DNA from: Paludisphaera soli | Lineage (GTDB): Bacteria > Planctomycetota > Planctomycetia > Isosphaerales > Isosphaeraceae | Reading direction: 5' to 3' | Assembly (NCBI RefSeq): GCF_011064595.1 | Contig: NZ_JAALJI010000008.1 | Coordinates: 62,001-126,000, forward strand | Length of the DNA: 64,000 nt | Shown here: positions 1 to 64,000 of the stretch, in pieces | Layout of the letters: every line of letters starts with the position of its first letter | How positions within the stretch are numbered: the stretch's first letter is position 1 | Position numbers and translations under genes: made by a program | Notes under the pieces: model-generated | The model's input: only the letters and a program-made list of their open reading frames with translations | What the model was told of the DNA's origin: nothing | Databases searched by the model: none

Positions 1-1130
1 ACATCACGCCCAGGTCCACGCCCCCCTTCCAGTCCCCCTTCTGCGAGTCGGTCTCGGCGCGGGTGAGGAACAGGTAGCCGAACGGGTAGTCGTTGCCGCC
101 GGCCTTGAGCTTCGCGGAGTAGCCCCAGTTCTGGAGGCAGAGGTCGCCCACGGCCGCCGGGCCGCCCCCCTTCGCGCTCTTGATGCGGCGGTAGGTCCAG
201 ATCTTGTCCCAGGCCTCGGCCTTGCCCTGAAACTCGTCGTAGCCGAAGCCGGAGACCCCCTCGGGGCCGGCGGGCTCGTCGGCCGGCTCGGCGGCGTAGC
301 GCTGGACGAAGTCGAAGACCGTGGACTGGCCGCAGCGGTCGTCCCCCTCGCGGCCGCCGTCCTCGGACTCGACCCCCTGGAGGTACGGGGCCCCGGCCAG
401 AACCAGGACCTCGCCCCACTCGGTCGCGTCGATGAAGACGACGTCGCGTCCCCTGGGGGCTTCGAACCGGAGCACGGCCTTCTCGAACCGCGAGGAAGGC
501 TCGGGGCTGTACCAGTCGGGCAGGTCCTTCGACGGCAGGACGTCGTAGCCCCCGGCCGCGACGCCCGCCCTGGGCGTGCGCCGGATCGCCGTGATCGCCG
601 TCACCAGCCCCCGGGCCGGGTCGGCCTCGACGGTCTTGATGACGGTTTCGCGGAAGACCACGAGCGTCCCCTGGTCGACGAGCTTCTTCTCCAGCGGCAG
701 GAGGTGGTCGGCCAGGAAGTTCTTCGGCTCGAAGCAGTAGTTGCTGACCCAGCCCTTGCCGGGGTTGCCGGTGGCGTCGAGCATGGCCCGGAAGTTGGGC
801 GTCATGTTCGCGCGGTCGCGGGCGATCGCGAAGACCTTGTACTCCTCGCCGGTCTTCTTGTCCTTGATGGTGTGCCAGGCCTCGTCGATCGCCGGTACGG
901 CGCTCGCGGTGATCTGGCCGCCGACCCAGTCGGTGGGCTCGATCAGGCAGGTCCTCGCCCCGCTCTCCGCCGACGCCACCGCCGCCGCGAAGGCCGCCGT
1001 CGTACCGCCCGCGATCACCACGTCGAAATCGCGGTGAATCTCGACGCCCTCGGCGCGGGCTCGCGTCCCGACCCCCGGGAAACCGACCAGGCCGACCCCG
1101 CACGCCCCCAGGAACTCTCGCCGTCGCATA
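1..1130 (-). CDS. FAD-dependent oxidoreductase, Tat-exported, 3' end outside window
   Basis: Reads leftward from ATG at 1130 off the window edge, 376 codons visible. The N-terminus carries a twin-arginine signal (RRREFLG, residues 2-8), followed by a dinucleotide-binding fold at about 36-50 (DVVIAGGTTAAFAAA) with Glu64 placed to bind the FAD ribose. This matches the FAD_oxidored family common in planctomycetes, thought to act in the periplasm on unknown, possibly carbohydrate, substrates. An AGGGG Shine-Dalgarno lies just upstream of the ATG. It is followed on the same strand, upstream, by another Tat-exported oxidoreductase at 1311-2648, so the two may serve one catabolic pathway. Family assignment is firm; substrate is unknown. 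The C-terminal part is missing because of the window boundary. Confidence 0.85.
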
Positions 1131-1310
1131 TCCGGACCCCTTCGATGATCGTCGCCCCTTGCCGGGCGGACGCGCGCGACCGCCTCGTTCCGGCCCGCAG
1201 CGTCGCGGGCGGATCTCCGAATTCTATCAGTTTCGAGCCCGGGCGGTCACCCCCGCCGCGTCGGGGCGGGCGGGGCGGGGGGCCGTGTGTGCCTCGGGAG
1301 GGTCCGCCGG

Positions 1311-2648
1311 TCAGGCCCGCGCGGGGCCGTCGGCCTGGAGCTTGACGGAGGAGGGCTCGGGGAGCCGCCAGGGGTCGCGGTAGGGGCGGGAGAGCATCGC
1401 GGCGGCCTCGGCGTCGCCGAGGATGGTCTCGACCTGGGGGTCCCAGGCGAGCTTCCGGCCGGTCCGGATGGCGATGTTCCCCAGGTGGCAGACGGTCGCC
1501 GAGCGATGCCCGATGCCCACGTCGCAGATCGGCTTCGCGCGCGACTTGATGCAGTCCAGCCAGTTGCGGTGGTGGTTCGCGCTGACCTCCAGCCGCACGT
1601 CCCCTTCGGCCAGGGGCTCCGTGAGCAGCTCCTTCGGGTCGGAGGCGATGCTGCCGCGCGAGACGCCGATGGTCCCCTTCTCCCCCTCGAACTGGACGGA
1701 GTGGCCCTTGCCCTCGCCCTGGAGGCAGACCACCCGCACGCCGTCGTCGTAGGTGTAGACGATCCGGCTGGTCTCGGCGACCTCGAACCAGCCGTCCTTG
1801 TTGAACTGGGCGGTGGCCTCGATCGCGACCGGGCCGGAGTCGTCGCGGCCCAGGCCCCACTGGGCGATGTCCAGGTGGTGGGCCCCGAAGTTCGTCATCT
1901 GGCCGCCGGAGTAGTCCCAGAAGAAGCGGAAGAGGTAATGCACCCGCTTCTCGTTGTAGGGCCGCTCGGGGGCGGGGCCGAGCCAGGTCTGGTAGTCCAA
2001 CTCGGGCGGAGGGGTGGAATCGGCGACGGCCGGGCCGGCGAAGTTGACCTTGGGGAGCAGGACGCGGACTTCCTTGATCTTGCCGAGCCGGCCGTTGCGG
2101 ACCAGCTCGCAGGCGCGTCGGAAGCCTTCCTCCGAGCGCTGCTGGCTGCCGGTCTGGACGACCCGGCCGGCGGCGCGGGCGACTTCGACCATGCGACGCC
2201 CCTCGGCCACGGTCAGGCTCAGCGGCTTCTCGCAGTACACGTCCTTGCCCGCGGCGCAGGCGTCGGTCGTGGCCAGCGCGTGCCAGTGGTCGGGGGTCGA
2301 GACGACCACGCCGTCGATCGACTTGTCCTCCAACAGCTTGCGGTAGTCGCCGAAGGTCGTCGCCTTGCCGCCGGCCGCCTCGACGACCTTCGCGGCCTCG
2401 GCCAGGTGCTTCGAATCGACGTCGGCCAGCGCGACGACCTCGACGCCCTCCTGCTTCAGGAAGCCCTTGAGGTTGCTGACCCCCTGACGCCCCACGCCGA
2501 CGAACCCGAGCCGGATCCGCTCGCCCGGCGCGACGGCCCCGGCCCGCGCGCGGCTCGTCAGGATGTTCGGGAACGCCCAGCCCGCCGCCATGCCCGCGCC
2601 GACGCCCCGGAAGAAGCCCCGCCGATCGATCCTCGCGTCGCGACTCAT
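1311..2648 (-). CDS. Gfo/Idh/MocA family oxidoreductase, Tat-exported
   Basis: 445 residues from ATG 2648, chosen because it begins a Tat signal (RRGFFRG, residues 9-15) and follows a GGTGGG ribosome site; the frame is open further upstream but that part is not protein-like. The NAD(P)-binding Rossmann motif GVGRQG is at 51-56 and the family's EKP motif at 140-142 (CEKPLSL). A GGQMTNFGAHHLD segment fits the C-terminal substrate domain. Such exported enzymes are greatly expanded in planctomycetes and are presumed to oxidise or epimerise sugars, although the source of periplasmic NAD(P) is unresolved and many may fold with cofactor before export. Substrate unknown. Confidence 0.9.
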   Translation of the reverse strand: MSRDARIDRRGFFRGVGAGMAAGWAFPNILTSRARAGAVAPGERIRLGFVGVGRQGVSNLKGFLKQEGVEVVALADVDSKHLAEAAKVVEAAGGKATTFGDYRKLLEDKSIDGVVVSTPDHWHALATTDACAAGKDVYCEKPLSLTVAEGRRMVEVARAAGRVVQTGSQQRSEEGFRRACELVRNGRLGKIKEVRVLLPKVNFAGPAVADSTPPPELDYQTWLGPAPERPYNEKRVHYLFRFFWDYSGGQMTNFGAHHLDIAQWGLGRDDSGPVAIEATAQFNKDGWFEVAETSRIVYTYDDGVRVVCLQGEGKGHSVQFEGEKGTIGVSRGSIASDPKELLTEPLAEGDVRLEVSANHHRNWLDCIKSRAKPICDVGIGHRSATVCHLGNIAIRTGRKLAWDPQVETILGDAEAAAMLSRPYRDPWRLPEPSSVKLQADGPARA

Positions 2649-2890
2649 GAATCCCACCCCTTCAAGATCGTGGCCCTTCGCCGTCGCCCCTCGCCGCCCG
2701 TTCGATTGTGCGTCGGGATCGGACGGCACGCAACCGGCCGCCATGCGGCCGCGTCGGCCGGGCGCGCGAAAGTCCGCCCTCGCGACGATTTGTTTGGAAA
2801 AGGCCGGCCCGCTTCCGTACAACCGATCGGCCTCGGGAAAGTACCGTGGGTACCGGACGCGACGCTTCGACACCTCCGAGGAGCCCCCCC

Positions 2891-3967
2891 ATGAACACGC
2901 ACGCCGCCCCGATCCCGCCCCACGAGGTCGCCCCTATCAAGAGGATCGTCGACCTGAGCCTCAAGCTGCTGGATCGGGACGAGCGCCCCGTCAAGCGAGG
3001 CCAACATCCGAAGCACCACGGCCTGGTCGACGCCCAGTTCGTCGTCGACCCGTCCGGGCTGCCCCCGGAGTGCCGCGTCGGCCTCTTCCAGCAAGCGAGG
3101 ACCTTCCCGGCGTTGGTCCGATTCTCGAACGGCGGCCAGGCGGACGACCGCAAGGGGGACGTCCACGGCATGGCGATCAAGCTCCTCGACGTCGAGGGCG
3201 AGAAGCTGATCCCCGAGGAGAAGGACGCCGCGACCCACGACTTCATCCTGATCGACAACGAGGTCTTCTTCATCCCCGACCTGGGCTTGTACGCGCCTTT
3301 CACCGAGGCGTTCGCCAAGGCGAAGGGGGTCGAGCCGTCGACCGTGCGGACCCTGCTCGCCCCGCTCCCGAAGACGGGGCGGTTCCTGGCGACCCTCGTC
3401 GCCCTCTTCTACACCCCCCGGGGCCTCAAGGGCGCCCGCCTGCTCAGGCTGCTGATGCACTCCCTGAGCAAGAAGCCCGACAGCCCGCTGACCACGCGGT
3501 ACTGGAGCACCACGCCGTATCGGCTGGGCCCGAAGGCCGTCAAATACTCGGCGACCCCCGCCTCCGACGAGGCCCCCCCGCGCGCCGACTCGCCGGACCT
3601 GCTCCGCCTGGCGATGAAGGCCGCGCTGGACGAGCGGGACGCGGAGTTCACCTTCGCCGTCCAGCTCCAGGCCGACGAGGGGTCGATGCCCGTCGAGGAC
3701 GCGACCGTCGAATGGGACGAGAAGGCGTCGAAGCCCATCCCGGTCGCCCGAATCGTCATCCCGCGCCAGGAGTTCGACACCGAGTCCCGCCGCGCCTTCT
3801 GCGAGGACCTCTCCTTCACCCCCTGGCACGCGCTCCCCGAGCACGAGCCGCTCGGCGGCATCAACCGGGCCCGGCTCCCCGTCTACCAGGCGATCTCGGC
3901 CGAACGCCACCGCCTGAACGGCAAGCCTAGGGTCGAGCCGACGCCCGCCGACGTCGAGAAGCTCTGA
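2891..3967 (+). CDS. Catalase-like haem-domain protein
   Basis: 358 residues from ATG 2891, preceded by a GAGG ribosome site. The core keeps catalase-fold landmarks: LVRFSNGG (like the catalase RFS strand), DVHGMAIKLLD (like RDxRGFAxK) and VFFIPD (like PVFFIRD). It is shorter than monofunctional catalases (about 480 residues) and I do not see the usual distal-haem histidine motif (HxERIPERVVHA) near the N-terminus, so ordinary catalase activity is doubtful. Relatives include SrpA-like mini-catalases and allene-oxide-synthase-like proteins that act on organic or lipid hydroperoxides. It lies divergently from the oxidoreductase at 1311-2648 and 93 bases before a CurA-type reductase, suggesting an oxidative-stress or lipid-peroxide setting. 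Function inferred only. Confidence 0.75.
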   Translation: MNTHAAPIPPHEVAPIKRIVDLSLKLLDRDERPVKRGQHPKHHGLVDAQFVVDPSGLPPECRVGLFQQARTFPALVRFSNGGQADDRKGDVHGMAIKLLDVEGEKLIPEEKDAATHDFILIDNEVFFIPDLGLYAPFTEAFAKAKGVEPSTVRTLLAPLPKTGRFLATLVALFYTPRGLKGARLLRLLMHSLSKKPDSPLTTRYWSTTPYRLGPKAVKYSATPASDEAPPRADSPDLLRLAMKAALDERDAEFTFAVQLQADEGSMPVEDATVEWDEKASKPIPVARIVIPRQEFDTESRRAFCEDLSFTPWHALPEHEPLGGINRARLPVYQAISAERHRLNGKPRVEPTPADVEKL

Positions 3968-4060
3968 CCCGGTCGCCCGCGCGGGACGGGCCGGGATTTG
4001 CATGCCGAGGACCTCAAGCCGATCCCGAGGCCATCCCTCGTCCAACCCGGAGGCCGACTC

Positions 4061-5089
4061 GTGTCCCAGCCAGCCGCCCGCATCGTCCTGGCCTCGCGTC
4101 CCCAGGGCGAGCCCACGCCCGAGAACTTCCGCCTGGAGCGGTTCGACGCGCCAGAGGCCGGGAAGGGCCAGGTGCTCCTGAAGACCATCTACCTGTCGCT
4201 CGACCCGTACATGCGGGGCCGGATGGACGACCGCGAGTCCTACGCGCCGCCGGTCCCGGTCGGCGGCGTGATGGACGGCGAAGTCGTCGCCGAGGTCCTG
4301 GAATCGAACCTGCCCGGTTACGCGACGGGCGATCTCGTCCTGGCGGGGCTCGGCTGGCAGACGCACGGCGTCTCCGACGGCGAGGGGCTCCGCAAGGTCG
4401 ACCCGGCGCTGGGGCCGATCTCGACGGCCCTGGGCGTGCTGGGGATGCCTGGCTTCACCGCCTACACCGGCCTGCGGATGATCGGCAAGCCGAAGGCGGG
4501 GGAGACGCTGGTGGTCGCCGCGGCCAGCGGGCCGGTGGGCTCGATGGTCGGCCAGCTCGCGAAACACGCGGGGCTGCGGGCGGTCGGGATCGCCGGCGGG
4601 CCCGAGAAGTGCGCCTATGTCCGCAACGAGCTGCGGTTCGACGCGGTCGTCGACCATCGCGACCCGGACTTCCCCAAGCGGCTCGCCGAGGCCTGCCCGA
4701 ACGGGATCGACATCGACTTCGAGCTGGTCGGGGGTGAGGTTTGGCAGGCCGTCCTGCCCCTGCTCAATAGGTTCGCCCGCGTCCCGGTCTGCGGCCTGGT
4801 CGCCCACTACAACGGCGGAGGGGCCGCCGAGGTCGACCGCCTGCCGGCCACCCTCGGCCGCATCCTCGCCCGCAGCCTGACGCTCCGCGGCTTCATCGTC
4901 TACGAGTTCGCCGACCTCCTCCCCGACTTCCTCTCCGAGGTCGCCCCGCTCGTCAAGAGCGGCGAGGTCCGCTACCGCGAGGACGTCGTCGACGGCTTCG
5001 AGAAGGCCCCCGAGGCGTTCATCGGCATGCTCCGCGGCGGCAACTTCGGCAAGCTGATCGTCCGCGTCGCCCCGGAGCCGACGGCTTGA
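4061..5089 (+). CDS. CurA-type NADP-dependent MDR oxidoreductase
   Basis: 342 residues from GTG 4061, selected because GGAGG sits 8 bases upstream and the family's N-terminus aligns there (SQPAARIVLASRPQG). It has the medium-chain dehydrogenase/reductase layout without zinc ligands: LDPYMRGRM at 48-55 and the nucleotide motif AAASGPVGSMVGQ at about 153-165. This is the family of NADPH-dependent curcumin/2-alkenal reductases, which reduce the C=C bond of alpha,beta-unsaturated carbonyls in the cytoplasm. Such compounds are products of lipid peroxidation, which suits the catalase-like neighbour upstream. Full length and intact. The exact substrate cannot be read from sequence. Confidence 0.88.
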   Translation: MSQPAARIVLASRPQGEPTPENFRLERFDAPEAGKGQVLLKTIYLSLDPYMRGRMDDRESYAPPVPVGGVMDGEVVAEVLESNLPGYATGDLVLAGLGWQTHGVSDGEGLRKVDPALGPISTALGVLGMPGFTAYTGLRMIGKPKAGETLVVAAASGPVGSMVGQLAKHAGLRAVGIAGGPEKCAYVRNELRFDAVVDHRDPDFPKRLAEACPNGIDIDFELVGGEVWQAVLPLLNRFARVPVCGLVAHYNGGGAAEVDRLPATLGRILARSLTLRGFIVYEFADLLPDFLSEVAPLVKSGEVRYREDVVDGFEKAPEAFIGMLRGGNFGKLIVRVAPEPTA

Positions 5090-5111
5090 CGGCCCGACTC
5101 CGCAACCTAAA

Positions 5112-5137
5112 ATCATTCAACCTCTCGGTTGAATGAT
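5112..5137. promoter_or_regulatory. Palindromic operator over the arsR-type start codon
   Basis: A perfect 11-bp inverted repeat, ATCATTCAACC at 5112-5122 and GGTTGAATGAT at 5127-5137, separated by TCTC. Its right arm contains the ATG (5133) of the ArsR-family regulator. This form, with TTCAACC...GGTTGAA, is what ArsR regulators paired with SRPBCC proteins are expected to bind, so autorepression is inferred. No Shine-Dalgarno fits between the operator and ATG, so the mRNA may be leaderless. Confidence 0.7.
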
Positions 5138-5486
5138 GGCGATCAGCGAAGGGCCGTCCGACCTGGATCAGACCTTGCTGGCCCTGGCCGACCCGACGCG
5201 GCGGGCGATCCTCCGCCTGCTGGTGCAGGGGGAGGCCCGGATCACCGAGTTGGCGCGCCCGTTCGGGATGTCGCTGAACGCGGTGTCGAAGCACATCCGG
5301 GTGCTCGAGCGCGGCCGGCTCGTCCGGCGGCGCAGGGCCGGGCGGGAGCAGTTCCTGACCATCGACCCGAAGCCGCTCGACGACGCGGCGGCGTGGATCG
5401 AGGCCCAGCGCGCCGCCTGGACGGCGCGGCTGGACGCCCTCGACGCGCTGCTGAAGTCCGACGACGCGGCCGGGCCCCCCGAGTGA
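5133..5486 (+). CDS. ArsR-family winged-helix transcriptional regulator
   Basis: 117 residues beginning MMAIS; either of two adjacent ATGs (5133 or 5136) may be used. The wHTH is clear: ALADPTRRAILRLL at 17-30, then ITELARPFGMSLNAVSKHIR as the recognition region, and a basic wing RRRRAGREQF. No Cys-rich metal site is visible, so it belongs to the non-metal ArsR class that typically partners with an SRPBCC (AHSA1) protein. That partner follows 11 bases downstream, making a two-gene operon. The palindrome on its own start codon indicates autoregulation. The ligand is unknown. Confidence 0.93.
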   Translation: MMAISEGPSDLDQTLLALADPTRRAILRLLVQGEARITELARPFGMSLNAVSKHIRVLERGRLVRRRRAGREQFLTIDPKPLDDAAAWIEAQRAAWTARLDALDALLKSDDAAGPPE

Positions 5487-5497
5487 GGAGGAAGCCC

Positions 5498-5935
5498 ATG
5501 TCGGCCCCGATCGAGCCCGCCGTCGCCCTGAAGCTCGTCCGCCGATTCGCCGCCCCCGCCGAACGCGTGTTCGACGCCTGGCTGGACCCCGCCACGGTCG
5601 GCCGATGGCTGTTCGCGACGCCGACCGGCGCGATGGTCCGCGTGGAGGTCGACGCCCGCGTCGGCGGGTCTTACGCCATCGTGGAGCGTCGCGAGGGCGA
5701 GGACGTGGAGCACGTCGGCGAGTACCTGGAGATCGACCGCCCACGACGCCTGGCCTTCACCCTCAAGGTGCCGAAGTACTCGCAGCAGGAGGACCGCCTG
5801 ATCGTCGAGATCGTCCCCCTGGAGACGGGCTGCGAGTTGACGCTCACCCACGAGAGGCTCGCCCCGGCCTACCACGAGCAGGCCCGCGCCGGCTGGGGTA
5901 TGATCCTCGACGGCCTGGCGACGAGGCTCGGCTGA
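5498..5935 (+). CDS. SRPBCC/AHSA1 domain protein
   Basis: 145 residues from ATG 5498 with a GAGGAGG ribosome site overlapping the stop of the upstream regulator. The sequence opens with the AHSA1/Bet v 1-type signature (RRFAAPAERVFDAWLDPATVGRWLF) and keeps the GG-Y strand and the C-terminal long helix (YHEQARAGWGMILDGLA). Proteins of this fold bind hydrophobic ligands in a deep pocket; the small stand-alone members next to ArsR genes are poorly understood but are thought to respond to or bind the inducing compound. Transcriptionally and perhaps translationally coupled to the ArsR gene. Cytoplasmic, intact. Confidence 0.9.
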   Translation: MSAPIEPAVALKLVRRFAAPAERVFDAWLDPATVGRWLFATPTGAMVRVEVDARVGGSYAIVERREGEDVEHVGEYLEIDRPRRLAFTLKVPKYSQQEDRLIVEIVPLETGCELTLTHERLAPAYHEQARAGWGMILDGLATRLG

Positions 5936-6016
5936 ACCGGCACGGCGGTTGCGGTCGAATTCGGCGAGGTCGGACATCCCAAGGCGCCGCCGATCGCGGA
6001 TGAGGAGACATCGAAG

Positions 6017-7048
6017 ATGAGCGTACCCCAACCGGAAAGCGCCGAGATCCCCGCCTTCGCGGAGAACGAATGGCCCAGGCCCTTCGCGGAAGACCTGGCG
6101 TACCTGCGAACGGCCCTGGTCAACGTCTTCTTCGCGGGCAAGGCGGGGGACCGCAACTGGGTCCTGATCGACGCCGGGATCCCCGGCTGGGCCGATTCGA
6201 TCGCCGACGCCGCGGCCCGACGCTTCGGCGAAGGGGCCCGGCCCTCGGCGATCATCCTCACCCACGGGCACTTCGACCACGTCGGCGCGGTGGCGACGCT
6301 GGCCGAGCGCTGGGACGCGCCGGTCTTCGCGCACCCGCTCGAACTTCCTTATCTGACCGGCCGGTCGTCGTACCCGCCCCCGGACCCGACGGTGGGCGGC
6401 GGCGCGATGGCGACCCTCTCGTGGCTCTACCCGCGCGGGCCGATCGACCTGGGAGGCCGCGTCCACCCGCTGCCGGCCGACGGCTCGGTCCCCGGGATGC
6501 CGGGCTGGCGTTGGGTCCACACGCCGGGGCACACGCCCGGCCACGTCTCCCTCTTCCGCGAGGCCGACCGGACGCTCGTGGTCGGCGACGCCTTCGTCGC
6601 GACCAAGCAGGAGTCGGCGCTCGCCGTCATGACCCAGCGCCGGGAGATCCACGGCCCGCCGATGTACTACACCAGCGACTGGGGGGCCGCCCGGCGTTCG
6701 GTCGAGATCCTCGCCACCCTGGAGCCCGAGACGGCCGGGACCGGGCACGGCGAGCCCCTGGCCGGCGAGTCCCTCCGCATGGGGCTCCACGCCCTCGCCT
6801 TCGATTTCAACCGCCTCGCCGTCCCGGCCCACGGCCGCTACGTCCCCCGCCCGGCGACTGCCGACTCCGAAGGCGTGATCTCCATCCCGCCCGACGTGCC
6901 GCATCCGCTGCTCAGGCTGGCCGTGGGGTTCGGCCTGGGCCTCGCCGCCGGCGTGGCGATCCACCGATGGACGTCGGGCGGGCGTCCCGAGCCGCGACCG
7001 TCGGACCTCGCGGAAGCGTCCCGACGCGGCCCGCGCCGCGACGCCTAG
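6017..7048 (+). CDS. MBL-fold metallo-hydrolase with C-terminal membrane anchor
   Basis: 343 residues from ATG 6017 behind a GAGGAG site. The metallo-beta-lactamase metal motif is THGHFDHVG at about residue 82 (HxHxDH), with the later histidine in HTPGHTPGHV and Asp in VVGDAF, so a binuclear Zn or Fe site is expected. Glyoxalase II-like hydrolases resemble it most. Unusually, a single hydrophobic helix (LRLAVGFGLGLAAGVAI) lies near the C-terminus and is followed by a basic tail, so the enzyme is probably tethered to the cytoplasmic membrane. It stands 81 bases after the SRPBCC gene in the same direction. Substrate unknown. Confidence 0.88.
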   Translation: MSVPQPESAEIPAFAENEWPRPFAEDLAYLRTALVNVFFAGKAGDRNWVLIDAGIPGWADSIADAAARRFGEGARPSAIILTHGHFDHVGAVATLAERWDAPVFAHPLELPYLTGRSSYPPPDPTVGGGAMATLSWLYPRGPIDLGGRVHPLPADGSVPGMPGWRWVHTPGHTPGHVSLFREADRTLVVGDAFVATKQESALAVMTQRREIHGPPMYYTSDWGAARRSVEILATLEPETAGTGHGEPLAGESLRMGLHALAFDFNRLAVPAHGRYVPRPATADSEGVISIPPDVPHPLLRLAVGFGLGLAAGVAIHRWTSGGRPEPRPSDLAEASRRGPRRDA

Positions 7049-7130
7049 GCTCGCGATTTGCAGTTGGAATCCCTCCGTGAGCCCGGCCGTGCCCCGGGCG
7101 ACGATTCTCGATCGACGGAGGAGCGAAACG

Positions 7131-7565
7131 ATGGACGACAGGAAACTGGCGAAGGGCCTGGGGTGGTTCAGCATCGGCCTGGGCCTCGCCGAGATCGCCG
7201 CCGGCCGCCAGATCGGCCGGGCGCTGGGGATGGAGCACCGCACCGGGCTGCTGGCCGCCTACGGGGTCCGCGAGATCGCCACGGGCGTCGGCATCCTGAC
7301 CGCGAGCGACCCGACCCCCTGGATGTGGGGCCGCGTGGCCGGCGACGGCCTGGACCTGGCCACCCTGGCCAGCGCCTGCACCGAGGACAACCCCAAGCGC
7401 GGCAACGTGCTGGGTGCCATCGGCTCGATCGTGGGGATCACCGCCCTCGACGCCTTCGTCGCCGCGCGGCTCCACCGCAACCGGGCCGCGGCCGAGGCCG
7501 AATCGTTCGACCTCTTCAGGGATCGGCTCGCCGAGGCCAAGGGCCGCTTCGGCTCCCGCGCCTGA
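7131..7565 (+). CDS. Small membrane-associated hypothetical protein
   Basis: 144 residues from ATG 7131, chosen for a strong GGAGG site 9 bases upstream. It starts KLAKGLGWFSIGLGLAEIAAGRQIGRALGM and continues with two or three further hydrophobic stretches (LLAAYGVREIATGVGIL; NVLGAIGSIVGITALDAFVA). The same opening occurs at the N-terminus of planctomycete and proteobacterial 'cyclase/dehydrase' SRPBCC fusion proteins, here standing alone without the SRPBCC domain. It probably forms a small membrane bundle. The gene converges on the kinase gene, ending 25 bases before that gene's corrected stop codon. Function unknown. Confidence 0.75.
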   Translation: MDDRKLAKGLGWFSIGLGLAEIAAGRQIGRALGMEHRTGLLAAYGVREIATGVGILTASDPTPWMWGRVAGDGLDLATLASACTEDNPKRGNVLGAIGSIVGITALDAFVAARLHRNRAAAEAESFDLFRDRLAEAKGRFGSRA

Positions 7566-7589
7566 CCGCCCCCCGTCCGTTCGCCGCAG

Positions 7590-10158
7590 TCACGGGGCCG
7601 CGACAAGTTCCCGGAACTCGTCGCGGTCCCGGAAGACGGCGAGGTCGGCGTCGTCGCGGGCGGCGGCCCGCAGCGCGGGGTCGGCGGCGAGCGACTGCGC
7701 CAGTTCCCGAAGCGCCTGATCGACCGTCGCCGCGCGGTCGGGCTCGGCGAGCGACCCCTTCCCCCAGCGCGATCCCGAGCGCGCAGGCGACGTTGTAACG
7801 ATCGGCCGGCGCGAGCGGCCCGTCGGGATGTTCGAGGATCGCGGAGGCCTCGGCCCGCACGCGTCCGGCGTCCCCGCCGCGCGCGAGGCAGAGCAGGCGG
7901 AGGAAGCGGAGGCCCATCCTCCCCGGCCGATCGGGTAGGATCGCGAGCACCCGATCCCAATCGGGGAGCGCCTCGGCGAATCGACCGGCGGCCTCGAGCG
8001 CCTGCGCGCGAGCCCCGTGCAGGTTCTGGAGCGACTGGAGCAGGCGCAACGATTCCGGATCGTCGCGGAGCAGGGGGGCGATCCGCTCGATCGCCGTCGT
8101 GAAGAGCGCGACGGCCTGGTCGACGCGCCCCGTCCCGACCAGCAGGTTGCCGCGATTGACGTCCAGGTCGCAGAGGTCGGCCGCGTGCGAGGGGACTTGC
8201 GGCTGGGCGGTGATCGCGCGGGCGAGCAGGTCGGCGGCCTTCGCGTAGTCGGCCTCGGCCTGGTCCGGGCGGCCCAGCGAGGCCCGCGCATTGCCCAGGT
8301 TGATCAGGGTCTGGGCCGTCGAGGCTTCCAGCTTGGCGTCGTCGGGGCGGCCGGCGAGCATCGCCTCGTCGAGGGCGAAGGCCCGGGCGAGGTAGGGTTC
8401 CGACAGGTCCATCCGGCCCGCGATCTGCCAGGTCGAGCCGAGGTTGTGCAGACACCAGGCGAGGTCGTGCCGGCCCCATCCCGACGCGGGCTCCGGGCTC
8501 CGCTCGGCCAGCGCGAGGGCCTGTTCCAGCTCAACGATCGCCCGTTTCGGGTCGTCGTTCATCAGCAGGACGCCCAGCTTGATGTGGGAGATCATCCGAG
8601 GGCGGGTCAGCTCGGCGTCGTCCGGATCGTCCCGGGCGAGCGACTCCAGCAGGCGACGCGCCCGGAGCAGGTTCGCCTCGGCGTCGACCTTGCGCCCCAG
8701 CTCGACCTGGAGGCTCGCGGCCTCGATCGCCGCCCAGGCCGTGTCGCGGATCACCGCCACGTCGGTCGGCTCGGCCCGCGTCAGCGCATGGTCGTAGAAG
8801 CCGAGGGCGGCTTCGAGTTGGGCCCGCCGCAGCTCGTCCAGGCGGGGGACGTGACGGAACCGGGGGTCTTCGTGGATGGCCGTCAGGCGGCCGAGGGCCT
8901 CGCGCGCGTCGCGATAGTTCGCATCGGCCGCGGCCCGCTGGCGACCGGCTTCCAGGGTGGCGGCCTCGGCCCGTCCCAGGGCCTCGCGGAGCCGAGCGTT
9001 GTGGACCAGGACCCCCGCGAGGCCCCCGGCCGAGGCGACGACGACCAGCGCCGCGAACGCCGCCTGCGAGGGCCGCCGCCTCGCCCACTTGAAGGCCCGG
9101 TCGAGCGGGCCGGACGGCCGCGCGAGGATCGGCTCGCCGCGCGCGAACCGGTCGAGATCGTCGGCCAGCGTCGCCGCCGAGTCGTAGCGCCGGGCGGGAT
9201 CCTTCTCCAGGCACTTCAGGCAGATGGTCTGCACGTCGCGCGGGACGCCGGGCTGGAGCCTCCCCGGCGCGGGGGGCTCGCTCGATCGGACGAGGTCGAG
9301 GGTCTCGACGGGGGAGGGCGCCAGGAACGGCGGCCGGGCCGTCAGGCACTCGAACAGGATGGCCCCCAGCGCGTAGACGTCGACCGCCGGCCCGTCCCCG
9401 ACCGTAGAGCCCGAAGCCTGTTCCGGCGCCATGTACGACGGAGTCCCCATCAGGGCTCCGGTCCGCGTGGCCGGGCCCGCGCCGAGCAACTTGGCGAGCC
9501 CGAAGTCGGCGACCTTCGGCGCCCCCTCGGCGTCGAAGAGGATGTTCGGCGGCTTGAGGTCGCGATGCACCACGCCCTCGCGGTGAGCGTGGGCGATCGC
9601 CCGCGCCAGCGTCGCGGCCTCGTGAGCGGGGAGGGGCCCGGCGGCCAGGCGGTCGGCCAGCGATCCCCCCTCCAGCAACTCCATCGCATAGAACGGAGCC
9701 TCGTCGATCACGCCGACGTCATGGATCGGCACGATGTTGGGATGGCGGAGGCGAGCGGCGGCCTCGGCCTCGACCCGGAACCGCGCCAGCTGGGCGGGGC
9801 TGGCGTCCGTCCCGGCGGCGATCCGCTTGAGCGCGACGAGCCGGTCGAGCCCAACCTGACGCGCCCGATGGACGACCCCCATCCCCCCCCGGCCGATGAT
9901 CGCTTCCAGTTCATAGCCCGACGGGGCCGGGGGCGTCGTCGTCCCGGGCTCGGCACTGCCCCGAGCGGCCGCCTCGCGGAGCAGTTCCACGAGGGGATCG
10001 TCGACCGAGGAGAGTTCCAGCGCCTCGCGACACGCGTCGCACGATTCGAGATGCCGTTCGACGCGGTCGGCGTCGGACGGCTCGACCTCCCCGCGCCCGA
10101 AGGCGGCGAGGAGGTCGGGTTCGGGATGGGGGTGGGTCGTCGCCGAGGGTTCGTTCAT
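7590..10158 (-). CDS. Zinc-finger/PknB-type Ser/Thr kinase with TPR tail, frameshifted near the 3' end
   Basis: Starts at ATG 10158. Domains in order: anti-sigma-like zinc finger (H36, C40, C43), kinase with P-loop IGRGGMGVV (88-96), Lys111, HRD 198-200, DFG 218-220 and APE 244-246, a membrane helix at about 367-387, then a long TPR region outside. All catalytic residues are present. At about 7755-7765 the frame must shift by one base (C4-TT-C5 tract on the plus strand) to continue into the usual family ending (DDADLAVFRDRDEFRELV) and stop at 7590; unshifted, it runs as Arg/Pro-rich nonsense to 7516 and overlaps the convergent gene. The zinc finger and the ECF sigma gene upstream suggest sigma-factor control, an inference. 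Confidence 0.85.
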
Positions 10159-10225
10159 GGCTGCGGAGGCTCCATCGTCCCTCGCCCCATTTCAGCATCC
10201 CGGGCCGGCTTCCGCGAGGGTCACG

Positions 10226-11325
10226 TCACGACCGTGCGCGGCGGGCCAGCGCCGCCGCGCCGAGCCCGCCCAGCAGCGCCAGCGCCAGCGACGAGGGCTC
10301 GGGGACCGACGCCGGCCCGCCCAGGTAGCCGAACTCGACCACGCCCGGTTGCTGATTGTTGGCGCCGCCGCCGGGCCCCGTCGAGATCGTCCTCCCGCGC
10401 TGGATGATGGTCGCCGTCTCGGTGAGCACGAGGATCCGCCCGCCCCCCGAGAAGTAAGAGCCCCCCTCCGCCTTGATCGTGGAGAACGCGCTCGTCTCGA
10501 TCGTCGGCGCGTGGATCAAGAGCCCGCCCCCCGACCCGCCGCCGGCGTTCGCCGCCAGGGCGTTGCCGGAATCCCCGCCGCTGGCGGAGAGCAACGACCC
10601 CACCCCGAAGTGGATCGAATCGGAGGCGCCCAGCTCGATCGCGCCTCCACCCCCGCCGCCGCCGCTGCCGATCGCGTGGCACAGGTTGAGCCCGGCGCCG
10701 CCGCCGCCCGAACCGCCCAGGAGCAGGTCGTGCAGGTCGCCGTAGACGGCGCCGAACTGCCCCCGATCGTTCGCTCCCCCCTGGCCCCCGTAACCGCCGC
10801 CGCCCGCGTTGTTCGGCAGGCCGCCGGGACTCCCCGGGCCGCCGCCGGGCCCTTCGCCGGTCTGGCTGCCATCGCCCCCCTTGCCGCCGCCCGCTCCCCC
10901 CAGGCCTCCCTTGCCGTCGCCCCCGAGCCCGCTGGAGTCATGCCCTCCAGCCCGTCGGCCGTCAAGGCGCCGGTCAGCACGATCGTGGACTGCGAGAGGA
11001 GGGCCAGGGGATTCGCCCCGATCGCCGTGATCGTCACCCCTGCGCCGATGTTGATCGAGCTGAACGTCAGCACCGAGATCGTCGGATTGTAGCCGCCGCC
11101 CTGGGAGTACGTCGTCCCGGTGAAGAGGATGTTGTCGGCGGAGTCGCGCAGCGTCGGGCTGCCGTCGGTGTTGATCGTGTAGGCCCCGCTGGTCAGGTTG
11201 AGCGCCCCCAGAGAGGCGAACGAGCCGGGGTCGAGCCAATCGGCGCGGGTCGGGGAGGCCGCGAACGGTGCGGCCAGGGCCAGGGCGAGCGTCGCCCGGA
11301 AGCGGAGCGATCGGGGAAGTCTCAT
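10226..11325 (-). pseudogene. Gly-rich PEP-CTERM exported protein, frameshifted
   Basis: The N-terminal half starts at ATG 11325 with a GAGGAG site and a signal peptide (LALALAAPFAASPTRAD) and reads sensibly to about 10940 (IVLTGALTADGLEG). From there the sensible protein lies in another frame: a Gly-rich section (GLGGDGKGGLGGAGGGKGG and similar) ending in a textbook PEP-CTERM sorting tail, VPEPSSLALALLGG plus a short basic end, stopping at 10226. A single-base indel between about 10930 and 10955 explains the break. The intact product would be about 365 residues, exported and processed by an exosortase. It sits between the ECF sigma and kinase genes. Either a real pseudogene or a sequence error. 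Confidence 0.75.
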
Positions 11326-11485
11326 CGCGGCGTTCTCCTCCCGGTGTCATCGATGGTCCGACGAGGCCGGCGCGACGGCTCATGCCCGCGTTGCCGGCGA
11401 CCGACAAGAGAGTGCGCCGATCGTCGCACCCTGTCAGGCTCGCGTGCGATGTGGCGGGAAATCGACGCAACCGCCCCACCCGACC

Positions 11486-12064
11486 TCAAGACACCAGGCC
11501 CCGCACCTCCTCGCGGAGCCGACGCAGAACGCGCGACTTGCCGATCAGGACCGCGTTGACCGACAGCCCCGACTCCTCGGCGACGGACGCCGCCGATCGA
11601 CCTTCGACGACCACGAGCCGGAACGGACGCCAGGTCGAGGGGGCGAACACCGGCTCGACCAGTCTCATGACCTGGGCGGCGACGTGCTCGTCTTGCTCGC
11701 GGTCCCACGCCCGCCCCGGCTCGCCGCCCTCGTCTTCGAGCAGGGCGAGCCGCTCGTCATGGCCGTTGAGCGGCCCGTTTCGCCTCGCCCGCCAGTATCC
11801 CCTAAGTCGGTTGACCGTCACCGACGGCACCCATTTCCGGAACGCCCCCTTGCGACCGTTGTGGTCGAAGCTCGGCATCTCCCGGAAGATCACCAGGAGG
11901 ATCTCCTGCGCCAGGTCGTCGGCGTCGGCGTCCGGCACCCCCTGGCCGAAGAGCCATCCCCGGATCAGGGGCGCGTAAAGCGCCTCGAACCGCCGCCACG
12001 ACATCTGGTCGTCCGGCCGGCTTCGGAGCCGATCCAGCAAACTCCTCGGCGTCTCGTTCATCAT
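11486..12064 (-). CDS. ECF-type RNA polymerase sigma factor
   Basis: 192 residues from ATG 12064 (a second ATG follows directly). Region 2 is clear ([20 protein letters not shown]), with the DNA-melting/-10 segment after it ([18 protein letters not shown]), and region 4 is a helix-turn-helix ([22 protein letters not shown]). The gene points toward the PEP-CTERM and kinase genes. In planctomycetes, ECF factors often neighbour membrane kinases that carry a zinc finger; the kinase at 7590-10158 has such a finger, so regulation by it is plausible. No classical anti-sigma gene is adjacent. The 190-base gap to purC on the other side holds divergent promoters. Confidence 0.92.
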
Positions 12065-12254
12065 CCACCGCGACCGCGAAACGGCTTCGTCTCGGCGCCC
12101 GGCCCTGCGTCTACCAGGTTATACGGCGCGGATGCCGGCGGTGACGAGGGGCGGCCCCCTTCCTGGGCGACTGGTCGGGGTCTTGCCGCGATCGGGGGAT
12201 TTGATTAGATTCAACCCCGGCGCGTTGATGAACGGATGTCGGGTGGAGGCGGTC

Positions 12255-13142
12255 GTGGCGATCTCGGAATCGGGCCTGGAGGGCCTTCCCAAGAAGCAGG
12301 GGAAGGTCCGCGACGTGTACGACCTGGGAGACCAGTTGTTGCTGGTCGCCACGGATCGCATCAGCGCGTTCGACTGGGTTCTGCCGACGCCGATCCCCGA
12401 CAAGGGGCGGGTGCTCTCCAGCCTCAGCGAGTTCTGGTTCGAACGTCTGGGCGTCCCCAACCACCTGATCTCCAGCCAGGTCGACGACTTCCCCGTCGCG
12501 CTCGACGACCGGGCCCGCAAGGACCTGCGCGGGCGGGCGATGCTCGTCCGCAAGGCCCGGGTCGCCCCGTTCGAGTGCGTCGTCCGGGGCTATCTCTCCG
12601 GCAGCGGCTGGAAGGAGTACCGGGCGTCGGGAGAGGTCTGCGGCGTGAAGCTCCCGCCGGGGCTCGTGGAGAGCGATCGCATCGACCCGATCTTCACCCC
12701 CGCCACCAAGGCCGAGACCGGGCACGACGAGAACGTCTCGTTCGACGTGATGGCCGACGCGCTCGGGACCGAGGTCGCCGCCACGCTCCGGGCCAGGAGC
12801 CTGGAGGTCTACGGCAAGGCCGCCGAGACGGCCCGCGAGAAGGGCCTGATCCTCGCCGACACCAAGTTCGAGTGGGGGTTCGACGAGCGGACCGGCGAAC
12901 TCCTGCTGATCGACGAGGTCCTCACGCCCGACAGCTCCCGGTACTGGTCGATCGAGACGTACAGGCCCGGCGGGCCGCAGCCGTCGTTCGACAAGCAGTA
13001 CGTCCGCGACTGGCTGGAGGCGACCGGCTGGGACAAGTCCAGCCCGCCCCCCGCGCTGCCGGACGACGTGGTGGCCCGGACCCGATCGAAGTACATCGAA
13101 GCCTACGAACTGCTGACCGGCCGCCCGTTCCCCTGGCGCTGA
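12255..13142 (+). CDS. purC: Phosphoribosylaminoimidazole-succinocarboxamide synthase
   Basis: About 295 residues. I prefer GTG 12255, which has GGAGG five bases upstream and gives the family's usual start ([23 protein letters not shown]); an in-frame ATG at 12228 lacks a ribosome site. The SAICAR synthase hallmarks are present: [25 protein letters not shown] near the N-terminus, [14 protein letters not shown], and [12 protein letters not shown]. It joins CAIR and aspartate with ATP in step 8 of purine synthesis, in the cytoplasm. Length fits the roughly 295-300-residue bacterial/yeast-like class. aroC starts 33 bases downstream on the same strand, so the two are probably co-transcribed though not pathway-related. 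Confidence 0.95.
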
Positions 13143-13175
13143 CGCCGCCCCGACGAAGGCCCGAAAGACCCGCCC

Positions 13176-14330
13176 ATGCTCCGCTACCTGACCGCCGGTG
13201 AATCGCACGGAACGGCCCTGACCGCGATCGTCGAGGGCTTCCCCGCCGGGGTGACGCTCGACAAGTCGTTCATCGACCGCGAGCTGGAGCGCCGGCAGGG
13301 GGGCTACGGCCGGGGCAAGCGGCAGAAGCTGGAGACCGACCGGATCTCCATCGAATCGGGGACCTTCAAGGGGGTCAGCACCGGCGCGCCGATCACGCTC
13401 CGCCTGATCAACAACGACGCCAAGCTCGAACGCCTGGCCGAGCCCGCCGCCCCGCGCGGGGGGCATGTGGACCTGGCGGGCTCGATCAGTTACCAGACGG
13501 GCATCCGCCAGGTCCTCGAACGCGCGAGCGCCCGCGAGACGGCCGTTCGCGTGGCCGCCGGGGCGCTGGCGAGGCTCGTGCTGAGGGAGGTCGGGATCAC
13601 CGTCTTCGGCTACGTCGCCGAGCTGGGGGGGATCGCCGCGCCGCCCCTGGGCCTGGACCTGGCCGTTCGCGACGCCAGCCCGGTCTACACGCTGAACCCG
13701 GAGGCCGACGCGGCGATCGTGGCGGCGATCGACGCCGCCCGCGAGGCCGGCGACACGCTCGGCGGGATCGTCGAGACGGTCGTCACCGGCTGCCCGATCG
13801 GCCTGGGGAGCCACGTCCAGCCCGACCGCCGCCTCGACGCCCGCCTCGCCTGCGCGGTCATGGGGATCCAGGCGATCAAGGCCGTCGAGATCGGCCTGGG
13901 GATCGAGGCCGCCAAGCGCCCCGGCTCGAAGGTCATGGACCCGATCCGCTACGAGCCCGAGCACGACGCCGACGACCGCCGCCACGGGTTCCGGCGGCCC
14001 TCCAACAACGCCGGCGGGATCGAGGGGGGCACGTCCAACGGCGAGCCGATCGTCGTCCGAGCGGCCAAGAAGCCGATCAGCACCCTGGCCAGTCGCGGCC
14101 CCTCGATCAACATGGCGACGAAGCAGGAATCCCCGGCCACCTACGAGCGGTCCGACGTCTGCGCGGTGCCCGCCGCCAGCGTGATCGTCGAGAACGTCGT
14201 GGGCTTCGAGATCGCCGCCGCCCTCCTGGAGCGGTTCGACGGCTCCAGCCTCGATTCGCTGAAGGCGACGATGGCCGCCGTTCACGCCCTGAACCGCGAG
14301 AAGCTCCACCACTGGGCCGAGCGCCCGTAG
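13176..14330 (+). CDS. aroC: Chorismate synthase
   Basis: 384 residues from ATG 13176. The FMN-dependent enzyme removes phosphate from EPSP to form chorismate, the last shikimate step. The family signature GESHGTALTAIVEGFPAG is at the N-terminus, followed by RRQGGYGRGKRQKLETD (substrate phosphate site), the family's SARETAVRVAAGALAR helix (here RASARETAVRVAAG) and the C-terminal RSDVCAVPAASVIVENV signature. Length is normal. It follows purC closely. It is the only aromatic pathway gene in the window. No leader peptide or attenuator was seen in front of it, so control is probably from the purC promoter. Confidence 0.97.
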   Translation: MLRYLTAGESHGTALTAIVEGFPAGVTLDKSFIDRELERRQGGYGRGKRQKLETDRISIESGTFKGVSTGAPITLRLINNDAKLERLAEPAAPRGGHVDLAGSISYQTGIRQVLERASARETAVRVAAGALARLVLREVGITVFGYVAELGGIAAPPLGLDLAVRDASPVYTLNPEADAAIVAAIDAAREAGDTLGGIVETVVTGCPIGLGSHVQPDRRLDARLACAVMGIQAIKAVEIGLGIEAAKRPGSKVMDPIRYEPEHDADDRRHGFRRPSNNAGGIEGGTSNGEPIVVRAAKKPISTLASRGPSINMATKQESPATYERSDVCAVPAASVIVENVVGFEIAAALLERFDGSSLDSLKATMAAVHALNREKLHHWAERP

Positions 14331-14490
14331 AACCCTCACGGTCGCCCGCCGGGCGTCCCGAGCCGGCTCAATTCGCGCGACCGAGCCGGGCGATACAACG
14401 TAGGTGACGCGCCAGGCCGCGGGCCGCCCGGAGGAGCCGGGCGACGGCGACCGTCCTCGGCGCACTTCGTCCGATTCGAGGGAGGCACGG

Positions 14491-15819
14491 ATGTTCCCCC
14501 TTTCGCGACCGGCCCGCCAGGGGCTGGCGACGGCGGCCCTCGCGGCCCTGACGGTCCTGCCCACGGGCTTCACCGCGTTCCACGCCTGGCGGATCAACCG
14601 CCCGGGCCACGTCCGCGACGTGGAGATCACCCTGGGCCGTCGGCTGGGGCTCCAGGTGACGCTCGACGCCGTGGCCTATCCCCGCCCGGGCGAGGTCCGC
14701 TTCCGGGGGATCGTCCTCCGCCAGGAGGAGCCCCGGGGCAAGGGGCTGGCCGAGATCGCCCGCGCGGCGTCGCTGCGCCTTGTCGAGTCCGGCCGCGACC
14801 TGGTCGTCCACGCCGACGAGTTGGCCCTGCGGGGCGAGAGCCCGGACCTGGCCATGACCCAGGTCGGCTCGCTCCTCCAGCGCTCCGGCGAGGTCCCCTA
14901 CGACCGCGTCGAGCTGACCGCGCCCGCGTGCCGGCTCGACCTCGGGCCGGGGCTGGGCTTCCAGCTTCAGGACCTCGCGGCGACGATGGCGTCGGAGGCG
15001 TCGGGCCCGACGGTCCGCGTGGCCTACCGGGTCGTCGAGCCGGGCTCGAAGACCCGCTGCGAGCTGACCTTGAGCCGCGACCGAAAGGTCGACCCGGTGA
15101 AGACCACGCTGGCGCTCAAGACACTGGAAGGGCTGCCGCTGCCGGCCCGCGCGCTGAACGTCTTCTTCGACGCCAGCGGCTGGCTCGGCGAGGCCGCCCG
15201 CGTCGACGGCCGGCTCACGCTCCGTCGCTCGGGCGGCGGCGGTTGGGAGGGGGACTTCGCGGGCGACCTCCACGACGTCGACCTCGCGTCCCTGGTCGGC
15301 CGAAGGTTCCCCAGCCACCGGCTCGCCGGCAAGGCGCGGGTGTCGATCGAGAACGCCCGATGGGGCGATCGGCCGGGGCAGGGGCCGGGCTGGATCGAGG
15401 CCCGTGGCAAGCTCGCCTCCGGCCCCGGCGAAGTCGGCGCCGACCTGCTGGCGGCCCTCGCCCGCGAGATGAGCTTCCGCCCGGCCTCGCGACCCGTCCG
15501 GATCGACCCCCGCAAGCCCGAGGTCGACTTCGCCGCCCTGGGCCTGGCGTTCGACATGCGGGCCGACGGCGAGATCCACCTGGCCGGCGCCCTGGGCAAC
15601 GAGTACCCGCCCGACGCCGTGCTGGCCGTCGGCGCCAACGCCCTGATCCACGCCCCGGAGGGAGCGAGCAGCGTCCACGGGCTCATCAAGACCCTGGTCC
15701 CCGTGGCCGCCGCCCGGCCGGGCACGCTCGTCCCGCTGACGTCGGAGTCCCGCGTCCTGCTCTGCCTCCCCGTCGCGCCCGACGCGGTCCGGCCGGTCCG
15801 CACGATGGGGGCGAACTGA
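14491..15819 (+). CDS. Hypothetical membrane-anchored protein, AsmA/DUF-like
   Basis: 442 residues from ATG 14491, chosen for a GAGGGAGG site seven bases upstream. It opens with one hydrophobic helix (LATAALAALTVLPTGFTAFHAW) serving as a signal anchor, then a soluble region rich in beta strands: repeated patterns such as GRRLGLQVTLDAVAYPRPGEVRFRG and later GKARVSIENARW. This alternation is reminiscent of AsmA-like or TamB-like lipid-transport proteins, but I cannot prove homology from sequence alone. It lies 160 bases after aroC and is probably periplasmic with an N-terminal tether. No catalytic motif is visible. Confidence 0.7.
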   Translation: MFPLSRPARQGLATAALAALTVLPTGFTAFHAWRINRPGHVRDVEITLGRRLGLQVTLDAVAYPRPGEVRFRGIVLRQEEPRGKGLAEIARAASLRLVESGRDLVVHADELALRGESPDLAMTQVGSLLQRSGEVPYDRVELTAPACRLDLGPGLGFQLQDLAATMASEASGPTVRVAYRVVEPGSKTRCELTLSRDRKVDPVKTTLALKTLEGLPLPARALNVFFDASGWLGEAARVDGRLTLRRSGGGGWEGDFAGDLHDVDLASLVGRRFPSHRLAGKARVSIENARWGDRPGQGPGWIEARGKLASGPGEVGADLLAALAREMSFRPASRPVRIDPRKPEVDFAALGLAFDMRADGEIHLAGALGNEYPPDAVLAVGANALIHAPEGASSVHGLIKTLVPVAAARPGTLVPLTSESRVLLCLPVAPDAVRPVRTMGAN

Positions 15820-15841
15820 GAGGCCGAGGCGCCGCCCGGGG

Positions 15842-15900
15842 AACTCCTAAACAACAACATATGAACCGACGCCTTACCCTTGACGGCGGGGAAGGCGTCG
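15842..15900 (-). terminator. recA intrinsic terminator
   Basis: Nine-base-pair perfect stem (CGACGCCTT at 15867-15875 with AAGGCGTCG at 15892-15900). On the minus strand it is followed by a T-rich stretch (rc of 15842-15866, TTGTTGTTT), right after the recA stop codon. It lies between convergent genes. Confidence 0.65.
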
Positions 15901-15911
15901 GCAAGCTCGGC

Positions 15912-17009
<1,098 letters not shown>

Positions 17010-17056
17010 GACCAAGGCTCCTTCATATCGAGCAGAGTTCTGTACGCCCGATCACT

Positions 17057-17085
17057 AGTGTAGCACGTCTCGGGTTTCGGGTCAA
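17057..17085 (-). promoter_or_regulatory. Sigma-70-type promoter of recA
   Basis: On the minus strand TTGACC (17080-17085) and TACACT (17057-17062) are separated by exactly 17 bases. The -35 box overlaps the thpR stop codon, so recA can be expressed independently from the gene upstream. Transcription would start near 17050. Confidence 0.6.
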
Positions 17086-17699
17086 GTCTCGGTGCGAGTC
17101 CGTGCCGATGCCAGCGGCCCACGCGCGAGCGCGGCGTGGGTGGGGCCCTCGGGGGTCAGGGTCGAGGAGTAGGCGACGACCTCGCCGACGGTGAACTCGC
17201 CGGCGGACCAGTCGTGGTATCTGGCGAGGATCTCGCCCAGGTCGGGCGGGGCGACGGCGGTCGGGCCCTTGCCGCGTCCCGCCTTCAGGCGGCCGAGCGT
17301 GACGTGCGGCGTGAACCGCGTGTCCTCGGGGGGTCGGCCGATGGCGCGAAGGTGGTCGACGACCGCCTTGTGCAGGGCGGCGAGCGGCTCGACGCCGGGG
17401 CCGTCGAACCCCGCCCAGGCGACCCGGGGCCGATCCGGCTTCGGGAACGCGCCCAGGCCGGCGATGCGGACCTCGAACCGCTTGCAGGTCCGCGCGGCCT
17501 TGGCGGCGGCCTCGCAGACGGCGTTCAGGTCGATGTAGGGGACATCCCCCAGGAACGCCAGCGTCATGTGGAACGGCGCACCGTCGGTCCATCGGAATTC
17601 GGGGACCAGCGGCGCGAGCCTCGCCTGGAGCTTCGACAGCCGCTCGGAGATCGGCGAGGGGACGTCGATCGCGAGGAACGTCCGGGTCGTCTGGGCCAT
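17082..17699 (-). CDS. thpR: RNA 2',3'-cyclic phosphodiesterase
   Basis: 205 residues from ATG 17699 (AAGGA site upstream). The two catalytic HxT motifs of the 2H phosphoesterase/LigT superfamily are present: HMTL at 44-47 and HVTL at 132-135, at the family's usual spacing. The enzyme opens 2',3'-cyclic phosphates and can ligate tRNA halves in vitro; it is cytoplasmic. It sits directly upstream of recA, which has its own promoter inside the end of this gene. The reading frame stays open far upstream, to 18335, through a repeat array; that extension has no resemblance to the family and is not counted as coding. Confidence 0.93.
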   Translation of the reverse strand: MAQTTRTFLAIDVPSPISERLSKLQARLAPLVPEFRWTDGAPFHMTLAFLGDVPYIDLNAVCEAAAKAARTCKRFEVRIAGLGAFPKPDRPRVAWAGFDGPGVEPLAALHKAVVDHLRAIGRPPEDTRFTPHVTLGRLKAGRGKGPTAVAPPDLGEILARYHDWSAGEFTVGEVVAYSSTLTPEGPTHAALARGPLASARTRTET

Positions 17700-17877
17700 C
17701 GCGTCGTCTCGTCCTTTCCCCTGGCTGGCTCGTCGTTTCGGAGATCCGGCATCATACCCCGGCGTCGAGCGCCGTGCGAGGCGTCGGGCCTCTTCGGCCC
17801 CCGTGCGCGACCGCCAGGTTGCGGCTTCGCGACGGCGACGCCTCGAAATGAGGAACCTGACGATCCTCCGGGATCGA

Positions 17878-18281
17878 GATTGGCTTCGTTCGGCGCGGCA
17901 CGATGTCCCGAAGCCCCCCGCCGCGCGACGTCCTCTGAGCTTCGACCCCCGCCGGCGGTCTGAGGGATCGGCTTCGATTGGGTTCGTTCGCGCACGACCA
18001 GCGAGCGGATTCTCCGACGCAACCTCCTGGGTTTCCTTAATTTGCAACCACTGCGAGGATTGGGTTCGTTCGGCGCGATTCGACCGTGCGACGATGGCTC
18101 CATCAGGCCCATTGGCATGGCGGTGGTCCTCGCCGGCCGATCGCGGCGATCCCCCGGATGCGCCCCGGGAATCGGCTTCGATTGGGTTCGTTCGCGCGCG
18201 GCCTGCGGACTCTTCTTGAAACGCAATACGTTCGGATTTCACGACTTGCATCCGCCAGAGAGATTGGGTTCGTTCGGCGCG
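17878..18281 (-). repeat. Array of CGAACGAACCCAATC-core interspersed repeats
   Basis: Five copies, all in one orientation, of a 20-21-base repeat. Read on the plus strand: form A (GATTGGGTTCGTTCGGCGCG) at 17878-17897 (one mismatch), 18058-18077 and 18262-18281; form B, preceded by ATCGGCTTC and ending TTCGTTCGCGC, at 17976-17996 and 18180-18200. They alternate A-B-A-B-A. The B-to-A distance is exactly 82 bases both times and the spacers share short conserved spots, so two diverged units of about 110 bases (17968-18077 and 18172-18281) are visible. The unit is non-coding, lies between thpR and a small hypothetical gene, and resembles dispersed intergenic repeats of other planctomycetes. Confidence 0.8.
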
Positions 18282-18326
18282 CCTGGCCACTCCTCGCTCA
18301 GCACCACCGACTCGGGGTGTTGAACG

Positions 18327-18429
18327 GGGTGCCACGGGTTCGGAGAACCTGAAAATCGGCGTCGGGCCGATCCCGAGCCGTAGCTGAGATCCCCGGCCGG
18401 TCCACGGGTTCTCCGACCCCGTGGCACCC
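18327..18429. repeat. REP-like palindrome, GGTGCCACGGG family (copy 1)
   Basis: Arms at 18327-18350 and 18406-18429 are inverted copies matching at 22 of 24 positions, around a 55-base loop. The arm core CACGGGTTCGGAGA recurs in the compact palindrome at 40687-40723. A long cruciform or RNA hairpin is expected; no coding role seen. Confidence 0.75.
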
Positions 18430-18863
18430 TGAGGTTTTCAGCCACGACTTGGTGGTGAATGAGGACTATGCGAGCCTGCGTAGGTTTCCACGGGGGTCCG
18501 GGCCTTGCGAGGCATCCAGGGAAGACGGCCTCGTCGAAATGCGAGGAATCCCTGCGCAGCATCTCCCACGTTGACTATGGTCCGGGATCGCGGGTGCGGG
18601 AGACCGGAGGTCCTGAAATCAGGCTCCCGAGGGACAGGGCTTGCCCCGAGGCGGGTCGACCGCGACATGATGGAGACCAGCCTCGTCTCCTTGCGGTGCA
18701 CGTCTGCCCTTCGCACGACGGCCCGGGGAGCCTTCCTGCTACAACCTCCGTCCGCCCTGCCGGTCGCGTTCACGAAGGTCGCCGGCCGTTCCCGGCTGGT
18801 CGATTTCGACGGCTCGCCAGTCATCGTCAGTCGGTGACGGGCTACGGAACCTGGACCAACCCA
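18430..18863. other. Intergenic stretch without recognisable gene
   Basis: Open frames exist on both strands, but none has a ribosome site plus protein-like composition. I see no RNA gene. It may hold the promoter of the gene at 18864. Confidence 0.5.
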
Positions 18864-19262
18864 ATGGCCGTCCGCTCCTTCTGGAAAATCTGGACCGACG
18901 CCAGGTCGGAAGCAAAGACGCTGCGTCTCTTCGAGCAGGTCCGACGCAATCTCGACCGAGAGGCGCTGGATCGCAGCATCGAGCCCTATCCGAAGCTCCA
19001 AGGCTTCGTCGCGGCATTCTGGGTCGAACCGGAAGGCGGGACCTGGAACGACCAGGTGGTCGAGGTGATCGCGCTGGGGCAAAGGGTCGGGTACGGGTGG
19101 AGGCTCAGCGGCGACATCCTCACCGACGTGGACGGCTGGTCGAACGAATCCAACGTCTCGGGCGTCAGGTCGATCCAGTTGATGCTGGATTCACGCTGGC
19201 AAGCCCCAGGATCGTCCGGGTTCGGCCCCCCGGCGTCGGACCTCGATCCCAACCTCGATTAA
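18864..19262 (+). CDS. Hypothetical protein, small soluble
   Basis: 132 residues from ATG 18864. The composition is that of a real soluble mixed alpha/beta protein (FWKIWTDARSEAKTLRLFEQ, then DRSIEPYPKLQGFVAAFWVEP and QVVEVIALGQRVGYGWRLSG), quite unlike the Arg/Pro-rich noise of the neighbouring frames. No signal peptide, membrane segment or known motif. Size, isolation and position in a repeat-rich zone resemble orphan immunity-type genes, but that is only a contextual guess. The ribosome site is weak. The next gene starts 98 bases further on the same strand. Confidence 0.65.
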   Translation: MAVRSFWKIWTDARSEAKTLRLFEQVRRNLDREALDRSIEPYPKLQGFVAAFWVEPEGGTWNDQVVEVIALGQRVGYGWRLSGDILTDVDGWSNESNVSGVRSIQLMLDSRWQAPGSSGFGPPASDLDPNLD

Positions 19263-19360
19263 TGTTCGGGGCTCGTCGACGAAGGTCTTGTGACCTCGGT
19301 GTCGCCCGGACGTCGGCTCTCGAGGACCGTCGAAACCAGGCACCATCCCGGGAGGACCCG

Positions 19361-19888
19361 TTGCCCCGAATCAATCCCCGAATCTCGCTGCTTCGGCTGA
19401 TGATCTTGACGGCCCTCGGCGCGATGCCGCTCACGATGATCCGCCGGCCGGAGTCCGTCGTGCTCGTGGCTGAAGTCCTCGTGGTCTCCTTGGCGGGGGC
19501 GACCTGGTGGCGGTCGAGAGGCCGATCGGCCCTCCTCGGCGGTCTGGTCGCGGGCCTGGCGGCGATGCTCGTCTTCGAGACCTTCGAGGTGGCGTATCAT
19601 CGAACGTTGACGGGCCTGGACCCGGCCACCGTCGCCCGGCTGCTCAACGCCGCCGCGGCACCGCTGGCGGGGGCGATGCTCGGCGGGTTGGTCGGACTCG
19701 CCGTCGCATTCGTCGGTCGGCTGGCCGACCGGGCGCGACCTCGATCAGCCTGCCAGTCGATGGGAAGCGATCGAGAGGAGCCACATGGGATGGGCCGCCA
19801 GGACCCAGAGCAGGAGGGTCGTCGCGACGAGCACGACAACCAGGAGCAAGGGGCGATGACGCATGAAGCCCTCGGGTCGATCGTCTAG
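19361..19888 (+). CDS. Hypothetical inner-membrane protein
   Basis: 175 residues from TTG 19361, selected because GGAGG lies five bases upstream and the product then begins PRINPRISLLRLMILTALGAM, the usual start of many small planctomycete membrane proteins. Four hydrophobic segments follow (SLLRLMILTALGAMPL; VVLVAEVLVVSLAGAT; ALLGGLVAGLAAMLVF; AAPLAGAMLGGLVGLAVAFV). The last 45 residues are hydrophilic and of poor quality (rich in Gln/Glu/Asp/His), and that stretch lies opposite the small gene at 19745-19864, so the natural stop may have been lost. Function unknown. Confidence 0.6.
   Translation: MPRINPRISLLRLMILTALGAMPLTMIRRPESVVLVAEVLVVSLAGATWWRSRGRSALLGGLVAGLAAMLVFETFEVAYHRTLTGLDPATVARLLNAAAAPLAGAMLGGLVGLAVAFVGRLADRARPRSACQSMGSDREEPHGMGRQDPEQEGRRDEHDNQEQGAMTHEALGSIV
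19745..19864 (-). CDS. 39-residue membrane miniprotein
   Basis: A short frame from ATG 19864 (GAGGG just upstream) encoding one hydrophobic helix (LLLVVVLVATTLLLWVLAAH) followed by PMWLLSIASHRLAG. It begins 20 bases after the stop of the gene at 19885-20340 on the same strand, so the two could be one operon. Its composition is more protein-like than the opposite-strand tail of the gene at 19361-19888, which it overlaps completely. Could be a small accessory subunit of a membrane protein; could also be chance. Confidence 0.45.
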   Translation of the reverse strand: MRHRPLLLVVVLVATTLLLWVLAAHPMWLLSIASHRLAG

Positions 19889-20340
19889 AACTCGGGCCGG
19901 ATGCGTTCCATGACGCGGCGGACGAGGCGGAGCAGGGGGGACGGTTCGTCGGTCGAGACGTCGTCTTCCATGTAGCGGGAGAGTTGGCCGGGCTTGACGA
20001 CCACGACGATCCGCAGGCCCTCGCGGCGGGCCTGGTCGAGTTCGTCGCCGCCGAGGAGCAGGCCGGTGGCGGGATTCCCCTCCTGGCTGAACGCCAGGGT
20101 GACCACGTCGCTGGGGGCGTTCTCCAGGCGGACCTGGGCCGACTGGCCCGGGGCGACTTCGCCGACGAGCACCTTGACCCCCGCGTACGAGGCGACCAGG
20201 TCCTTCACCGGCGCGTCGCCGCCGTTGACGACGATGAGCCCGGAACGCGGCCCGCGCGCCATCCGGACCCCGACCTCGAGCGCCAGCGACGCCGCGACGA
20301 TCAGGCCGACAATCCACCACCATTTGCGACGTCCGGTCAT
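19885..20340 (-). CDS. Hypothetical membrane-anchored protein
   Basis: 151 residues from ATG 20340. A short basic start (MTGRRKWWW) leads into a single membrane helix (IVGLIVAASLALEVGVRMA), then an extracytoplasmic domain of beta strands (GLIVVNGGDAPVKDLVASY; APGQSAQVRLENAP; REGLRIVVVVKPGQ). No enzymatic motif. The beta-rich domain with a 'NGG-x-APVKDL' turn resembles small Ig-like accessory domains seen in planctomycete surface proteins, but I do not recognise a family. The miniprotein at 19745-19864 follows it. Confidence 0.7.
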   Translation of the reverse strand: MTGRRKWWWIVGLIVAASLALEVGVRMARGPRSGLIVVNGGDAPVKDLVASYAGVKVLVGEVAPGQSAQVRLENAPSDVVTLAFSQEGNPATGLLLGGDELDQARREGLRIVVVVKPGQLSRYMEDDVSTDEPSPLLRLVRRVMERIRPEF

Positions 20341-20744
20341 GGCTCAAGCTCGCTCCCCACCCCTCACCGCCGGATCGACGATTGTCCGAGGGGAGTGCGT
20401 CCAGGATCGCACGCCGGGCCCCGAGGCGGCAAGGCGCCTTCGGCCGGCGGGGGGCCGGGACGCATCGGAATCGGCCGATGTCGGACGGATTCCCGGCGAT
20501 CCGCGCCGAGAAGTCCGGCGGTGCGCGTTCTGCGTCTCGCCCGGCCCCGATCGCGGGGCGGGGGGCTTCGAATCGGTCAATCGACCACGCGGAGGGGCCG
20601 ATCAACGGTAGGGGGGCGGGGCGCTCTTTCGGGACGCTCGCGGCCCCCCGACGACGGATCGGGACGAGTCAACCTTGCCGAGTCCCCGACCCTCGACGAC
20701 TGGGGAAACCCGGGCGATCGGGCGGCCGGAACCGGCCTCGCTCC
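20341..20744. other. Divergent intergenic region
   Basis: 404 bases between a minus-strand gene and the gene starting at 20745. Frames are open on the plus strand in phase with the downstream gene, but the translated product is Arg/Gly/Pro-rich without structure. I see no RNA gene or clear promoter. Confidence 0.45.
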
Positions 20745-22181
20745 ATGCAGGATGGTCCCGCCTTGAACGAGACTTCGACCCAGCGCCACGCCGAGCCCTG
20801 GTCACGAGTCGATCGGGTGCCCGACGGCCGCCCCAGCCCCGCGAACGTCCTCGCCGAAGCCGGAATCCTCCGGCCGACGTCGGGGAAGTTCTGGGGCGTG
20901 GTCGGCCTGGTGATCCTGACCGGCGTGACCAGTTTGGTGGTGGCCACGATCTCGATCTGGCTGACGCCGGTCTACATGGCCGCGATGGTCCTGATCTTCG
21001 CCGCGCCCCGGCCAAAACGGCCGGAAGCCACCGCTTCGCCGACCGCCGACGCACCATCCCCAGCCTCCGAGCCCGCGGAGGCCTCTACCGAGGCCGTAGC
21101 GGGCGACGCGCCGGGGGAAGGCGCGATCGGCGGCGAGGCCGAGGCGGCCGCTCCGGCCGAGGACGCCGCCGCCGCCGAGCCCCCCAAGCCTCGCAAGCGC
21201 CGGGCGAAGGGGAAGCGGGCGGCGAAAGCGGCGGCCCTCGCCGAGGCGTCGTCGTCGCAGCCCACCTGGATCCGCGTCGGCCCCGGGAAGTTCGTCCGGG
21301 CCGACCTGCAAGACCAGGACGCCTCGTCCGACGCCGAGGTGCCGGCCGAGCCGCCCCTCGCGACCAGCCCCGAGACCCCCGACGAGATCGGAGCCCCGAC
21401 CGAAGCCGAGACCGAAGCCCAGGCCGACGCCGAACCGACGCCGCCCCCCGCGCCCGACGCCTTCGCGGACGCCGGCCGGGCCGTCGAGCCGGAGACGCCC
21501 ACGGAAGCGACGCCCGCGTCGGCTTTCGACGAGGGGCCGAGCGAGATCGACTCGCCGGCCCTTGCCGAAGCCGACGAAGCGGCCCCCACGACCATCGACG
21601 AGGAGTACGGCATCGCGCCCTCTGCACTCGTCGAGCCCCCCGGCGAGGAGTACGGCATCGCGCCCTCTGCACTCGCCGAGTCCTGGGAGCCCGAGGCCCT
21701 TCCCGAAGCCGTCCCCGACGACGAGCCCGAGCCCGCCTCCGAGGGGACGCCGCAAGTGCAGGAGTCGGAGCCGGTCCAGGCCGAAGCCCAGGCCGAAGTC
21801 CCTGTGGAGGTCGAGCACCCGGTCGAGACGTGGGCCCCTGTCGAGGTCGCCGAGAAGGTGCCCGCCGAAGTCCCGACGGAATCCGAGCGTCCGACGACGA
21901 TCGCGTCGCCCCTCCCCGAGCGCCCCGCGCCCGAGGGGACGGCGGCCGCCTCGCCGACGGCCGCCCGGCCCGCCGGACTCGGCCTGCTCCGCCGGTCCAT
22001 GCGGCCCCGTGAGCGTCGCGAACGCCTTCCGGCCCCCCGCTCTCGCGGACAGTCGCCCCGCACCGCCCGACCAGGCCGTGCGGAGCGGGTCCGCGTGGGG
22101 GGAACCCCCGGACGCGATCGCGACCGCTCGAACCGCCCGCCGCGCCGCCCTCACCCCCGCTCCCCACCGCGGCGGGCCTGA
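20745..22181 (+). CDS. Membrane-anchored Ala/Pro/Glu-rich disordered protein
   Basis: 478 residues from ATG 20745 (a TTG nine codons earlier or later is possible). After about 45 residues come two membrane helices (FWGVVGLVILTGVTSLVVATISIWL; VYMAAMVLIFAA), then nearly 350 residues of low-complexity acidic, Ala/Pro-rich sequence with a basic patch (KPRKRRAKGKRAAKAAAL), an embedded conserved spot WIRVGPGKFVRADLQ and a basic tail. The phrase EEYGIAPSAL occurs twice, encoded by nearly identical 31-base DNA at about 21601 and 21646, showing a recent 45-base duplication. Probably a membrane-tethered linker protein; function unknown. A hairpin terminator follows. Confidence 0.65.
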   Translation: MQDGPALNETSTQRHAEPWSRVDRVPDGRPSPANVLAEAGILRPTSGKFWGVVGLVILTGVTSLVVATISIWLTPVYMAAMVLIFAAPRPKRPEATASPTADAPSPASEPAEASTEAVAGDAPGEGAIGGEAEAAAPAEDAAAAEPPKPRKRRAKGKRAAKAAALAEASSSQPTWIRVGPGKFVRADLQDQDASSDAEVPAEPPLATSPETPDEIGAPTEAETEAQADAEPTPPPAPDAFADAGRAVEPETPTEATPASAFDEGPSEIDSPALAEADEAAPTTIDEEYGIAPSALVEPPGEEYGIAPSALAESWEPEALPEAVPDDEPEPASEGTPQVQESEPVQAEAQAEVPVEVEHPVETWAPVEVAEKVPAEVPTESERPTTIASPLPERPAPEGTAAASPTAARPAGLGLLRRSMRPRERRERLPAPRSRGQSPRTARPGRAERVRVGGTPGRDRDRSNRPPRRPHPRSPPRRA

Positions 22182-22203
22182 TGCTCCGCCTACCGCAAAA
22201 CCT

Positions 22204-22240
22204 GAAGACGCCCCGGCCGGTCACGGCTCCGGGCGTCTTC
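22204..22240 (+). terminator. Hairpin terminator candidate
   Basis: Perfect 10-bp stem GAAGACGCCC (22204-22213) and GGGCGTCTTC (22231-22240), 22 bases after the stop of the gene above, followed by GCGTTT. The T-tract is weak. Confidence 0.5.
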
Positions 22241-22254
22241 GCGTTTCGAAGGAA

Positions 22255-22318
22255 ATCCGGTAGGGTGGGCGCCACCACTCCGATGCGAACGCGGTGGGCG
22301 GTGCCCACCCTACCGGAT
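22255..22318. repeat. REP-like palindrome, GGTAGGGTGGGC family (copy 1, complete)
   Basis: Perfect 16-bp inverted repeat, ATCCGGTAGGGTGGGC at 22255-22270 and its complement at 22303-22318, around a 32-base centre that itself contains GGTGGGCGGTGCCCACC. It ends 9 bases before the next gene. Related copies are at 23006-23042 and 42645-42707. Confidence 0.8.
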
Positions 22319-22327
22319 CATGTGGGA

Positions 22328-22837
22328 ATGGCAGGGATCCTGGTGACCAATCCGATTCGGCTGGACGACCTCATTCGCCTGGTCCAAGAGCGATTTCGCG
22401 ACGGTCCACCCAACGGGTGGCTCCTCGGCTGGGATCCCGCACGCTGCTTGGATTCGGTCGGCAGGGCCGCCAGGCCGCACCACGTCGGCAACACGACCTC
22501 TTTCGACTACGGCTTCTGTAACCAGTTCGAGGTGGCCATCGGAGCGGGCGGCCGAGGTGAGTGTTGGGTGCTGACGATCCATCTGAGCTTCGTCGCGCCG
22601 ACGTTCTGCCTGTTCTGGACCCGCTACAAGAGCCCAAACAAAGGCGTCGTGAACGCCGGCGTACCAGAGGGACAGCGAGCCTTGGAGGACGAGGTGCGCG
22701 CGGCTATCCAGGCGGAGGGATTCTTCGAACTCCCGGACGAATGGTTTGACGTGCACGTCGACGGCGTGCGACTGGAGCTGTCCGATGCGGCGGATGTCAC
22801 GCTGAACAAGTGCCTATTCTGCGATTATGACGGCTGA
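22328..22837 (+). CDS. Hypothetical protein, small soluble
   Basis: 169 residues from ATG 22328 (GTG 22343 is an alternative); the ribosome site is poor because a palindromic repeat ends directly upstream. The sequence is clearly protein-like (VTNPIRLDDLIRLVQERF, FDYGFCNQFEVAIGAGGRGE, FVAPTFCLFWTRY, LNKCLFCDYDG), soluble, with a terminal CxxC. No known domain recognised. It is like the single-gene orphans at 18864, 43042 and 38949 in size and setting. The frame also stays open upstream through the repeat, which I do not count. Confidence 0.65.
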   Translation: MAGILVTNPIRLDDLIRLVQERFRDGPPNGWLLGWDPARCLDSVGRAARPHHVGNTTSFDYGFCNQFEVAIGAGGRGECWVLTIHLSFVAPTFCLFWTRYKSPNKGVVNAGVPEGQRALEDEVRAAIQAEGFFELPDEWFDVHVDGVRLELSDAADVTLNKCLFCDYDG

Positions 22838-23005
22838 CGAAGGGAAGCCTGGATCCGCGAGACGGAGCCCGCGCGGAAGCTCGCCAAATCGAACTTGGGT
22901 GACGGCTCGACGGCCGCAAGCCTCGAATGATTGAAATTCCGTGACGGGCGATTCCCGCCGGTTCGACATCATCGACCCGGGTGCGGCTGGCACCGTACGC
23001 CTCTC

Positions 23006-23042
23006 CGATCAAAACGCGGTGGGCGGTGCACACCCTACCGGA
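23006..23042. repeat. GGTGGGC-family repeat, half copy
   Basis: 37 bases matching the right half of the palindrome at 22281-22317 with four mismatches (CGATC...GCGGTGGGCGGTGCACACCCTACCGGA). The left arm is missing, so it is a decayed or half element, lying just before the terC stop. Confidence 0.7.
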
Positions 23043-23067
23043 CGTCATCCCGTCCGGGGGTCGCGGC

Positions 23068-23835
23068 TCAGGCCTCGGCGGCCGGGTCGACCGCCGGGTC
23101 GGCTTCCACGGCGGGGGGCTCGATGTCCTCGTCGCCCCCCGGATCTTCCACGGCGGGCTCGGGATACCACCAGTTGACGGTCAGGCAGAGCGTCACCAGG
23201 CCGATGCGGAGGGCCCAGAGGCCCCAGGCGGGGAACTCGCTCCAGCCGGCGACGTAGCCGTTGTGGAAGAGGGCGGCGAGGTCGTGCTCCATCATCTCGG
23301 CGGCGGCCCAGGCCAGTAGCGCGGCGCCGGCGTAGGCGATGATGGGGAACTTGTTCATCAGCTCGGTGATGATCGCGCTCAGGAAGAGCAGGATCACGAT
23401 CGAGAGCACCAGGCCCATGACGATCTGCGCCGACGACTGGGCGGAGATGGCGATGGCCAGGACGTTGTCCAGGCTCATGATGAAGTCGGCCAGGGCGATC
23501 CGCTGGACGGCCTTGAACAGCGAGTTGGGGGCGTGCTGCGAGTGCTCGGACGAGGCCTCACCCTCCTCCTGGAGCAGCTTGCAGGCGATCCAGACGAGGA
23601 GGACGGCCCCCACGAACCGCAGCCCGGGGATCGCCAGCAGCTGGGAGACGACCAGGGTCAGGCCGATCCGCATGACGATGGCGAGGCCGCAGCCCCAGAT
23701 CATCGCCTGCCGGCGCTGGGCCGGGGGGAGGCGGTGGGCCGCCATGCCGATGACGACCGCGTTGTCGCCCGAAAGGAGCAGGTCGAAGAAGATGATCTTG
23801 AGGATCGCGATCGCTTGCGGGAGGTCGACGGCCAT
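23068..23835 (-). CDS. TerC/YjbE family integral membrane protein
   Basis: 255 residues from ATG 23835. TerC-family features: FFDLLLSGDNAVVIGMAA near the N-terminus and its partner ADFIMSLDNVLAIAISA in the middle, both carrying the conserved DN that binds metal in the membrane; seven or so hydrophobic helices. Members export manganese or other divalent cations or support folding of metal-dependent exoenzymes. The C-terminal 35 residues form an acidic, Pro-rich cytoplasmic or periplasmic tail not usual in the family. Divergent from the gene at 24132. No yybP-ykoY manganese riboswitch was seen in the 296-base upstream gap. Confidence 0.92.
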   Translation of the reverse strand: MAVDLPQAIAILKIIFFDLLLSGDNAVVIGMAAHRLPPAQRRQAMIWGCGLAIVMRIGLTLVVSQLLAIPGLRFVGAVLLVWIACKLLQEEGEASSEHSQHAPNSLFKAVQRIALADFIMSLDNVLAIAISAQSSAQIVMGLVLSIVILLFLSAIITELMNKFPIIAYAGAALLAWAAAEMMEHDLAALFHNGYVAGWSEFPAWGLWALRIGLVTLCLTVNWWYPEPAVEDPGGDEDIEPPAVEADPAVDPAAEA

Positions 23836-24131
23836 TCGTGATCCGAAAGTTGGGGCCTGGCGCCGGGCGGCGAATGAGGACGACCGGCGCGGCCGAAGGC
23901 CGGCCGCGCGGCGTGAAGGTGCCATCATAGCCCCGCGCGGCCCCCGCTGGGAACATCCCTCGCCCCGACACGCCCGTTCGGACGCGGACTTCGGCCCGGA
24001 TTCTGCAGGGATTCTCCGGATGTCCCGTCGCCCCCGGCGTCCGCGCCGCGTATGGTTCCTGGGATAGGAAGCCAGCGCGTCCGGCCGCGGGGTCGGGGGC
24101 GGGCCGCCAGGCGGAGAAAGGCGATTCACCC

Positions 24132-25139
24132 ATGTCCAGACACCCGAGCGCGTGGATCCTACCGGCCTGCCTGGGCCTCGGCCTCGTCGGCGGAGCGGCC
24201 CTGGCGGAGGAGGCTCCGGCCGCCGCGCACGAGAAAGCCGACCGGGAGGCCGTCCAGGCCGTCCTGGCGGGGTTCGTGAAGGCGTTCGACGCGGGCGACG
24301 CGCCGGCGATCGCCGCCCTGTTCACCGAGGACGCCCGCCTGGAGACCGAAGGCTCGCCGCCGATCGAGGGCCGCGCCGCGATCGAGCGCCGGTTCGCCGA
24401 GCGGTTCGAGGCCGAGCCGGGCCAGACGATCGTCGTGAAGCCGGATTCGCTCCGGTTCCTCGGCGCCGACGCGGCCCTGGAGGCGGGGATCGCCGCGATC
24501 ACGATTCCCGGCGAGGAGGGCGAGGAGCCCGAAATCTCGCGGTTCAGGTACTCGGCCGCCTACGTCCGCAAGGACGGCCGCTGGCTCCAGGACTGCATCC
24601 ACGACTACCCCGAGACCGAGGCGGCGGCCGACGAGCCGTCCCCCCGCGAACGGCTGGCCGAGCTGGAATGGCTGGTCGGCGAGTGGATCGACCAGGACGA
24701 GGACGCCGAGGTCCACACCACGTTCGACTGGGCGGAGGAGGGGGCGTTCCTCGTCCGCAAGTACCGCGTGAAGGCCGCGGGCTCGTTCGTGATGTCGGGC
24801 GTCCAGCGGATCGGCTGGGACCCGCGTCTGGAGCAGTTCCGCTCGTGGACGTTCGACTCGGAAGGGGGCTTTTCCGAGGGCCTCTGGTCGCGCGAGATCG
24901 GCCTCGACCGCTGGGTCGTCAAGACGACGGGCGTCCTGAAGGACGGCCGGTCGGTCTCGGCGACGAACGTGCTCGACCGCCGGGGCCGCGACGTGCTTCG
25001 CTGGTCGTCCGCCGACCGCACGCTCGGGTCGTCCGCCCTGCCGGGGTCCGAAAACGTGACGCTCGTCCGCCGCCCGCCTGCTCCCTCCTCCGCGACATCC
25101 CCCTCCACCAAGCCGGGCGAACTCAGGAGCCAGCCATGA
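24132..25139 (+). CDS. Exported SnoaL/SgcJ-like protein with C-terminal DUF1579-like domain
   Basis: 335 residues from ATG 24132 with a signal peptide (WILPACLGLGLVGGAALAEE). Residues about 35-155 form a SnoaL/DUF4440 fold (VQAVLAGFVKAFDAGDAPAIAALFTEDARLE; PIEGRAAIERRF; DGRWLQDCIHD). Residues 170-310 resemble a lipocalin-like domain found in planctomycete proteins of this type (ELEWLVGEWIDQDEDAEVHTTF; WDPRLEQFRSWTFDSEGGF). Many such two-domain proteins exist in Planctomycetota; their ligand is unknown. The stop codon overlaps the next start (ATGA), indicating translational coupling to the Gly-rich protein downstream. Confidence 0.8.
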   Translation: MSRHPSAWILPACLGLGLVGGAALAEEAPAAAHEKADREAVQAVLAGFVKAFDAGDAPAIAALFTEDARLETEGSPPIEGRAAIERRFAERFEAEPGQTIVVKPDSLRFLGADAALEAGIAAITIPGEEGEEPEISRFRYSAAYVRKDGRWLQDCIHDYPETEAAADEPSPRERLAELEWLVGEWIDQDEDAEVHTTFDWAEEGAFLVRKYRVKAAGSFVMSGVQRIGWDPRLEQFRSWTFDSEGGFSEGLWSREIGLDRWVVKTTGVLKDGRSVSATNVLDRRGRDVLRWSSADRTLGSSALPGSENVTLVRRPPAPSSATSPSTKPGELRSQP

Positions 25140-26962
25140 ACCGCACCCTCAACGTCGCGCTCGCCGGCGTCGTCGCCTCTTGCCTGTGCCTCCAGACGAT
25201 CTCGGCCCACGCCCAGCGGGGCGGCGGCGGCCGTGCCGGAGGCGGGATGCGCGGGGGCGGCGGGGCTCCCGGGGGCGGCATGCGCGGCGGCGGCGCCCCC
25301 GGCGGCGGGATGCGCGGGGGCGGCGGAGTCCCCGGCGGGATGCGCGGGGGGATGCCCCCCGGCGGCGGAGCCGGTGGCCGCCAGTCGTTCAACCGCACGC
25401 CGTCGTTCACGCCGCCCCCCAACATCCAGCGCGGCAATCCGCCGGGCGGTTGGCAGGGCCAGATGAGGCCCCCCGCGGCGGTCCAGCGGCCCGGCGGCCC
25501 GGCGGGCCCCGGGCCGGGGGCGGGCCCGCAGCCGGGACGGCCGAATCTCGGCGCGCAGCCCGGTCGGCCGAACTTCAACGTTCCGGGCGGTGGTCGACCT
25601 CCTGTCGCGGGCCCGGGCCCCGGCCCCGGCGGTCGCCCTCCCGTCGCCGGCCCCGGGAATCCGGGGTTCCGGCCTCCTGTGGCGGGACCGGGCCCCGGCC
25701 CCGGCGGTCGCCCCCCGGGGGGGATGCGTCCCGGTTATGGTCCCGGTCCCGGCGGTCGTCCGCCGGGCGTCGGGCCGGGGGGCCGTCCGCCGGGAGGGTG
25801 GGGGGGCTATCCGCCCGCCTACGCCGGCCGGCCCGGCTGGAACAACCACCAGTCCTGGGTGAACGGCTACTGGCACGGCCGCAACAGCAACAACGGCTTC
25901 TGGAACGACGGCGGCGCGTTCTTCACCGGCCTGGCGGTCGGCGGGGTCGCCGGCTGGGGGCTCGGCTCGTCGATCTACAATTGGGGATACCGGCCGTACG
26001 TCAACCCTTACGCCGTCGTCGCTTCCCAGCCGGTGATCATCCAGCAGCCGGTGATCGTGCAGCAGCCCGGCGTCGTCGAGCAGCCGCAGGTCGTCGAGTC
26101 CGCGCCGGCTTACGATTACTCGCAGCCCCTGACCACCACGGCCGCCCCCGAGGACGACCCGGCGCTTCAGACCTTCGCCGACGCCCGCTCCGCGTTCCAG
26201 GCCGGCGACTACCCCGGCGCCTTGAAGCTGGCCGACGAGGCGCTCAAGGCCCTCCCCAACGACGCGGCGCTCCACGAGTTCCGCGCCCTCTGCCTGTTCG
26301 CGCTCAAGCAGTACGAGCAGGCGGCCGGCGTGCTCTACGCGGTGCTGGCCGTCGGCCCCGGCTGGGACTGGACGACCATGATCGGTTTGTATCCGAGCGT
26401 CGACGTCTACACGGCGCAGCTCCGGGCCCTGGAGGAATACCGATCGGCCCACCCCGACTCGGCGCCCGCCCGGTTCGTCCTCGGCTACCACTACCTGACC
26501 GAGGGCTTCAACGAGCAGGCCGCGCATGAGTTCAACGCCGTCGCGAGGCTCCAGCCGACCGACACGCTCTCGAAGCAGATCGCGGACAGCCTCACCGCCG
26601 ACGCTCAGGCGGCGAAAGACCCGGCGGCCGTCGCCGCCCAGCCCCAGCCCGAAGCGGCGGCGGCCGCGCCGGCGAACGAGCCGAGCCTGGTGGGGACCTG
26701 GAAGGCCGCCCCCGACCCCACGACCTCGATCGAGCTGACACTGAAGGACGACGGGACGTTCACCTGGAACGTCGCCCAACAGGGGAGGAACCAGCCGATC
26801 GCGGGGGGCTACACCTACGCCGGCGGGATCCTGACCCTCGCCCGCGCCGAGAATCCGGACGACGCCATGGTCGGTCGCGTGACCTGGAAGGACGACGCCC
26901 ATTTCGTCTTCCAGGCCCTCGGCGGTGGGGCGAACGACCCCGGGCTGAACTTCGGGAAGTGA
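25136..26962 (+). CDS. Gly/Pro-rich exported protein with TPR domain
   Basis: 608 residues from ATG 25136, overlapping the previous stop by four bases. Signal peptide (ALAGVVASCLCLQTISAHAQ), then about 230 residues of Gly/Arg/Met and Gly/Pro repeats (GGGMRGGG; RPPVAGPGPGPGG occurs several times), then an aromatic-rich segment (NGYWHGRNSNNGFWNDGGAF) with a Gly-rich hydrophobic stretch, a TPR-like region (QTFADARSAFQAGDYPGALKLADEALKALP and following), and finally a beta domain of the lipocalin type (SLVGTWKAAPDPTTSIELTL). Common architecture in planctomycetes; envelope-located, function unknown. Followed by a strong terminator. Confidence 0.82.
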   Translation: MNRTLNVALAGVVASCLCLQTISAHAQRGGGGRAGGGMRGGGGAPGGGMRGGGAPGGGMRGGGGVPGGMRGGMPPGGGAGGRQSFNRTPSFTPPPNIQRGNPPGGWQGQMRPPAAVQRPGGPAGPGPGAGPQPGRPNLGAQPGRPNFNVPGGGRPPVAGPGPGPGGRPPVAGPGNPGFRPPVAGPGPGPGGRPPGGMRPGYGPGPGGRPPGVGPGGRPPGGWGGYPPAYAGRPGWNNHQSWVNGYWHGRNSNNGFWNDGGAFFTGLAVGGVAGWGLGSSIYNWGYRPYVNPYAVVASQPVIIQQPVIVQQPGVVEQPQVVESAPAYDYSQPLTTTAAPEDDPALQTFADARSAFQAGDYPGALKLADEALKALPNDAALHEFRALCLFALKQYEQAAGVLYAVLAVGPGWDWTTMIGLYPSVDVYTAQLRALEEYRSAHPDSAPARFVLGYHYLTEGFNEQAAHEFNAVARLQPTDTLSKQIADSLTADAQAAKDPAAVAAQPQPEAAAAAPANEPSLVGTWKAAPDPTTSIELTLKDDGTFTWNVAQQGRNQPIAGGYTYAGGILTLARAENPDDAMVGRVTWKDDAHFVFQALGGGANDPGLNFGK

Positions 26963-26990
26963 CTTCGAGCCTTCTCCGGAGACGAAAAGA

Positions 26991-27037
26991 GGGGGGATCG
27001 GGCCCCGGCTTTCCTTGAGCCGGGATCCGGTCCCCCC
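26991..27037. terminator. Strong hairpin, probably bidirectional terminator
   Basis: 20-base arms at 26991-27010 and 27018-27037 pair with only one mismatch and two G-U pairs around a 7-base loop. It lies between convergent genes (stops at 26962 and 27063). On the minus strand CTTTTCGTC follows it. Confidence 0.7.
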
Positions 27038-27062
27038 GCTTCATGTTCATGACCACCACATT

Positions 27063-28001
27063 TCAGTCGCGAGCGATCCCGACCGGCGGGGCGGCGACGA
27101 CCCGGCCCGGCCCGAGCGTCCGCGCCTCGTCGAGGGCCGCTTCGGCCGCGTCGAGCAGCTCGCCGAGCGTTGTGCCGCTGGCGGGGAACGAGGCCACGCC
27201 GATCGAGAGCGACGCTTCCATCGGGATGCCCAGCAGGTCCTCGGCCGCGGCGATCCCCCGGCAGAGCTTCTCGCCCACGCGGCGGGCGTCGTGCAGCTCG
27301 GAGCGCGGGAGGACGGCCATCAGCCGGTCGTCGTCGAGCCGACCGACCAGGTCGCTGGAGCGGAGAAGCCCCGCGATCCCGACGCCGACCCGGCCCACCA
27401 CCCGGTCGGCCTCGTCCGGGCCCATCAGCTCGCGGACCCCTCGCAGTCGGTCGATCGCCAGGAAGAGGATCGACAGCGGCTCCTTGTGCCGCCTCGCCTG
27501 GCTGAGGGCGAACGGCACCACGGTCCCCAGCAGGCCGGCGTCGTGGATCGACGAGTCTCGGGCCCGAGACGGGCCGCCGCGGCGATCGCGCCGGATCCGC
27601 TCGATTGCGATCGCCGCCAGCGTCGCCAGCGATTCGAGCCGACGAGTCACGACCGCGGGGCGGGCGGACCCCCTCAGGTCCAGTTCCAACCGACCCCAGC
27701 TCCGACTCCCCTCGCCGACGCGGATCGGGATGACCGAGGCGCCCGACGCCGGGCCGGGCTCCCCGGACTCCAGCACGACGGCGACGCCGTCCTCGCCCGA
27801 GGCCCGCCTGGCGGCCGTCGCCAGGGCTTCGCACAGAGCGACGAGGTCGGTCGCGACGGCGGCCGTCGCGACGAAATCGTGCACGGCGGACTCGGCCGAC
27901 GCCCGACGTTCGGCCTCGGCGTCCCCGTTCGCGCGCGGGGCGAGCGTCGCCGTCGCGAACGACGTCGGGTCGTCCCACCTCCACCCTCTTTCCGTTTGCA
28001 T
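27063..28001 (-). CDS. Degenerate GGDEF-domain protein with GAF-like front half
   Basis: 312 residues from ATG 28001. The first 140 residues look like a GAF sensor fold (AVHDFVATAAVATDLVALCEALATAA through SWGRLELDLRG). The second half has the GGDEF-domain skeleton (LLGTVVPFALSQARRHKEPLSILFLAIDRL; VGRVGVGIAGLLRSSD; MEASLSIGVASFPASG) but the GG[DE]EF active-site loop reads LDDDR, so neither substrate binding nor cyclase activity is expected. It probably serves as a ligand or protein-binding module. Convergent with the gene at 25136; a terminator separates them. Confidence 0.82.
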   Translation of the reverse strand: MQTERGWRWDDPTSFATATLAPRANGDAEAERRASAESAVHDFVATAAVATDLVALCEALATAARRASGEDGVAVVLESGEPGPASGASVIPIRVGEGSRSWGRLELDLRGSARPAVVTRRLESLATLAAIAIERIRRDRRGGPSRARDSSIHDAGLLGTVVPFALSQARRHKEPLSILFLAIDRLRGVRELMGPDEADRVVGRVGVGIAGLLRSSDLVGRLDDDRLMAVLPRSELHDARRVGEKLCRGIAAAEDLLGIPMEASLSIGVASFPASGTTLGELLDAAEAALDEARTLGPGRVVAAPPVGIARD

Positions 28002-28324
28002 GGCGATCCTCTTTGATGTCCTGCCGCGTCGAGGGATGCCTCCGACTCTTCCAGAAGCAAGCCTAGGCCACGTTCGCCGGGTCAGGGCGGAAAGATCGGC
28101 CTTGCCGGGCGTCGGGGAATCGGGCAGGATGCGGCGTCTCCTCGTCCCGGCCGTGGTTCCACGCGCCGGGGCCGACCCCCCGCTTTCATGTCCGGGGACG
28201 GGTCGGAACGCCGATAGAGCTTGAGGAATGCGGCCGCGAAGGCTCGGGACGGCCCGATCGGGACGCCCGAGAGAAGTCGCGGCGCGGCGAGGCGGGCAGG
28301 CCAGGCAGGATGAGGCCCAGAATC
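28002..28324. other. Divergent intergenic region
   Basis: 323 bases between the starts of two divergent genes. No RNA gene or repeat seen; it presumably contains both promoters, but no convincing -35/-10 pair could be picked. Confidence 0.4.
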
Positions 28325-28936
28325 ATGCGAAAGACGCGGATCGTCGCGAACGGGGCGGGGGTGCTCGGGATCGTCGTCCTGACGCTCGCGCAGGCGGGTT
28401 GCGCCTCGGGATGGATCCCGACGTCGCGGGTCACGCGGGTCTTCGCGCCCGAGCCGGTGGCCGAGAACCCGCTGCTGGTCCCGATCGACGACTTCGAGGC
28501 GGTCTGGAACAAGACGGTGGCCGAGGTCGGCGCCTATTTCGAGGTGGCGTCCGAGAACCGGCTCTCGCGGACCATCGTCACCGAGCCGAAGATCAGCGCC
28601 ACGGTGCTGGAGCCGTGGCTGGGCGACGCCGTCACCATGCAGGACCGGGTCGAGGCGACCCTGCAGACGATCCGGCGGTTCGCGATCATCAAGGTCGACC
28701 CGGCCCCGAACGGGGGCTTCCTCGTGAAGGTGGAGGTCCACAAGGAGCTGGAGGACATGGTGAAGCCCGACCGCCAGATGATGGGCCGGGCCGTGTTCAA
28801 CAACGAATTCCCCGTGAACCGGGCCCGCGAGACCGTCGGTCCCGTGCCGGTGGCCGTGGGATGGATCGCCCGGGGCCGCGACCCCAATCTGGAGCAGGCG
28901 ATCCTCTCGGGCGTCCGCGGGGCGTTCTTCCTCTGA
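28325..28936 (+). CDS. Hypothetical lipoprotein
   Basis: 203 residues from ATG 28325 (an ATG five codons earlier, at 28310, is also possible). Type II signal peptide with lipobox LAQAGC, so the mature protein should be lipidated at Cys25. The mature part is alpha/beta (PLLVPIDDFEAVWNKTVAEVGAYF; DRVEATLQTIRRFAIIKVDPAPNGGFLVKVEVHKELEDM) and ends in a conserved-looking VGWIARGRDPNLEQAILSGV. This resembles proteins found in all Isosphaeraceae genomes but has no assigned function that I know. Single gene. Confidence 0.75.
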   Translation: MRKTRIVANGAGVLGIVVLTLAQAGCASGWIPTSRVTRVFAPEPVAENPLLVPIDDFEAVWNKTVAEVGAYFEVASENRLSRTIVTEPKISATVLEPWLGDAVTMQDRVEATLQTIRRFAIIKVDPAPNGGFLVKVEVHKELEDMVKPDRQMMGRAVFNNEFPVNRARETVGPVPVAVGWIARGRDPNLEQAILSGVRGAFFL

Positions 28937-29080
28937 GGTTGAGGCCGATCGTTCCCTCCGAGGGCCCCCCGGCGCGCGTTCCTTCCACGCGCCGGGAGTC
29001 GCCCGTCGGTCGGTTGCTCAGTTAGTCAGGCATCGGGCCCCGGACATCGGGGCGGAGCCGTCGCGACGGCGAGACGGCGC

Positions 29081-29716
29081 TCAGTTGGCGTTGAAGGTCC
29101 ACCAGGCCCCGGCGCCGGCGATGCCGACCCAGGTGATCGTCGGGTCGAGCAGGGCCGCGCGGTGGGCGGGCGAGGCCATCCACATCGCCTCGATGCCGGG
29201 GAAGCCGCCCATCGCCGAGTTCTGGCGGCGGGCCGGGCCCATCACATGGTGACCCAGGCCTTGCGACGCCTGATGGTTGTTATTCATCGCCGCCCAGCTC
29301 GACAGGTTCGGGTCGTGGCCGACCGCACCCAGGCCGTAGGAGGCCCGGACGCCGTTGAGCCAATTCACGAAGCCGTACGGGTCGCCGTAAGCGGCCGCCG
29401 GGGCGGCCGCCGCCTGGACGGGCTGGCCCGTCGCATCCATGCCGGCATAAGCCGCCTGGTAGGTCTGCGTCGCCGCGGGCTGCTGGACGTACTGGGTCGG
29501 CTGGGCGACCTGGTAGACCGGCTGGGGCGCGGCGGCCTGCGGGACCTGGTAAGTGTAGGTGGGGGTCGTATAGGTGGGGGCCGGGGCGGGGGCCGCGGAA
29601 CCGTCCGTGGTGTAGTAGTACTGTTGAGCTTCGGCCTGGCTGGCGACCGCGATGACGGCGACGAAAGATAGGATCAACCGGGTCACGGCGCGAAACTCAA
29701 AGGTGAAACTGGCCAA
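29081..29716 (-). CDS. Exported CAP/SCP-like domain protein
   Basis: 211 residues from TTG 29716, chosen for AAGGGAG upstream. Signal peptide (RLILSFVAVIAVASQAEAQ), then a 90-residue Tyr/Gln/Pro/Thr-rich linker, then a CAP-fold domain in the last 100 residues: FVNWLNGVRASYGLGAVGHDPNLSSWAAMNN, HHVMGP and AMWMASPAHRAALLDPTITWVGI. The two His residues (H in NNHQ and H in SPAHR) match the usual cavity. Extracellular or envelope location. Many bacterial CAP proteins are of unknown role. Confidence 0.78.
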   Translation of the reverse strand: MASFTFEFRAVTRLILSFVAVIAVASQAEAQQYYYTTDGSAAPAPAPTYTTPTYTYQVPQAAAPQPVYQVAQPTQYVQQPAATQTYQAAYAGMDATGQPVQAAAAPAAAYGDPYGFVNWLNGVRASYGLGAVGHDPNLSSWAAMNNNHQASQGLGHHVMGPARRQNSAMGGFPGIEAMWMASPAHRAALLDPTITWVGIAGAGAWWTFNAN

Positions 29717-30790
29717 TGGTCAAAACTCCCTTGGGTTGTGCGAGCGACGCGGCACCACGCCGCGCCCGTAATCGCCGGGGTCAAACCCGAATCCGGGATG
29801 GATTCCTCGCCGTATCCCCGACACGACTCGCACAGGGTGCCAAAATGGGACACGTTTCCAGAAAACGCAAACGGTTTTTCCTGAATGTTGATAAATTTCA
29901 CCCCTCGGTCAGGACCACTTGCGTGCTGATGTCCTTTTCTCTACATCTCCTCGCATGACGGCCGCAGGAGTGCGTCGCCGTGACAATCCGGTGGCGGCGC
30001 AACTCCAAGACAGGCAGCCGAAAGCCGGCCGCCACGCCCCCTCGCGAGCCGTCGCGGCCGGCGGGGCCGGCCCGGGCCCAGGGGCTCCGGTCGGGGTCGT
30101 CGAGGAGGCGCGTCGGGGCCGACCCGGGCCATCATCCATGGGTCGACGCATCTCAATTCTACCGACCTCAGGCGACGCAAACGGGAGGGCTCCCGCGGCG
30201 TCAACGCCGCCGAAACGCCCCTGTTCGAGACGATTCCGCCAGCAAAACCTCCCCATCCCACGCCCACGCGCCGCGACGCGGCGGCCCGATGGGTCCGCCT
30301 CCCGGACTTCGCGAGCGATCTCGGTCGCGTGCGTCGTATCAGGGAAAGTAAATGCCTCTTCATCCTGTTTCGGTCGGAGATCGTCCGCCGCCGGGGGGCC
30401 CCGTCCCGCCCGGGTCGCGGCGTCACGTCGCTGGCGCGATCGGGACGGTCGCGAACCGTCGCCGAACGACGTCGCGTGACGACGACTCGGGAGTCGCCGG
30501 AGGACGACGGGCGGGCAGCGGGTGGCAGTCGCCGGCCCTGGGACGGCCCGGGCCGCAAGAGGGGCCCCAACGTCGCGAGAGCCGGGCCGGGGAGGGGCCC
30601 AGAGAGCCCGCTGCGGGGGCCCGGAGGCGGGGCCCGGGATCTTTCGTCCACCCTCTAGGCTGCATCCGACGGGTGTTATAGAATAACTCGTCGCTCTTGT
30701 CTCGTACTCGGACGTAACTGCACACGTCGGAATCGGTTCGGGCTCGCGACGGGGCCGTCGCCCCGGCCGGGCGCCGCGATGGGGTCGCGC
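29717..30790. other. Long intergenic region, no gene supported
   Basis: About 1.07 kb. Frames are open on both strands but are Arg/Pro/Gly-rich, overlap each other and lack ribosome sites. Two local features: an A/T-rich patch at about 29860-29910, unusual for this genome and likely a promoter area, and the small palindrome GTTAT-AGA-ATAAC at 30675-30687, about 105 bases before hisF, which also resembles a -10 region. Nothing else recognised. Confidence 0.5.
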
Positions 30791-31603
30791 ATGCTGGCCA
30801 AGCGGATCATCCCTTGCCTCGACGTCAACCAAGGCCGCGTGGTCAAGGGGACGAATTTCCTGAACCTCCGGGACGCCGGCGACCCGGTCGAGGTCGCCCG
30901 CCGCTACGACGAGGAAGGGGCCGACGAGCTGGTCTTCCTCGACATCACCGCGAGCCATGAGGAGCGCGAGATCCTCTGGGACGTGGTCCGGCGCACGTCC
31001 GAGGTCTGCTTCATGCCCCTGACCGTCGGCGGCGGGGTGCGCACGCTCGACGACGTGCGGGCGCTCCTGAAGGCGGGGGCCGACAAGGTCTCGATCAACT
31101 CGGCCGCGGTCCGCGACCCGGAGCTGATCCGCAAGGCGGCCCGCAAGTTCGGCAGCCAGTGCATCGTGGTGAACATCGACCCCAAGCGGGTCGAGCGGGA
31201 AGGCCGCGAGGTCTGGGAGGTCCACATCAACGGCGGGAGGATCCCCACCGGGTTGGAGGCCGTGGCGTGGGCGGTCGAGGTCCAGCGTCTGGGCGCCGGC
31301 GAGATCGTCCTGACCAGCATGGACGCCGACGGCACGAAGAACGGCTACGACCTGGAGATGACCCGCGCCGTGGCCGACGCCGTGGAGGTCCCGGTCGTCG
31401 CCTCGGGGGGGGCCGGCAGCCCCGAGCATCTGCGGGCCGTGCTCGACGAGGGCCGCGCCAGCGCCGCCCTCGCCGCGAGCATCTTCCACTATAAGGAGTA
31501 CTCGATCCGGGAGACCAAGGATTACCTGGCCGGGCGGGGCGTGCCGGTGCGCCGGCCGCCGACCTCGCCCCCGGCCTCGGCGACGCCGATCCGGGCGTCC
31601 TGA
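30791..31603 (+). CDS. hisF: Imidazole glycerol phosphate synthase, cyclase subunit
   Basis: 270 residues from ATG 30791, which gives the invariant start [20 protein letters not shown]; an ATG four codons earlier is less likely. HisF uses ammonia from HisH to form IGP and AICAR in histidine synthesis. Catalytic Asp residues lie in CLDV and in the [12 protein letters not shown] segment; phosphate-binding loops are [11 protein letters not shown] and [11 protein letters not shown]. The barrel is complete; a 20-residue Pro/Ala tail after GRGVPVR is extra. No hisH or other his gene is adjacent. pilT starts 80 bases downstream. Confidence 0.97.
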
Positions 31604-31683
31604 AGGGGCCCGCGCGTCGGCGCCCGTCCGATCGATCCCCGACGACCCCACACGCAACCGACCCGACCGACCGAGGAGAGCCC

Positions 31684-32835
31684 ATGTCCACCGCCGTCGA
31701 CCCCACGATCGAAGCGCCGGCCAACGAGCCCGAGGCCAACAAGCTGTTCCGGATGTGCATCAAGTACCAGGGGTCGGACCTCCACCTGAAGGTGGGCATG
31801 GCCCCCTCGATGCGGCTGGCCGGCGTGCTGCGGCAGATGCAGCTGCCGCCGCTGACGTTGGCCGACATGGAGCGGCTGATGTTCCCCCTGCTCAACCACA
31901 GGCAGCGCGGGATTCTCGAGGAGGACGGGGGCGTCGACTTCGCGCACATCATCCTGGACGGGGACGTGGAGACGCGGTTCCGCGTCAACCTGTTCCGGGC
32001 CCGCGGCCGGCTCAGCCTGGTAGCCCGGCGGGTGAGCAACAAGATCCCGACGTTCGAGCAGCTGCACCTGCCCCCCGTGCTGGCCGAGATCACCCAGAAC
32101 GACCAGGGGATCATCATCTTCGCCGGCGTGACCGGCTCCGGGAAGTCGACCTCGATCGCCTCGATGCTCCAGTACGTCAACGAACGCGAGCGGATGCACA
32201 TCGTGACCGTCGAGGACCCGATCGAGTACACGTACAAGGACGAGAAGTCGATCATCAACCAGCGCGAGGTGGGGATCGACGTGAAGGACTGGGACATCGC
32301 GCTGAAGCACGCGGTGCGTCAGGACCCGGACATCATCCTGGTGGGCGAGCTGCGCGACCGGGAGACCTTCAGCGCCGCCATGCACGCCGCCGAGACCGGG
32401 CACCTCGTCTTCGCGACGATCCACGCCGGCACGGCCCCGTCGACCATCGGCCGCCTCCTGGACCTATTCCCGCGCGACATGCACTCGTCGCTGCGCCAGT
32501 CGCTGGCGTTCAACCTCAAGGCGGTCGTCGCCCAGAAGCTGCTGCCCACCACGAAGGAGTGGGCCGACAAGGGGGTGACGCGCGTGCCGACGAACGAGAT
32601 CATGCGGCTGAACCCCACGGTCAGGAAGCTGATCCTCAACGAGGAAGACAACAAGCTCGGCGACGCCATCCGGATCGGCAAGGAGGAGGGGATGATGGAC
32701 TTCACCGAGAGCCTCCGTCAGCTCGTCGTGGCCGAGAAGATCGAGCGGGCGGTGGCCTTCGAGGTGGCGCCGCAGCCCGAGGCTTTGAAAATGGCCCTCA
32801 AGGGGATTACGATCAACCAGCCTGGTATCCTCTAA
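31684..32835 (+). CDS. pilT: PilT-type retraction/secretion ATPase
   Basis: 383 residues from ATG 31684 with GAGGAG upstream. Secretion-superfamily hexameric ATPase: Walker A GVTGSGKST at 148-156, Asp box (VTVEDPIEYTYKDEKS), Walker B (DIILVGELRD) and His box (GHLVFATIHAGTAPSTIGRLLDLFP). PilT powers retraction of type IV pili; members also assemble or recycle subunits in tight-adherence or type II systems. Located at the cytoplasmic face of the membrane. It is followed 160 bases later by a PilB/GspE-type ATPase, a usual antagonistic pair, but no pilin, PilC or secretin gene is within the window. The symbol reflects family, not proven motility. Confidence 0.9.
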   Translation: MSTAVDPTIEAPANEPEANKLFRMCIKYQGSDLHLKVGMAPSMRLAGVLRQMQLPPLTLADMERLMFPLLNHRQRGILEEDGGVDFAHIILDGDVETRFRVNLFRARGRLSLVARRVSNKIPTFEQLHLPPVLAEITQNDQGIIIFAGVTGSGKSTSIASMLQYVNERERMHIVTVEDPIEYTYKDEKSIINQREVGIDVKDWDIALKHAVRQDPDIILVGELRDRETFSAAMHAAETGHLVFATIHAGTAPSTIGRLLDLFPRDMHSSLRQSLAFNLKAVVAQKLLPTTKEWADKGVTRVPTNEIMRLNPTVRKLILNEEDNKLGDAIRIGKEEGMMDFTESLRQLVVAEKIERAVAFEVAPQPEALKMALKGITINQPGIL

Positions 32836-32995
32836 GAGCCGCGAGGCCCCGGCGAGCCCGCCGGGGCCGTCCGGCGGGGGCGTCGCGAGGCGGGCGACGC
32901 CCGGCGAGTCGCGGCCCCCGGCCCGCCGAGGCCCGACCGACGCCGCCCCGATAGCACGCCTCCCCCGGGATCAAAGCACGCAAGAAAGGTCAGCA

Positions 32996-34756
32996 ATGAT
33001 TCGTCCGTCTCTGGTGCTCGCGACGTTTCTGCTCGGGACGCTCGGCGTCGCTTCGGGGGCCGACGCCGCCGACCTGCTCAATCCGCTGCTCGCCCAGGCC
33101 GAGTCGGCGCCCCTCCCGCCGCGCGGCCCCGGCTTCTACCTGAACCTATTCAAGTTCATCCCGGTGATCGTCGTCTACCTGCTCTGGACCTGGACGACCG
33201 ACTGGGTGGAGCACGACGGCCGCGAGCTGAACAACCCCAAGTTCGAGACCTGGAACAGCGTCATCTTCTTCTCGGGCGTGCTCGGGCTGGCGATGGTCTT
33301 CTCGATCCCGATCTACCCGGTCGGCCTGGGGCTGCTGCTGCTGGCCTACTTCGTGCCGATCCTCACCTACGTGTTCATACGCAACCAGACCGTCGCCGAC
33401 GACCAGAAGGTGCTAACCCCCTACCACCTGGGCGAGGTCGCCAACGACGTCCTGGCGCGGCTGGGGACCCGGCCCTGGTTCAACAAGAACATGGGGAGCA
33501 TCGACCGCGCCGGGCCGCCGATCGTCTTCGTCGGCAAGTCCTCCGGGTCGGCCGCCAAGGAGGACCCCGCCCGCATCCGCCAGGCGGAGGAGTCGCGGTC
33601 GTTCATGGCGGCCAAGGAGCTGGTCTACGACGCCACCCTCCGCCGCGCGACCGACATCCACCTGGAGCCGACCGCCGACCAGCTCTCGGTCCGCTATCGG
33701 ATCGACGGCATCCTCCACGCCGCCGAGCCGTTCGACCGGGCCACCGGCGACGCCGTGATCAACGTCTTCAAGGTCCTCTCGGCGATGGACATCTCCGAGA
33801 AGCGCAAGCCGCAGGACGGCTCGTTCGGCGCCAAGCTCCAGGCCCGCGACCTGGACTTCCGCGTGGCCACGTCGGGCTCGAAGGCCGGCGAGAAGCTGGT
33901 CATGCGGATCCTCGACAACTCGTCGGGCGTGAGCAAGCTCGAGGACCTGGGGATGCGGCCCAAGCTCGTCGAGCAGGTCAAGAGCCTGGTCACCCAGCCC
34001 CACGGCATGTTCCTCTCGTGCGGCCCCACCGGCTCGGGCAAGTCGACCACGCTCTACGCGGCCCTCCGCGAGATCGACCGCTTCCAACGGAACATCATCA
34101 CGGTCGAGGACCCGATCGAGTACCACATCGACAACGTCACCCAGATGGAGGTCAACACCAAGGCCGGGCAGACCTTCGCCACCAGCCTGCGGTCGATCCT
34201 GCGTCAGGACCCCGACGTCATCATGATCGGCGAGATCCGCGACCAGGAGACGGCCAACATCGCCTGCCAGGCGGCCAACACCGGGCACATGGTCTTCTCC
34301 ACGGTCCACTCCAACGACGCCGTGACCGCCCTCTTCCGGCTGCTGGACCTGGGGGTCGAGCCGTTCATGATCGCCTCGGCCCTCTCGGCGGTGCTGGGCC
34401 AGCGGCTCGTCCGCCTGCTGTGCGACGCCTGCAAGGAGCCCTACAAGCCCAAGCCCGAGTTCCTCAAGAAGGCCAACCTGCCCGCCGACAAGGTCGACGT
34501 CTTCTACCGCCGGCCCGAGAACCCCGAGCAGGTCTGCCCGCAGTGCGGCGGCACCGGCTACTACGGCCGCGCCGGCATCTTCGAGCTCCTGGTCCTGACC
34601 GAGCCGATCCGCGAGCTGCTCCGCGAGAACCCCTCGCTGACCAAGATCAAGGCCGAGGCCCGCCGCGGCGGCATGATCTATCTCCAGGAGGACGGCCTCC
34701 GCCAGGTGATCCAGGGGCGGACCTCGATCGAGGAGCTGCTCCGCGTCGTCAAGTGA
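32996..34756 (+). CDS. GspE/PilB-family ATPase with N-terminal membrane segments
   Basis: 586 residues from ATG 32996. Unusually for this cytoplasmic family it starts with a signal-peptide-like sequence (RPSLVLATFLLGTLGVASGADA) and three more hydrophobic helices (about 45-66, 85-105, 105-125), replacing the normal N1 domain. The ATPase core follows: N2-like region (ATDIHLEPTADQLSVRYRIDG), Walker A GPTGSGKST at 343-351, Walker B (DVIMIGEIRD), His box (GHMVFSTVHSND) and a C4 zinc motif (C476, C479, C514, C517). It is 160 bases downstream of pilT and 71 bases upstream of a CvpA-like gene. It may be an assembly motor fixed in the membrane. Confidence 0.92.
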   Translation: MIRPSLVLATFLLGTLGVASGADAADLLNPLLAQAESAPLPPRGPGFYLNLFKFIPVIVVYLLWTWTTDWVEHDGRELNNPKFETWNSVIFFSGVLGLAMVFSIPIYPVGLGLLLLAYFVPILTYVFIRNQTVADDQKVLTPYHLGEVANDVLARLGTRPWFNKNMGSIDRAGPPIVFVGKSSGSAAKEDPARIRQAEESRSFMAAKELVYDATLRRATDIHLEPTADQLSVRYRIDGILHAAEPFDRATGDAVINVFKVLSAMDISEKRKPQDGSFGAKLQARDLDFRVATSGSKAGEKLVMRILDNSSGVSKLEDLGMRPKLVEQVKSLVTQPHGMFLSCGPTGSGKSTTLYAALREIDRFQRNIITVEDPIEYHIDNVTQMEVNTKAGQTFATSLRSILRQDPDVIMIGEIRDQETANIACQAANTGHMVFSTVHSNDAVTALFRLLDLGVEPFMIASALSAVLGQRLVRLLCDACKEPYKPKPEFLKKANLPADKVDVFYRRPENPEQVCPQCGGTGYYGRAGIFELLVLTEPIRELLRENPSLTKIKAEARRGGMIYLQEDGLRQVIQGRTSIEELLRVVK

Positions 34757-34827
34757 CCGCGACCGGCCCGGCCTACCGAACGAACGCCGCCGATCGACCA
34801 TCCCCAACGCAGAACGGGACCTCGCTT

Positions 34828-35598
34828 ATGTCCGTGCCTCCAGCCCTGCTCGACACGCTCCTCGTGGCCCTGATGCTCTTCATGACCTACGTCCTGACGA
34901 GCGAAGGCGCCTGGGGCGCGGCCCTGATGTTCTTCAACGTGCTCTTCGGCGGCCTGATCGCGTTCAACTTCTTCGAGCCGCTGGCGAACCTCATCGACTC
35001 GACCGGGATCGGCTGGAGCTTCTCCGAGACCCTGGCGATGCTCCTGATCTTCTGCGTCTCCGTCTTCATCCTCCGCCTGGCGACCGAGACGCTCGCCCCG
35101 GTGATGGTCCGGTTCCCGAACCCGGTCTACCACGCGACGCGGCTGGTCTTCGCCTTCGCCACCACCGTCGTGACGTTCGGGATCATCCTGGTGGCGTTCC
35201 ACGCCGCCCCGGTCCACAAGAACATCTTCGGCTACATCAACTACAACACCAAGCCGCCGTTCGGCATGGGCGTCGACCACGCCTGGCTCGGCTTCTTCCA
35301 GTACGTCACCGGTGACATCTTCGCCACCTACGGCTCGGGCGTGCGCGACCCCTACTCCACCTACGGCAAGACCGGCAACCAGGTGGTGCCGGTCAACCTG
35401 TTCGACCCCCGCGGCAAGTGGCTGCTCGACAAGCAGGAAGCCCGCCCCTACGGCGAAGGCGCCATCCTCGAAGAGGCGAGCGGCGGCGGCGAGGGGGGCG
35501 AGGGCGGGGCCGCGCCGCAGGGGGGCCCCGGTGCCCCGCCGGCGCCCGCGGGGTCGCGGCCCATCGGCGGCTCGGTGGCCCCGGCGGCCCCGCTCTGA
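34828..35598 (+). CDS. CvpA-like integral membrane protein
   Basis: 256 residues from ATG 34828. Four hydrophobic helices in the first 130 residues (LLDTLLVALMLFMTYVLTS; ALMFFNVLFGGLIAFNFF; TLAMLLIFCVSVFILRLA; LVFAFATTVVTFGIILVAFH), which resembles the CvpA fold of colicin V production proteins; then a soluble part (DHAWLGFFQYVTGDIFATYGSG) and a Gly/Pro/Ala-rich tail. Same strand and close behind the membrane ATPase, so likely part of that cluster. The role of CvpA in planctomycetes is unknown. Its stop is followed within 30 bases by a convergent gene. Confidence 0.7.
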   Translation: MSVPPALLDTLLVALMLFMTYVLTSEGAWGAALMFFNVLFGGLIAFNFFEPLANLIDSTGIGWSFSETLAMLLIFCVSVFILRLATETLAPVMVRFPNPVYHATRLVFAFATTVVTFGIILVAFHAAPVHKNIFGYINYNTKPPFGMGVDHAWLGFFQYVTGDIFATYGSGVRDPYSTYGKTGNQVVPVNLFDPRGKWLLDKQEARPYGEGAILEEASGGGEGGEGGAAPQGGPGAPPAPAGSRPIGGSVAPAAPL

Positions 35599-35624
35599 AC
35601 GAACGCGACGCGGCCCGGCCTTCC

Positions 35625-36188
35625 TCAGCGCCGCAGGGGCGCGAGGCCGGCCGCGGCGGCGGCGTCGTCGGCCGGATCGGTCGAACGCATCTCCAGCAGG
35701 TCGATCCGCACCTGGTTCCGCACGCCGGGCAGGTGCTGCACCTTGTACACGGCGGCCTTGCCGGTGGCCGTCTCGACCACGAACAGCGGCGCCCAGCCCG
35801 CCCCCAGCGTGCCGAGCTGGCCGGTGGTCATCAGGAAGCGGGGCTTCGGGCCGTTGTCCACGTCGAGCGCGAAATCGGCGACCAGGTCGCGCTCGGCGAA
35901 GGCTTCCAGGTGGCGCGTGCCCCCCACGGTCTGGCGGTAGCTGGGGATCGTGGCCTTGAGCTTGCCGGCCTTGTAGTCCAGGTAGTACAGGGCGTCTTCC
36001 GGCACCTGGATCTTGTTCCCCTCGTCGTAGCGGACGGCGATCGGGCCGGTCGTCAGAATCGACTCGCCCGAGCGATCGCCACCCCCCGCCTGCAGCGTCT
36101 GCGGGCGGCCTCCCGCAAGCAGCACGCCGAGTCCCAGTCCGACGATCAGCCCGAGCGCGGTTCCGATCCGAGGACGCATCGCGTTCAT
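35625..36188 (-). CDS. Hypothetical signal-anchored protein
   Basis: 187 residues from ATG 36188, with GGAGGAG five bases upstream. One N-terminal membrane helix (ALGLIVGLGLGVLLAGG) then a soluble beta-rich domain (AVRYDEGNKIQVPEDALYYLDYKAGKLKATIPSY; RDLVADFALDVDNGPKPRFLMTTGQLG; LFVVETATGKAAVYKV). This domain is seen in small planctomycete proteins; no known function. It shares its 5' region with the divergent DUF1570 gene, 233 bases away. Confidence 0.75.
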   Translation of the reverse strand: MNAMRPRIGTALGLIVGLGLGVLLAGGRPQTLQAGGGDRSGESILTTGPIAVRYDEGNKIQVPEDALYYLDYKAGKLKATIPSYRQTVGGTRHLEAFAERDLVADFALDVDNGPKPRFLMTTGQLGTLGAGWAPLFVVETATGKAAVYKVQHLPGVRNQVRIDLLEMRSTDPADDAAAAAGLAPLRR

Positions 36189-36421
36189 GTCCCTCTCCTC
36201 CGTGTCAGGACCTCGGGCCGACGGCCCGTCGGGCGCAGACCCCCCGCACCCCGTCGAGGCCCGCATTGTGCGAGCCTTCCCCCAGGCCGTCCAGGCCAAC
36301 CCTCGGCCGTCGCGACGGGCGAATCGGGGTCGCGGCCGGCCCCCCTCGTCCCGAATAATCGAGAAAGCGAGAGCCGACCGCATCCTCTCGCCGGGCGAGC
36401 CCCCAGGAGACCCGCGCCGCA

Positions 36422-37954
36422 ATGTTCCCGATCCTCCTCGCCGCTCTGGCCTTGACGCTCCAGGTCCCCCCGCCGACGGCCGACGCCGATCGGGCGAAGG
36501 AGTTGGAGACCGACGCCCGGGCGATCCGCATGCGTGAGTCGGACTCCCTCCGGGCGCTCGCAGACCGGCTGAAGGGGCAGGGCGACCCCAACGGCGCCGC
36601 CGAAGTCCTCAAGCTGGCCCCTCCCGAGCCGGAGGGGAGCGCCACGCTGATCCTCCCGCTCCCCGACGTGGTCGAGGCGCGGCCCGGGCTTTCGAGCCTG
36701 CCGGCGGCCGAGGCCGCCTGGCGGAAGGAGATCGACGCGATCCGCAAGCCCGCCGGAGAGGCGTTCTTCGATTTGGCGAAGCGGGCCGCGACCGCCGAGC
36801 CCCCCCACATGGCCCGCGCCGGGATCGCGCTCCGCGAGACCCTGGCCCGGCTCCCCGACCACGCCGAGGCCCGCCGCCTGCTGGGCTACGTCCCCCACGA
36901 CGGCGGCTGGGCGCGCCCCTTCGCCGTCCGCCAGCTCAAGGACGGCAACGTCTCGCATCCGACCTACGGCTGGGTGCCCGAGGACTGGGTGGTCCACCTG
37001 GAGCTGGGCGAACTCCCCGCGCCGGCCGTCCGGGGGAAGGCGACGACCTGGCTCCCCGCCGCCGAGGCCGACCGCCTGCGATCGACCTGGCGCACCCCCT
37101 GGCAGATCAACACCGAGCACTTCGAGATCCGCGCCGACGTGCCGCTCGCCGAGGCCATCCAGTTCGGCCGCCGGCTGGAGGCGTTCCACGACCTCTTCTT
37201 CGCCCTGATGGCCGACGTCGTGGGCGACGAACTCCCGCTCTCCCGCCGATTCAGGTCGCCTGCGCTCCAGCCCGACGCGAGCTACCGCCCCCACCAGGTC
37301 GTCTACTACGCCGACCGCGACGAGTACCACGAGCGCATGCGGCCCGTAGCCGGCGAGCAGGTCGCCTCGCAAAGCCTCGGCTACTACGACCCGCCCCGGC
37401 AGGGCCAGGGCAACCGCCGGCCTGCCTACTTCTTCCGCGACGCCGACGGCCAGCTCCCCGTCGAGGCGACCCTCTATCACGAGGTCTCGCACCAGCTCCT
37501 GTTCGAGTCGGCCGGGCGCAACGCCTACCTGGCCAACGCCGGCGACTACTGGGTCTTCGAAGGGCTGGGGACCTACTTCGAGACCGTCACGCCGCGCGAG
37601 GACGGGAGCATCGAGGTCGGCGGGATGGCCGGCGCTCGACTGGAGGAGGCGGTGCGCTCGCTCGGCGCGCGGAAGTTCCTGCGGCTGGAGGAGTTCCTCC
37701 GCCAGGACCAGGCCGCGTTCAACCGCGACGAGCGGATCTTCGTCAACTACCAGCAGGCGATGGCGCTCGCGGTCTTCCTGATGCAGGCCGACCGGGGGGC
37801 GTACCGCGAGCCGTTCCTGGACTACGTCCGGGACGCGTATCGCGGGCGCATCAAGCGGGGTTCGGGGCGATCGCTGGAGGACCGCCTCGGCACGCCCGTC
37901 GATGAGATCGAACGCCGATTCCGGGCGTTCTACGCCCCGGCCGCGAAGGGCTGA
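36422..37954 (+). CDS. DUF1570 family metallopeptidase-like protein
   Basis: 510 residues from ATG 36422. Short hydrophobic N-terminus (ILLAALALTLQV) suggests export. The first half is helical with a TPR-like look; the second half carries the DUF1570 domain, with the zinc-peptidase motif HEVSHQLLFE and downstream Glu (WVFEGLGTYFE), an arrangement like the gluzincin class. DUF1570 proteins are abundant in planctomycetes; the catalytic residues suggest peptidase activity, unproven. Convergent with rpsR, whose gene ends 88 bases later. Intact and of usual length. Confidence 0.85.
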   Translation: MFPILLAALALTLQVPPPTADADRAKELETDARAIRMRESDSLRALADRLKGQGDPNGAAEVLKLAPPEPEGSATLILPLPDVVEARPGLSSLPAAEAAWRKEIDAIRKPAGEAFFDLAKRAATAEPPHMARAGIALRETLARLPDHAEARRLLGYVPHDGGWARPFAVRQLKDGNVSHPTYGWVPEDWVVHLELGELPAPAVRGKATTWLPAAEADRLRSTWRTPWQINTEHFEIRADVPLAEAIQFGRRLEAFHDLFFALMADVVGDELPLSRRFRSPALQPDASYRPHQVVYYADRDEYHERMRPVAGEQVASQSLGYYDPPRQGQGNRRPAYFFRDADGQLPVEATLYHEVSHQLLFESAGRNAYLANAGDYWVFEGLGTYFETVTPREDGSIEVGGMAGARLEEAVRSLGARKFLRLEEFLRQDQAAFNRDERIFVNYQQAMALAVFLMQADRGAYREPFLDYVRDAYRGRIKRGSGRSLEDRLGTPVDEIERRFRAFYAPAAKG

Positions 37955-38041
37955 GGCGACGGCGGCAAGGGCCGGGTGCGGACCGGACGCGGCGGGCGGG
38001 CCGGAAAAGCCCGGCACCCGCCCCGAATCGGCCCGGCCGAC

Positions 38042-38284
38042 TTACTCGCCGACGTACGGCAGGAGGGCCATGAACCGGGCCCGCTTGACGGCGGCGCTCG
38101 AGGCCCGCTGGAAGGCGGCGCAGTTGCCGCTCCGCTTGCGGGAGAACATCTTGCTCTGGTTGGTGCACAGCTTCTTCAGCAGCCCGATGTCCTTGTAGTC
38201 GACATAGGCCGGGCGGGGGCAGCCTTCGCGGGTGCAGAACCGGCAGCGATTCTTGCGGTTGCGTCCGAACTTCTTACGGGGCAT
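38042..38284 (-). CDS. rpsR: 30S ribosomal protein bS18
   Basis: 80 residues from ATG 38284. The start is typical of zinc-type S18 (CRFCTREGC, C14, C17 and C22), followed by the conserved VDYKDIGLLKKLCTNQSKMFSRKRSGNC core. It binds 16S rRNA with S6 in the platform. Here it stands alone, whereas it usually lies between rpsF/ssb and rplI. Upstream, between 38285 and 38400, there is a poly-T tract on the sense strand about 20 bases before the ATG, and the palindrome AAGCTG-A-CAGCTT at 38379-38391 that could be an operator. Confidence 0.97.
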   Translation of the reverse strand: MPRKKFGRNRKNRCRFCTREGCPRPAYVDYKDIGLLKKLCTNQSKMFSRKRSGNCAAFQRASSAAVKRARFMALLPYVGE

Positions 38285-38491
38285 AAACCTTCTGTCCTCA
38301 GCCGCTTACGTAAAAAAAGGTTGCACGGACGGCGCCGGGCGCGGCCCCGCCGGAGTGGTATCTCGCCGACCTTGTGGCAAGCTGACAGCTTAAGGACCGC
38401 GATCGGCCGCGTCAAGCCGCCTCGTCGGGGGACGGCCGGAAAGCCTCCCGGGTCCCGAGGACGAGTGGCACGCGGCGTCCCGTCGTCCCGG

Positions 38492-38905
38492 TCAATCGAC
38501 GGCTCCGAGCCCCGGGTGCTCCATCGCCCAGAGCCAATTCAGCGAGATCGGCACGAGCATCATGGACAACAACGTGCCGAACGTGAAGAGGACGCCGGTC
38601 GCGACCACGGAACGCCTGCCGAGCAGCACCGCGAGGTAAAGGTCCGCGAGCGGTCCGGCCGTGAACAGGAGGTTGGCGGCGACCGCCCAAGAGGCGAAGT
38701 GAAAGTACGTCCGAACGTTCATCGGCAAGGGATGCGACGTCGCCGAGAAGTTCAGGAGGACCAGCCCGGCGACACCGGCGAGGATCACGTTGAAGGCCGG
38801 GCGCAGCCACTTCTCCCAGGTCAGGAAGACGTCCCGGGCCGTCGACGGCGGGGCCACGTCGATCGTCGATGTCGAGGCCTCGGTGTGAATCGGCGTCGCG
38901 CCCAT
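38492..38905 (-). CDS. Hypothetical three-helix membrane protein
   Basis: 137 residues from ATG 38905. After a soluble 30-residue head (including WEKWLRPAF) three hydrophobic helices follow: FNVILAGVAGLVLLNFSA, FASWAVAANLLFTAGPLADLYLAVLLG and SVVATGVLFTFGTLLSMMLVPIS. No known domain. It lies 43 bases after the gene at 38949-39458 on the same strand, so the two may share a transcript. Composition is clearly coding; function unknown. Confidence 0.72.
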   Translation of the reverse strand: MGATPIHTEASTSTIDVAPPSTARDVFLTWEKWLRPAFNVILAGVAGLVLLNFSATSHPLPMNVRTYFHFASWAVAANLLFTAGPLADLYLAVLLGRRSVVATGVLFTFGTLLSMMLVPISLNWLWAMEHPGLGAVD

Positions 38906-38948
38906 GGCACCCCCCTTCCTGCATCAGGGATCGGATCGAAGAGTCGCC

Positions 38949-39458
38949 TCATTCCCGCCAGAAGACGTTGACGAAGTACCCTTTCTCGTCCCAGGCGTGT
39001 CGGCCGCCGTCGTCCCAGGCGTTGACGCGCGTCGACGAGAGGATCTGATCGATCGCGGAGATCAGGTCGTCCGGCGTCGCGCAGATCCGGATGTGATATC
39101 CGACACCCCGCTCGCGGACCAGGTCGGCGGCCTGCTCGATGCTCAGGGTCCCATCGTGCAGGGCCCGGAGGATCGTCCCGGCGAGGTCTGCGTTCTCGTC
39201 GTAGATGGCGAACAACCGCTTGCGGGCGATCCGGCCCGCCCTGGGATGGTCCGGGTCGGGCGTCTCCACGCGCAGGACGCCCCCGCGAAAGTCCGGCGGC
39301 AGGGTCTGCCTGACCCATCGGGTCGAGAAATCGCCGTAATCGCCCATGCTTCGGCCTCGCCCCGAGGGTACGTCCATCTCCATCTTACCCGACGCGACCG
39401 CTTCGCCCGAAACCCGAAGCTCGGTGATCGAGTTGCCGGCGTAGGCTACGAGGATCAT
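38949..39458 (-). CDS. Hypothetical soluble protein, N-terminus probably lost by frameshift
   Basis: 169 residues from ATG 39458, with ATG 39347 (GAGG site, product MGDYGDFSTRWVRQ, 132 residues) as an alternative start. The C-terminal region looks real and soluble: FRGGVLRVETPDPDHPRAGR, DENADLAGTILRALHDGTLSIEQAADLVRERG and VGYHIRICATPDDLISAIDQIL. The sensible sequence continues upstream of 39458 to a TGA at about 39520, beyond which a matching peptide lies in another frame (see 39459-39613). Size and isolation suggest an orphan immunity-type protein, without recognised family. The 3-helix protein follows 43 bases later. Confidence 0.65.
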   Translation of the reverse strand: MILVAYAGNSITELRVSGEAVASGKMEMDVPSGRGRSMGDYGDFSTRWVRQTLPPDFRGGVLRVETPDPDHPRAGRIARKRLFAIYDENADLAGTILRALHDGTLSIEQAADLVRERGVGYHIRICATPDDLISAIDQILSSTRVNAWDDGGRHAWDEKGYFVNVFWRE

Positions 39459-39613
39459 CCCCTCGGGCTCGCCTCGATGCTCCCAGGCCGAGGTCCCGGC
39501 CGTGAAGCCGAGGTATCCTCAGCCAGCCGCGACCCGAGGAGAGCGATCACCTCGCCGCTCCGGTCGAACGCCTTCCAACCCCACGGCGGCCGCAGTTCGA
39601 CCCACTCGACCAT
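39459..39613 (-). pseudogene. Detached N-terminal part of the preceding gene
   Basis: Reads from ATG 39613: MVEWVELRPPWGWKAFDRSG and on to RLAE, where the frame passes into the peptide GYLGFTAGTSAWEHRGEPEG that leads directly into the gene at 38949-39458. One missing base in the GAGGATA stretch around 39515-39521 would restore a continuous 220-residue protein. Confidence 0.5.
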
Positions 39614-39682
39614 GCACTGCCTCACGCCCAGGGTTTCCGAGCGATCACCACTGTGAAAGTCGATCTCCGCGTGCCGTCAGGC

Positions 39683-40472
39683 CTACCCCGCCGACGGGGG
39701 GAAACGGGCCTCGAAGGCGGCGACGACTCCGGCCAGGTCGTCGTCCAGCCGGTCCAGGGCCTGCTCCCGGATCGGGCCGGGGACGCCGCCGTGGAAGGCC
39801 GCCGCGACGGCCCCGGCGATGCAGGCCAGCGTGTCGCAGTCCCCTCCGAGCGAGACGGCCAGGCGGACGGCGGTTTCATAATCCTCGGACTCCAGGAAGG
39901 CTACGAGGGCTTGCGGGACGGTGCCCTGGCAGGACGAGTCGAAGACGTGGAAGGGCCGGACGTCGTCCAGGCGGAACGAAAGGTCGTACTGGAACCGCCG
40001 CTCGACCTCCTCGCGGATCTCCCATTTGGCGGCCCCCGACCGGGCGAGGAAGATCGCCGCGGCCGTCGCCTGCGCCCCCTTGACCCCCTCGGGGTGGTCG
40101 TGGGTCACCCGCGCGGTTTCCTTCGCGACTTTCAGGACCTCGGCGAGCGTCTCGAAGGCCCAGGCGACGGGGCCGACGCGCATCGCCGTTCCCCCAGCTG
40201 TTGTACGGGCCGGTCTCCTCGGACTCCGCCCACCTCTTGAAGTCGCCGCCGAACCCGGCCCCCGGATAATGGCGGTGGTAGTCCTTCAACAGGGCGGCGA
40301 GGTCCCCGCCGTGGAGCAGCCAATCGGCGACGGCCGCGGTGAGCACCGTGTCGTCGGTGAAGCGAGCCCTGGCCGCGAACAGCGGCCGGAAGTACGGCGA
40401 CCGCTCCACGAGCCACCGCTTCTTGCCCTCGTACACCGAGCCGATGACGTCGCCGGCGATCGCCCCGAGCAT
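39683..40472 (-). pseudogene. ADP-ribosylglycohydrolase (DraG/ARH type), frameshifted
   Basis: The first part starts at ATG 40472 (LGAIAGDVIGSVYEGKK) and carries the metal motif FTDDTVLTAAVADWLL, reading to PYNSWGNGD at about 40185. The protein then continues in another frame from MRVGPVAWAFETL (40183) to a stop at 39683 and holds the second metal motif GGDCDTLACIAGAVAAA. In intact relatives these segments join as GNGSAMRV, so a deletion of two bases (or an equivalent indel) near 40177-40190 broke the frame. All metal-binding residues remain. The enzyme family removes ADP-ribose from proteins or nucleic acids. Recent decay or a sequence error. Confidence 0.85.
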
Positions 40473-41125
40473 TCAACCTCCACGACCGCCGCCTTCCCCG
40501 CGGCCCGATCGTCAGGCGGGGTTTCATTTCGAGTACGAAGATAGACGTCCTCTCGGCTTCCGGGTTCGGGTCCGTCGACGGTCTGCTTCGCCGATGGGAA
40601 GCTTTCCGGTGCGACGGTGCGGGGGAGCCGCGCCACCTGGGCTCGGCCTCCCGGTGATCCCGCCACCGGACAGCGACGGGAGACCTCCGGGTGGCACGGG
40701 TTCGGAGACCCCGTGCCACCCGGCCGTTCGGGCAACAGGGGCGCGCCTCCTAATGGTCGACGACGTCGAATCGGCCGGGACCGAGTCGGTCGCGGAGCCG
40801 GTCCAGCAGCGCGAGGAGGATCGGGGCCTTATGGAGGCCTGAGGTCATCTGGGCCGTCCCGGGAGGATGGACCGCGTGGAGCGACCGGGGGCCCGCCGCT
40901 TCGGCGACGCCCCGCCGTGCGTCCGGGTCGGCCGGGATTCTGGTTGGATCGCCGTCGGAAGCGTACGACGACGGGTGTCGTGACCTAGAATACCTGCAGA
41001 GAACGGCGAGTGGGCGGGACGTTCCCGAGACCGCCGAAATTGTCCTCCTCCTCGCCGGGTCCTCCATCCTCCGCAAGCGGCGTCCCCAGGGGTGGGGGGT
41101 TGCGGGACGTGAGAACGGTGCCGTC
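40473..41125. other. Intergenic region with one REP-like palindrome
   Basis: 653 bases between divergent genes. Apart from the palindrome at 40687-40723 I see no feature. A minus-strand stretch at 40750-40844 (TSGLHKAPILLALLDRLRDR) looks coding-like but short and could be a gene remnant. Confidence 0.45.
40687..40723. repeat. REP-like palindrome, GGTGCCACGGG family (copy 2)
   Basis: Perfect 14-bp stem, CCGGGTGGCACGGG (40687-40700) with its complement (40710-40723), loop TTCGGAGAC. Shares CACGGGTTCGGAGA with the larger palindrome at 18327-18429. Confidence 0.8.
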
Positions 41126-42640
41126 GTGACCGAACCGCGCGTCCAAATCACGAACCGGAAACCCGTCCGATGGTTGGATCGGCAGCAGCAGGCGCTGGCC
41201 GACATCAGCCGATTGTGGCGGGAGTACGGGGGAGATCTCGAACGGACGATCCGAGGGGTCACCGAGGCCACCTCGTCCGCGCTCGGCATCGCGCGGGTGA
41301 GCTTCTGGCGGTACAACAGGGCGAAGCGGACCATCGTCTGCGAGGACCTCTACGAGTCGGAGTCGAAACGTCATTCGAGCGGTATGCGATTGCCGGCGGG
41401 GCGAAGTCCGGCGTACTTCAAGGCGCTCGAATCCGAGGAGGTGATCGCCGCCGTCGACGCGCGGGCCGACCCGCGCACCTTCGAATTCGCGGATTCCTAC
41501 CTCGGGCCGCTGGGCATCGGGGCGCTGCTGGACGCGCCGGTCCGCGTCGACGGCCGGCTGGCCGGCGTGCTCTGCCTCGAACACGTGGGCGGCGTGCGGG
41601 AGTTTCGGGACGACGAAGTCCGGATGACCACCTATCTGGCCGACATGATCGGGGCGTTCCTCACGGTCGGCGACTGGTGCGGGGGGCAGACGGGGCGCGG
41701 CCGGGCTTTCGGGCAGCTGCTCGCGGCGGGGGAGAAGCTTGAGGAGCTGATCCGGGACGAGATGGCTGTCTGGCGGATCCTGTTCGAGCAGTCGCGAGAC
41801 GGGATCGTCGTGCTCGACATGGATGGCCGCGTGGTCGCGGCGAACAAGATGTATTCCCAGCTCCTGGGCTACTCGGAGGACGAGATCCACGAGCTGAGCG
41901 TGTGGGATTGGGACCTCGTCTTCGAAAGGAAGCAGGTGCGTGAGAAGCTCCGGTCGGTGAACGCGTCGGGCGATCACTTCGAGTCCCGGCACAGGCGGAA
42001 GGACGGGACGGTCATCGACGTGGAGATCAGCACCAACGGGGCCCTCTTCAAGAACCGGAAGCTGATCTTCTGCTTCGTCCGGGACGTGACCGAGCGCAAG
42101 CGGGTCGAGGAGCGGCTTCGCGTCCTCGCCACGACCGACGGCCTCACCGGCGTCGCCAACCGCGTGGAATGTTCCAGGAGGCTGGCGGGGGATCTCGAGC
42201 GGGCCAGGAGATACGACTCCCCGTTCTCGCTGATCCTCTTCGATCTCGATCATTTCAAGCAGGTGAACGACAACCACGGTCATGACGCGGGGGACCGGGT
42301 CTTGCAGAGCTGCGCGCGGCTGGTGGTCGACAGCATCCGCCGCGTCGACGTCGCGGGGCGCTGGGGGGGCGAGGAGTTCCTAGTGCTCCTCCCGCATTCG
42401 AGGCTGGACGCGGCGGCGAACGTGGCCGAGAAGATCCGGCAAGCCATCGCCCAGCACCGGTTCGACGAGGTCGGCTCGGTCACGGCCAGCCTCGGCGTGG
42501 CGGAGTTCTCCCGGCAGGACGATTCCAAGTCGTTGCTCAGGCGTGCGGACGAGGCGCTCTACCGGGCGAAGGCCCGGGGGCGGAATTGCGTCGAGGTCGC
42601 CCCGGCGAAGGAGCGGGACCTCCGGTGGTTCGCCTCGTGA
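41126..42640 (+). CDS. GAF-PAS-GGDEF diguanylate cyclase
   Basis: 504 residues from GTG 41126. GAF domain at about 15-190 (LADISRLWREYGGDLERTI; LGIGALLDAPVRVDGRLAGVLCLEHVGG), PAS at about 215-330 (LFEQSRDGIVVLDMDGRVVAANK; FVRDVTERKR), GGDEF at about 335-495. The active site reads GGEEF (414-418), and the product-inhibition I-site RRVD (405-408) stands five residues before it, so active, feedback-controlled c-di-GMP synthesis is expected. No transmembrane helix, so the sensors read a cytoplasmic ligand. The ribosome site is weak. It is the only intact cyclase in the window and lies 10 kb from the pilT/ATPase cluster that c-di-GMP might affect. Confidence 0.93.
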   Translation: MTEPRVQITNRKPVRWLDRQQQALADISRLWREYGGDLERTIRGVTEATSSALGIARVSFWRYNRAKRTIVCEDLYESESKRHSSGMRLPAGRSPAYFKALESEEVIAAVDARADPRTFEFADSYLGPLGIGALLDAPVRVDGRLAGVLCLEHVGGVREFRDDEVRMTTYLADMIGAFLTVGDWCGGQTGRGRAFGQLLAAGEKLEELIRDEMAVWRILFEQSRDGIVVLDMDGRVVAANKMYSQLLGYSEDEIHELSVWDWDLVFERKQVREKLRSVNASGDHFESRHRRKDGTVIDVEISTNGALFKNRKLIFCFVRDVTERKRVEERLRVLATTDGLTGVANRVECSRRLAGDLERARRYDSPFSLILFDLDHFKQVNDNHGHDAGDRVLQSCARLVVDSIRRVDVAGRWGGEEFLVLLPHSRLDAAANVAEKIRQAIAQHRFDEVGSVTASLGVAEFSRQDDSKSLLRRADEALYRAKARGRNCVEVAPAKERDLRWFAS

Positions 42641-43041
42641 GTCCAGTAGGGCGGGCGCCGCCCACCTCTTCGTTCCGGACTTGGTGGGCAAAGCCCACCC
42701 TGCCCAACTCCGCTTCGGGCCGGGCTTTCCAGGTCCCGCGCTCGACCCTGAGGTCGTTCTCCGTCGCCTTCGCCCTCGACGCCGGAGGCACCCTCGACGA
42801 GACGGCCGCCGAGTTCATGGCCTAACGCTCCTCCCTGCCGGCGACGGCAGCTCGTTCCGACAGCCCATCGGCCACCGCCGGTAATCGTCCCCGTGCGAAT
42901 CCCGGGATCGGTCGTCGCTCCTCGCCGAGGCCCTCGCATCGAGTCGCCCGCCGGATGGATCGCCGTGACGGGTCGTGATAGGGTGATTCGGCGGCGGATC
43001 GGTCCGGGGAAGGGGATCGAACGCCAGAAGGACCAGCGCCG
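42641..43041. other. Intergenic stretch with a repeat
   Basis: 401 bases. Contains the palindromic repeat at 42645-42707 directly after the diguanylate cyclase stop, where it may act as terminator. The rest holds no supported gene. Confidence 0.45.
42645..42707. repeat. GGTAGGGTGGGC-family palindrome (copy 3)
   Basis: AGTAGGGCGGGC...GCCCACC on the left and GGTGGGC-AAA-GCCCACCCTGCC on the right (perfect 7-bp inner hairpin 42683-42699). Diverged copy of the element at 22255-22318. Confidence 0.7.
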
Positions 43042-43659
43042 ATGCCGATCACCTACATGCCGCCGAAGGGCCAGATCTGGGGCCATGGGGTCGGGCGACT
43101 CTCGGCCTGGCAGCTCTTCGAGCGCTCCGAGCGTTTCCTGCGCGAGCGGGCCTTGATCCTCGACCCCGGGGAGACGGAGTGGAGGGTGACCTGCGAGGCC
43201 GGATCGTCCGATGCGGTCACGGCGGCCTTCGACGCCTCGCCGCTCGTCGCCGGCCAGGGGGAGGATGTCGAGATGTCGACCCCCGACGGCAGGACCCTGC
43301 GATTCGTGACGCGAAAGCTGCCAGCGGCGTCGCTCGGGGACGCGGTGCGGTGGCTGGAGGCGCTGGAGCCGGAGTTGCGCGGCCGGGGCGACGTCCGCGA
43401 TTTCAGCCTCGATCAACACGTCGTGTTCCGGTGGAGGGCCTCGCCGGGCGGCGCGGATGCGGTACCCGGGATCTATGCTTCGACCTTCGGCGTCTGCTAC
43501 GCCCGCCCTCGCTGCGTCACCACTTGCTTCGCCTTCGCATCCGTGGAGCACTATCGCGAGATCAAGCGCTACCTCCAGGAAATCGGGCTCGTCGCCCTCT
43601 CCGACAAGCACGTCCGCCCGAAGAAGGCGATGGCCGAGGCCCCTCGGGAGGCGACCTGA
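43042..43659 (+). CDS. Hypothetical soluble protein
   Basis: 205 residues from ATG 43042 with AAGGA upstream. Compositionally a good soluble protein: AWQLFERSERFLRERALILDPGETEWRV near the start, a middle beta region (QHVVFRWRASPGG) and the ending FASVEHYREIKRYLQEIGLVALSDKHVRPKK. No known motif. The C-terminal 'HYREIKxYLxxIGLVxLSDKH' pattern occurs in families of planctomycete hypotheticals that behave like SUKH-type orphans, although I cannot show homology. Single gene, no operon; the leuA control region starts about 110 bases downstream. Confidence 0.7.
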   Translation: MPITYMPPKGQIWGHGVGRLSAWQLFERSERFLRERALILDPGETEWRVTCEAGSSDAVTAAFDASPLVAGQGEDVEMSTPDGRTLRFVTRKLPAASLGDAVRWLEALEPELRGRGDVRDFSLDQHVVFRWRASPGGADAVPGIYASTFGVCYARPRCVTTCFAFASVEHYREIKRYLQEIGLVALSDKHVRPKKAMAEAPREAT

Positions 43660-43770
43660 CGCCGCATCGACGCAACTCCGACGCATCGATTGAAAGGCCC
43701 GGGGGACCGACCGCGGGCCGGTCGCCGCGTTGGGGCCGGCGGGGCGACCGCCGCGAAGGAAGAGCGACGC

Positions 43771-43799
43771 CCTTGACCGCGAAGCCCAGTCCGCCTAGG
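43771..43799 (+). promoter_or_regulatory. Sigma-70-type promoter of the leuA leader
   Basis: TTGACC (43771-43776) and TAGGAT (43794-43799) with exactly 17 bases between. Transcription would start near 43806, 40 bases before the leader peptide. Confidence 0.6.
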
Positions 43800-43847
43800 A
43801 TCGTACCGGTCCATCATGCCGATGCGACCGATCCCGGAGCCGCCCGA

Positions 43848-43919
43848 ATGATCCTGTCGCTCACCAGCCTCGACCTCCTCCTGCTGGGCCTTCTCGGCCT
43901 TCAGGTCGGGTCGTCTTAG
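43848..43919 (+). CDS. leuA leader peptide, 23 residues, ten Leu
   Basis: ATG 43848, with GGAG eight bases upstream, encodes MILSLTSLDLLLLGLLGLQV and then GSS before TAG. Ten of 23 residues are leucine, including a run of four, all CTN codons (CTC mostly). It lies 40 bases downstream of a good promoter and 33 bases before a strong intrinsic terminator that precedes leuA. This is the classical layout of a leucine-sensing leader peptide, like LeuL of enterobacteria, although the sequence itself is unrelated. The product would have no function beyond ribosome stalling. Chance cannot be excluded since the frame is short. Confidence 0.7.
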   Translation: MILSLTSLDLLLLGLLGLQVGSS

Positions 43920-43952
43920 GGCTGGCGAGCTTCTTCGATAAAGTCGAACAGC

Positions 43953-44001
43953 GAAGCCCCGAGACTCACCCGAACGGTGGATCTCGGGGCTTCTTCGTTT
44001 T
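43953..44001 (+). terminator. Attenuator terminator before leuA
   Basis: Perfect 12-bp stem GAAGCCCCGAGA (43953-43964) and TCTCGGGGCTTC (43982-43993), loop with a small inner CACC/GGTG hairpin, followed by TTCGTTTT. Energetically very strong; 165 bases before the leuA start. Confidence 0.8.
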
Positions 44002-44165
44002 CGACGACCGGCCCCGACCACCTCCGACCGGGCGTCCCGACCTCGCTTTCGCCTTTGCGGGCGGACCGAGAAGCGGCGTACACTGAATGCAGCGATTCGC
44101 GCGGGCCCACGTCGCCTCCCAACGACCGCGGCCGCGCCCGGAACGAACAAGGAACGAGCCCAGCC

Positions 44166-45803
44166 ATGACCGCCCCCGACCCGACGGCCGCCCCCCCGAC
44201 GAACCCGAGCCCCGCCGCCCCCGAGGCCGAGACCGGCCGCGACCGCGTCCGGATCTTCGACACCACGCTCCGCGACGGCGAGCAGTCGCCGGGCGCGAGC
44301 ATGAACCTGGGCGAGAAGCTGGAGATCGCGCGGGCGCTCGCCGGGCTGGGGGTCGACGTGATCGAGGCCGGCTTCCCGATCGCCTCGGTGGGCGACTTCG
44401 AGGCCGTCCGGGCCATCGCCGCCGAGGTCGCCGGCTCGACCGTCTGCGGCCTGGCCCGCTGCAACGACCGCGACATCGACCGCGCGTGGGAGGCCGTTCA
44501 GTTCGCCCAGAAGCCGCGGATCCACGTCTTCCTGGCCACCTCGCCGATCCACCGCGAGCACAAGCTGCGGATGAGCCGCGAGCAGGTCGTCGAGCGGGCC
44601 GTCGCCGGCGTACGCCGGGCCGTCGCGCTCTGCAAGGACGTCGAATTCAGCCCCGAGGACGCCGCCCGCACCGAGCCCGAGTTCCTGCGCGAGGTGATCC
44701 GGGCGGTCATCGACGCCGGCGCGACCACGGTGAACATCCCGGACACCGTCGGCTACCTGATGCCCGGCCAGTACGCCGCCATGATCGCCGACCTGATCGC
44801 CAACGTCCCCAACATCGGCCGGGCGGTCGTCAGCACCCACTGCCACGACGACCTTGGCCTGGCCGTCGCCAACAGCCTGGCCGGCGTCCAGGCCGGCGCC
44901 CGGCAGGTCGAGTGCACCATCAACGGCATCGGCGAACGCGCCGGCAACGCCGCGCTGGAAGAGGTGGTGATGGCCCTGCGGACCCGCCACGACTACTTCG
45001 GCGTGGACACGACCATCAAGACCGAGCGGCTGTATCCCGTCAGCCGGATGCTCTCCTCCATTACCGGCCTGGCCGTCCAGCGCAACAAGGCGATCGTCGG
45101 CCGCAACGCGTTCGCGCACGAGTCCGGCATCCACCAGGACGGCATGCTGAAGAACCGTTCGACCTACGAGATCATGCGTCCCGAGGACGTCGGCGTCCCC
45201 CAGACCGACCTGGTGCTGGGCAAGCACTCGGGCCGCCACGCCCTGCGCGACCGGGTCGTCGAGATGGGCTACACCCTGAGCGACGAGCAGGTGGAGGTCG
45301 TCTTCAACGACTTCAAGGCGCTGGCGGACAAGAAGAAGGAGATCTACGACGAGGACCTGGCCGTCCTGATCGAGAAGCACCTGGGCGACGCCGTCCCCGC
45401 CTCGTGGCAGCTGCTGAGCCTGCACACGACGGCCGGCACCAGCGTCCTCCCCACGGCCACGGTCTCGATCAAGCGCCCGGACGGCGAGATCGTCCAGGAC
45501 GCGGCCATCGGCGACGGCCCGGTCGACGCGATTTTCAAGGCCGTCGAGCGCGTGACCGGCGTCCACGCCAACCTGCACGAGTTCGTCGTCCGCAGCGTCA
45601 GCCAGGGGAAGGACGCCCAGGGCGAGGTGACCCTGGAGCTGGAAGTCGAGAGCGGCGAGGCCAGCTTCCGCGGCCGCGCCGCGTCCACCGACATCATCGA
45701 GGCCTCGGCCCTGGCCTACCTCAACGCCGTCAACGCCATCAGCGCCCGCAAGGACCGCACCGACGTCCGCGAGGTCGTCGGCCGCCCCGGCGCGGGGCTG
45801 TAA
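44166..45803 (+). CDS. leuA: 2-isopropylmalate synthase
   Basis: 545 residues from ATG 44166 (AAGGA site upstream). First committed step of leucine synthesis: acetyl-CoA plus 2-oxoisovalerate to 2-isopropylmalate, cytoplasmic. DRE-TIM barrel motif [16 protein letters not shown] at 31-46, metal ligands in [14 protein letters not shown], and [15 protein letters not shown]; linker [13 protein letters not shown]; the C-terminal leucine-binding regulatory domain (residues 410-530) is complete, so allosteric feedback is expected. In addition, transcription seems controlled by the leader at 43807-44001. A possible second promoter (TTGCGG 44055-44060, TACACT 44079-44084, 18-base spacing) would bypass it. 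A hairpin terminator follows. Confidence 0.96.
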
Positions 45804-45811
45804 CGGCGATC

Positions 45812-45839
45812 GCCCCCGGCCGATGACCCGGCCGGGGGC
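45812..45839 (+). terminator. Terminator hairpin after leuA
   Basis: Perfect 10-bp GC stem (GCCCCCGGCC 45812-45821, GGCCGGGGGC 45830-45839), loop of 8, nine bases after the leuA stop. T-tract absent, so efficiency is uncertain. Confidence 0.6.
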
Positions 45840-45883
45840 TCCAGGCCCGGTCGACCGTGCACCGCAGCCGAGGGCGGAGAACC

Positions 45884-46099
45884 ATGAGACCTCCCATGAG
45901 CCCGCCCTGGCCGGTTCAAGCGATCGCCCTGGGGGCCGTCGGCTTCGTCCTGATCTATCCCTTCCTCGGGCGTCGTAACGACTGGATCGGGCGGTTGGTG
46001 CTCGGGGCCCTCTTCGCATTCGCCTTCGCCTTGTGGGCGGCGATCGCCTGGAGGTGGACGACGCGGGCCCTCGAATGGTGGCGAGACCGGCCCGCATGA
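45884..46099 (+). CDS. Small two-helix membrane protein
   Basis: 71 residues from ATG 45884 with GGAG five bases upstream. Two hydrophobic helices (VQAIALGAVGFVLIYPFLG; IGRLVLGALFAFAFALWAAIAWRW) connected by a short basic loop (RRNDW) and ending in a basic tail. Typical small inner-membrane protein; no known family. It lies between leuA's terminator and a PEP-CTERM gene. Confidence 0.6.
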   Translation: MRPPMSPPWPVQAIALGAVGFVLIYPFLGRRNDWIGRLVLGALFAFAFALWAAIAWRWTTRALEWWRDRPA

Positions 46100-46242
46100 C
46101 CGCCGGCCCGGCGCGCCAGGCAGCGATTGTGGTTTAAAATCGACTGCCTTGATCGGAAGGCAAGGGAGTGGTCTCATGCGCCTGCCTCGGGCCCCGTCGC
46201 GTCCGAGCCATTTCTCTCGTCTTCATCTGGGGGGTCCTCTCC

Positions 46243-46842
46243 ATGGCCCGATTCCGAACCTTCGCCATTCCGATCCTGATCGCACTCGGGGCCTTGGGCG
46301 GCCCGACCGCCTGTGCGGAGCCGGTCCTGTACACTTTCAGCGGGGTCGGGAGCGGCGAGCTGGGTGGGGCGTCGTTCACCGATTCCGCCTATACGTTCTC
46401 CGTACTCGCGGACACGGACGACATCGACGAGATCTCGTTCGGCGCCGACTCCTCGGTCATCCTGGACATGACCGCGACGATTGAGATCGCCGGCCTCGGG
46501 CTCGCCACGATCACCGATCCCGTCTTCGTCTTCGTCAATCGGGCCAACACGGCCGTCGGGGTGGGGGACTACAACGCCGCCGATTACGTGAACCTGACGT
46601 CCCCGCTGCTCGCGTCCTACTTCCTGGGCACGCCCTTCGGCCCGCTGACGGCCCCGATCACTTACTTCAACGTCTCGCTCCTCGCCACCGATGCGGGGCG
46701 GCTGAACCTGACGTCCTCGGGCGACGGGGTCTTCCAGGCATCCCTCCGGAGCGTCCCCGAGCCTGCGAGCATCTCGGCGCTCGGGCTCGGCGTGGTCGGC
46801 GTCCTCGCCTTCGCGCGGACTCGGCGGAGGCAAGCGGCCTGA
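46243..46842 (+). CDS. PEP-CTERM sorting-domain protein
   Basis: 199 residues from ATG 46243 (GGGG site upstream). Signal peptide (FAIPILIALGALGGPTACAE), then a beta-sandwich-like exported domain (VLYTFSGVGSGELGGASF; SYFLGTPFGPLTAPITYFNVSLLA) and the intact PEP-CTERM tail VPEPASISALGLGVVGVLAF with a basic end. Exosortase would cleave the tail and attach the protein to an exopolysaccharide or surface. No exosortase gene is in the window. The frame is intact, in contrast to the frameshifted PEP-CTERM gene at 10226-11325. Confidence 0.85.
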   Translation: MARFRTFAIPILIALGALGGPTACAEPVLYTFSGVGSGELGGASFTDSAYTFSVLADTDDIDEISFGADSSVILDMTATIEIAGLGLATITDPVFVFVNRANTAVGVGDYNAADYVNLTSPLLASYFLGTPFGPLTAPITYFNVSLLATDAGRLNLTSSGDGVFQASLRSVPEPASISALGLGVVGVLAFARTRRRQAA

Positions 46843-46929
46843 TCCTGGTCCGAGATCGGCGTCGCACCGGCTCGGCTAGGTCCGACGAGGAGCGTCGCCG
46901 TCTTCGTCCACGGCGGCGATCTTCGCCCC

Positions 46930-48777
46930 TCAAGTCGTCTCGGCGTCCGCCTGCTCCCGCTTCGCCTTCCGCCAGGCGGCGGCGGAGAGGTAGCGGCCGT
47001 AGTAGGACTCTATGGCCTGGATCGCCTCCACCTGGAGGGGGGCGAAGGTCTTGGTCGGGATCTTCGCCACGTGCCGGCCGTCGCGGTCGTAGTTGATGAC
47101 GAGCGTGGGGCCGTCGAACATCATGCCGGCGACCTCGGAGAAGGCGATCCCGTCGGGCCAGGCGGAGTAGTGGAGGGCGATGCAGTCGAGGACGAGCGTC
47201 CCCTTCTTGCCCTCGAACGTGCGTTCCGGGAAGCTTCGGACGACGATCTCGCGCTCCTCCTCGCTCTCCGGGAGCAGGCGGTAGGGGAGCGTCGCCTCGT
47301 GCACGTCGCGGAACTTCTCCTCGAATTCCCGCCACTGGGCGCGTTCGATCTCCTCGGCGTCGTCGATCGCGTCGTACCAGCGGCCGTCGCCGGGCGAGGC
47401 GACGAGCGTCGAGACGTCGTGCGACCGGATCGGCACGCCGACGGCTTCAAGGCGCTGGGCCAGCGGCGGGTGGCTGTCGAACGGGTGGACCGTCGCGAGT
47501 TCGCCGAGGGCCGGGTTCGAGGCGAACGAGACCGCGTGCTCGGCGAACCCTCGCTCCAGCCGGGCCGAGATGTCGGCCGTCTCCAGCGCGTGCTGCCGGC
47601 CGAACAGGTCCTGCTGGATCCTGCCCCGGTAGTCCGAGTACGCCGAGATTCGCAGCAGCGCGGAGGCGAGGTCGCGGGGGGTCGTCGTCTCGGCCGCGAT
47701 CACGTCGGCGCGGAACTCGCGCTTCCGGCTCTGCTCGCCCAGCGAAAGCTCGAACAGCGCCCGGAAGGCGTTCAGGAAGAGGTAGACGGGCACCGCGATG
47801 GGGTTCTCGGAGAGCGATTTGAGATACAGCCCGAACCGGGCGAGCAGGGGCCCGGTCTTCTTGGAGTAGAGCGTGTCATTGCCGCTGAAGTGGGCCATCT
47901 CGTGGGCCACGACGGCGTCGGCCTCCGCGCCGGACATCTGCTTCAGGAGGGCGAGGCTGACGTAGAGCGTCCGGCCCCGGCAGACCTCGCCGTCGACGTG
48001 GACCGGGCCCTCGGTCACGAAGAAGTTGTCGTCGACCCCCACAATGACGTTGTCGGGCGGGGCCGTGCCGACCTTCTCGGCGATCGCCCGCAGGTCCTCC
48101 CAGAGTCGCGGCGAGCCCGCCGGGTCGAGGACCTTCCCCTCGACGTGGAGGGTGGAGTCCGGTTTCTGGAAGATCGCCTTGATCACCGTGATCGCCCCGG
48201 CCAAGGCCAGGAATCCGGCGACGCCGACGATCTTGATGGAGTAGAAGTTGAACCAGAGCGCCGTCACCCAGAACGAGAGGGCCAGGATCAGGACGCCCGA
48301 GACGATCGCCTGCGCCGCCCCGTAGACCCGCAGGACCTGCCAGCCGATCGCCAGGGCCCGATACTGCGCCCGCTGCGACCACCGCGAGGCCACGACGCAA
48401 AGCCCCGCGATCACGAACACCACCAGGCCCCCGACGATCGACTGCGCCGACAGCCGGATCATCCAGCGGAAGGTCGCGAAGTAGAAACGCACCGTCGAGT
48501 CGAGATTGAACTCGTCCGCCAACGCCTCGATCTGGATCAGCTCCGAGAGCGGATGCTCCTCGAAGAACGCGACGGCCTTCGCCCGCTCCTCCTCCGTCAG
48601 GCTCGCGTCCGCCCGGAGCCCCGCCAGGATCCCGTCGCGCGCCTGGGCGTCGTATCGCGCCTGGGCGTGCAGGAAGAACGCCAACGCCAGCACCGGGATC
48701 AGGAACGCCAGCACGCCCGGCAGGACGTACGTCTTCACGAACCCGGCCTTCGAAAAGTCCCGCGCCGCGTCGCTCAT
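46930..48777 (-). CDS. M48-family membrane metallopeptidase
   Basis: 615 residues from ATG 48777. N-terminal membrane helix (about 15-37) with a loop, then three more helices (about 112-132, 150-175, 182-205), followed by a zinc peptidase domain with HEMAH at 292-296 and the third ligand in SRKREFRADVIAAE. This is the Ste24/HtpX-like M48 family, involved in membrane protein quality control. The last 130 residues (ERAQWREFEEKFRDVHEATLPYRL and onward) form an additional soluble domain not part of the M48 core. The stop is convergent with the PEP-CTERM gene. Confidence 0.9.
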   Translation of the reverse strand: MSDAARDFSKAGFVKTYVLPGVLAFLIPVLALAFFLHAQARYDAQARDGILAGLRADASLTEEERAKAVAFFEEHPLSELIQIEALADEFNLDSTVRFYFATFRWMIRLSAQSIVGGLVVFVIAGLCVVASRWSQRAQYRALAIGWQVLRVYGAAQAIVSGVLILALSFWVTALWFNFYSIKIVGVAGFLALAGAITVIKAIFQKPDSTLHVEGKVLDPAGSPRLWEDLRAIAEKVGTAPPDNVIVGVDDNFFVTEGPVHVDGEVCRGRTLYVSLALLKQMSGAEADAVVAHEMAHFSGNDTLYSKKTGPLLARFGLYLKSLSENPIAVPVYLFLNAFRALFELSLGEQSRKREFRADVIAAETTTPRDLASALLRISAYSDYRGRIQQDLFGRQHALETADISARLERGFAEHAVSFASNPALGELATVHPFDSHPPLAQRLEAVGVPIRSHDVSTLVASPGDGRWYDAIDDAEEIERAQWREFEEKFRDVHEATLPYRLLPESEEEREIVVRSFPERTFEGKKGTLVLDCIALHYSAWPDGIAFSEVAGMMFDGPTLVINYDRDGRHVAKIPTKTFAPLQVEAIQAIESYYGRYLSAAAWRKAKREQADAETT

Positions 48778-48912
48778 GGATCGCCCCGCCGTCGTCGCCC
48801 GCCGCCCCGTCGGGCCCGTCGCCCGAAAACGTCGCGATCTTACAGGCGTCATTCGCGCGGCACAAGGACATGATGAATCGATGCGAGCGATTCGAAGCCC
48901 GCCGCCCCTACC

Positions 48913-49521
48913 TCAGCCCGAGTCCGAGTCGTCGTCGTACGTGACGGGCTCCAGCCTCGCGAGGAATTCGTCGAGGTCTCGCGCGACCAGGTACAGGCTC
49001 TCGTATCCGGCGGGCTTGGCGGGGAGACGGCCGGCGCGTCGCCTCTCCAGGTAGTCCTCGATCCGGGGGTGGAGGGCGGGGAACATCCGCCGGAACTCCT
49101 CGTCCGGCCAGAGCGAGCGCTGGTCGGCGTCGAGGAGGTAGACGCTCCCGTCGTCCGGCCCTCCGCAGCGGACGACCACCATACAGAACCCCCACGTAGC
49201 CTTTGCGACCGCGACGAACTCCGGGGCCAGCCCGGCGGCGTCGGTCGCCCACCGGACGTCGTAGACCTGGGCGTCGGGGGCGGCGCGACCATAGAAGAGG
49301 TCGACGCCGCACGTCTGGCCGACCGGCGTGATCGGCTCCAGGAAGTCGCACTTCGCCTCGCCGATCATCGCCCCGAACTCCAGCAGGAACGAGCGGTACG
49401 CGGCGGGGAGCCGCAGGCCGCGATCCCGCTCGAACGAGCTGACGAACTCCTCGGTCGCGGCCACCCGCCAGGGCGCCGGCGCGTAGCCAAGGGACTGGAG
49501 CTTGGCGGAGATCGGATCCAT
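48913..49521 (-). CDS. SMI1/KNR4 (SUKH-1) family protein
   Basis: 202 residues from ATG 49521. SUKH signature at the N-terminus: EEFVSSFERDRGLRLPAAYRSFLLEFGAMIG, followed by the typical beta sheet (VDLFYGRAAPDAQVYDVRW; FVAVAKATWGFCMVVVRCGG; SVYLLDADQ) and C-terminal helix (LVARDLDEFLARLEPV). SUKH proteins are mostly immunity proteins of contact-dependent or polymorphic toxin systems; no toxin gene is adjacent. Lone SUKH genes may protect against neighbours' toxins or have housekeeping roles. Tandem with the M28 peptidase upstream, no obvious operon. Confidence 0.85.
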   Translation of the reverse strand: MDPISAKLQSLGYAPAPWRVAATEEFVSSFERDRGLRLPAAYRSFLLEFGAMIGEAKCDFLEPITPVGQTCGVDLFYGRAAPDAQVYDVRWATDAAGLAPEFVAVAKATWGFCMVVVRCGGPDDGSVYLLDADQRSLWPDEEFRRMFPALHPRIEDYLERRRAGRLPAKPAGYESLYLVARDLDEFLARLEPVTYDDDSDSG

Positions 49522-49612
49522 CGTTCGGCCTCCGGTTCATGGGCTCCCCGGACCTCCGGCTCCTCTTCCCCGGAGGGGAGGGGCGTCGGGGTCCGGGGCG
49601 CCGCCGGCGTGG

Positions 49613-51508
49613 TCAGGGGGCGGCGACGGCCGCGGCGCGGACCTCGGGGCGGGCGGGGGTCCGGGCGGGCTTGCGGGGGAGCTTCTCGTCGAGCATCGCC
49701 GTGTTGTAGACGAACGCGGCCATGATGATGGACGCCTGCTTCAGGTCGTCGGCCTGGGCCCGGTCGTAGACGTCCATGTTCGAGTGGTGGGTGCGGGTGT
49801 CGTACTCGACCTCGTCCTGGATGAACTGGAAGCCGGGCAGGCCCACGGCGTCGAACGGCAGGTGGTCGGTGCCGCCGGTGTTGGCGATCGAGAGGGTCTG
49901 GGCGCCCATCTCGCGGAACGGCTGCAGCCACTTGCGGAAGATCGGCCGGACCGCCTCGTTCCCCTGCAGGTAGACGCCCCGGATCTTGCCGGTGCCGTTG
50001 TCGAGGTTGTAGTAGGCGGAGAGCTTCTCGTACTCGGGCTTCGTCTCCTCCTTGTCTTCGGCCGTCGCCTCGGGGGCGTCGGGGCCGGGGCCGCCGAGGC
50101 CCTGGCGTTCGGGCCGCTTGCGGAAGTGCTCGTCGACGTAGGCCTTCGAGCCGAAGATCCCCTGTTCCTCGCCGGTCCAAAGGGCCAGGCGGATCGTCCG
50201 CCGGGGCTTGAGGTCGAGCGCCTTGAGGATGCGGACGGCCTCCATCCCCACGGCGCAGCCGGCGGCGTTGTCGGTCGCGCCGGTGCCGCCGTGCCAGGAG
50301 TCCAGGTGGCCGCCGAGCATGACGATCTCATCCTTCAGGTCGGTCCCGGGGATCTCGGCCACGGTGTTGTAGGCGTTCAGGTCTTCCTCGTGGAACTCGA
50401 CGGCCAGTTCGACGGTCATCTTCAAGGTCTCGCCCTTCGCGAGCATGCGGACGAGGCGGTTGTAGTGCTCCTTCGCCATGACGAGCTGGGGGATCGCCTT
50501 CGGGGCGTCCTTCTCCCAGACCGAGACGCGACGGGGAAGCGGCGCGGCTCCCTCGCCGCGAGGCTCGCCCGGGGGCGGGCCGGGGATCGACGCCGACTGG
50601 ACGAACAGCGTGCCGCCGTCGCCGCTCCGGCTGGGATCGATCAGCAGGGCGGGACCTTCCCCGGCCAGGAACCGCTGGCGCTTCGACGCCAGCTCCATCT
50701 GCGCCCGCATGTCGGCGGGGAAGGTGCGGGCGGGGGCCGGCGGCGGGGTCGCGGCCGTCGCCGGGGGGACGCCGGGCGCGGCGGGTTCGGCGGGGGGGGA
50801 GGCCGGCGGGGCGGGGGGGCGAGGCCGCCCGCCGCGGCCCGCGCCGGGCTCGGCGGCGTCGGCCAGGTCGAGCAGCTCCTTGTCGGTCTTGCGCGAGGCG
50901 AGGGGCTCGAACCGGGCGGGGACGTCGGGGGTCGGTCCGGTCAGGACGATCTTCCCCTGGAGCTTCCCCTTGTAGCGTTCGAAGTCGGCCTCGGTCTTGA
51001 CGTCGAGGTGGACGACCTCGGCGGTCAGCACGCCGTCGAGCGAGGGGGACCAGGCCTTGGGCACGGCGATCAGGGGGATGCACTGGGGCTCCGTCACCTG
51101 CGCCGAGAACCGCTTGAGGGTCCATCCCCGGCCGAACGGGCCCCAGGGTTCCAGGTGGGCGTTCTCCAGGCCCCACTTCGTCAGGGCGTCGCGGGTCCAC
51201 TCGTTGGCGCGCTTGAGGGCGGGCGAGCCGGTGAGCCGGGGGCCGATGACGTCGGTCAGGGTGCTCAATGTCGCCATGACCTCCGAGCGCTTCTCGCCCT
51301 CTTCCTTGATGCGGTCGATGGGGTCGGCGGGGGGCTTGGGGGTCTCGGGCTTGGCCTCGCCCTCACCCGCCGGCTTGGGGGCGTCGTCCGTCTTGGCCTC
51401 GGCCTGGGCGGGCGGGGTGGGGACGGGGGCCTGGGCCGACGAGCGCGGGATGATCCCGAGCAGGCCCACGGCGGCGAGCGCCAGGGCCGTTCCGCGGATG
51501 CGAAGCAT
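49613..51508 (-). CDS. Exported M28-family zinc aminopeptidase
   Basis: 631 residues from ATG 51508, signal peptide ([20 protein letters not shown]). A Pro/Ala-rich linker with Glu and Lys follows (27-75), and a second Pro-rich insert (about 215-265). Binuclear zinc motifs of M28: [19 protein letters not shown] (His, Asp), GEEQGIFGS (catalytic Glu and ligand Glu), and [10 protein letters not shown] near the end. Function: removal of N-terminal amino acids from peptides outside the cytoplasm. The Pro-rich inserts are species-specific linkers. It reads leftward and is divergent from the surface protein at 51908. Confidence 0.92.
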
Positions 51509-51907
51509 GAGCGTCCTCCAAGGGGGTCGATCGAACGGGCGGATCCGGAAGGGAAGAAGATGGGGGCGGGACGCGAAGGGCGGGGGAGGGGAGCCGGGCC
51601 GCGCGAGCCGCGAAGGCCATCATAGCAGGGCCCGTCGGGCGATTCCCAGGGCCCGCCGACGAGGCCGAGTCGCCGCGCCTCGCCCAAGTCGCTCTAGGCG
51701 GGATCGCGGGCTTCTGGTAGAGATCCCGCCTGCCCGAGGCCCGATCGCGGACTTCCGGGCGACATCTCGCGAAGATCGAACGAATTCCCCGGGCGGGGGG
51801 CCGGACGCCACGTCTTCTTCCGGCGACCCTCGCGCCCCGTCGACGGCCGGCGCGGCCGGACCTTTCCGACCGCGCGTCGCGACGTATCCGCCAAGGAGAC
51901 TGGTGTG
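51509..51907. other. Divergent intergenic region with hairpin
   Basis: 399 bases. A perfect 10-bp inverted repeat, AGGCGGGATC (51696-51705) and GATCCCGCCT (51722-51731), lies in the centre. The phrase GATCGCGG-CTTC-GG occurs twice nearby (about 51701 and 51745). No gene. Confidence 0.5.
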
Positions 51908-52771
51908 ATGGACCGCCGCCGATTCATTCCCGGGCCGGAAGGCATGGAGACCCGGATGATGCTCTCCACGGCGACCACCGCCAACCCCGTCCCGACCAAC
52001 GCCGCGTCGACCACGGCCGCCGGCAACGTGCCCTACACGATCCAGCAGAAGCTGGAGCGGATCGACCGGATCCCGATCAACATGCGGGCCACCGCGCCCA
52101 ACCGGGTCCTGCCGCAGTCGCTGATCGGCGGGATCCAGGACGGCATGCGTCAGACGATCAGCACCCTGGGCGCGGCCGCCCCGGAGACGATCGAGACGTT
52201 CAACGGCGTCCTTCGCGACGTCGTCAGCCGGCCCTCGCTCCGCGCCCAGGACGCCCGGGCGCTGAACAACGCGTTCACGCAGGTCCTCGTCTCGGCGGGG
52301 GCGTCGACCGAGGCGATCGACACGATCGCGACCAACCTGGAATCGCTGGCGACGACCGTCAACACGTCGCAGGGGCTGCCCGTCTTCCTCACGACCAACG
52401 ACTACGCGCTGGTCCTGCAGATGACCCTGATCGTCGGCCGGCCGATGCCCGCGCCCGCCGCGCCCACGATCGCCCGGGACTCCGGCACCCAGGCCGACCC
52501 CCGCACCAACATCTCGAGGGTGGCCCAGCCGACGTTCGTGGGCTCCTACGAGTCACGCGCCCAGCTGCAGATCTTCGACGACGCCAGCGGCGAGGTCTAC
52601 GGCGAGGCCCAGTCGGGGACGAACGGCCGCTACTCCATCACGTTCAGCCGGCCGCTCGACCTGGGGACGTACCGCCTGCGCATCCGGGCGCTCGACGAGA
52701 TGGGCCACGTCGGCCAATCCAGCGGGGTCTTCACCCTAAGGATCGTCGAGCCCCGCGGCCCGCAAGGTTGA
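51908..52771 (+). CDS. Surface-type protein with C-terminal Ig-like domain
   Basis: 287 residues from ATG 51908 (GTG at 51905 also possible); GGAG site upstream. The start RRRFIPGPEGMETRMMLST is the planctomycete variant of the short N-terminal export motif (LExRxLLS). A helical middle domain follows (MRQTISTLGAAAPETIETFN; NNAFTQVLVSAGASTEAIDTI) and a C-terminal bacterial Ig-like domain (PTFVGSYESRAQLQIFDDAS through VGQSSGVFTLRIVEPRG). Predicted to be secreted or cell-surface. No enzymatic motif. Single gene. Confidence 0.75.
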   Translation: MDRRRFIPGPEGMETRMMLSTATTANPVPTNAASTTAAGNVPYTIQQKLERIDRIPINMRATAPNRVLPQSLIGGIQDGMRQTISTLGAAAPETIETFNGVLRDVVSRPSLRAQDARALNNAFTQVLVSAGASTEAIDTIATNLESLATTVNTSQGLPVFLTTNDYALVLQMTLIVGRPMPAPAAPTIARDSGTQADPRTNISRVAQPTFVGSYESRAQLQIFDDASGEVYGEAQSGTNGRYSITFSRPLDLGTYRLRIRALDEMGHVGQSSGVFTLRIVEPRGPQG

Positions 52772-52863
52772 CTCGGGTTGCATCCGGGGCGGGGCGATGG
52801 CATAATCGCCTCTCTTCGAAACGGGTTCGAATCGAGATTCCGGATAGAAACGGGCAGGGCGCC

Positions 52864-53007
52864 ATGAAGTCCAAGACGAAGAATCGCAAGAGCAGCAAGT
52901 GGCGGAAGAAGGCCAATTCTTCGCCCATCGCCAAGGGCCGCCGCCCCAAGTTCCACGGCGTCCGCAGCCCCCGCAAGCGCAAGCACCTGGGCGGCAAGGG
53001 CCTCTGA
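52864..53007 (+). CDS. 47-residue highly basic protein
   Basis: From ATG 52864. Contains 12 Lys and 7 Arg (40%), with one acidic-free composition and two Gly at the end (KSKTKNRKSSKWRKK; KGRRPKFHGVRSPRKRKH). No Cys. The size and charge suggest an RNA-binding or ribosome-associated protein, as with small basic ribosomal proteins, but I do not recognise it as any named family. It lies 92 bases after the surface protein and 27 bases before a convergent epimerase gene. Intact and strongly coding-like. Confidence 0.7.
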   Translation: MKSKTKNRKSSKWRKKANSSPIAKGRRPKFHGVRSPRKRKHLGGKGL

Positions 53008-53034
53008 TCGAGGCCCCGGCCCCCGGCCGGGGCG

Positions 53035-53985
53035 TCAGGCCTCGTCGAATGAGGCCACCGTGCGTCGCAGGCCTTCGGCGAAGTCGACCGAGGGCCTGTA
53101 CCCCAGCTCCCGCTCGATCAGCTCCAACCCGGCGAGCGAATCGCGCACGTCCCCCGCGCGGGGCGGGAGCAGCTCGGGCTCCAGGTCCGTCCCCAGGATC
53201 TGGTTGAGCGCGGCGACCAGGTCGAGCAGGCTGACCCGCCTGCCGCCGCCGACGTTGAACGCCCGGCCCTGGATCGGCGCCTCCCGCCGCATCGCCAGCA
53301 GGTTCGCCCGCACCGCGTCGGCGACGTAGGTGAAGTCGCGCGTCTGGAGCCCGTCGCCGTAGATCCTCGGCCGCTCGCCGCGCGACATCGCCTTGATGAA
53401 CAGCGAGATCACGCCCGAGTACGGGCTCGACGGGTCCTGCCGCGGCCCGAAGACGTTGAAGTAGCGCAGGCTCACGGCGTCCAGCCCCATCGTCCGCGCG
53501 TAGACCCGGACGTAGTGCTCCCCGGCGAGCTTCCCCGCGGCGTACGGGCTGAGCGGGTCCGGGACCATCGTCTCGACCTTCGGCAGCGTCGCGGACTCGC
53601 CGTACGCGCTGCTGGACGCGGCGAACATCACCCGCCGTACGCCGGCCCGTCGCGAGGCCTCCAGCACGTTGAGCGTCGCCGTCGGCCCGCTCGCGTGCGA
53701 GGGGAGCGGCTCGGCCACCGACCGGGGCACGCTGGGGATCGCCGCCTCGTGGAAGACGTACGCGGCCCCCTCGACGGCGCGCTCGCAGGCCGAGAAGTCG
53801 GACGCGCTCGCCTCGATCAGCTCGACGCGCTCGCGTACCGGTTCAAGGTTCGACGCCCGGCCGGTCGACAGGTCGTCGAGCACGCGGACGCGATGTCCTT
53901 CGGCCAGCAAGGCCTCGACGAGGTGGGAGCCGATGAACCCGGCGCCGCCGGTGACGAGGATCAGTTCATTCTCGGTTCGACTCAT
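53035..53985 (-). CDS. NAD-dependent nucleotide-sugar epimerase
   Basis: 316 residues from ATG 53985. Extended SDR: NAD motif GGAGFIGSH at 13-21, catalytic Tyr148-Lys152 (SPYAAGK) with Ser at 124-126, and the substrate-binding segment YFNVFGPRQDPSSPYSG typical of the GalE/WbpP group (UDP-GlcNAc or UDP-glucose 4-epimerase). It is followed in reading order by nothing but preceded by the UDP-sugar dehydrogenase at 54019, 33 bases away on the same strand, so the two form an operon likely making UDP-GalNAcA or a similar uronic acid for surface polysaccharide. Confidence 0.9.
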   Translation of the reverse strand: MSRTENELILVTGGAGFIGSHLVEALLAEGHRVRVLDDLSTGRASNLEPVRERVELIEASASDFSACERAVEGAAYVFHEAAIPSVPRSVAEPLPSHASGPTATLNVLEASRRAGVRRVMFAASSSAYGESATLPKVETMVPDPLSPYAAGKLAGEHYVRVYARTMGLDAVSLRYFNVFGPRQDPSSPYSGVISLFIKAMSRGERPRIYGDGLQTRDFTYVADAVRANLLAMRREAPIQGRAFNVGGGRRVSLLDLVAALNQILGTDLEPELLPPRAGDVRDSLAGLELIERELGYRPSVDFAEGLRRTVASFDEA

Positions 53986-54018
53986 GCAGTCCTCAAAAGG
54001 GAAGAAGGCGGCCCGGCG

Positions 54019-55341
54019 TCACGCCCGCACGATCTTCGCGCGGCCGCCCGACAAGCCCCGGAGCGCGCCGCGGGTGTCGACGATGAGGGCCGCTTCGGCG
54101 ACGAGGCCGGGCCAGTCGTAGGCGGAATGATCGGTGACGATCAGCAGCACGTCGCGCGAGCGGACGTATTCCGGGGTCAGTTCGCGGCTGGACATGTTCA
54201 GGTCGGGATATTTCCGCATGGGCGGCAGGGTCGGGATGTGGGGGTCGTTGTAGTCGACCTCGGCCCCCTTGTGCATCAAAAGCTCCATCAGCTCGAACCC
54301 GGGCGACTCGCGGGGGTCGTCGACGTCCTTCTTGTAGGCCATGCCCAGGATCGTGACCTTGCTGCCGCGCACCGGCTTGCCCAGGTCGTTGAGCGCGTCG
54401 GCGATCCGGCCGACAACGTACGCGGGCATCGACGTGTTGATCTCGCCGGCCAGCTCGATGAACCGCGTGGCTAGGCCGTGCTTGCGGGCGACCCACGTCA
54501 GGTAGAACGGGTCGATCGGGATGCAGTGCCCCCCCAGGCCGGGCCCGGGGTAGAACGCCTGGAAGCCGAACGGCTTGGTCTTGGCAGCCGCGATCACCTC
54601 CCAGACGTCCACGCCCATCCGGTCGTAGAGCACCTTCAGCTCGTTGACCAGGGCGATGTTCACGGCGCGGTAGGTGTTCTCCAGGATCTTGCAGGCCTCG
54701 GCGACCTCGACCGTCGACACCGGCACCACGCTCACGACGATCCGGGAGTAGAGGGCGACGGCCGCCTCGCGGCTGGCCTCGTCGAGCCCGCCGACCACTT
54801 TGGGGATCGTCGGCGCCGAGAAGTCGGGGTTGCCGGGGTCCTCGCGCTCGGGGCTGTACGCCAGCAGGAAGTCCTCGCCGGGGCGGAGGCCGGACTCGGC
54901 CAGGATCGGCAGGACCACGTCGCGGGTGGTGCCGGGGTAGGTCGTGCTCTCCAGCACGACCAGCTGCCCCGGCCGCAGCCGGGCGGCGATCGCGCGGGCC
55001 GAGGCCTCGACGTAGCCCAGGTCGGGGTCGCGCGACTCGCTCAGGGGGGTCGGCACGCAGATCAGGATCGCGTCGGGCTCGTCGAGCCGGCCGAAGTCGG
55101 TCGTGGCGTCGAACCCCTTCGCCCGCATGGCGGCGACGACTTGGGAGTCGATGTGGCCGATGTAGCTGCGGCCCTCGCGGAGCTTGGCGACCTTGGCCGG
55201 ATCGACGTCGAACCCCAGGACCGAGACCCCCTTCTCGATGAACGCGCGGGCCAGCGGCAGCCCCACGTATCCCAGGCCGATCACCCCGACCTTGACGTCG
55301 CCCGACCCGAACTTCGCCGTCAGGGCCGAATTGGCACCCAT
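54019..55341 (-). CDS. Nucleotide-sugar dehydrogenase (UDP-GlcNAc/ManNAc 6-dehydrogenase type)
   Basis: 440 residues from ATG 55341 (GGGAG site). Three-domain UDP-glucose/GDP-mannose dehydrogenase: NAD motif GLGYVG at 22-27, the STTYPGTT segment, and catalytic Cys273 in GGHCIPIDPFYLTW; the C-terminal domain contains ILGMAYKKDVDDPRESPG. The closest class is WbpA/WecC, oxidising the C6 hydroxyl of UDP-GlcNAc-type sugars twice with NAD. Upstream partner of the epimerase; the pair gives activated uronic acids for envelope polysaccharide. Complete. Confidence 0.93.
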   Translation of the reverse strand: MGANSALTAKFGSGDVKVGVIGLGYVGLPLARAFIEKGVSVLGFDVDPAKVAKLREGRSYIGHIDSQVVAAMRAKGFDATTDFGRLDEPDAILICVPTPLSESRDPDLGYVEASARAIAARLRPGQLVVLESTTYPGTTRDVVLPILAESGLRPGEDFLLAYSPEREDPGNPDFSAPTIPKVVGGLDEASREAAVALYSRIVVSVVPVSTVEVAEACKILENTYRAVNIALVNELKVLYDRMGVDVWEVIAAAKTKPFGFQAFYPGPGLGGHCIPIDPFYLTWVARKHGLATRFIELAGEINTSMPAYVVGRIADALNDLGKPVRGSKVTILGMAYKKDVDDPRESPGFELMELLMHKGAEVDYNDPHIPTLPPMRKYPDLNMSSRELTPEYVRSRDVLLIVTDHSAYDWPGLVAEAALIVDTRGALRGLSGGRAKIVRA

Positions 55342-55632
55342 GAATCGCTCCCCCCTACACCGACGATCCTCGGCTGCACGCATCACTCCGAACAGGAGTA
55401 TACCGTACCGTTTCGGCACCAAGTAAGCGGCCTCTCCTCATGTTGCCCAGCCGCGACGCCCCGTTTGATCTGGACGGGATCGCGGGCCCGGCGCATTGTA
55501 GGCCGCCATTTCGCAAGGACGACCCGTCGCGGGCCCACGCCCTCGGCCGTCGTGAAGATCAGGACAGCGATCCGCCCGCCGCGACGGTCGTCCGAACCGC
55601 CCGGGGCCCGGCTCGCCCAAGACAAGGATGAC

Positions 55633-55923
55633 ATGGCCATGCGGCGACGCACACTCGGCCCGGCGATTCTTCTGACCGCCTGCGCGACCCTCGCGACGGG
55701 CTGCGACACCCTGCGGCCCTCGTCCCGCAAGCGGGCCGAGGCCGCCGAGCCCGTCGAGGCCCGGTCGGTCGACCAGCCCGAGGCCGTCGACTTCTCCGGA
55801 TCCAAGGTCCCCGGCATCGACTCCACCGCCAAGAACCCGACGCCGTTCTTCAAGAACAGCCGGCTCTCCGGCGGCCTGAGCGAGGAAGCCCGCGACATCG
55901 AGCGCAGCCTCGGCGTAAAATGA
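55633..55923 (+). CDS. Small hypothetical lipoprotein
   Basis: 96 residues from ATG 55633 with AAGGA six bases upstream. Type II signal peptide with lipobox LATGC. The mature part is short, charged (SSRKRAEAAEPVEARSVDQPEAVDF) and then has a conserved-looking end (SAKNPTPFFKNSRLSGGLSE type sequence, ARDIERSLGV). Probably anchored to a membrane; function unknown. Its stop is four bases before yraN, so the two are likely one transcript. Confidence 0.72.
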   Translation: MAMRRRTLGPAILLTACATLATGCDTLRPSSRKRAEAAEPVEARSVDQPEAVDFSGSKVPGIDSTAKNPTPFFKNSRLSGGLSEEARDIERSLGVK

Positions 55924-55927
55924 GGCC

Positions 55928-56326
55928 ATGAACCCGATCCTCCGCGCCCTGCTCAACCGGGCCTTCGGCGATCGCGGCGAGCGCGCGGCCGCCCGTCACC
56001 TGAGGCGCGAGGGCCTGCGCGTCCTCCGCCGCGGCTACCGTACCGCGCACGGCGAGATCGACCTCGTCGCGCGCGACGGCGACGTCCTCGTCTTCGTCGA
56101 GGTCAAGGCCCGCCGCCGCGGCGTCCCCGCCGAGGCGGTCACCCTCGAAAAGCAGCGCCGGCTGACCCTCGCCGCGCTCCACTTCCTCAAGCGTTACAAG
56201 CTCCTCGAACACCCGTCCCGCTTCGACGTCGTCTCCGTCCTCTGGCCCGACGACGACGGCGAGCCGACCATCGAACACCTCCGCAACGCCTTCGAAGCCG
56301 TCGGACGAGGGCAGATGCATCGCTGA
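55928..56326 (+). CDS. YraN/UPF0102 family endonuclease-like protein
   Basis: 132 residues from ATG 55928. The restriction-nuclease-like core is recognisable: GERAAARHLRREGLRVLRRGYRTAHGEIDLVARDG with the EIDLV Asp, then VFVEVKARRRG (ExK). These residues form the PD-(D/E)xK active site, although the family's substrate is still unclear (DNA-related, Holliday-junction-like). Four bases after the lipoprotein gene. Length is typical (about 120). Convergent with the gene at 56345. Confidence 0.9.
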   Translation: MNPILRALLNRAFGDRGERAAARHLRREGLRVLRRGYRTAHGEIDLVARDGDVLVFVEVKARRRGVPAEAVTLEKQRRLTLAALHFLKRYKLLEHPSRFDVVSVLWPDDDGEPTIEHLRNAFEAVGRGQMHR

Positions 56327-56344
56327 TCGGGCCCGGCCCCCCGC

Positions 56345-57043
56345 CTAGGCCCGGCCGAACAGCCGCGCCCAGAGCGACGAGCGTTCCACCTCGCCGCCCT
56401 CGGGGACGAACAGGTGGAACTGGCGGCGCGAATCGTAGCTCGCGGTCGCGCCCGGCCACCGGCTCGCATCGTCCGCGAGGATCCGACGGCCCGGGGCCCA
56501 GTCCTTGTTGTCGAGGCGGCAGGTGGCGTCGATCGAGCCGTCCGCCGTGCGGATCACGAAGCTCTCCAGCCAGTGCAGCCGCCGCTTGAGCTTCGCCCGC
56601 GCCAGCGGCCCGCCGAGCATCGCGAGGAAGGCCCCCACCTCCGGGTGCGTCCCCCCGTCGCACTCGCCTCGGCTGACGACCGGGCCGGCGATCACGTCGA
56701 ACCGGCCGGACGGGGCGAGGAACGAATCCGCGGCGACGAGGCAGGAATGGCCCCCCTTCCAGCGGGCGAGTACCGGCAGCACGCCCAGGCACCAGTTGGC
56801 CGCCGCGTCCTTGATGCTCTCCGGCGGGAGCCCCACGCACGTGACGCCGATGCCCCGGCGTCGGGCGTCCTCGGAGGCGTCGAACAGGCCGATGAAGACG
56901 CCGCCCGCCTCGTCATGCCCCTTGACGGCGCGCACTCGGACGTGCAGGCCGAGCTCGCCCAGACGCAGCGTCTCCGGGTCCGCGAACTGCGGACCGTACT
57001 CCTCCGTCGCTTCGGCGATGACCTTCAGGGCTGCACTGCTCAT
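56345..57043 (-). CDS. DUF6348-like hypothetical protein
   Basis: 232 residues from ATG 57043. Soluble. A conserved-looking front region (GLHVRVRAVKGHDEAGGVFIGLFDA), a Cys-containing central segment (WCLGVLPVLARWKGGHSC) and a C-terminal part with VIRTADGSIDATCRLDN. It resembles DUF6348 proteins, which are widespread in planctomycetes and actinobacteria next to secretion or immunity genes. No catalytic motif that I know. The last residues (LWARLFGRA) suggest a terminal amphipathic helix. Domain name is a moderate-confidence match from memory. Confidence 0.65.
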   Translation of the reverse strand: MSSAALKVIAEATEEYGPQFADPETLRLGELGLHVRVRAVKGHDEAGGVFIGLFDASEDARRRGIGVTCVGLPPESIKDAAANWCLGVLPVLARWKGGHSCLVAADSFLAPSGRFDVIAGPVVSRGECDGGTHPEVGAFLAMLGGPLARAKLKRRLHWLESFVIRTADGSIDATCRLDNKDWAPGRRILADDASRWPGATASYDSRRQFHLFVPEGGEVERSSLWARLFGRA

Positions 57044-57152
57044 CGAACGACCCCCTCGGATCGGGAACGGGCTCGGAAGCGACGTCGAGCATTTTCCGCG
57101 GCGGGGGGCCGTCTCACAAGCGGCCCGTGGGCCGCCCTCGCGGTGATCGTCC

Positions 57153-58142
57153 TTACCGCGCCTTCACGCCTCGCAGGACCGCGTCGAGGACGCGCATCTG
57201 CGCGACGCCGTCTTCGGCCGGGGCTTCAAGAGCGCCGGCGGCGACGGAGCGGTCGAAGGCGTCGACCATCGCGGCGTACTGGTCGACGGCGGGGAACGTC
57301 AGCGACTCGGTCCGATCGTCGGACGCCGCCACGTCGCTCGGCGCGGCCATCGTGCGGAGGGTGGCGCCGGGGCCCTCGACCGGCGGCAGGAAGCCGTCGG
57401 GGACGGTCAGGACGCCCCGGCTGCCGACCAGTTCATACACGCACTGAAACGGCTGTTCGAAGCTGCAATCGACGGTCGCCAGCACGTCGCCCGGGAACTG
57501 CAAGACGGCCGCGACGGTCAGGTCCACGCCGTTCGGGGCCAGCCGGCCGACCGCCTCGACCCGCGTCGGCTCCCCCTTCGCGAACAGCCGGGCCGCGTTC
57601 ACGCCGTAGCAGCCGACGTCCCACATCGGCCCGCCTCCGCGTTTCGGGTCGAGCCGCCAGTCGCCCGGATCGATCGGGAACGAGAACGTCGCGCGGACCT
57701 GCCGAAGCTCGCCGATCGCGCCGTCGTCCACCAGCTTCCGGACCGCGTGCGTGCGGGGCTGGTGCCGCCACATGAACGCTTCCATCAGCAAGACCCCGCG
57801 CGACCGGCAGTGCTCGGCCATCGCCCGCGCCTCGTCGGCGTCCAGCGCTAGCGGCTTCTCGCAAAGCACGTGCTTCCCCGCGTCGGCCGCCTTCTCGGAC
57901 CAGGGCTTGTGCAGCTCGTTCGGCAGCGGGATGTAGACCGCGTCGATCTCCGGATCCGCGAGCAATTCCTCATACGACGCGTAAGCCTTCGGGATGCCGA
58001 ACTCCGCGGCCCAGGCCTTCGCCTGATCCCCGCTCCGACTCGCCAACGCGGCCAGCGTCCCCGACTCCGACGCCCGGATCCCCGGGATCAAGCCCCGACG
58101 GCAGATCCGCGCACAGCCCAGCAATCCCCATCGCAGACTCAT
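57153..58142 (-). CDS. Gfo/Idh/MocA family oxidoreductase, cytoplasmic
   Basis: 329 residues from ATG 58142 with GGTGGA upstream. Rossmann motif LLGCARICRRGLIPG at 7-21 and EKP motif (CEKPLALDADEARAM) in the middle, followed by the C-terminal alpha/beta substrate domain with SFPIDPGDWRLDPKRGGGPMWDVGCYG, where the conserved Gly and D-x-GCY signature fits trans-1,2-dihydrobenzene-diol/xylose dehydrogenase-like members. Unlike the copy at 1311-2648 it lacks a Tat signal, so it acts in the cytoplasm. NADP-linked sugar oxidation is likely. Confidence 0.9.
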   Translation of the reverse strand: MSLRWGLLGCARICRRGLIPGIRASESGTLAALASRSGDQAKAWAAEFGIPKAYASYEELLADPEIDAVYIPLPNELHKPWSEKAADAGKHVLCEKPLALDADEARAMAEHCRSRGVLLMEAFMWRHQPRTHAVRKLVDDGAIGELRQVRATFSFPIDPGDWRLDPKRGGGPMWDVGCYGVNAARLFAKGEPTRVEAVGRLAPNGVDLTVAAVLQFPGDVLATVDCSFEQPFQCVYELVGSRGVLTVPDGFLPPVEGPGATLRTMAAPSDVAASDDRTESLTFPAVDQYAAMVDAFDRSVAAGALEAPAEDGVAQMRVLDAVLRGVKAR

Positions 58143-58358
58143 GACGTCCACCCCCGCCCCGACCCATCGTCTCAAGCCAGGCCCGCCGCCTGGAGGTGAG
58201 GATACCGTGAAAGAACGTCCATTTCGACCGGAGACGCCGGTGTCGGATCGAGGCTTATGTCGATGAAGAGGCCGCCCGAGGGCCATTCTGTACGGTAGCA
58301 TTGGCCAGGTGCGTGGCGTACGAGCAACGGCGATTGTGACCCGAGAGGTGGTCCAAGC

Positions 58359-58901
58359 ATGAACAATGCTCGGGGGCGACCGACGGAATTGTCGGCCAGG
58401 CGAAGATGGCTGAGGCGTGGCTGCCTCTTCGTGATCGTCCTCGTCACGGGCCTGGGCTTCTTGATTTGGGGATTGATCGCTCCTTCGGATTGGGTGGTGG
58501 TCACTGTCGGGCCTTTCGACGAAGACGCCCTGGGTTTCTGCCTGTTCGCCGAAGATCGTTCGGGAATCGAAGCCCTTTCCTGGTATCGGTCCAAGCTCTT
58601 CGTTGACGAAGAGCCCCCTTTCATTGGGGACGAGGATCTGGACCTGGGCGGGAACTATGACCACGACGGCGACGGATACATCGAGGCCGACGTGAAATGG
58701 CGGGAAGCGGATCGATACGGAATCCTCGTGCGGTACAAGGACGACGTGTGGCGACCGTGGTGGTTGGCCCCTGCGGACTTGCAACGTCCGTCGATGCTGG
58801 CTCGACTGCTCGGCCGTGGCGAGGCGTCGATGAGGGTTCCACCCGCGAAGGAATCCGTCGTCCCGGACGAGGCGTTACTGGGACGACTCCCGCGTCTATG
58901 A
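58359..58901 (+). CDS. Hypothetical membrane-anchored protein
   Basis: 180 residues from ATG 58359. One membrane helix (GCLFVIVLVTGLGFLIWGLI) after a basic start, then a soluble part with an acidic, Gly-rich stretch (DLDLGGNYDHDGDGYIEAD) that resembles a calcium-binding EF-like loop or dockerin-type motif, and a C-terminal Arg-rich section. The DxDxDGxIE pattern (DHDGDGYIEAD) is a good candidate Ca site. No family recognised. Codon composition is typical of the window. Confidence 0.65.
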   Translation: MNNARGRPTELSARRRWLRRGCLFVIVLVTGLGFLIWGLIAPSDWVVVTVGPFDEDALGFCLFAEDRSGIEALSWYRSKLFVDEEPPFIGDEDLDLGGNYDHDGDGYIEADVKWREADRYGILVRYKDDVWRPWWLAPADLQRPSMLARLLGRGEASMRVPPAKESVVPDEALLGRLPRL

Positions 58902-59066
58902 TCGATCGGATCGCGCCCGGCCCGGCTCGAAGGTGGCTCGATGAGAGGCCGCCCTCCAGGAGTTCGGCCGCATACCGTCGCGTTGCAGGTCGATCGACGT
59001 CAACGTCTCGGGATCGCGTCGGGCCAACGAGCCGTCCCCTCAAGAACCTCCGATTCGAGGATGATT

Positions 59067-59327
59067 ATGGAGAGCAAATTTCAATTTTATGAGATCGTTC
59101 GAGTCATGGCGAAAGTACCTCGCATTCGTCAAGACCTCATCCACAAGGAAGGCATGGTGGTTGGAATGAGCGACCCCGATGCCGATGGCAAGAGAGATTA
59201 CGGCGTTCATTTCGACGAGCTTATGGAGACCTTCGCATTATCCGAGGATCTCCTTGCGTCTTGTGGCCGGATCGGCAGGCGAGAGGACGCCGTCACGAGG
59301 CCACTCCGCCGAAAAGGAGACTCGTAA
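59067..59327 (+). CDS. Imm31-like immunity protein
   Basis: 86 residues from ATG 59067 (GAGG six bases upstream; ATG 59061 adds two residues). The pattern FQFYEIVRV..., KEGMVVGMS, YGVHFDELMETF and the end GRIGRRED match immunity protein 31, a small family that protects against toxins of polymorphic or contact-dependent systems. No toxin gene is next to it, so it is an orphan immunity gene. It is lower in GC than its neighbours, which fits acquisition. Name is from memory of the family and should be treated as probable. Confidence 0.7.
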   Translation: MESKFQFYEIVRVMAKVPRIRQDLIHKEGMVVGMSDPDADGKRDYGVHFDELMETFALSEDLLASCGRIGRREDAVTRPLRRKGDS

Positions 59328-59469
59328 AAGTTGGGCGGCGGAATCGGTACGGCACCAGGCGACGCCCCTGCCTCACCACGACAGCCCCTCCCGCCTGGCC
59401 GCTCCCCGCCGCCGCCCGCGATCAAGCCCGGGCGGCGACGCGAGCGATCGCGACGGGTCGGCCGCTCCG

Positions 59470-62199
59470 TCACTGCGGCTCTAGGACCAGCGTCACCTCC
59501 TCGACTTGGCCTTCGGCGAGCTTCAAGGTCCGGCTCGCCGGTTGGAAGCCCCCGGCGGTCGCGGTGACCTTGACCTCGCGATCGGGGAGCATCTGCGTGG
59601 TGCGATAGCGGCCGTCGTTCTGCTCGTCCTGGATCGACTCGGTCTTCCGCTTGCCGCCCGAGAGGTAGATGTGTCGTTCCTCGCCCACCTCGTCGCCGAC
59701 GTACTCCGCGACCGCCCGGAAGCCCTCGACGTGGCGGCCGTCCTTATCGACGGCGTTGATCACGACGACCGGCGAGTCGTAGCGGACGATCTCGATCCCC
59801 TTGACGTCGCGCTCTAGAGTCCCGAGCTGAACGGCGCGTCCCTCCTGAAGCGGCGCGTCTGGTGCCATCCGATAGAGGGCCGACGCGTGCTCGTTCGTCA
59901 TGAAGTCGAACTGGGCCTCCTTGAGGCCGAGCGGGGCCTTCACGGTGAACCGCCCCTGCAGGTCGGGGTGCGTCTGGCTGATCCAGAACGTCTCGTCCAG
60001 CCGCCCCCAGAAGAAGCTGCTCCAGCCGGACCTCGGGCGACCCTGGCTGTCGACCCAGCCAGCTTCCACGACGACGTGAGGCACCTCGCGCAGGTCGATC
60101 TCGAGGGGCGGCGCTCCTTCCGGGATCCTCGCGCTCATCGTCGGGAAGACGCCGGGAATCTCGCGACGCGACCAGCCGGCCGACTTCGGCTGCCGGGCGT
60201 CGTAATCCGTAGCCTGGATCTCGTATCTTCCGGGGGGCAGGGGGGCGAACGCAAACCGGCCATCGGCGTCGGTCTCAGTCGTCCGCGTGATCGCGTCGGC
60301 GACCCCCAAGCGGCCCAGGACCTCGCCTCGCCCGCGTCGAGCTTCGAGCAGGAGGCCGGCTACCGGGCCGCCTTCGGTGTTCACGGCCCGGCCGGAGAGC
60401 TTCACGCCGACCTTCAGGCGGAACGCCCCCAGGTCGCCGCGTCGGCCGCCGGCGAGGACGTGCATCTCCGGCGCGAACGATTCCGGGAGGATCCAGAACA
60501 CGCCGTCGCCGGGGGTGGTGATCGGCAGGCGAAAGCTCCCGTCGGCGGCCGTCTTCGTCCGCGCGAACGAGCCGTATCCGATCTGCTGGGCGTATTGGAT
60601 CTGCTCGGGAGGGACCTTGACCGTCCTGGAGTAGGCGAGGACCTCGACCCCTCCGGCCGGTCCCCCCTCGGGCGTCTCGACCTTGCCGGTGATCGGCTTC
60701 GCCGGGCGCAGCTCCACCATCTCGAAGAATGGCCGCTCGCCCAGCCCCTCGTTCTTGCGGATCATCCCCAGGGAGTAGCCGACCCCGGCGCGGGTGGCGT
60801 AGTCGGGATGTTCCACGTTCAGGTCGATGTAGAGCAGGCGCTCGGCCGTCTGCTCGGGGGGGATCGTGAAGGCGTACGTCCCGTCCTCGGCGGTCGTGTG
60901 CCGGGTTTCTTCGAGAATTCGGTTCCCCTGGCCGGACAGGATCGACCGCCCGACCGTCACGACGGCCCCGGCGATGGGCTGGCCGGTGTCCTTGTCCTTC
61001 ACGGTCCCCTTGTAGTTCAGCGTCTCGCCGGCCGGCTTCGGTGTCTCGGCCGGTTTCGGCTCGTCCTGCACCAACGCCTCCTTCGCGAGAGGTTCTCCGG
61101 CGGGCGCGGCGTCGAGGCGGAGGCCCGAGGCGGCGACCAGGACGACGGCCGCCGCGAGGGCGACGGCCAGGGTCCAAGCGGCTCGACAGCGCGTCTCCAG
61201 CGGTTCACGGTCCTGCACGAGCATGACGATCCTCCGATACAGGTTCGAACGACGGTCGCCGATCCCCAGGGCGGCCCACGACGGTCCGCCTCCGTGGGCT
61301 CGCGTTAGACTCACGAGGAACGCGGCGTAGTCCTCGGCCGAGCCCGAGGCCGCGGCGCGGGCGTCGGCCAGGTGGTCCTGGCTGATCCGCAGCTGACGCC
61401 GGAGCCACCAGTAGAGCGGCTGATAGAGCAGGACCAGCCCCGCCAGGCCGGCGAGGTTCCACGCCACCGCGTCGCGGCGGGCGACGTGCGACCACTCGTG
61501 CGCCAGGGCGTAGCGAAGGGCCCGCGCCTCGGATGCGTCGGCCATCGCCGAGGGGAGCAGGATCACCGGCCGGGCCCAGGTGTAGGTGAAGGGCAGGGCG
61601 ATCCGGTCGCTCTCCAGCAGCCGAACTCCCTCGCCGTCGGGCCCCGCCAGTTCGCGGAAGACGTCGCGGACCCTCGGCGAGACCGCCCGCGCCGACCTCG
61701 CGACCCGCCACAGGGCGACCTGTCCGATCAGCCACCACGCGGCCCATCCGGCCGCCGCGAACGCGTAAGCCCCGATCGCGATGCCCCGCCAGGAAGGAGC
61801 GGTGAACGGGATCGCGGGGAGCGGGATCGGTGCCGGCCGAGCGGCGAGGGGCCCTGCCGTTGGCGGGTACGCCTCGGATCGCTCGACGATGTTCGGCGAC
61901 GCCCTCGAATAAGCCCCGTCCGTGGGCCCCATCCGGACCGAGGCGGACGGCGTTTCGCCCTGGCGAGCGATCGACCCAGCACCCGAGGCCGGCCAAAGCC
62001 CGACCGACCATCGGGGGACGTAGGGGAGGGCGGCCAGGCCGGGGAGCACGGCCGCCCCCAGCAGGGTCAGGACGGCGAGCCGGGCGCGTCGCACCGGCTG
62101 CCGGCTGAGGCGGACGGCCAGGCTCCCCGCCGCCAGGACGATCAGGGCCCCGAGTGCGGCTTCCGCCGGCCGGGGCGATTCCAGGATTTGCCAGTCCAT
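59470..62199 (-). CDS. M56/BlaR1-type peptidase with carboxypeptidase-regulatory repeats
   Basis: 909 residues from ATG 62199, one base after the upstream blaI-like stop. Membrane helices at about 13-30, 41-60, 141-163, 245-266 and 343-362 frame the zinc peptidase motif HEWSH at 234-238, the M56 signature. Instead of a penicillin-binding sensor, the 540-residue outer part consists of carboxypeptidase-regulatory-like/CNA-B beta domains (GTVKDKDTGQPIAGAVVTV; AADGSFRLPITTPGDGVFWI; TETDADGRFAFAPLPPGRYEI; and others). In the BlaR model it would cleave the BlaI repressor on signal. The sensed ligand is unknown. Common planctomycete architecture. Confidence 0.9.
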   Translation of the reverse strand: MDWQILESPRPAEAALGALIVLAAGSLAVRLSRQPVRRARLAVLTLLGAAVLPGLAALPYVPRWSVGLWPASGAGSIARQGETPSASVRMGPTDGAYSRASPNIVERSEAYPPTAGPLAARPAPIPLPAIPFTAPSWRGIAIGAYAFAAAGWAAWWLIGQVALWRVARSARAVSPRVRDVFRELAGPDGEGVRLLESDRIALPFTYTWARPVILLPSAMADASEARALRYALAHEWSHVARRDAVAWNLAGLAGLVLLYQPLYWWLRRQLRISQDHLADARAAASGSAEDYAAFLVSLTRAHGGGPSWAALGIGDRRSNLYRRIVMLVQDREPLETRCRAAWTLAVALAAAVVLVAASGLRLDAAPAGEPLAKEALVQDEPKPAETPKPAGETLNYKGTVKDKDTGQPIAGAVVTVGRSILSGQGNRILEETRHTTAEDGTYAFTIPPEQTAERLLYIDLNVEHPDYATRAGVGYSLGMIRKNEGLGERPFFEMVELRPAKPITGKVETPEGGPAGGVEVLAYSRTVKVPPEQIQYAQQIGYGSFARTKTAADGSFRLPITTPGDGVFWILPESFAPEMHVLAGGRRGDLGAFRLKVGVKLSGRAVNTEGGPVAGLLLEARRGRGEVLGRLGVADAITRTTETDADGRFAFAPLPPGRYEIQATDYDARQPKSAGWSRREIPGVFPTMSARIPEGAPPLEIDLREVPHVVVEAGWVDSQGRPRSGWSSFFWGRLDETFWISQTHPDLQGRFTVKAPLGLKEAQFDFMTNEHASALYRMAPDAPLQEGRAVQLGTLERDVKGIEIVRYDSPVVVINAVDKDGRHVEGFRAVAEYVGDEVGEERHIYLSGGKRKTESIQDEQNDGRYRTTQMLPDREVKVTATAGGFQPASRTLKLAEGQVEEVTLVLEPQ

Positions 62200-62200
62200 G

Positions 62201-62596
62201 TCAGCCTCCCTTCGAGGAGTCGCCGCCCGCCGCCTTCCGCTCCCGCGCCGCCGCGATCAGCCGCTCCAGCTCGCGAAGCTCGGCCTCGCTCGCGTCCTTG
62301 ACCTGCAAGAGGCTGAGCACGACCTGGTCGAGCGCGCCGTCGAACGTCCGATGCAAAAGCCGCGAGGTCACCCGATCGCGGCTGTACGTCGGCTCGTACA
62401 CGAAGACCCGCCCGTCGGCCCGATGCTTCACGAGCCCCTTCGTCTCCATGATCCGCAACAGCGTCTGGATCGTGTTGAACGCCAGCTCGCCCCCCGGACA
62501 CATCCGCTGGTGCACCTCTCGCACGCTCCCGGAGCCCAACTCCCAGAGCGCCTTGAGGACGTCCAGCTCCCTCGGACTCGGATCCGTCTCGGACAT
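62201..62596 (-). CDS. BlaI/MecI/CopY-family repressor
   Basis: 131 residues from ATG 62596 behind GGAGGGGAG. Winged helix (LDVLKALWELGSGSVREVHQRM; FNTIQTLLRIMETKGLVKHRADGRVFVYEP) followed by the dimerisation helices (SLLQVKDASEAELRELERLI). BlaI members repress their own operon and are inactivated by cleavage by the M56 partner, here co-transcribed one base downstream. Two palindromes flank its promoter (62608-62630 and 62666-62685), the expected operators. Intact. Confidence 0.93.
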   Translation of the reverse strand: MSETDPSPRELDVLKALWELGSGSVREVHQRMCPGGELAFNTIQTLLRIMETKGLVKHRADGRVFVYEPTYSRDRVTSRLLHRTFDGALDQVVLSLLQVKDASEAELRELERLIAAARERKAAGGDSSKGG

Positions 62597-62607
62597 GGCT
62601 CCCCTCC

Positions 62608-62630
62608 CACCTGACTTATTAAGTTAGGTG
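62608..62630. promoter_or_regulatory. BlaI operator O1
   Basis: Palindrome CACCTGACTTA-T-TAAGTTAGGTG, one mismatch in 11 pairs, between the -10 box and the blaI-like start codon, so it covers the transcription start. Confidence 0.7.
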
Positions 62631-62631
62631 G

Positions 62632-62660
62632 ATTGTGGCCATACCCACGACGTCCGTCAA
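62632..62660 (-). promoter_or_regulatory. Promoter of the blaI-M56 operon
   Basis: Minus strand TTGACG (62655-62660) and CACAAT (62632-62637) with a 17-base spacer; it is bracketed by the two operators. Confidence 0.6.
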
Positions 62661-62665
62661 GGGCC

Positions 62666-62685
62666 TCACCTAAAAATCCAGGTGA
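62666..62685. promoter_or_regulatory. BlaI operator O2
   Basis: TCACCT-N8-AGGTGA, upstream of the -35 box; the half-sites share CACCT/AGGTG with O1, suggesting cooperative repressor binding. Confidence 0.55.
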
Positions 62686-62772
62686 AGCCTTCGGGCGTGC
62701 TTGCGAGGCGAGAGCCGCCTCTCGGGGCGGCCAGGCCGGGGGGATGTCGTGATCCGAAGACGCGTCCGGGGA

Positions 62773-64000
62773 TTAGACGCGGACGAGCGAGGTGGGGGAG
62801 AGGTCGTTGATCCTCTTCCAGCCGGATGTAGGATCCCAACGCCAGACGCCCTGGGGGCCGTAGTCGAGGATCGCGTCGGGCGCGCCGGGCGACGTCTTCA
62901 CGAGGGTCGGCGCGACGCCGTTGAGCTGGGTCCAGCCCCCCGAGGCCGTCCAACGGCGGAGGCCGCCAGCGTCGAAGCTCGCGAAGAGCGAGCCGTCGGC
63001 GATCGCCAGCGAGCGGGCGTCGGCGGGGGTCAGCCGGGACGCCTCGCCCGCGGCGTCCCACGTCCAGACACCGTGCGGCCCGTAATCCACGAAGAGGCCC
63101 CCCGCGCCGGCGACCAGGGCCTCCGGGTCGGCCCCGTTGATCCAGGTCCAGCCGCCGCCCGCTCCCCAGCTCCAGAGGCCGGACGACCCGTAGTCCAGGT
63201 AGACGACCCCTCCGTGGCTCGTCATGGCCTCGGGATGCGGCCCGTCCGGGCTGATCGCCGCGTATCCGCCAGTCGGGGTCCAGGCCCACAGGCCGCCGCG
63301 TGTGAAGTCGACGTAGAGCGACCGGTCGTCGCCGGTCATCGCCCGCGGGTCGACGTCATTCAGGTGGGCCCAGCCTTCCGACTCCGACCAGGACCAGAGC
63401 CCGCGGGGCCCGAAGTCCAGGAAGGCGCGGCCCGCCCCTTGGATCATGGCCTCGGGCGAGACGTCGTTGATCCGCCGCCATGCCGAATCTCCGCCCCGGG
63501 CCCACAGGCCCTCGGCGCCGAAGTCGGCGACGGCCGCCCCCCCGGGGAGGGCGAGCACGCGAGTCGGGTCGAGCGCGGCCAGACGCCGCCAGGCGCCGGC
63601 GTCGTCGAGGCTCCAGAGTCCGGAGGGGCCGTAGTCGAACAGGGTCAGGTCCCCCCGGGCCGGGCCGGGCTCGTCGTCGACGATGGTGACGACCGCGGAC
63701 GCCGCGAGGCCGCTCGTCGGAGCGGTGGCGACCAGCCGGAAGCGGCGCTCGCCGTTCGAGGCGTCGTCGTCGCGGATCGGGACTTCGACCGTCGCCCGGG
63801 ACTGGCCGGCCTCGAGGACGATCACGCCCGAGACCGGCGTGTAATCGACGCCCGGAATCGCCGCCGGGGGGCCGGACATCCCGCCGCCCGGGTCGGCCGT
63901 CTCGTAATGGACGCTGAGGGGCTGCGACAGGTCCCCGGTGCGGGAGATCCCCACGACCGCCCGACCGACGGACTCGGTCACGTCGATCGACCAGGCGCGC
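62773..64000 (-). CDS. Calx-beta plus eight-repeat propeller-like protein, 5' end outside window
   Basis: The frame runs from the window edge to a stop at 62773; at least 409 residues are visible, with the start codon beyond 64000. The first part is a Calx-beta domain (VGISRTGDLSQPLSVHYETAD; GVDYTPVSGVIVLEAGQS), usually extracellular and calcium-binding. Then come eight repeats of about 36 residues with the pattern LDYG..GLW.W....GW..IN..DPEALV, running from residue 119 to the end. This resembles a tectonin-type beta-propeller. Likely secreted or surface protein. The repeats are diverged in sequence, so old duplications. Confidence 0.8.
   Translation of the reverse strand, partial: RAWSIDVTESVGRAVVGISRTGDLSQPLSVHYETADPGGGMSGPPAAIPGVDYTPVSGVIVLEAGQSRATVEVPIRDDDASNGERRFRLVATAPTSGLAASAVVTIVDDEPGPARGDLTLFDYGPSGLWSLDDAGAWRRLAALDPTRVLALPGGAAVADFGAEGLWARGGDSAWRRINDVSPEAMIQGAGRAFLDFGPRGLWSWSESEGWAHLNDVDPRAMTGDDRSLYVDFTRGGLWAWTPTGGYAAISPDGPHPEAMTSHGGVVYLDYGSSGLWSWGAGGGWTWINGADPEALVAGAGGLFVDYGPHGVWTWDAAGEASRLTPADARSLAIADGSLFASFDAGGLRRWTASGGWTQLNGVAPTLVKTSPGAPDAILDYGPQGVWRWDPTSGWKRINDLSPTSLVRV

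Follow-up and report, generated by a model that had tools for sequence, protein, structure and literature searches.

The leuA gene of Paludisphaera soli is preceded by a short frame rich in Leu codons and by a strong hairpin, and this arrangement raises the question of whether the gene is controlled through translation of a leader peptide. An earlier note on this DNA had proposed as much. We followed up the proposal in the window, by which we mean the whole stretch of 64,000 nt that was analysed, and in relatives of the organism. On the evidence given below, we assign a probability of roughly 0.88 to ribosome-mediated attenuation of leuA transcription by this element.

The gene itself is located at 44166-45803 on the plus strand. 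Its product, a 2-isopropylmalate synthase of 545 amino acids, scores 731.2 bits against TIGR00973 (cut-off 598.7) and carries a LeuA_dimer domain. A second leuA-like gene of the same genome (L002) is a distant paralogue that is 33% identical, and the 450 nt before its match contain no frame with at least four Leu in 10 codons. Elsewhere in the window, a PAS/GGDEF diguanylate cyclase is encoded at 41126-42640 and a small protein with a PEP-CTERM sorting motif at 46168-46842. A frame on the minus strand at 46930-48852 carries a HEMAH motif and, judging by this motif, may encode an M48-type metallopeptidase.

Parts of the leuA leader in the window

All of the leader parts described here lie on the plus strand. 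The sigma-70-like promoter to which the earlier note had pointed, TTGACC-N17-TAGGAT, is read from the sequence at 43773-43801; such sites occur on average 0.0 times in 50 shuffles of positions 43600-44300, and the promoter is kept in relatives. Transcription from this site would start near position 43808. The leader peptide frame, MILSLTSLDLLLLGLLGLQVGSS, occupies 43848-43919 and has the composition that had been ascribed to it: 23 codons, 10 of them for Leu, with four Leu codons consecutive. Its TAG stop codon (43917-43919) lies, as had also been claimed, within a segment that pairs with positions 43860-43870 in the minimum-energy fold. We term 43860-43870 segment 1. Segment 2, at 43917-43929, consists of the stop codon followed by GGCUGGCGAG. 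Folding and covariation both indicate two alternative partners for it, segment 1 and the terminator 5′ arm, which we term segment 3.

This intrinsic terminator hairpin (helix 3:4) is predicted at 43953-43993, between the leader frame and leuA, from folding and covariation. Its lower stem has the 12 perfect pairs that had been described (43953-43964 with 43982-43993), its upper stem adds 5 bp, and its computed stability of −31.8 kcal/mol compares with a shuffled mean of −14.3 (z −6.65). The accompanying T-tract, TTCGTTTT at 43994-44001, is present in interrupted form; in some relatives, such as L035, the tract is cleaner. A simple terminator scan did not call the window hairpin, for which the scan's loop limit of 8 may be the explanation. 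The hairpin ends approximately 170 nt upstream of leuA. The leader as a whole is likewise more stable on folding than its shuffled counterparts (z −5.35).

The two mutually exclusive structures proposed previously were borne out in part. The helix of 43860-43870 with the stop region stands, and the antiterminator pairing had to be redrawn. It had been given as 43929-43938 with 43944-43948 plus 43953-43957. The inner UUCGA:UCGAA stem is common to both drawings, and folding favours, for the outer part, the pairing of 43919-43923 with 43955-43959 plus inner stems. The resulting antiterminator hairpin (helix 2:3), which draws on folding and covariation, spans 43919-43959.

Conservation of the leader among relatives

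A region was scored as carrying a Leu-rich frame if a short frame upstream of leuA contained at least five Leu in 10 codons. By this measure, 43 of the 55 leuA upstream regions in a first set, which included the window, carry such a frame, and 30 rounds of dinucleotide shuffling of the same regions gave 2.2 frames on average and never more than 6. Leu stands apart from all other amino acids in these 55 regions, the next being S (5 vs 2.6) and P (4 vs 2.3). Across the genomes sampled from the organism's class, the frame precedes leuA in 106 of 130 regions, with 30/41 in the window's family (f1), 23/24 in f2, 26/30 in f3, 10/14 in f5 and 17/21 in other families. Six of the 11 f1 regions below threshold (L013, L015, L016, L017, L027 and L030) reach four Leu in 10 codons and come with a strong hairpin.

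One genus of the window's family, g6, has no threshold frame in any of its four sampled members (L031, L032, L033 and L149). A strong hairpin is missing after the best frame of L031 and L033, L032 is without a frame, and L149 has a hairpin of different sequence. This genus may represent a natural loss of the leader, which would make it useful for comparison.

As controls, we used the sequences upstream of other biosynthetic genes in 30 relatives. A Leu frame was found before ilvB in 2 of 27 regions, before leuC in 1 of 24, before trpE in 1 of 29 and before hisG in 0 of 29. The total of 4/109, set against 106/130 for leuA, indicates that, of the five genes compared, the element belongs to leuA. 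Neither a Trp-rich frame in the 29 trpE regions nor a His-rich one in the 29 hisG regions was seen.

The promoter and the terminator also recur. Of the 106 leaders, 71 have a promoter that matches at 9 or more of 12 positions in the 150 nt before the leader frame begins (4.8 expected from shuffles); f3 is the exception, with 3 of 26. The T-tailed hairpin follows the stop codon at a median distance of 37 nt from the first base of the stop (range 13-63). A lenient terminator criterion (ΔG of −12 or below and 4 T) is passed after the frame by 97 of 106 leaders and says little, since 39.5 shuffled regions also pass, but a stricter one (ΔG of −16 or below and 6 T of 8) is passed by 52 of 106, where shuffles predict 1.2. 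At three f3 loci (L038, L039 and L042), the hairpin GGCCCCGG stands just before the leuA ribosome-binding site and its U-tract is weak; the switch may act on translation at these loci.

In other classes of the phylum the element is patchier, with the frame present in 16 of 40 regions and the frame together with a terminator in 7 of 40. Five loci from these classes (L344, L347, L376, L377 and L378) have Leu frames and terminator-like hairpins, several of which differ in hairpin sequence. A set of 80 named contigs from various phyla contains 18 with a frame no more than 600 nt from leuA, and several of these are proteobacterial; leu leaders are known in proteobacteria. Leu-rich frames before leuA were also seen in Verrucomicrobia and Akkermansia contigs (L077 and L138; MIRSGLLRRLLLLLLLEG and MNRIAVAFRCRLHWLLLLLSRAS). 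Among the proteins compared, LeuA of f3 has its best match in Limnoglobus (Gemmataceae), that of f2 in Schlesneria (Planctomycetaceae), and those of f5 and f7 in a Pirellulales contig. The named Limnoglobus contig has a weak frame of four Leu in 10 codons with a TAG stop, and a G+C-rich hairpin followed by TTTTCGTTT.

The choice of stop codon in the leaders is distinctive. UAG ends 80 of 106 leaders, compared with 22 of 106 control genes that come mostly from the window's family. When the comparison was split, with one control stop that lies inside the matched gene (L301) retained, UAG was found in 28/30 leaders vs 8/66 controls in f1 (P = 8e-15) and in 52/76 vs 14/40 in the remaining families (P = 8e-4). 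The stop is followed by G, giving UAGG, in 69 of the 80 UAG leaders, and three leaders from outside f1 (L046, L047 and L061) fold with the UAG itself base-paired to a CCUA or CCUG in the terminator arm. The attenuator reading supplies a reason for this stop preference. Leu codon usage differs from that of control genes as well, in f1 (CUU 35.4% vs 8.6%, CUA 3.6% vs 0.8%) and in the remaining families (CUU 25.2% vs 9.6%, CUA 16.9% vs 2.6%); the leaders were drawn from more genomes than the controls, so that composition is matched only by group.

Mutually exclusive helices and the computed switch

Helix conservation was assessed in an alignment (A4) of 32 f1 sequences, made by MAFFT with structure not used, onto which helices drawn from two members were placed. 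The corresponding f2 alignment (A5) is poor at the stop side, and the pair counts rest on A4. The null consisted of 500 shuffles, which ignore relatedness, and six slides of each helix. Helix 1:2, formed by leader codons and the stop region, pairs in 79.6% of cells, with 18 cells changed on both sides (6.6 when shuffled) and a covariation of 0.239 (0.176 when shuffled). Helix 2:3, formed by the stop region and the terminator 5′ arm (GGGUUCGU:ACGAA[G]CCC in many members), pairs in 89.7% of cells, with 13 both-side changes vs 3.8 and a covariation of 0.216 vs 0.135. For helix 3:4, the respective values are 96.6%, 15 vs 2.3, and 0.182 vs 0.141.

In each case, none of the 500 shuffles, in which kinship is not modelled, reaches the observed pairing percentage, number of both-side changes or covariation, and all six slides are lower in pairing and covariation. 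Not every measure separates the helices from the null. Pairs with a double change number four in helix 1:2 and four in helix 2:3, values that are reached by 223 and 66 of the 500 shuffles, and the pair types of these helices, reached by 141 and 85 shuffles, are not beyond chance. Sliding helix 1:2 by +3 gives more pairs with a double change (6 vs 4). Energy tests of the antiterminator in single sequences are mostly non-significant, with few |z| values above 2 and −0.46 for the window. Covariation of one segment with two different partners is expected of a switch, but not of a plain terminator. The earlier note had called for a search of relatives for the Leu frame and its stems, and both were found.

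The influence of ribosome position was computed with a footprint model in which the RNA downstream of the ribosome is folded, beginning 13 nt beyond the first base of the A-site codon and extending to the terminator 5′ arm. The readout is the probability that the CCC core of this arm pairs upstream, in 96 members. The arm is sequestered with a mean probability of 0.86 when the ribosome is placed at Leu codons and 0.22 when it is placed at the stop; the corresponding values for the window are 0.93 and 0.01. The difference between the stalled and the stop positions exceeds 0.3 in 84 of the 96 sequences and is below −0.3 in none, and its mean is 0.64 for the real sequences vs 0.24 with the spacer shuffled (Wilcoxon P = 1e-13). 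Nine combinations of footprint (10, 13 or 16 nt) and stall site give 0.75-0.90 for the stalled and 0.19-0.29 for the stop position, with differences above 0.3 in 64 to 87 of 96 sequences and 0 or 1 reversed. The contrast for the window is weaker with the 10 nt footprint (0.98 vs 0.46). With no ribosome present, sequestration is computed at a mean of 0.51, and at 0.26 for the window. The untranslated state is thus not cleanly off, and basal termination is only partly explained.

Mechanism, alternatives and known systems

The leader-peptide attenuation proposed in the earlier note therefore draws support from the frame, the promoter, the covariation and the computed switch. As is characteristic of an attenuator, the leader combines a Leu-rich frame, a predicted intrinsic terminator between this frame and leuA, and an exclusive antiterminator, one segment of which is, by computation, covered by a ribosome at the stop codon. 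The order of events that we propose rests on these parts together with what is established for the trp, his and leu attenuators. A ribosome would translate the 23-codon leader as the RNA emerges. If Leu-tRNA were ample, it would reach the UAG, and its footprint would cover the stop codon and the bases after it (segment 2). The antiterminator could then not form, and the terminator (3:4) would halt RNA polymerase before leuA. If Leu-tRNA were short, the ribosome would stall in the CUN codons, covering segment 1 and leaving segment 2 free, and the exposed stop-codon region would pair with the terminator 5′ arm (2:3) to permit read-through. We infer that the switch depends on leucine, that termination takes place in the cell and that the ribosome travels close behind the polymerase.

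Other readings of the same leader can be envisaged. The RNA might sense leucine or a protein directly, in the manner of the actinobacterial LEU element or as a protein-bound structure, with the Leu frame incidental or secondary. There is precedent in Actinobacteria, where Leu-rich leaders before leuA accompany a conserved pseudoknot and where mutations of the leader codons in Streptomyces coelicolor produced behaviour unlike classical attenuation (PMC1262725). Direct sensing is nonetheless very unlikely here, given that the peptide sequences differ between families, yet have in common their richness in Leu, their position and, for the most part, the UAG stop, and given that uncommon Leu codons are over-used. 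In addition, no Rfam family, including Leu_leader and T-box, matches at gathering score in 18 sources, a weak test in that seven proteobacterial loci with Leu frames also go unmatched. Even less probable is a leader that acts mainly on the translation of leuA, through re-initiation or hiding of the ribosome-binding site, instead of on termination. The f3 hairpins near the ribosome-binding site, with their weak U-tracts (L038, L039 and L042), would suit such an arrangement, but the distance of the window hairpin from leuA and the strict terminator hairpins after 52 of 106 leaders argue against it.

In the least probable of these readings, the hairpin simply terminates the gene upstream, the Leu frame arose by chance, and a separate promoter further downstream drives leuA. 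A weak candidate for such a promoter, TTTGCG-N19-TACACT, lies beyond the hairpin, and slightly altered versions of it are present in further members of the genus. The second promoter that the earlier note had placed at 44055-44084 was not retained: its match class is at chance level in 60 regions, with at least 8/12 matches in 7 regions (shuffled mean 7.3) and at least 7/12 in 29 (shuffled mean 21.0). This result, the promoter before the leader in 71 of 106 cases and the rarity of Leu frames in the control regions all count against a chance frame with a downstream start.

Ribosome-mediated attenuation requires a ribosome right behind the polymerase. If the attenuator reading is true, transcription and translation would be coupled on the leuA message. 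The lineage includes a species, Gemmata obscuriglobus, in which the two processes were proposed to be spatially segregated (Gottshall 2014, as cited in PMC5287468 and PMC5394234). Leu leaders are present at 26 of 30 loci in f3, the family whose LeuA proteins are closest to that of the Limnoglobus contig (Gemmataceae), and the leader would allow coupling to be tested there by simple genetics. We lean towards the view that the leuA attenuator, which does not recur before the four other genes tested, is an ancestral leucine switch of the Planctomycetia, including Gemmataceae, that works only with a trailing ribosome.

Planctomycete leader peptides, attenuators or leu leaders do not appear among the open PMC matches listed, and an earlier mention is possible; our best reading is that, among those matches, classical ribosome-mediated attenuation is unreported for Planctomycetota. 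A peak of short leader genes approximately 10 bp before structural genes, described for genomes that include Planctomycetes in PMC4833913, is a different matter.

One close counterpart is the enterobacterial leu attenuator (leuL), which shares a leader with Leu codons, the 1:2, 2:3 and 3:4 helices and a terminator before leuA. The E. coli leu leader also uses uncommon Leu codons such as CUA. Unlike its enterobacterial counterpart, the planctomycete leader mostly ends in UAGG, which forms part of segment 2. The operon differs as well, in that leuC is not adjacent to leuA in the window's genome, where it lies on another contig, or in G002, where the two genes are approximately 2.8 Mb apart on the same contig. 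Leu_leader is the Rfam family for the gammaproteobacterial leader; a search of window positions 43000-44800 at E ≤ 5 returned just two unrelated weak matches, with no Leu_leader and no T-box among them. The actinobacterial LEU element resembles the planctomycete leaders in its Leu-rich frame before leuA, and is described in PMC1262725 as a pseudoknot in which the run of Leu codons forms a stem with the leuA Shine-Dalgarno box; the planctomycete leaders instead conserve a terminator/antiterminator pair. In Staphylococcus aureus, a Firmicute, a leucine-rich attenuator peptide is linked to attenuation of branched-chain amino acid genes (PMC5794164), a likeness by description. A planctomycete leuA attenuator would add a phylum.
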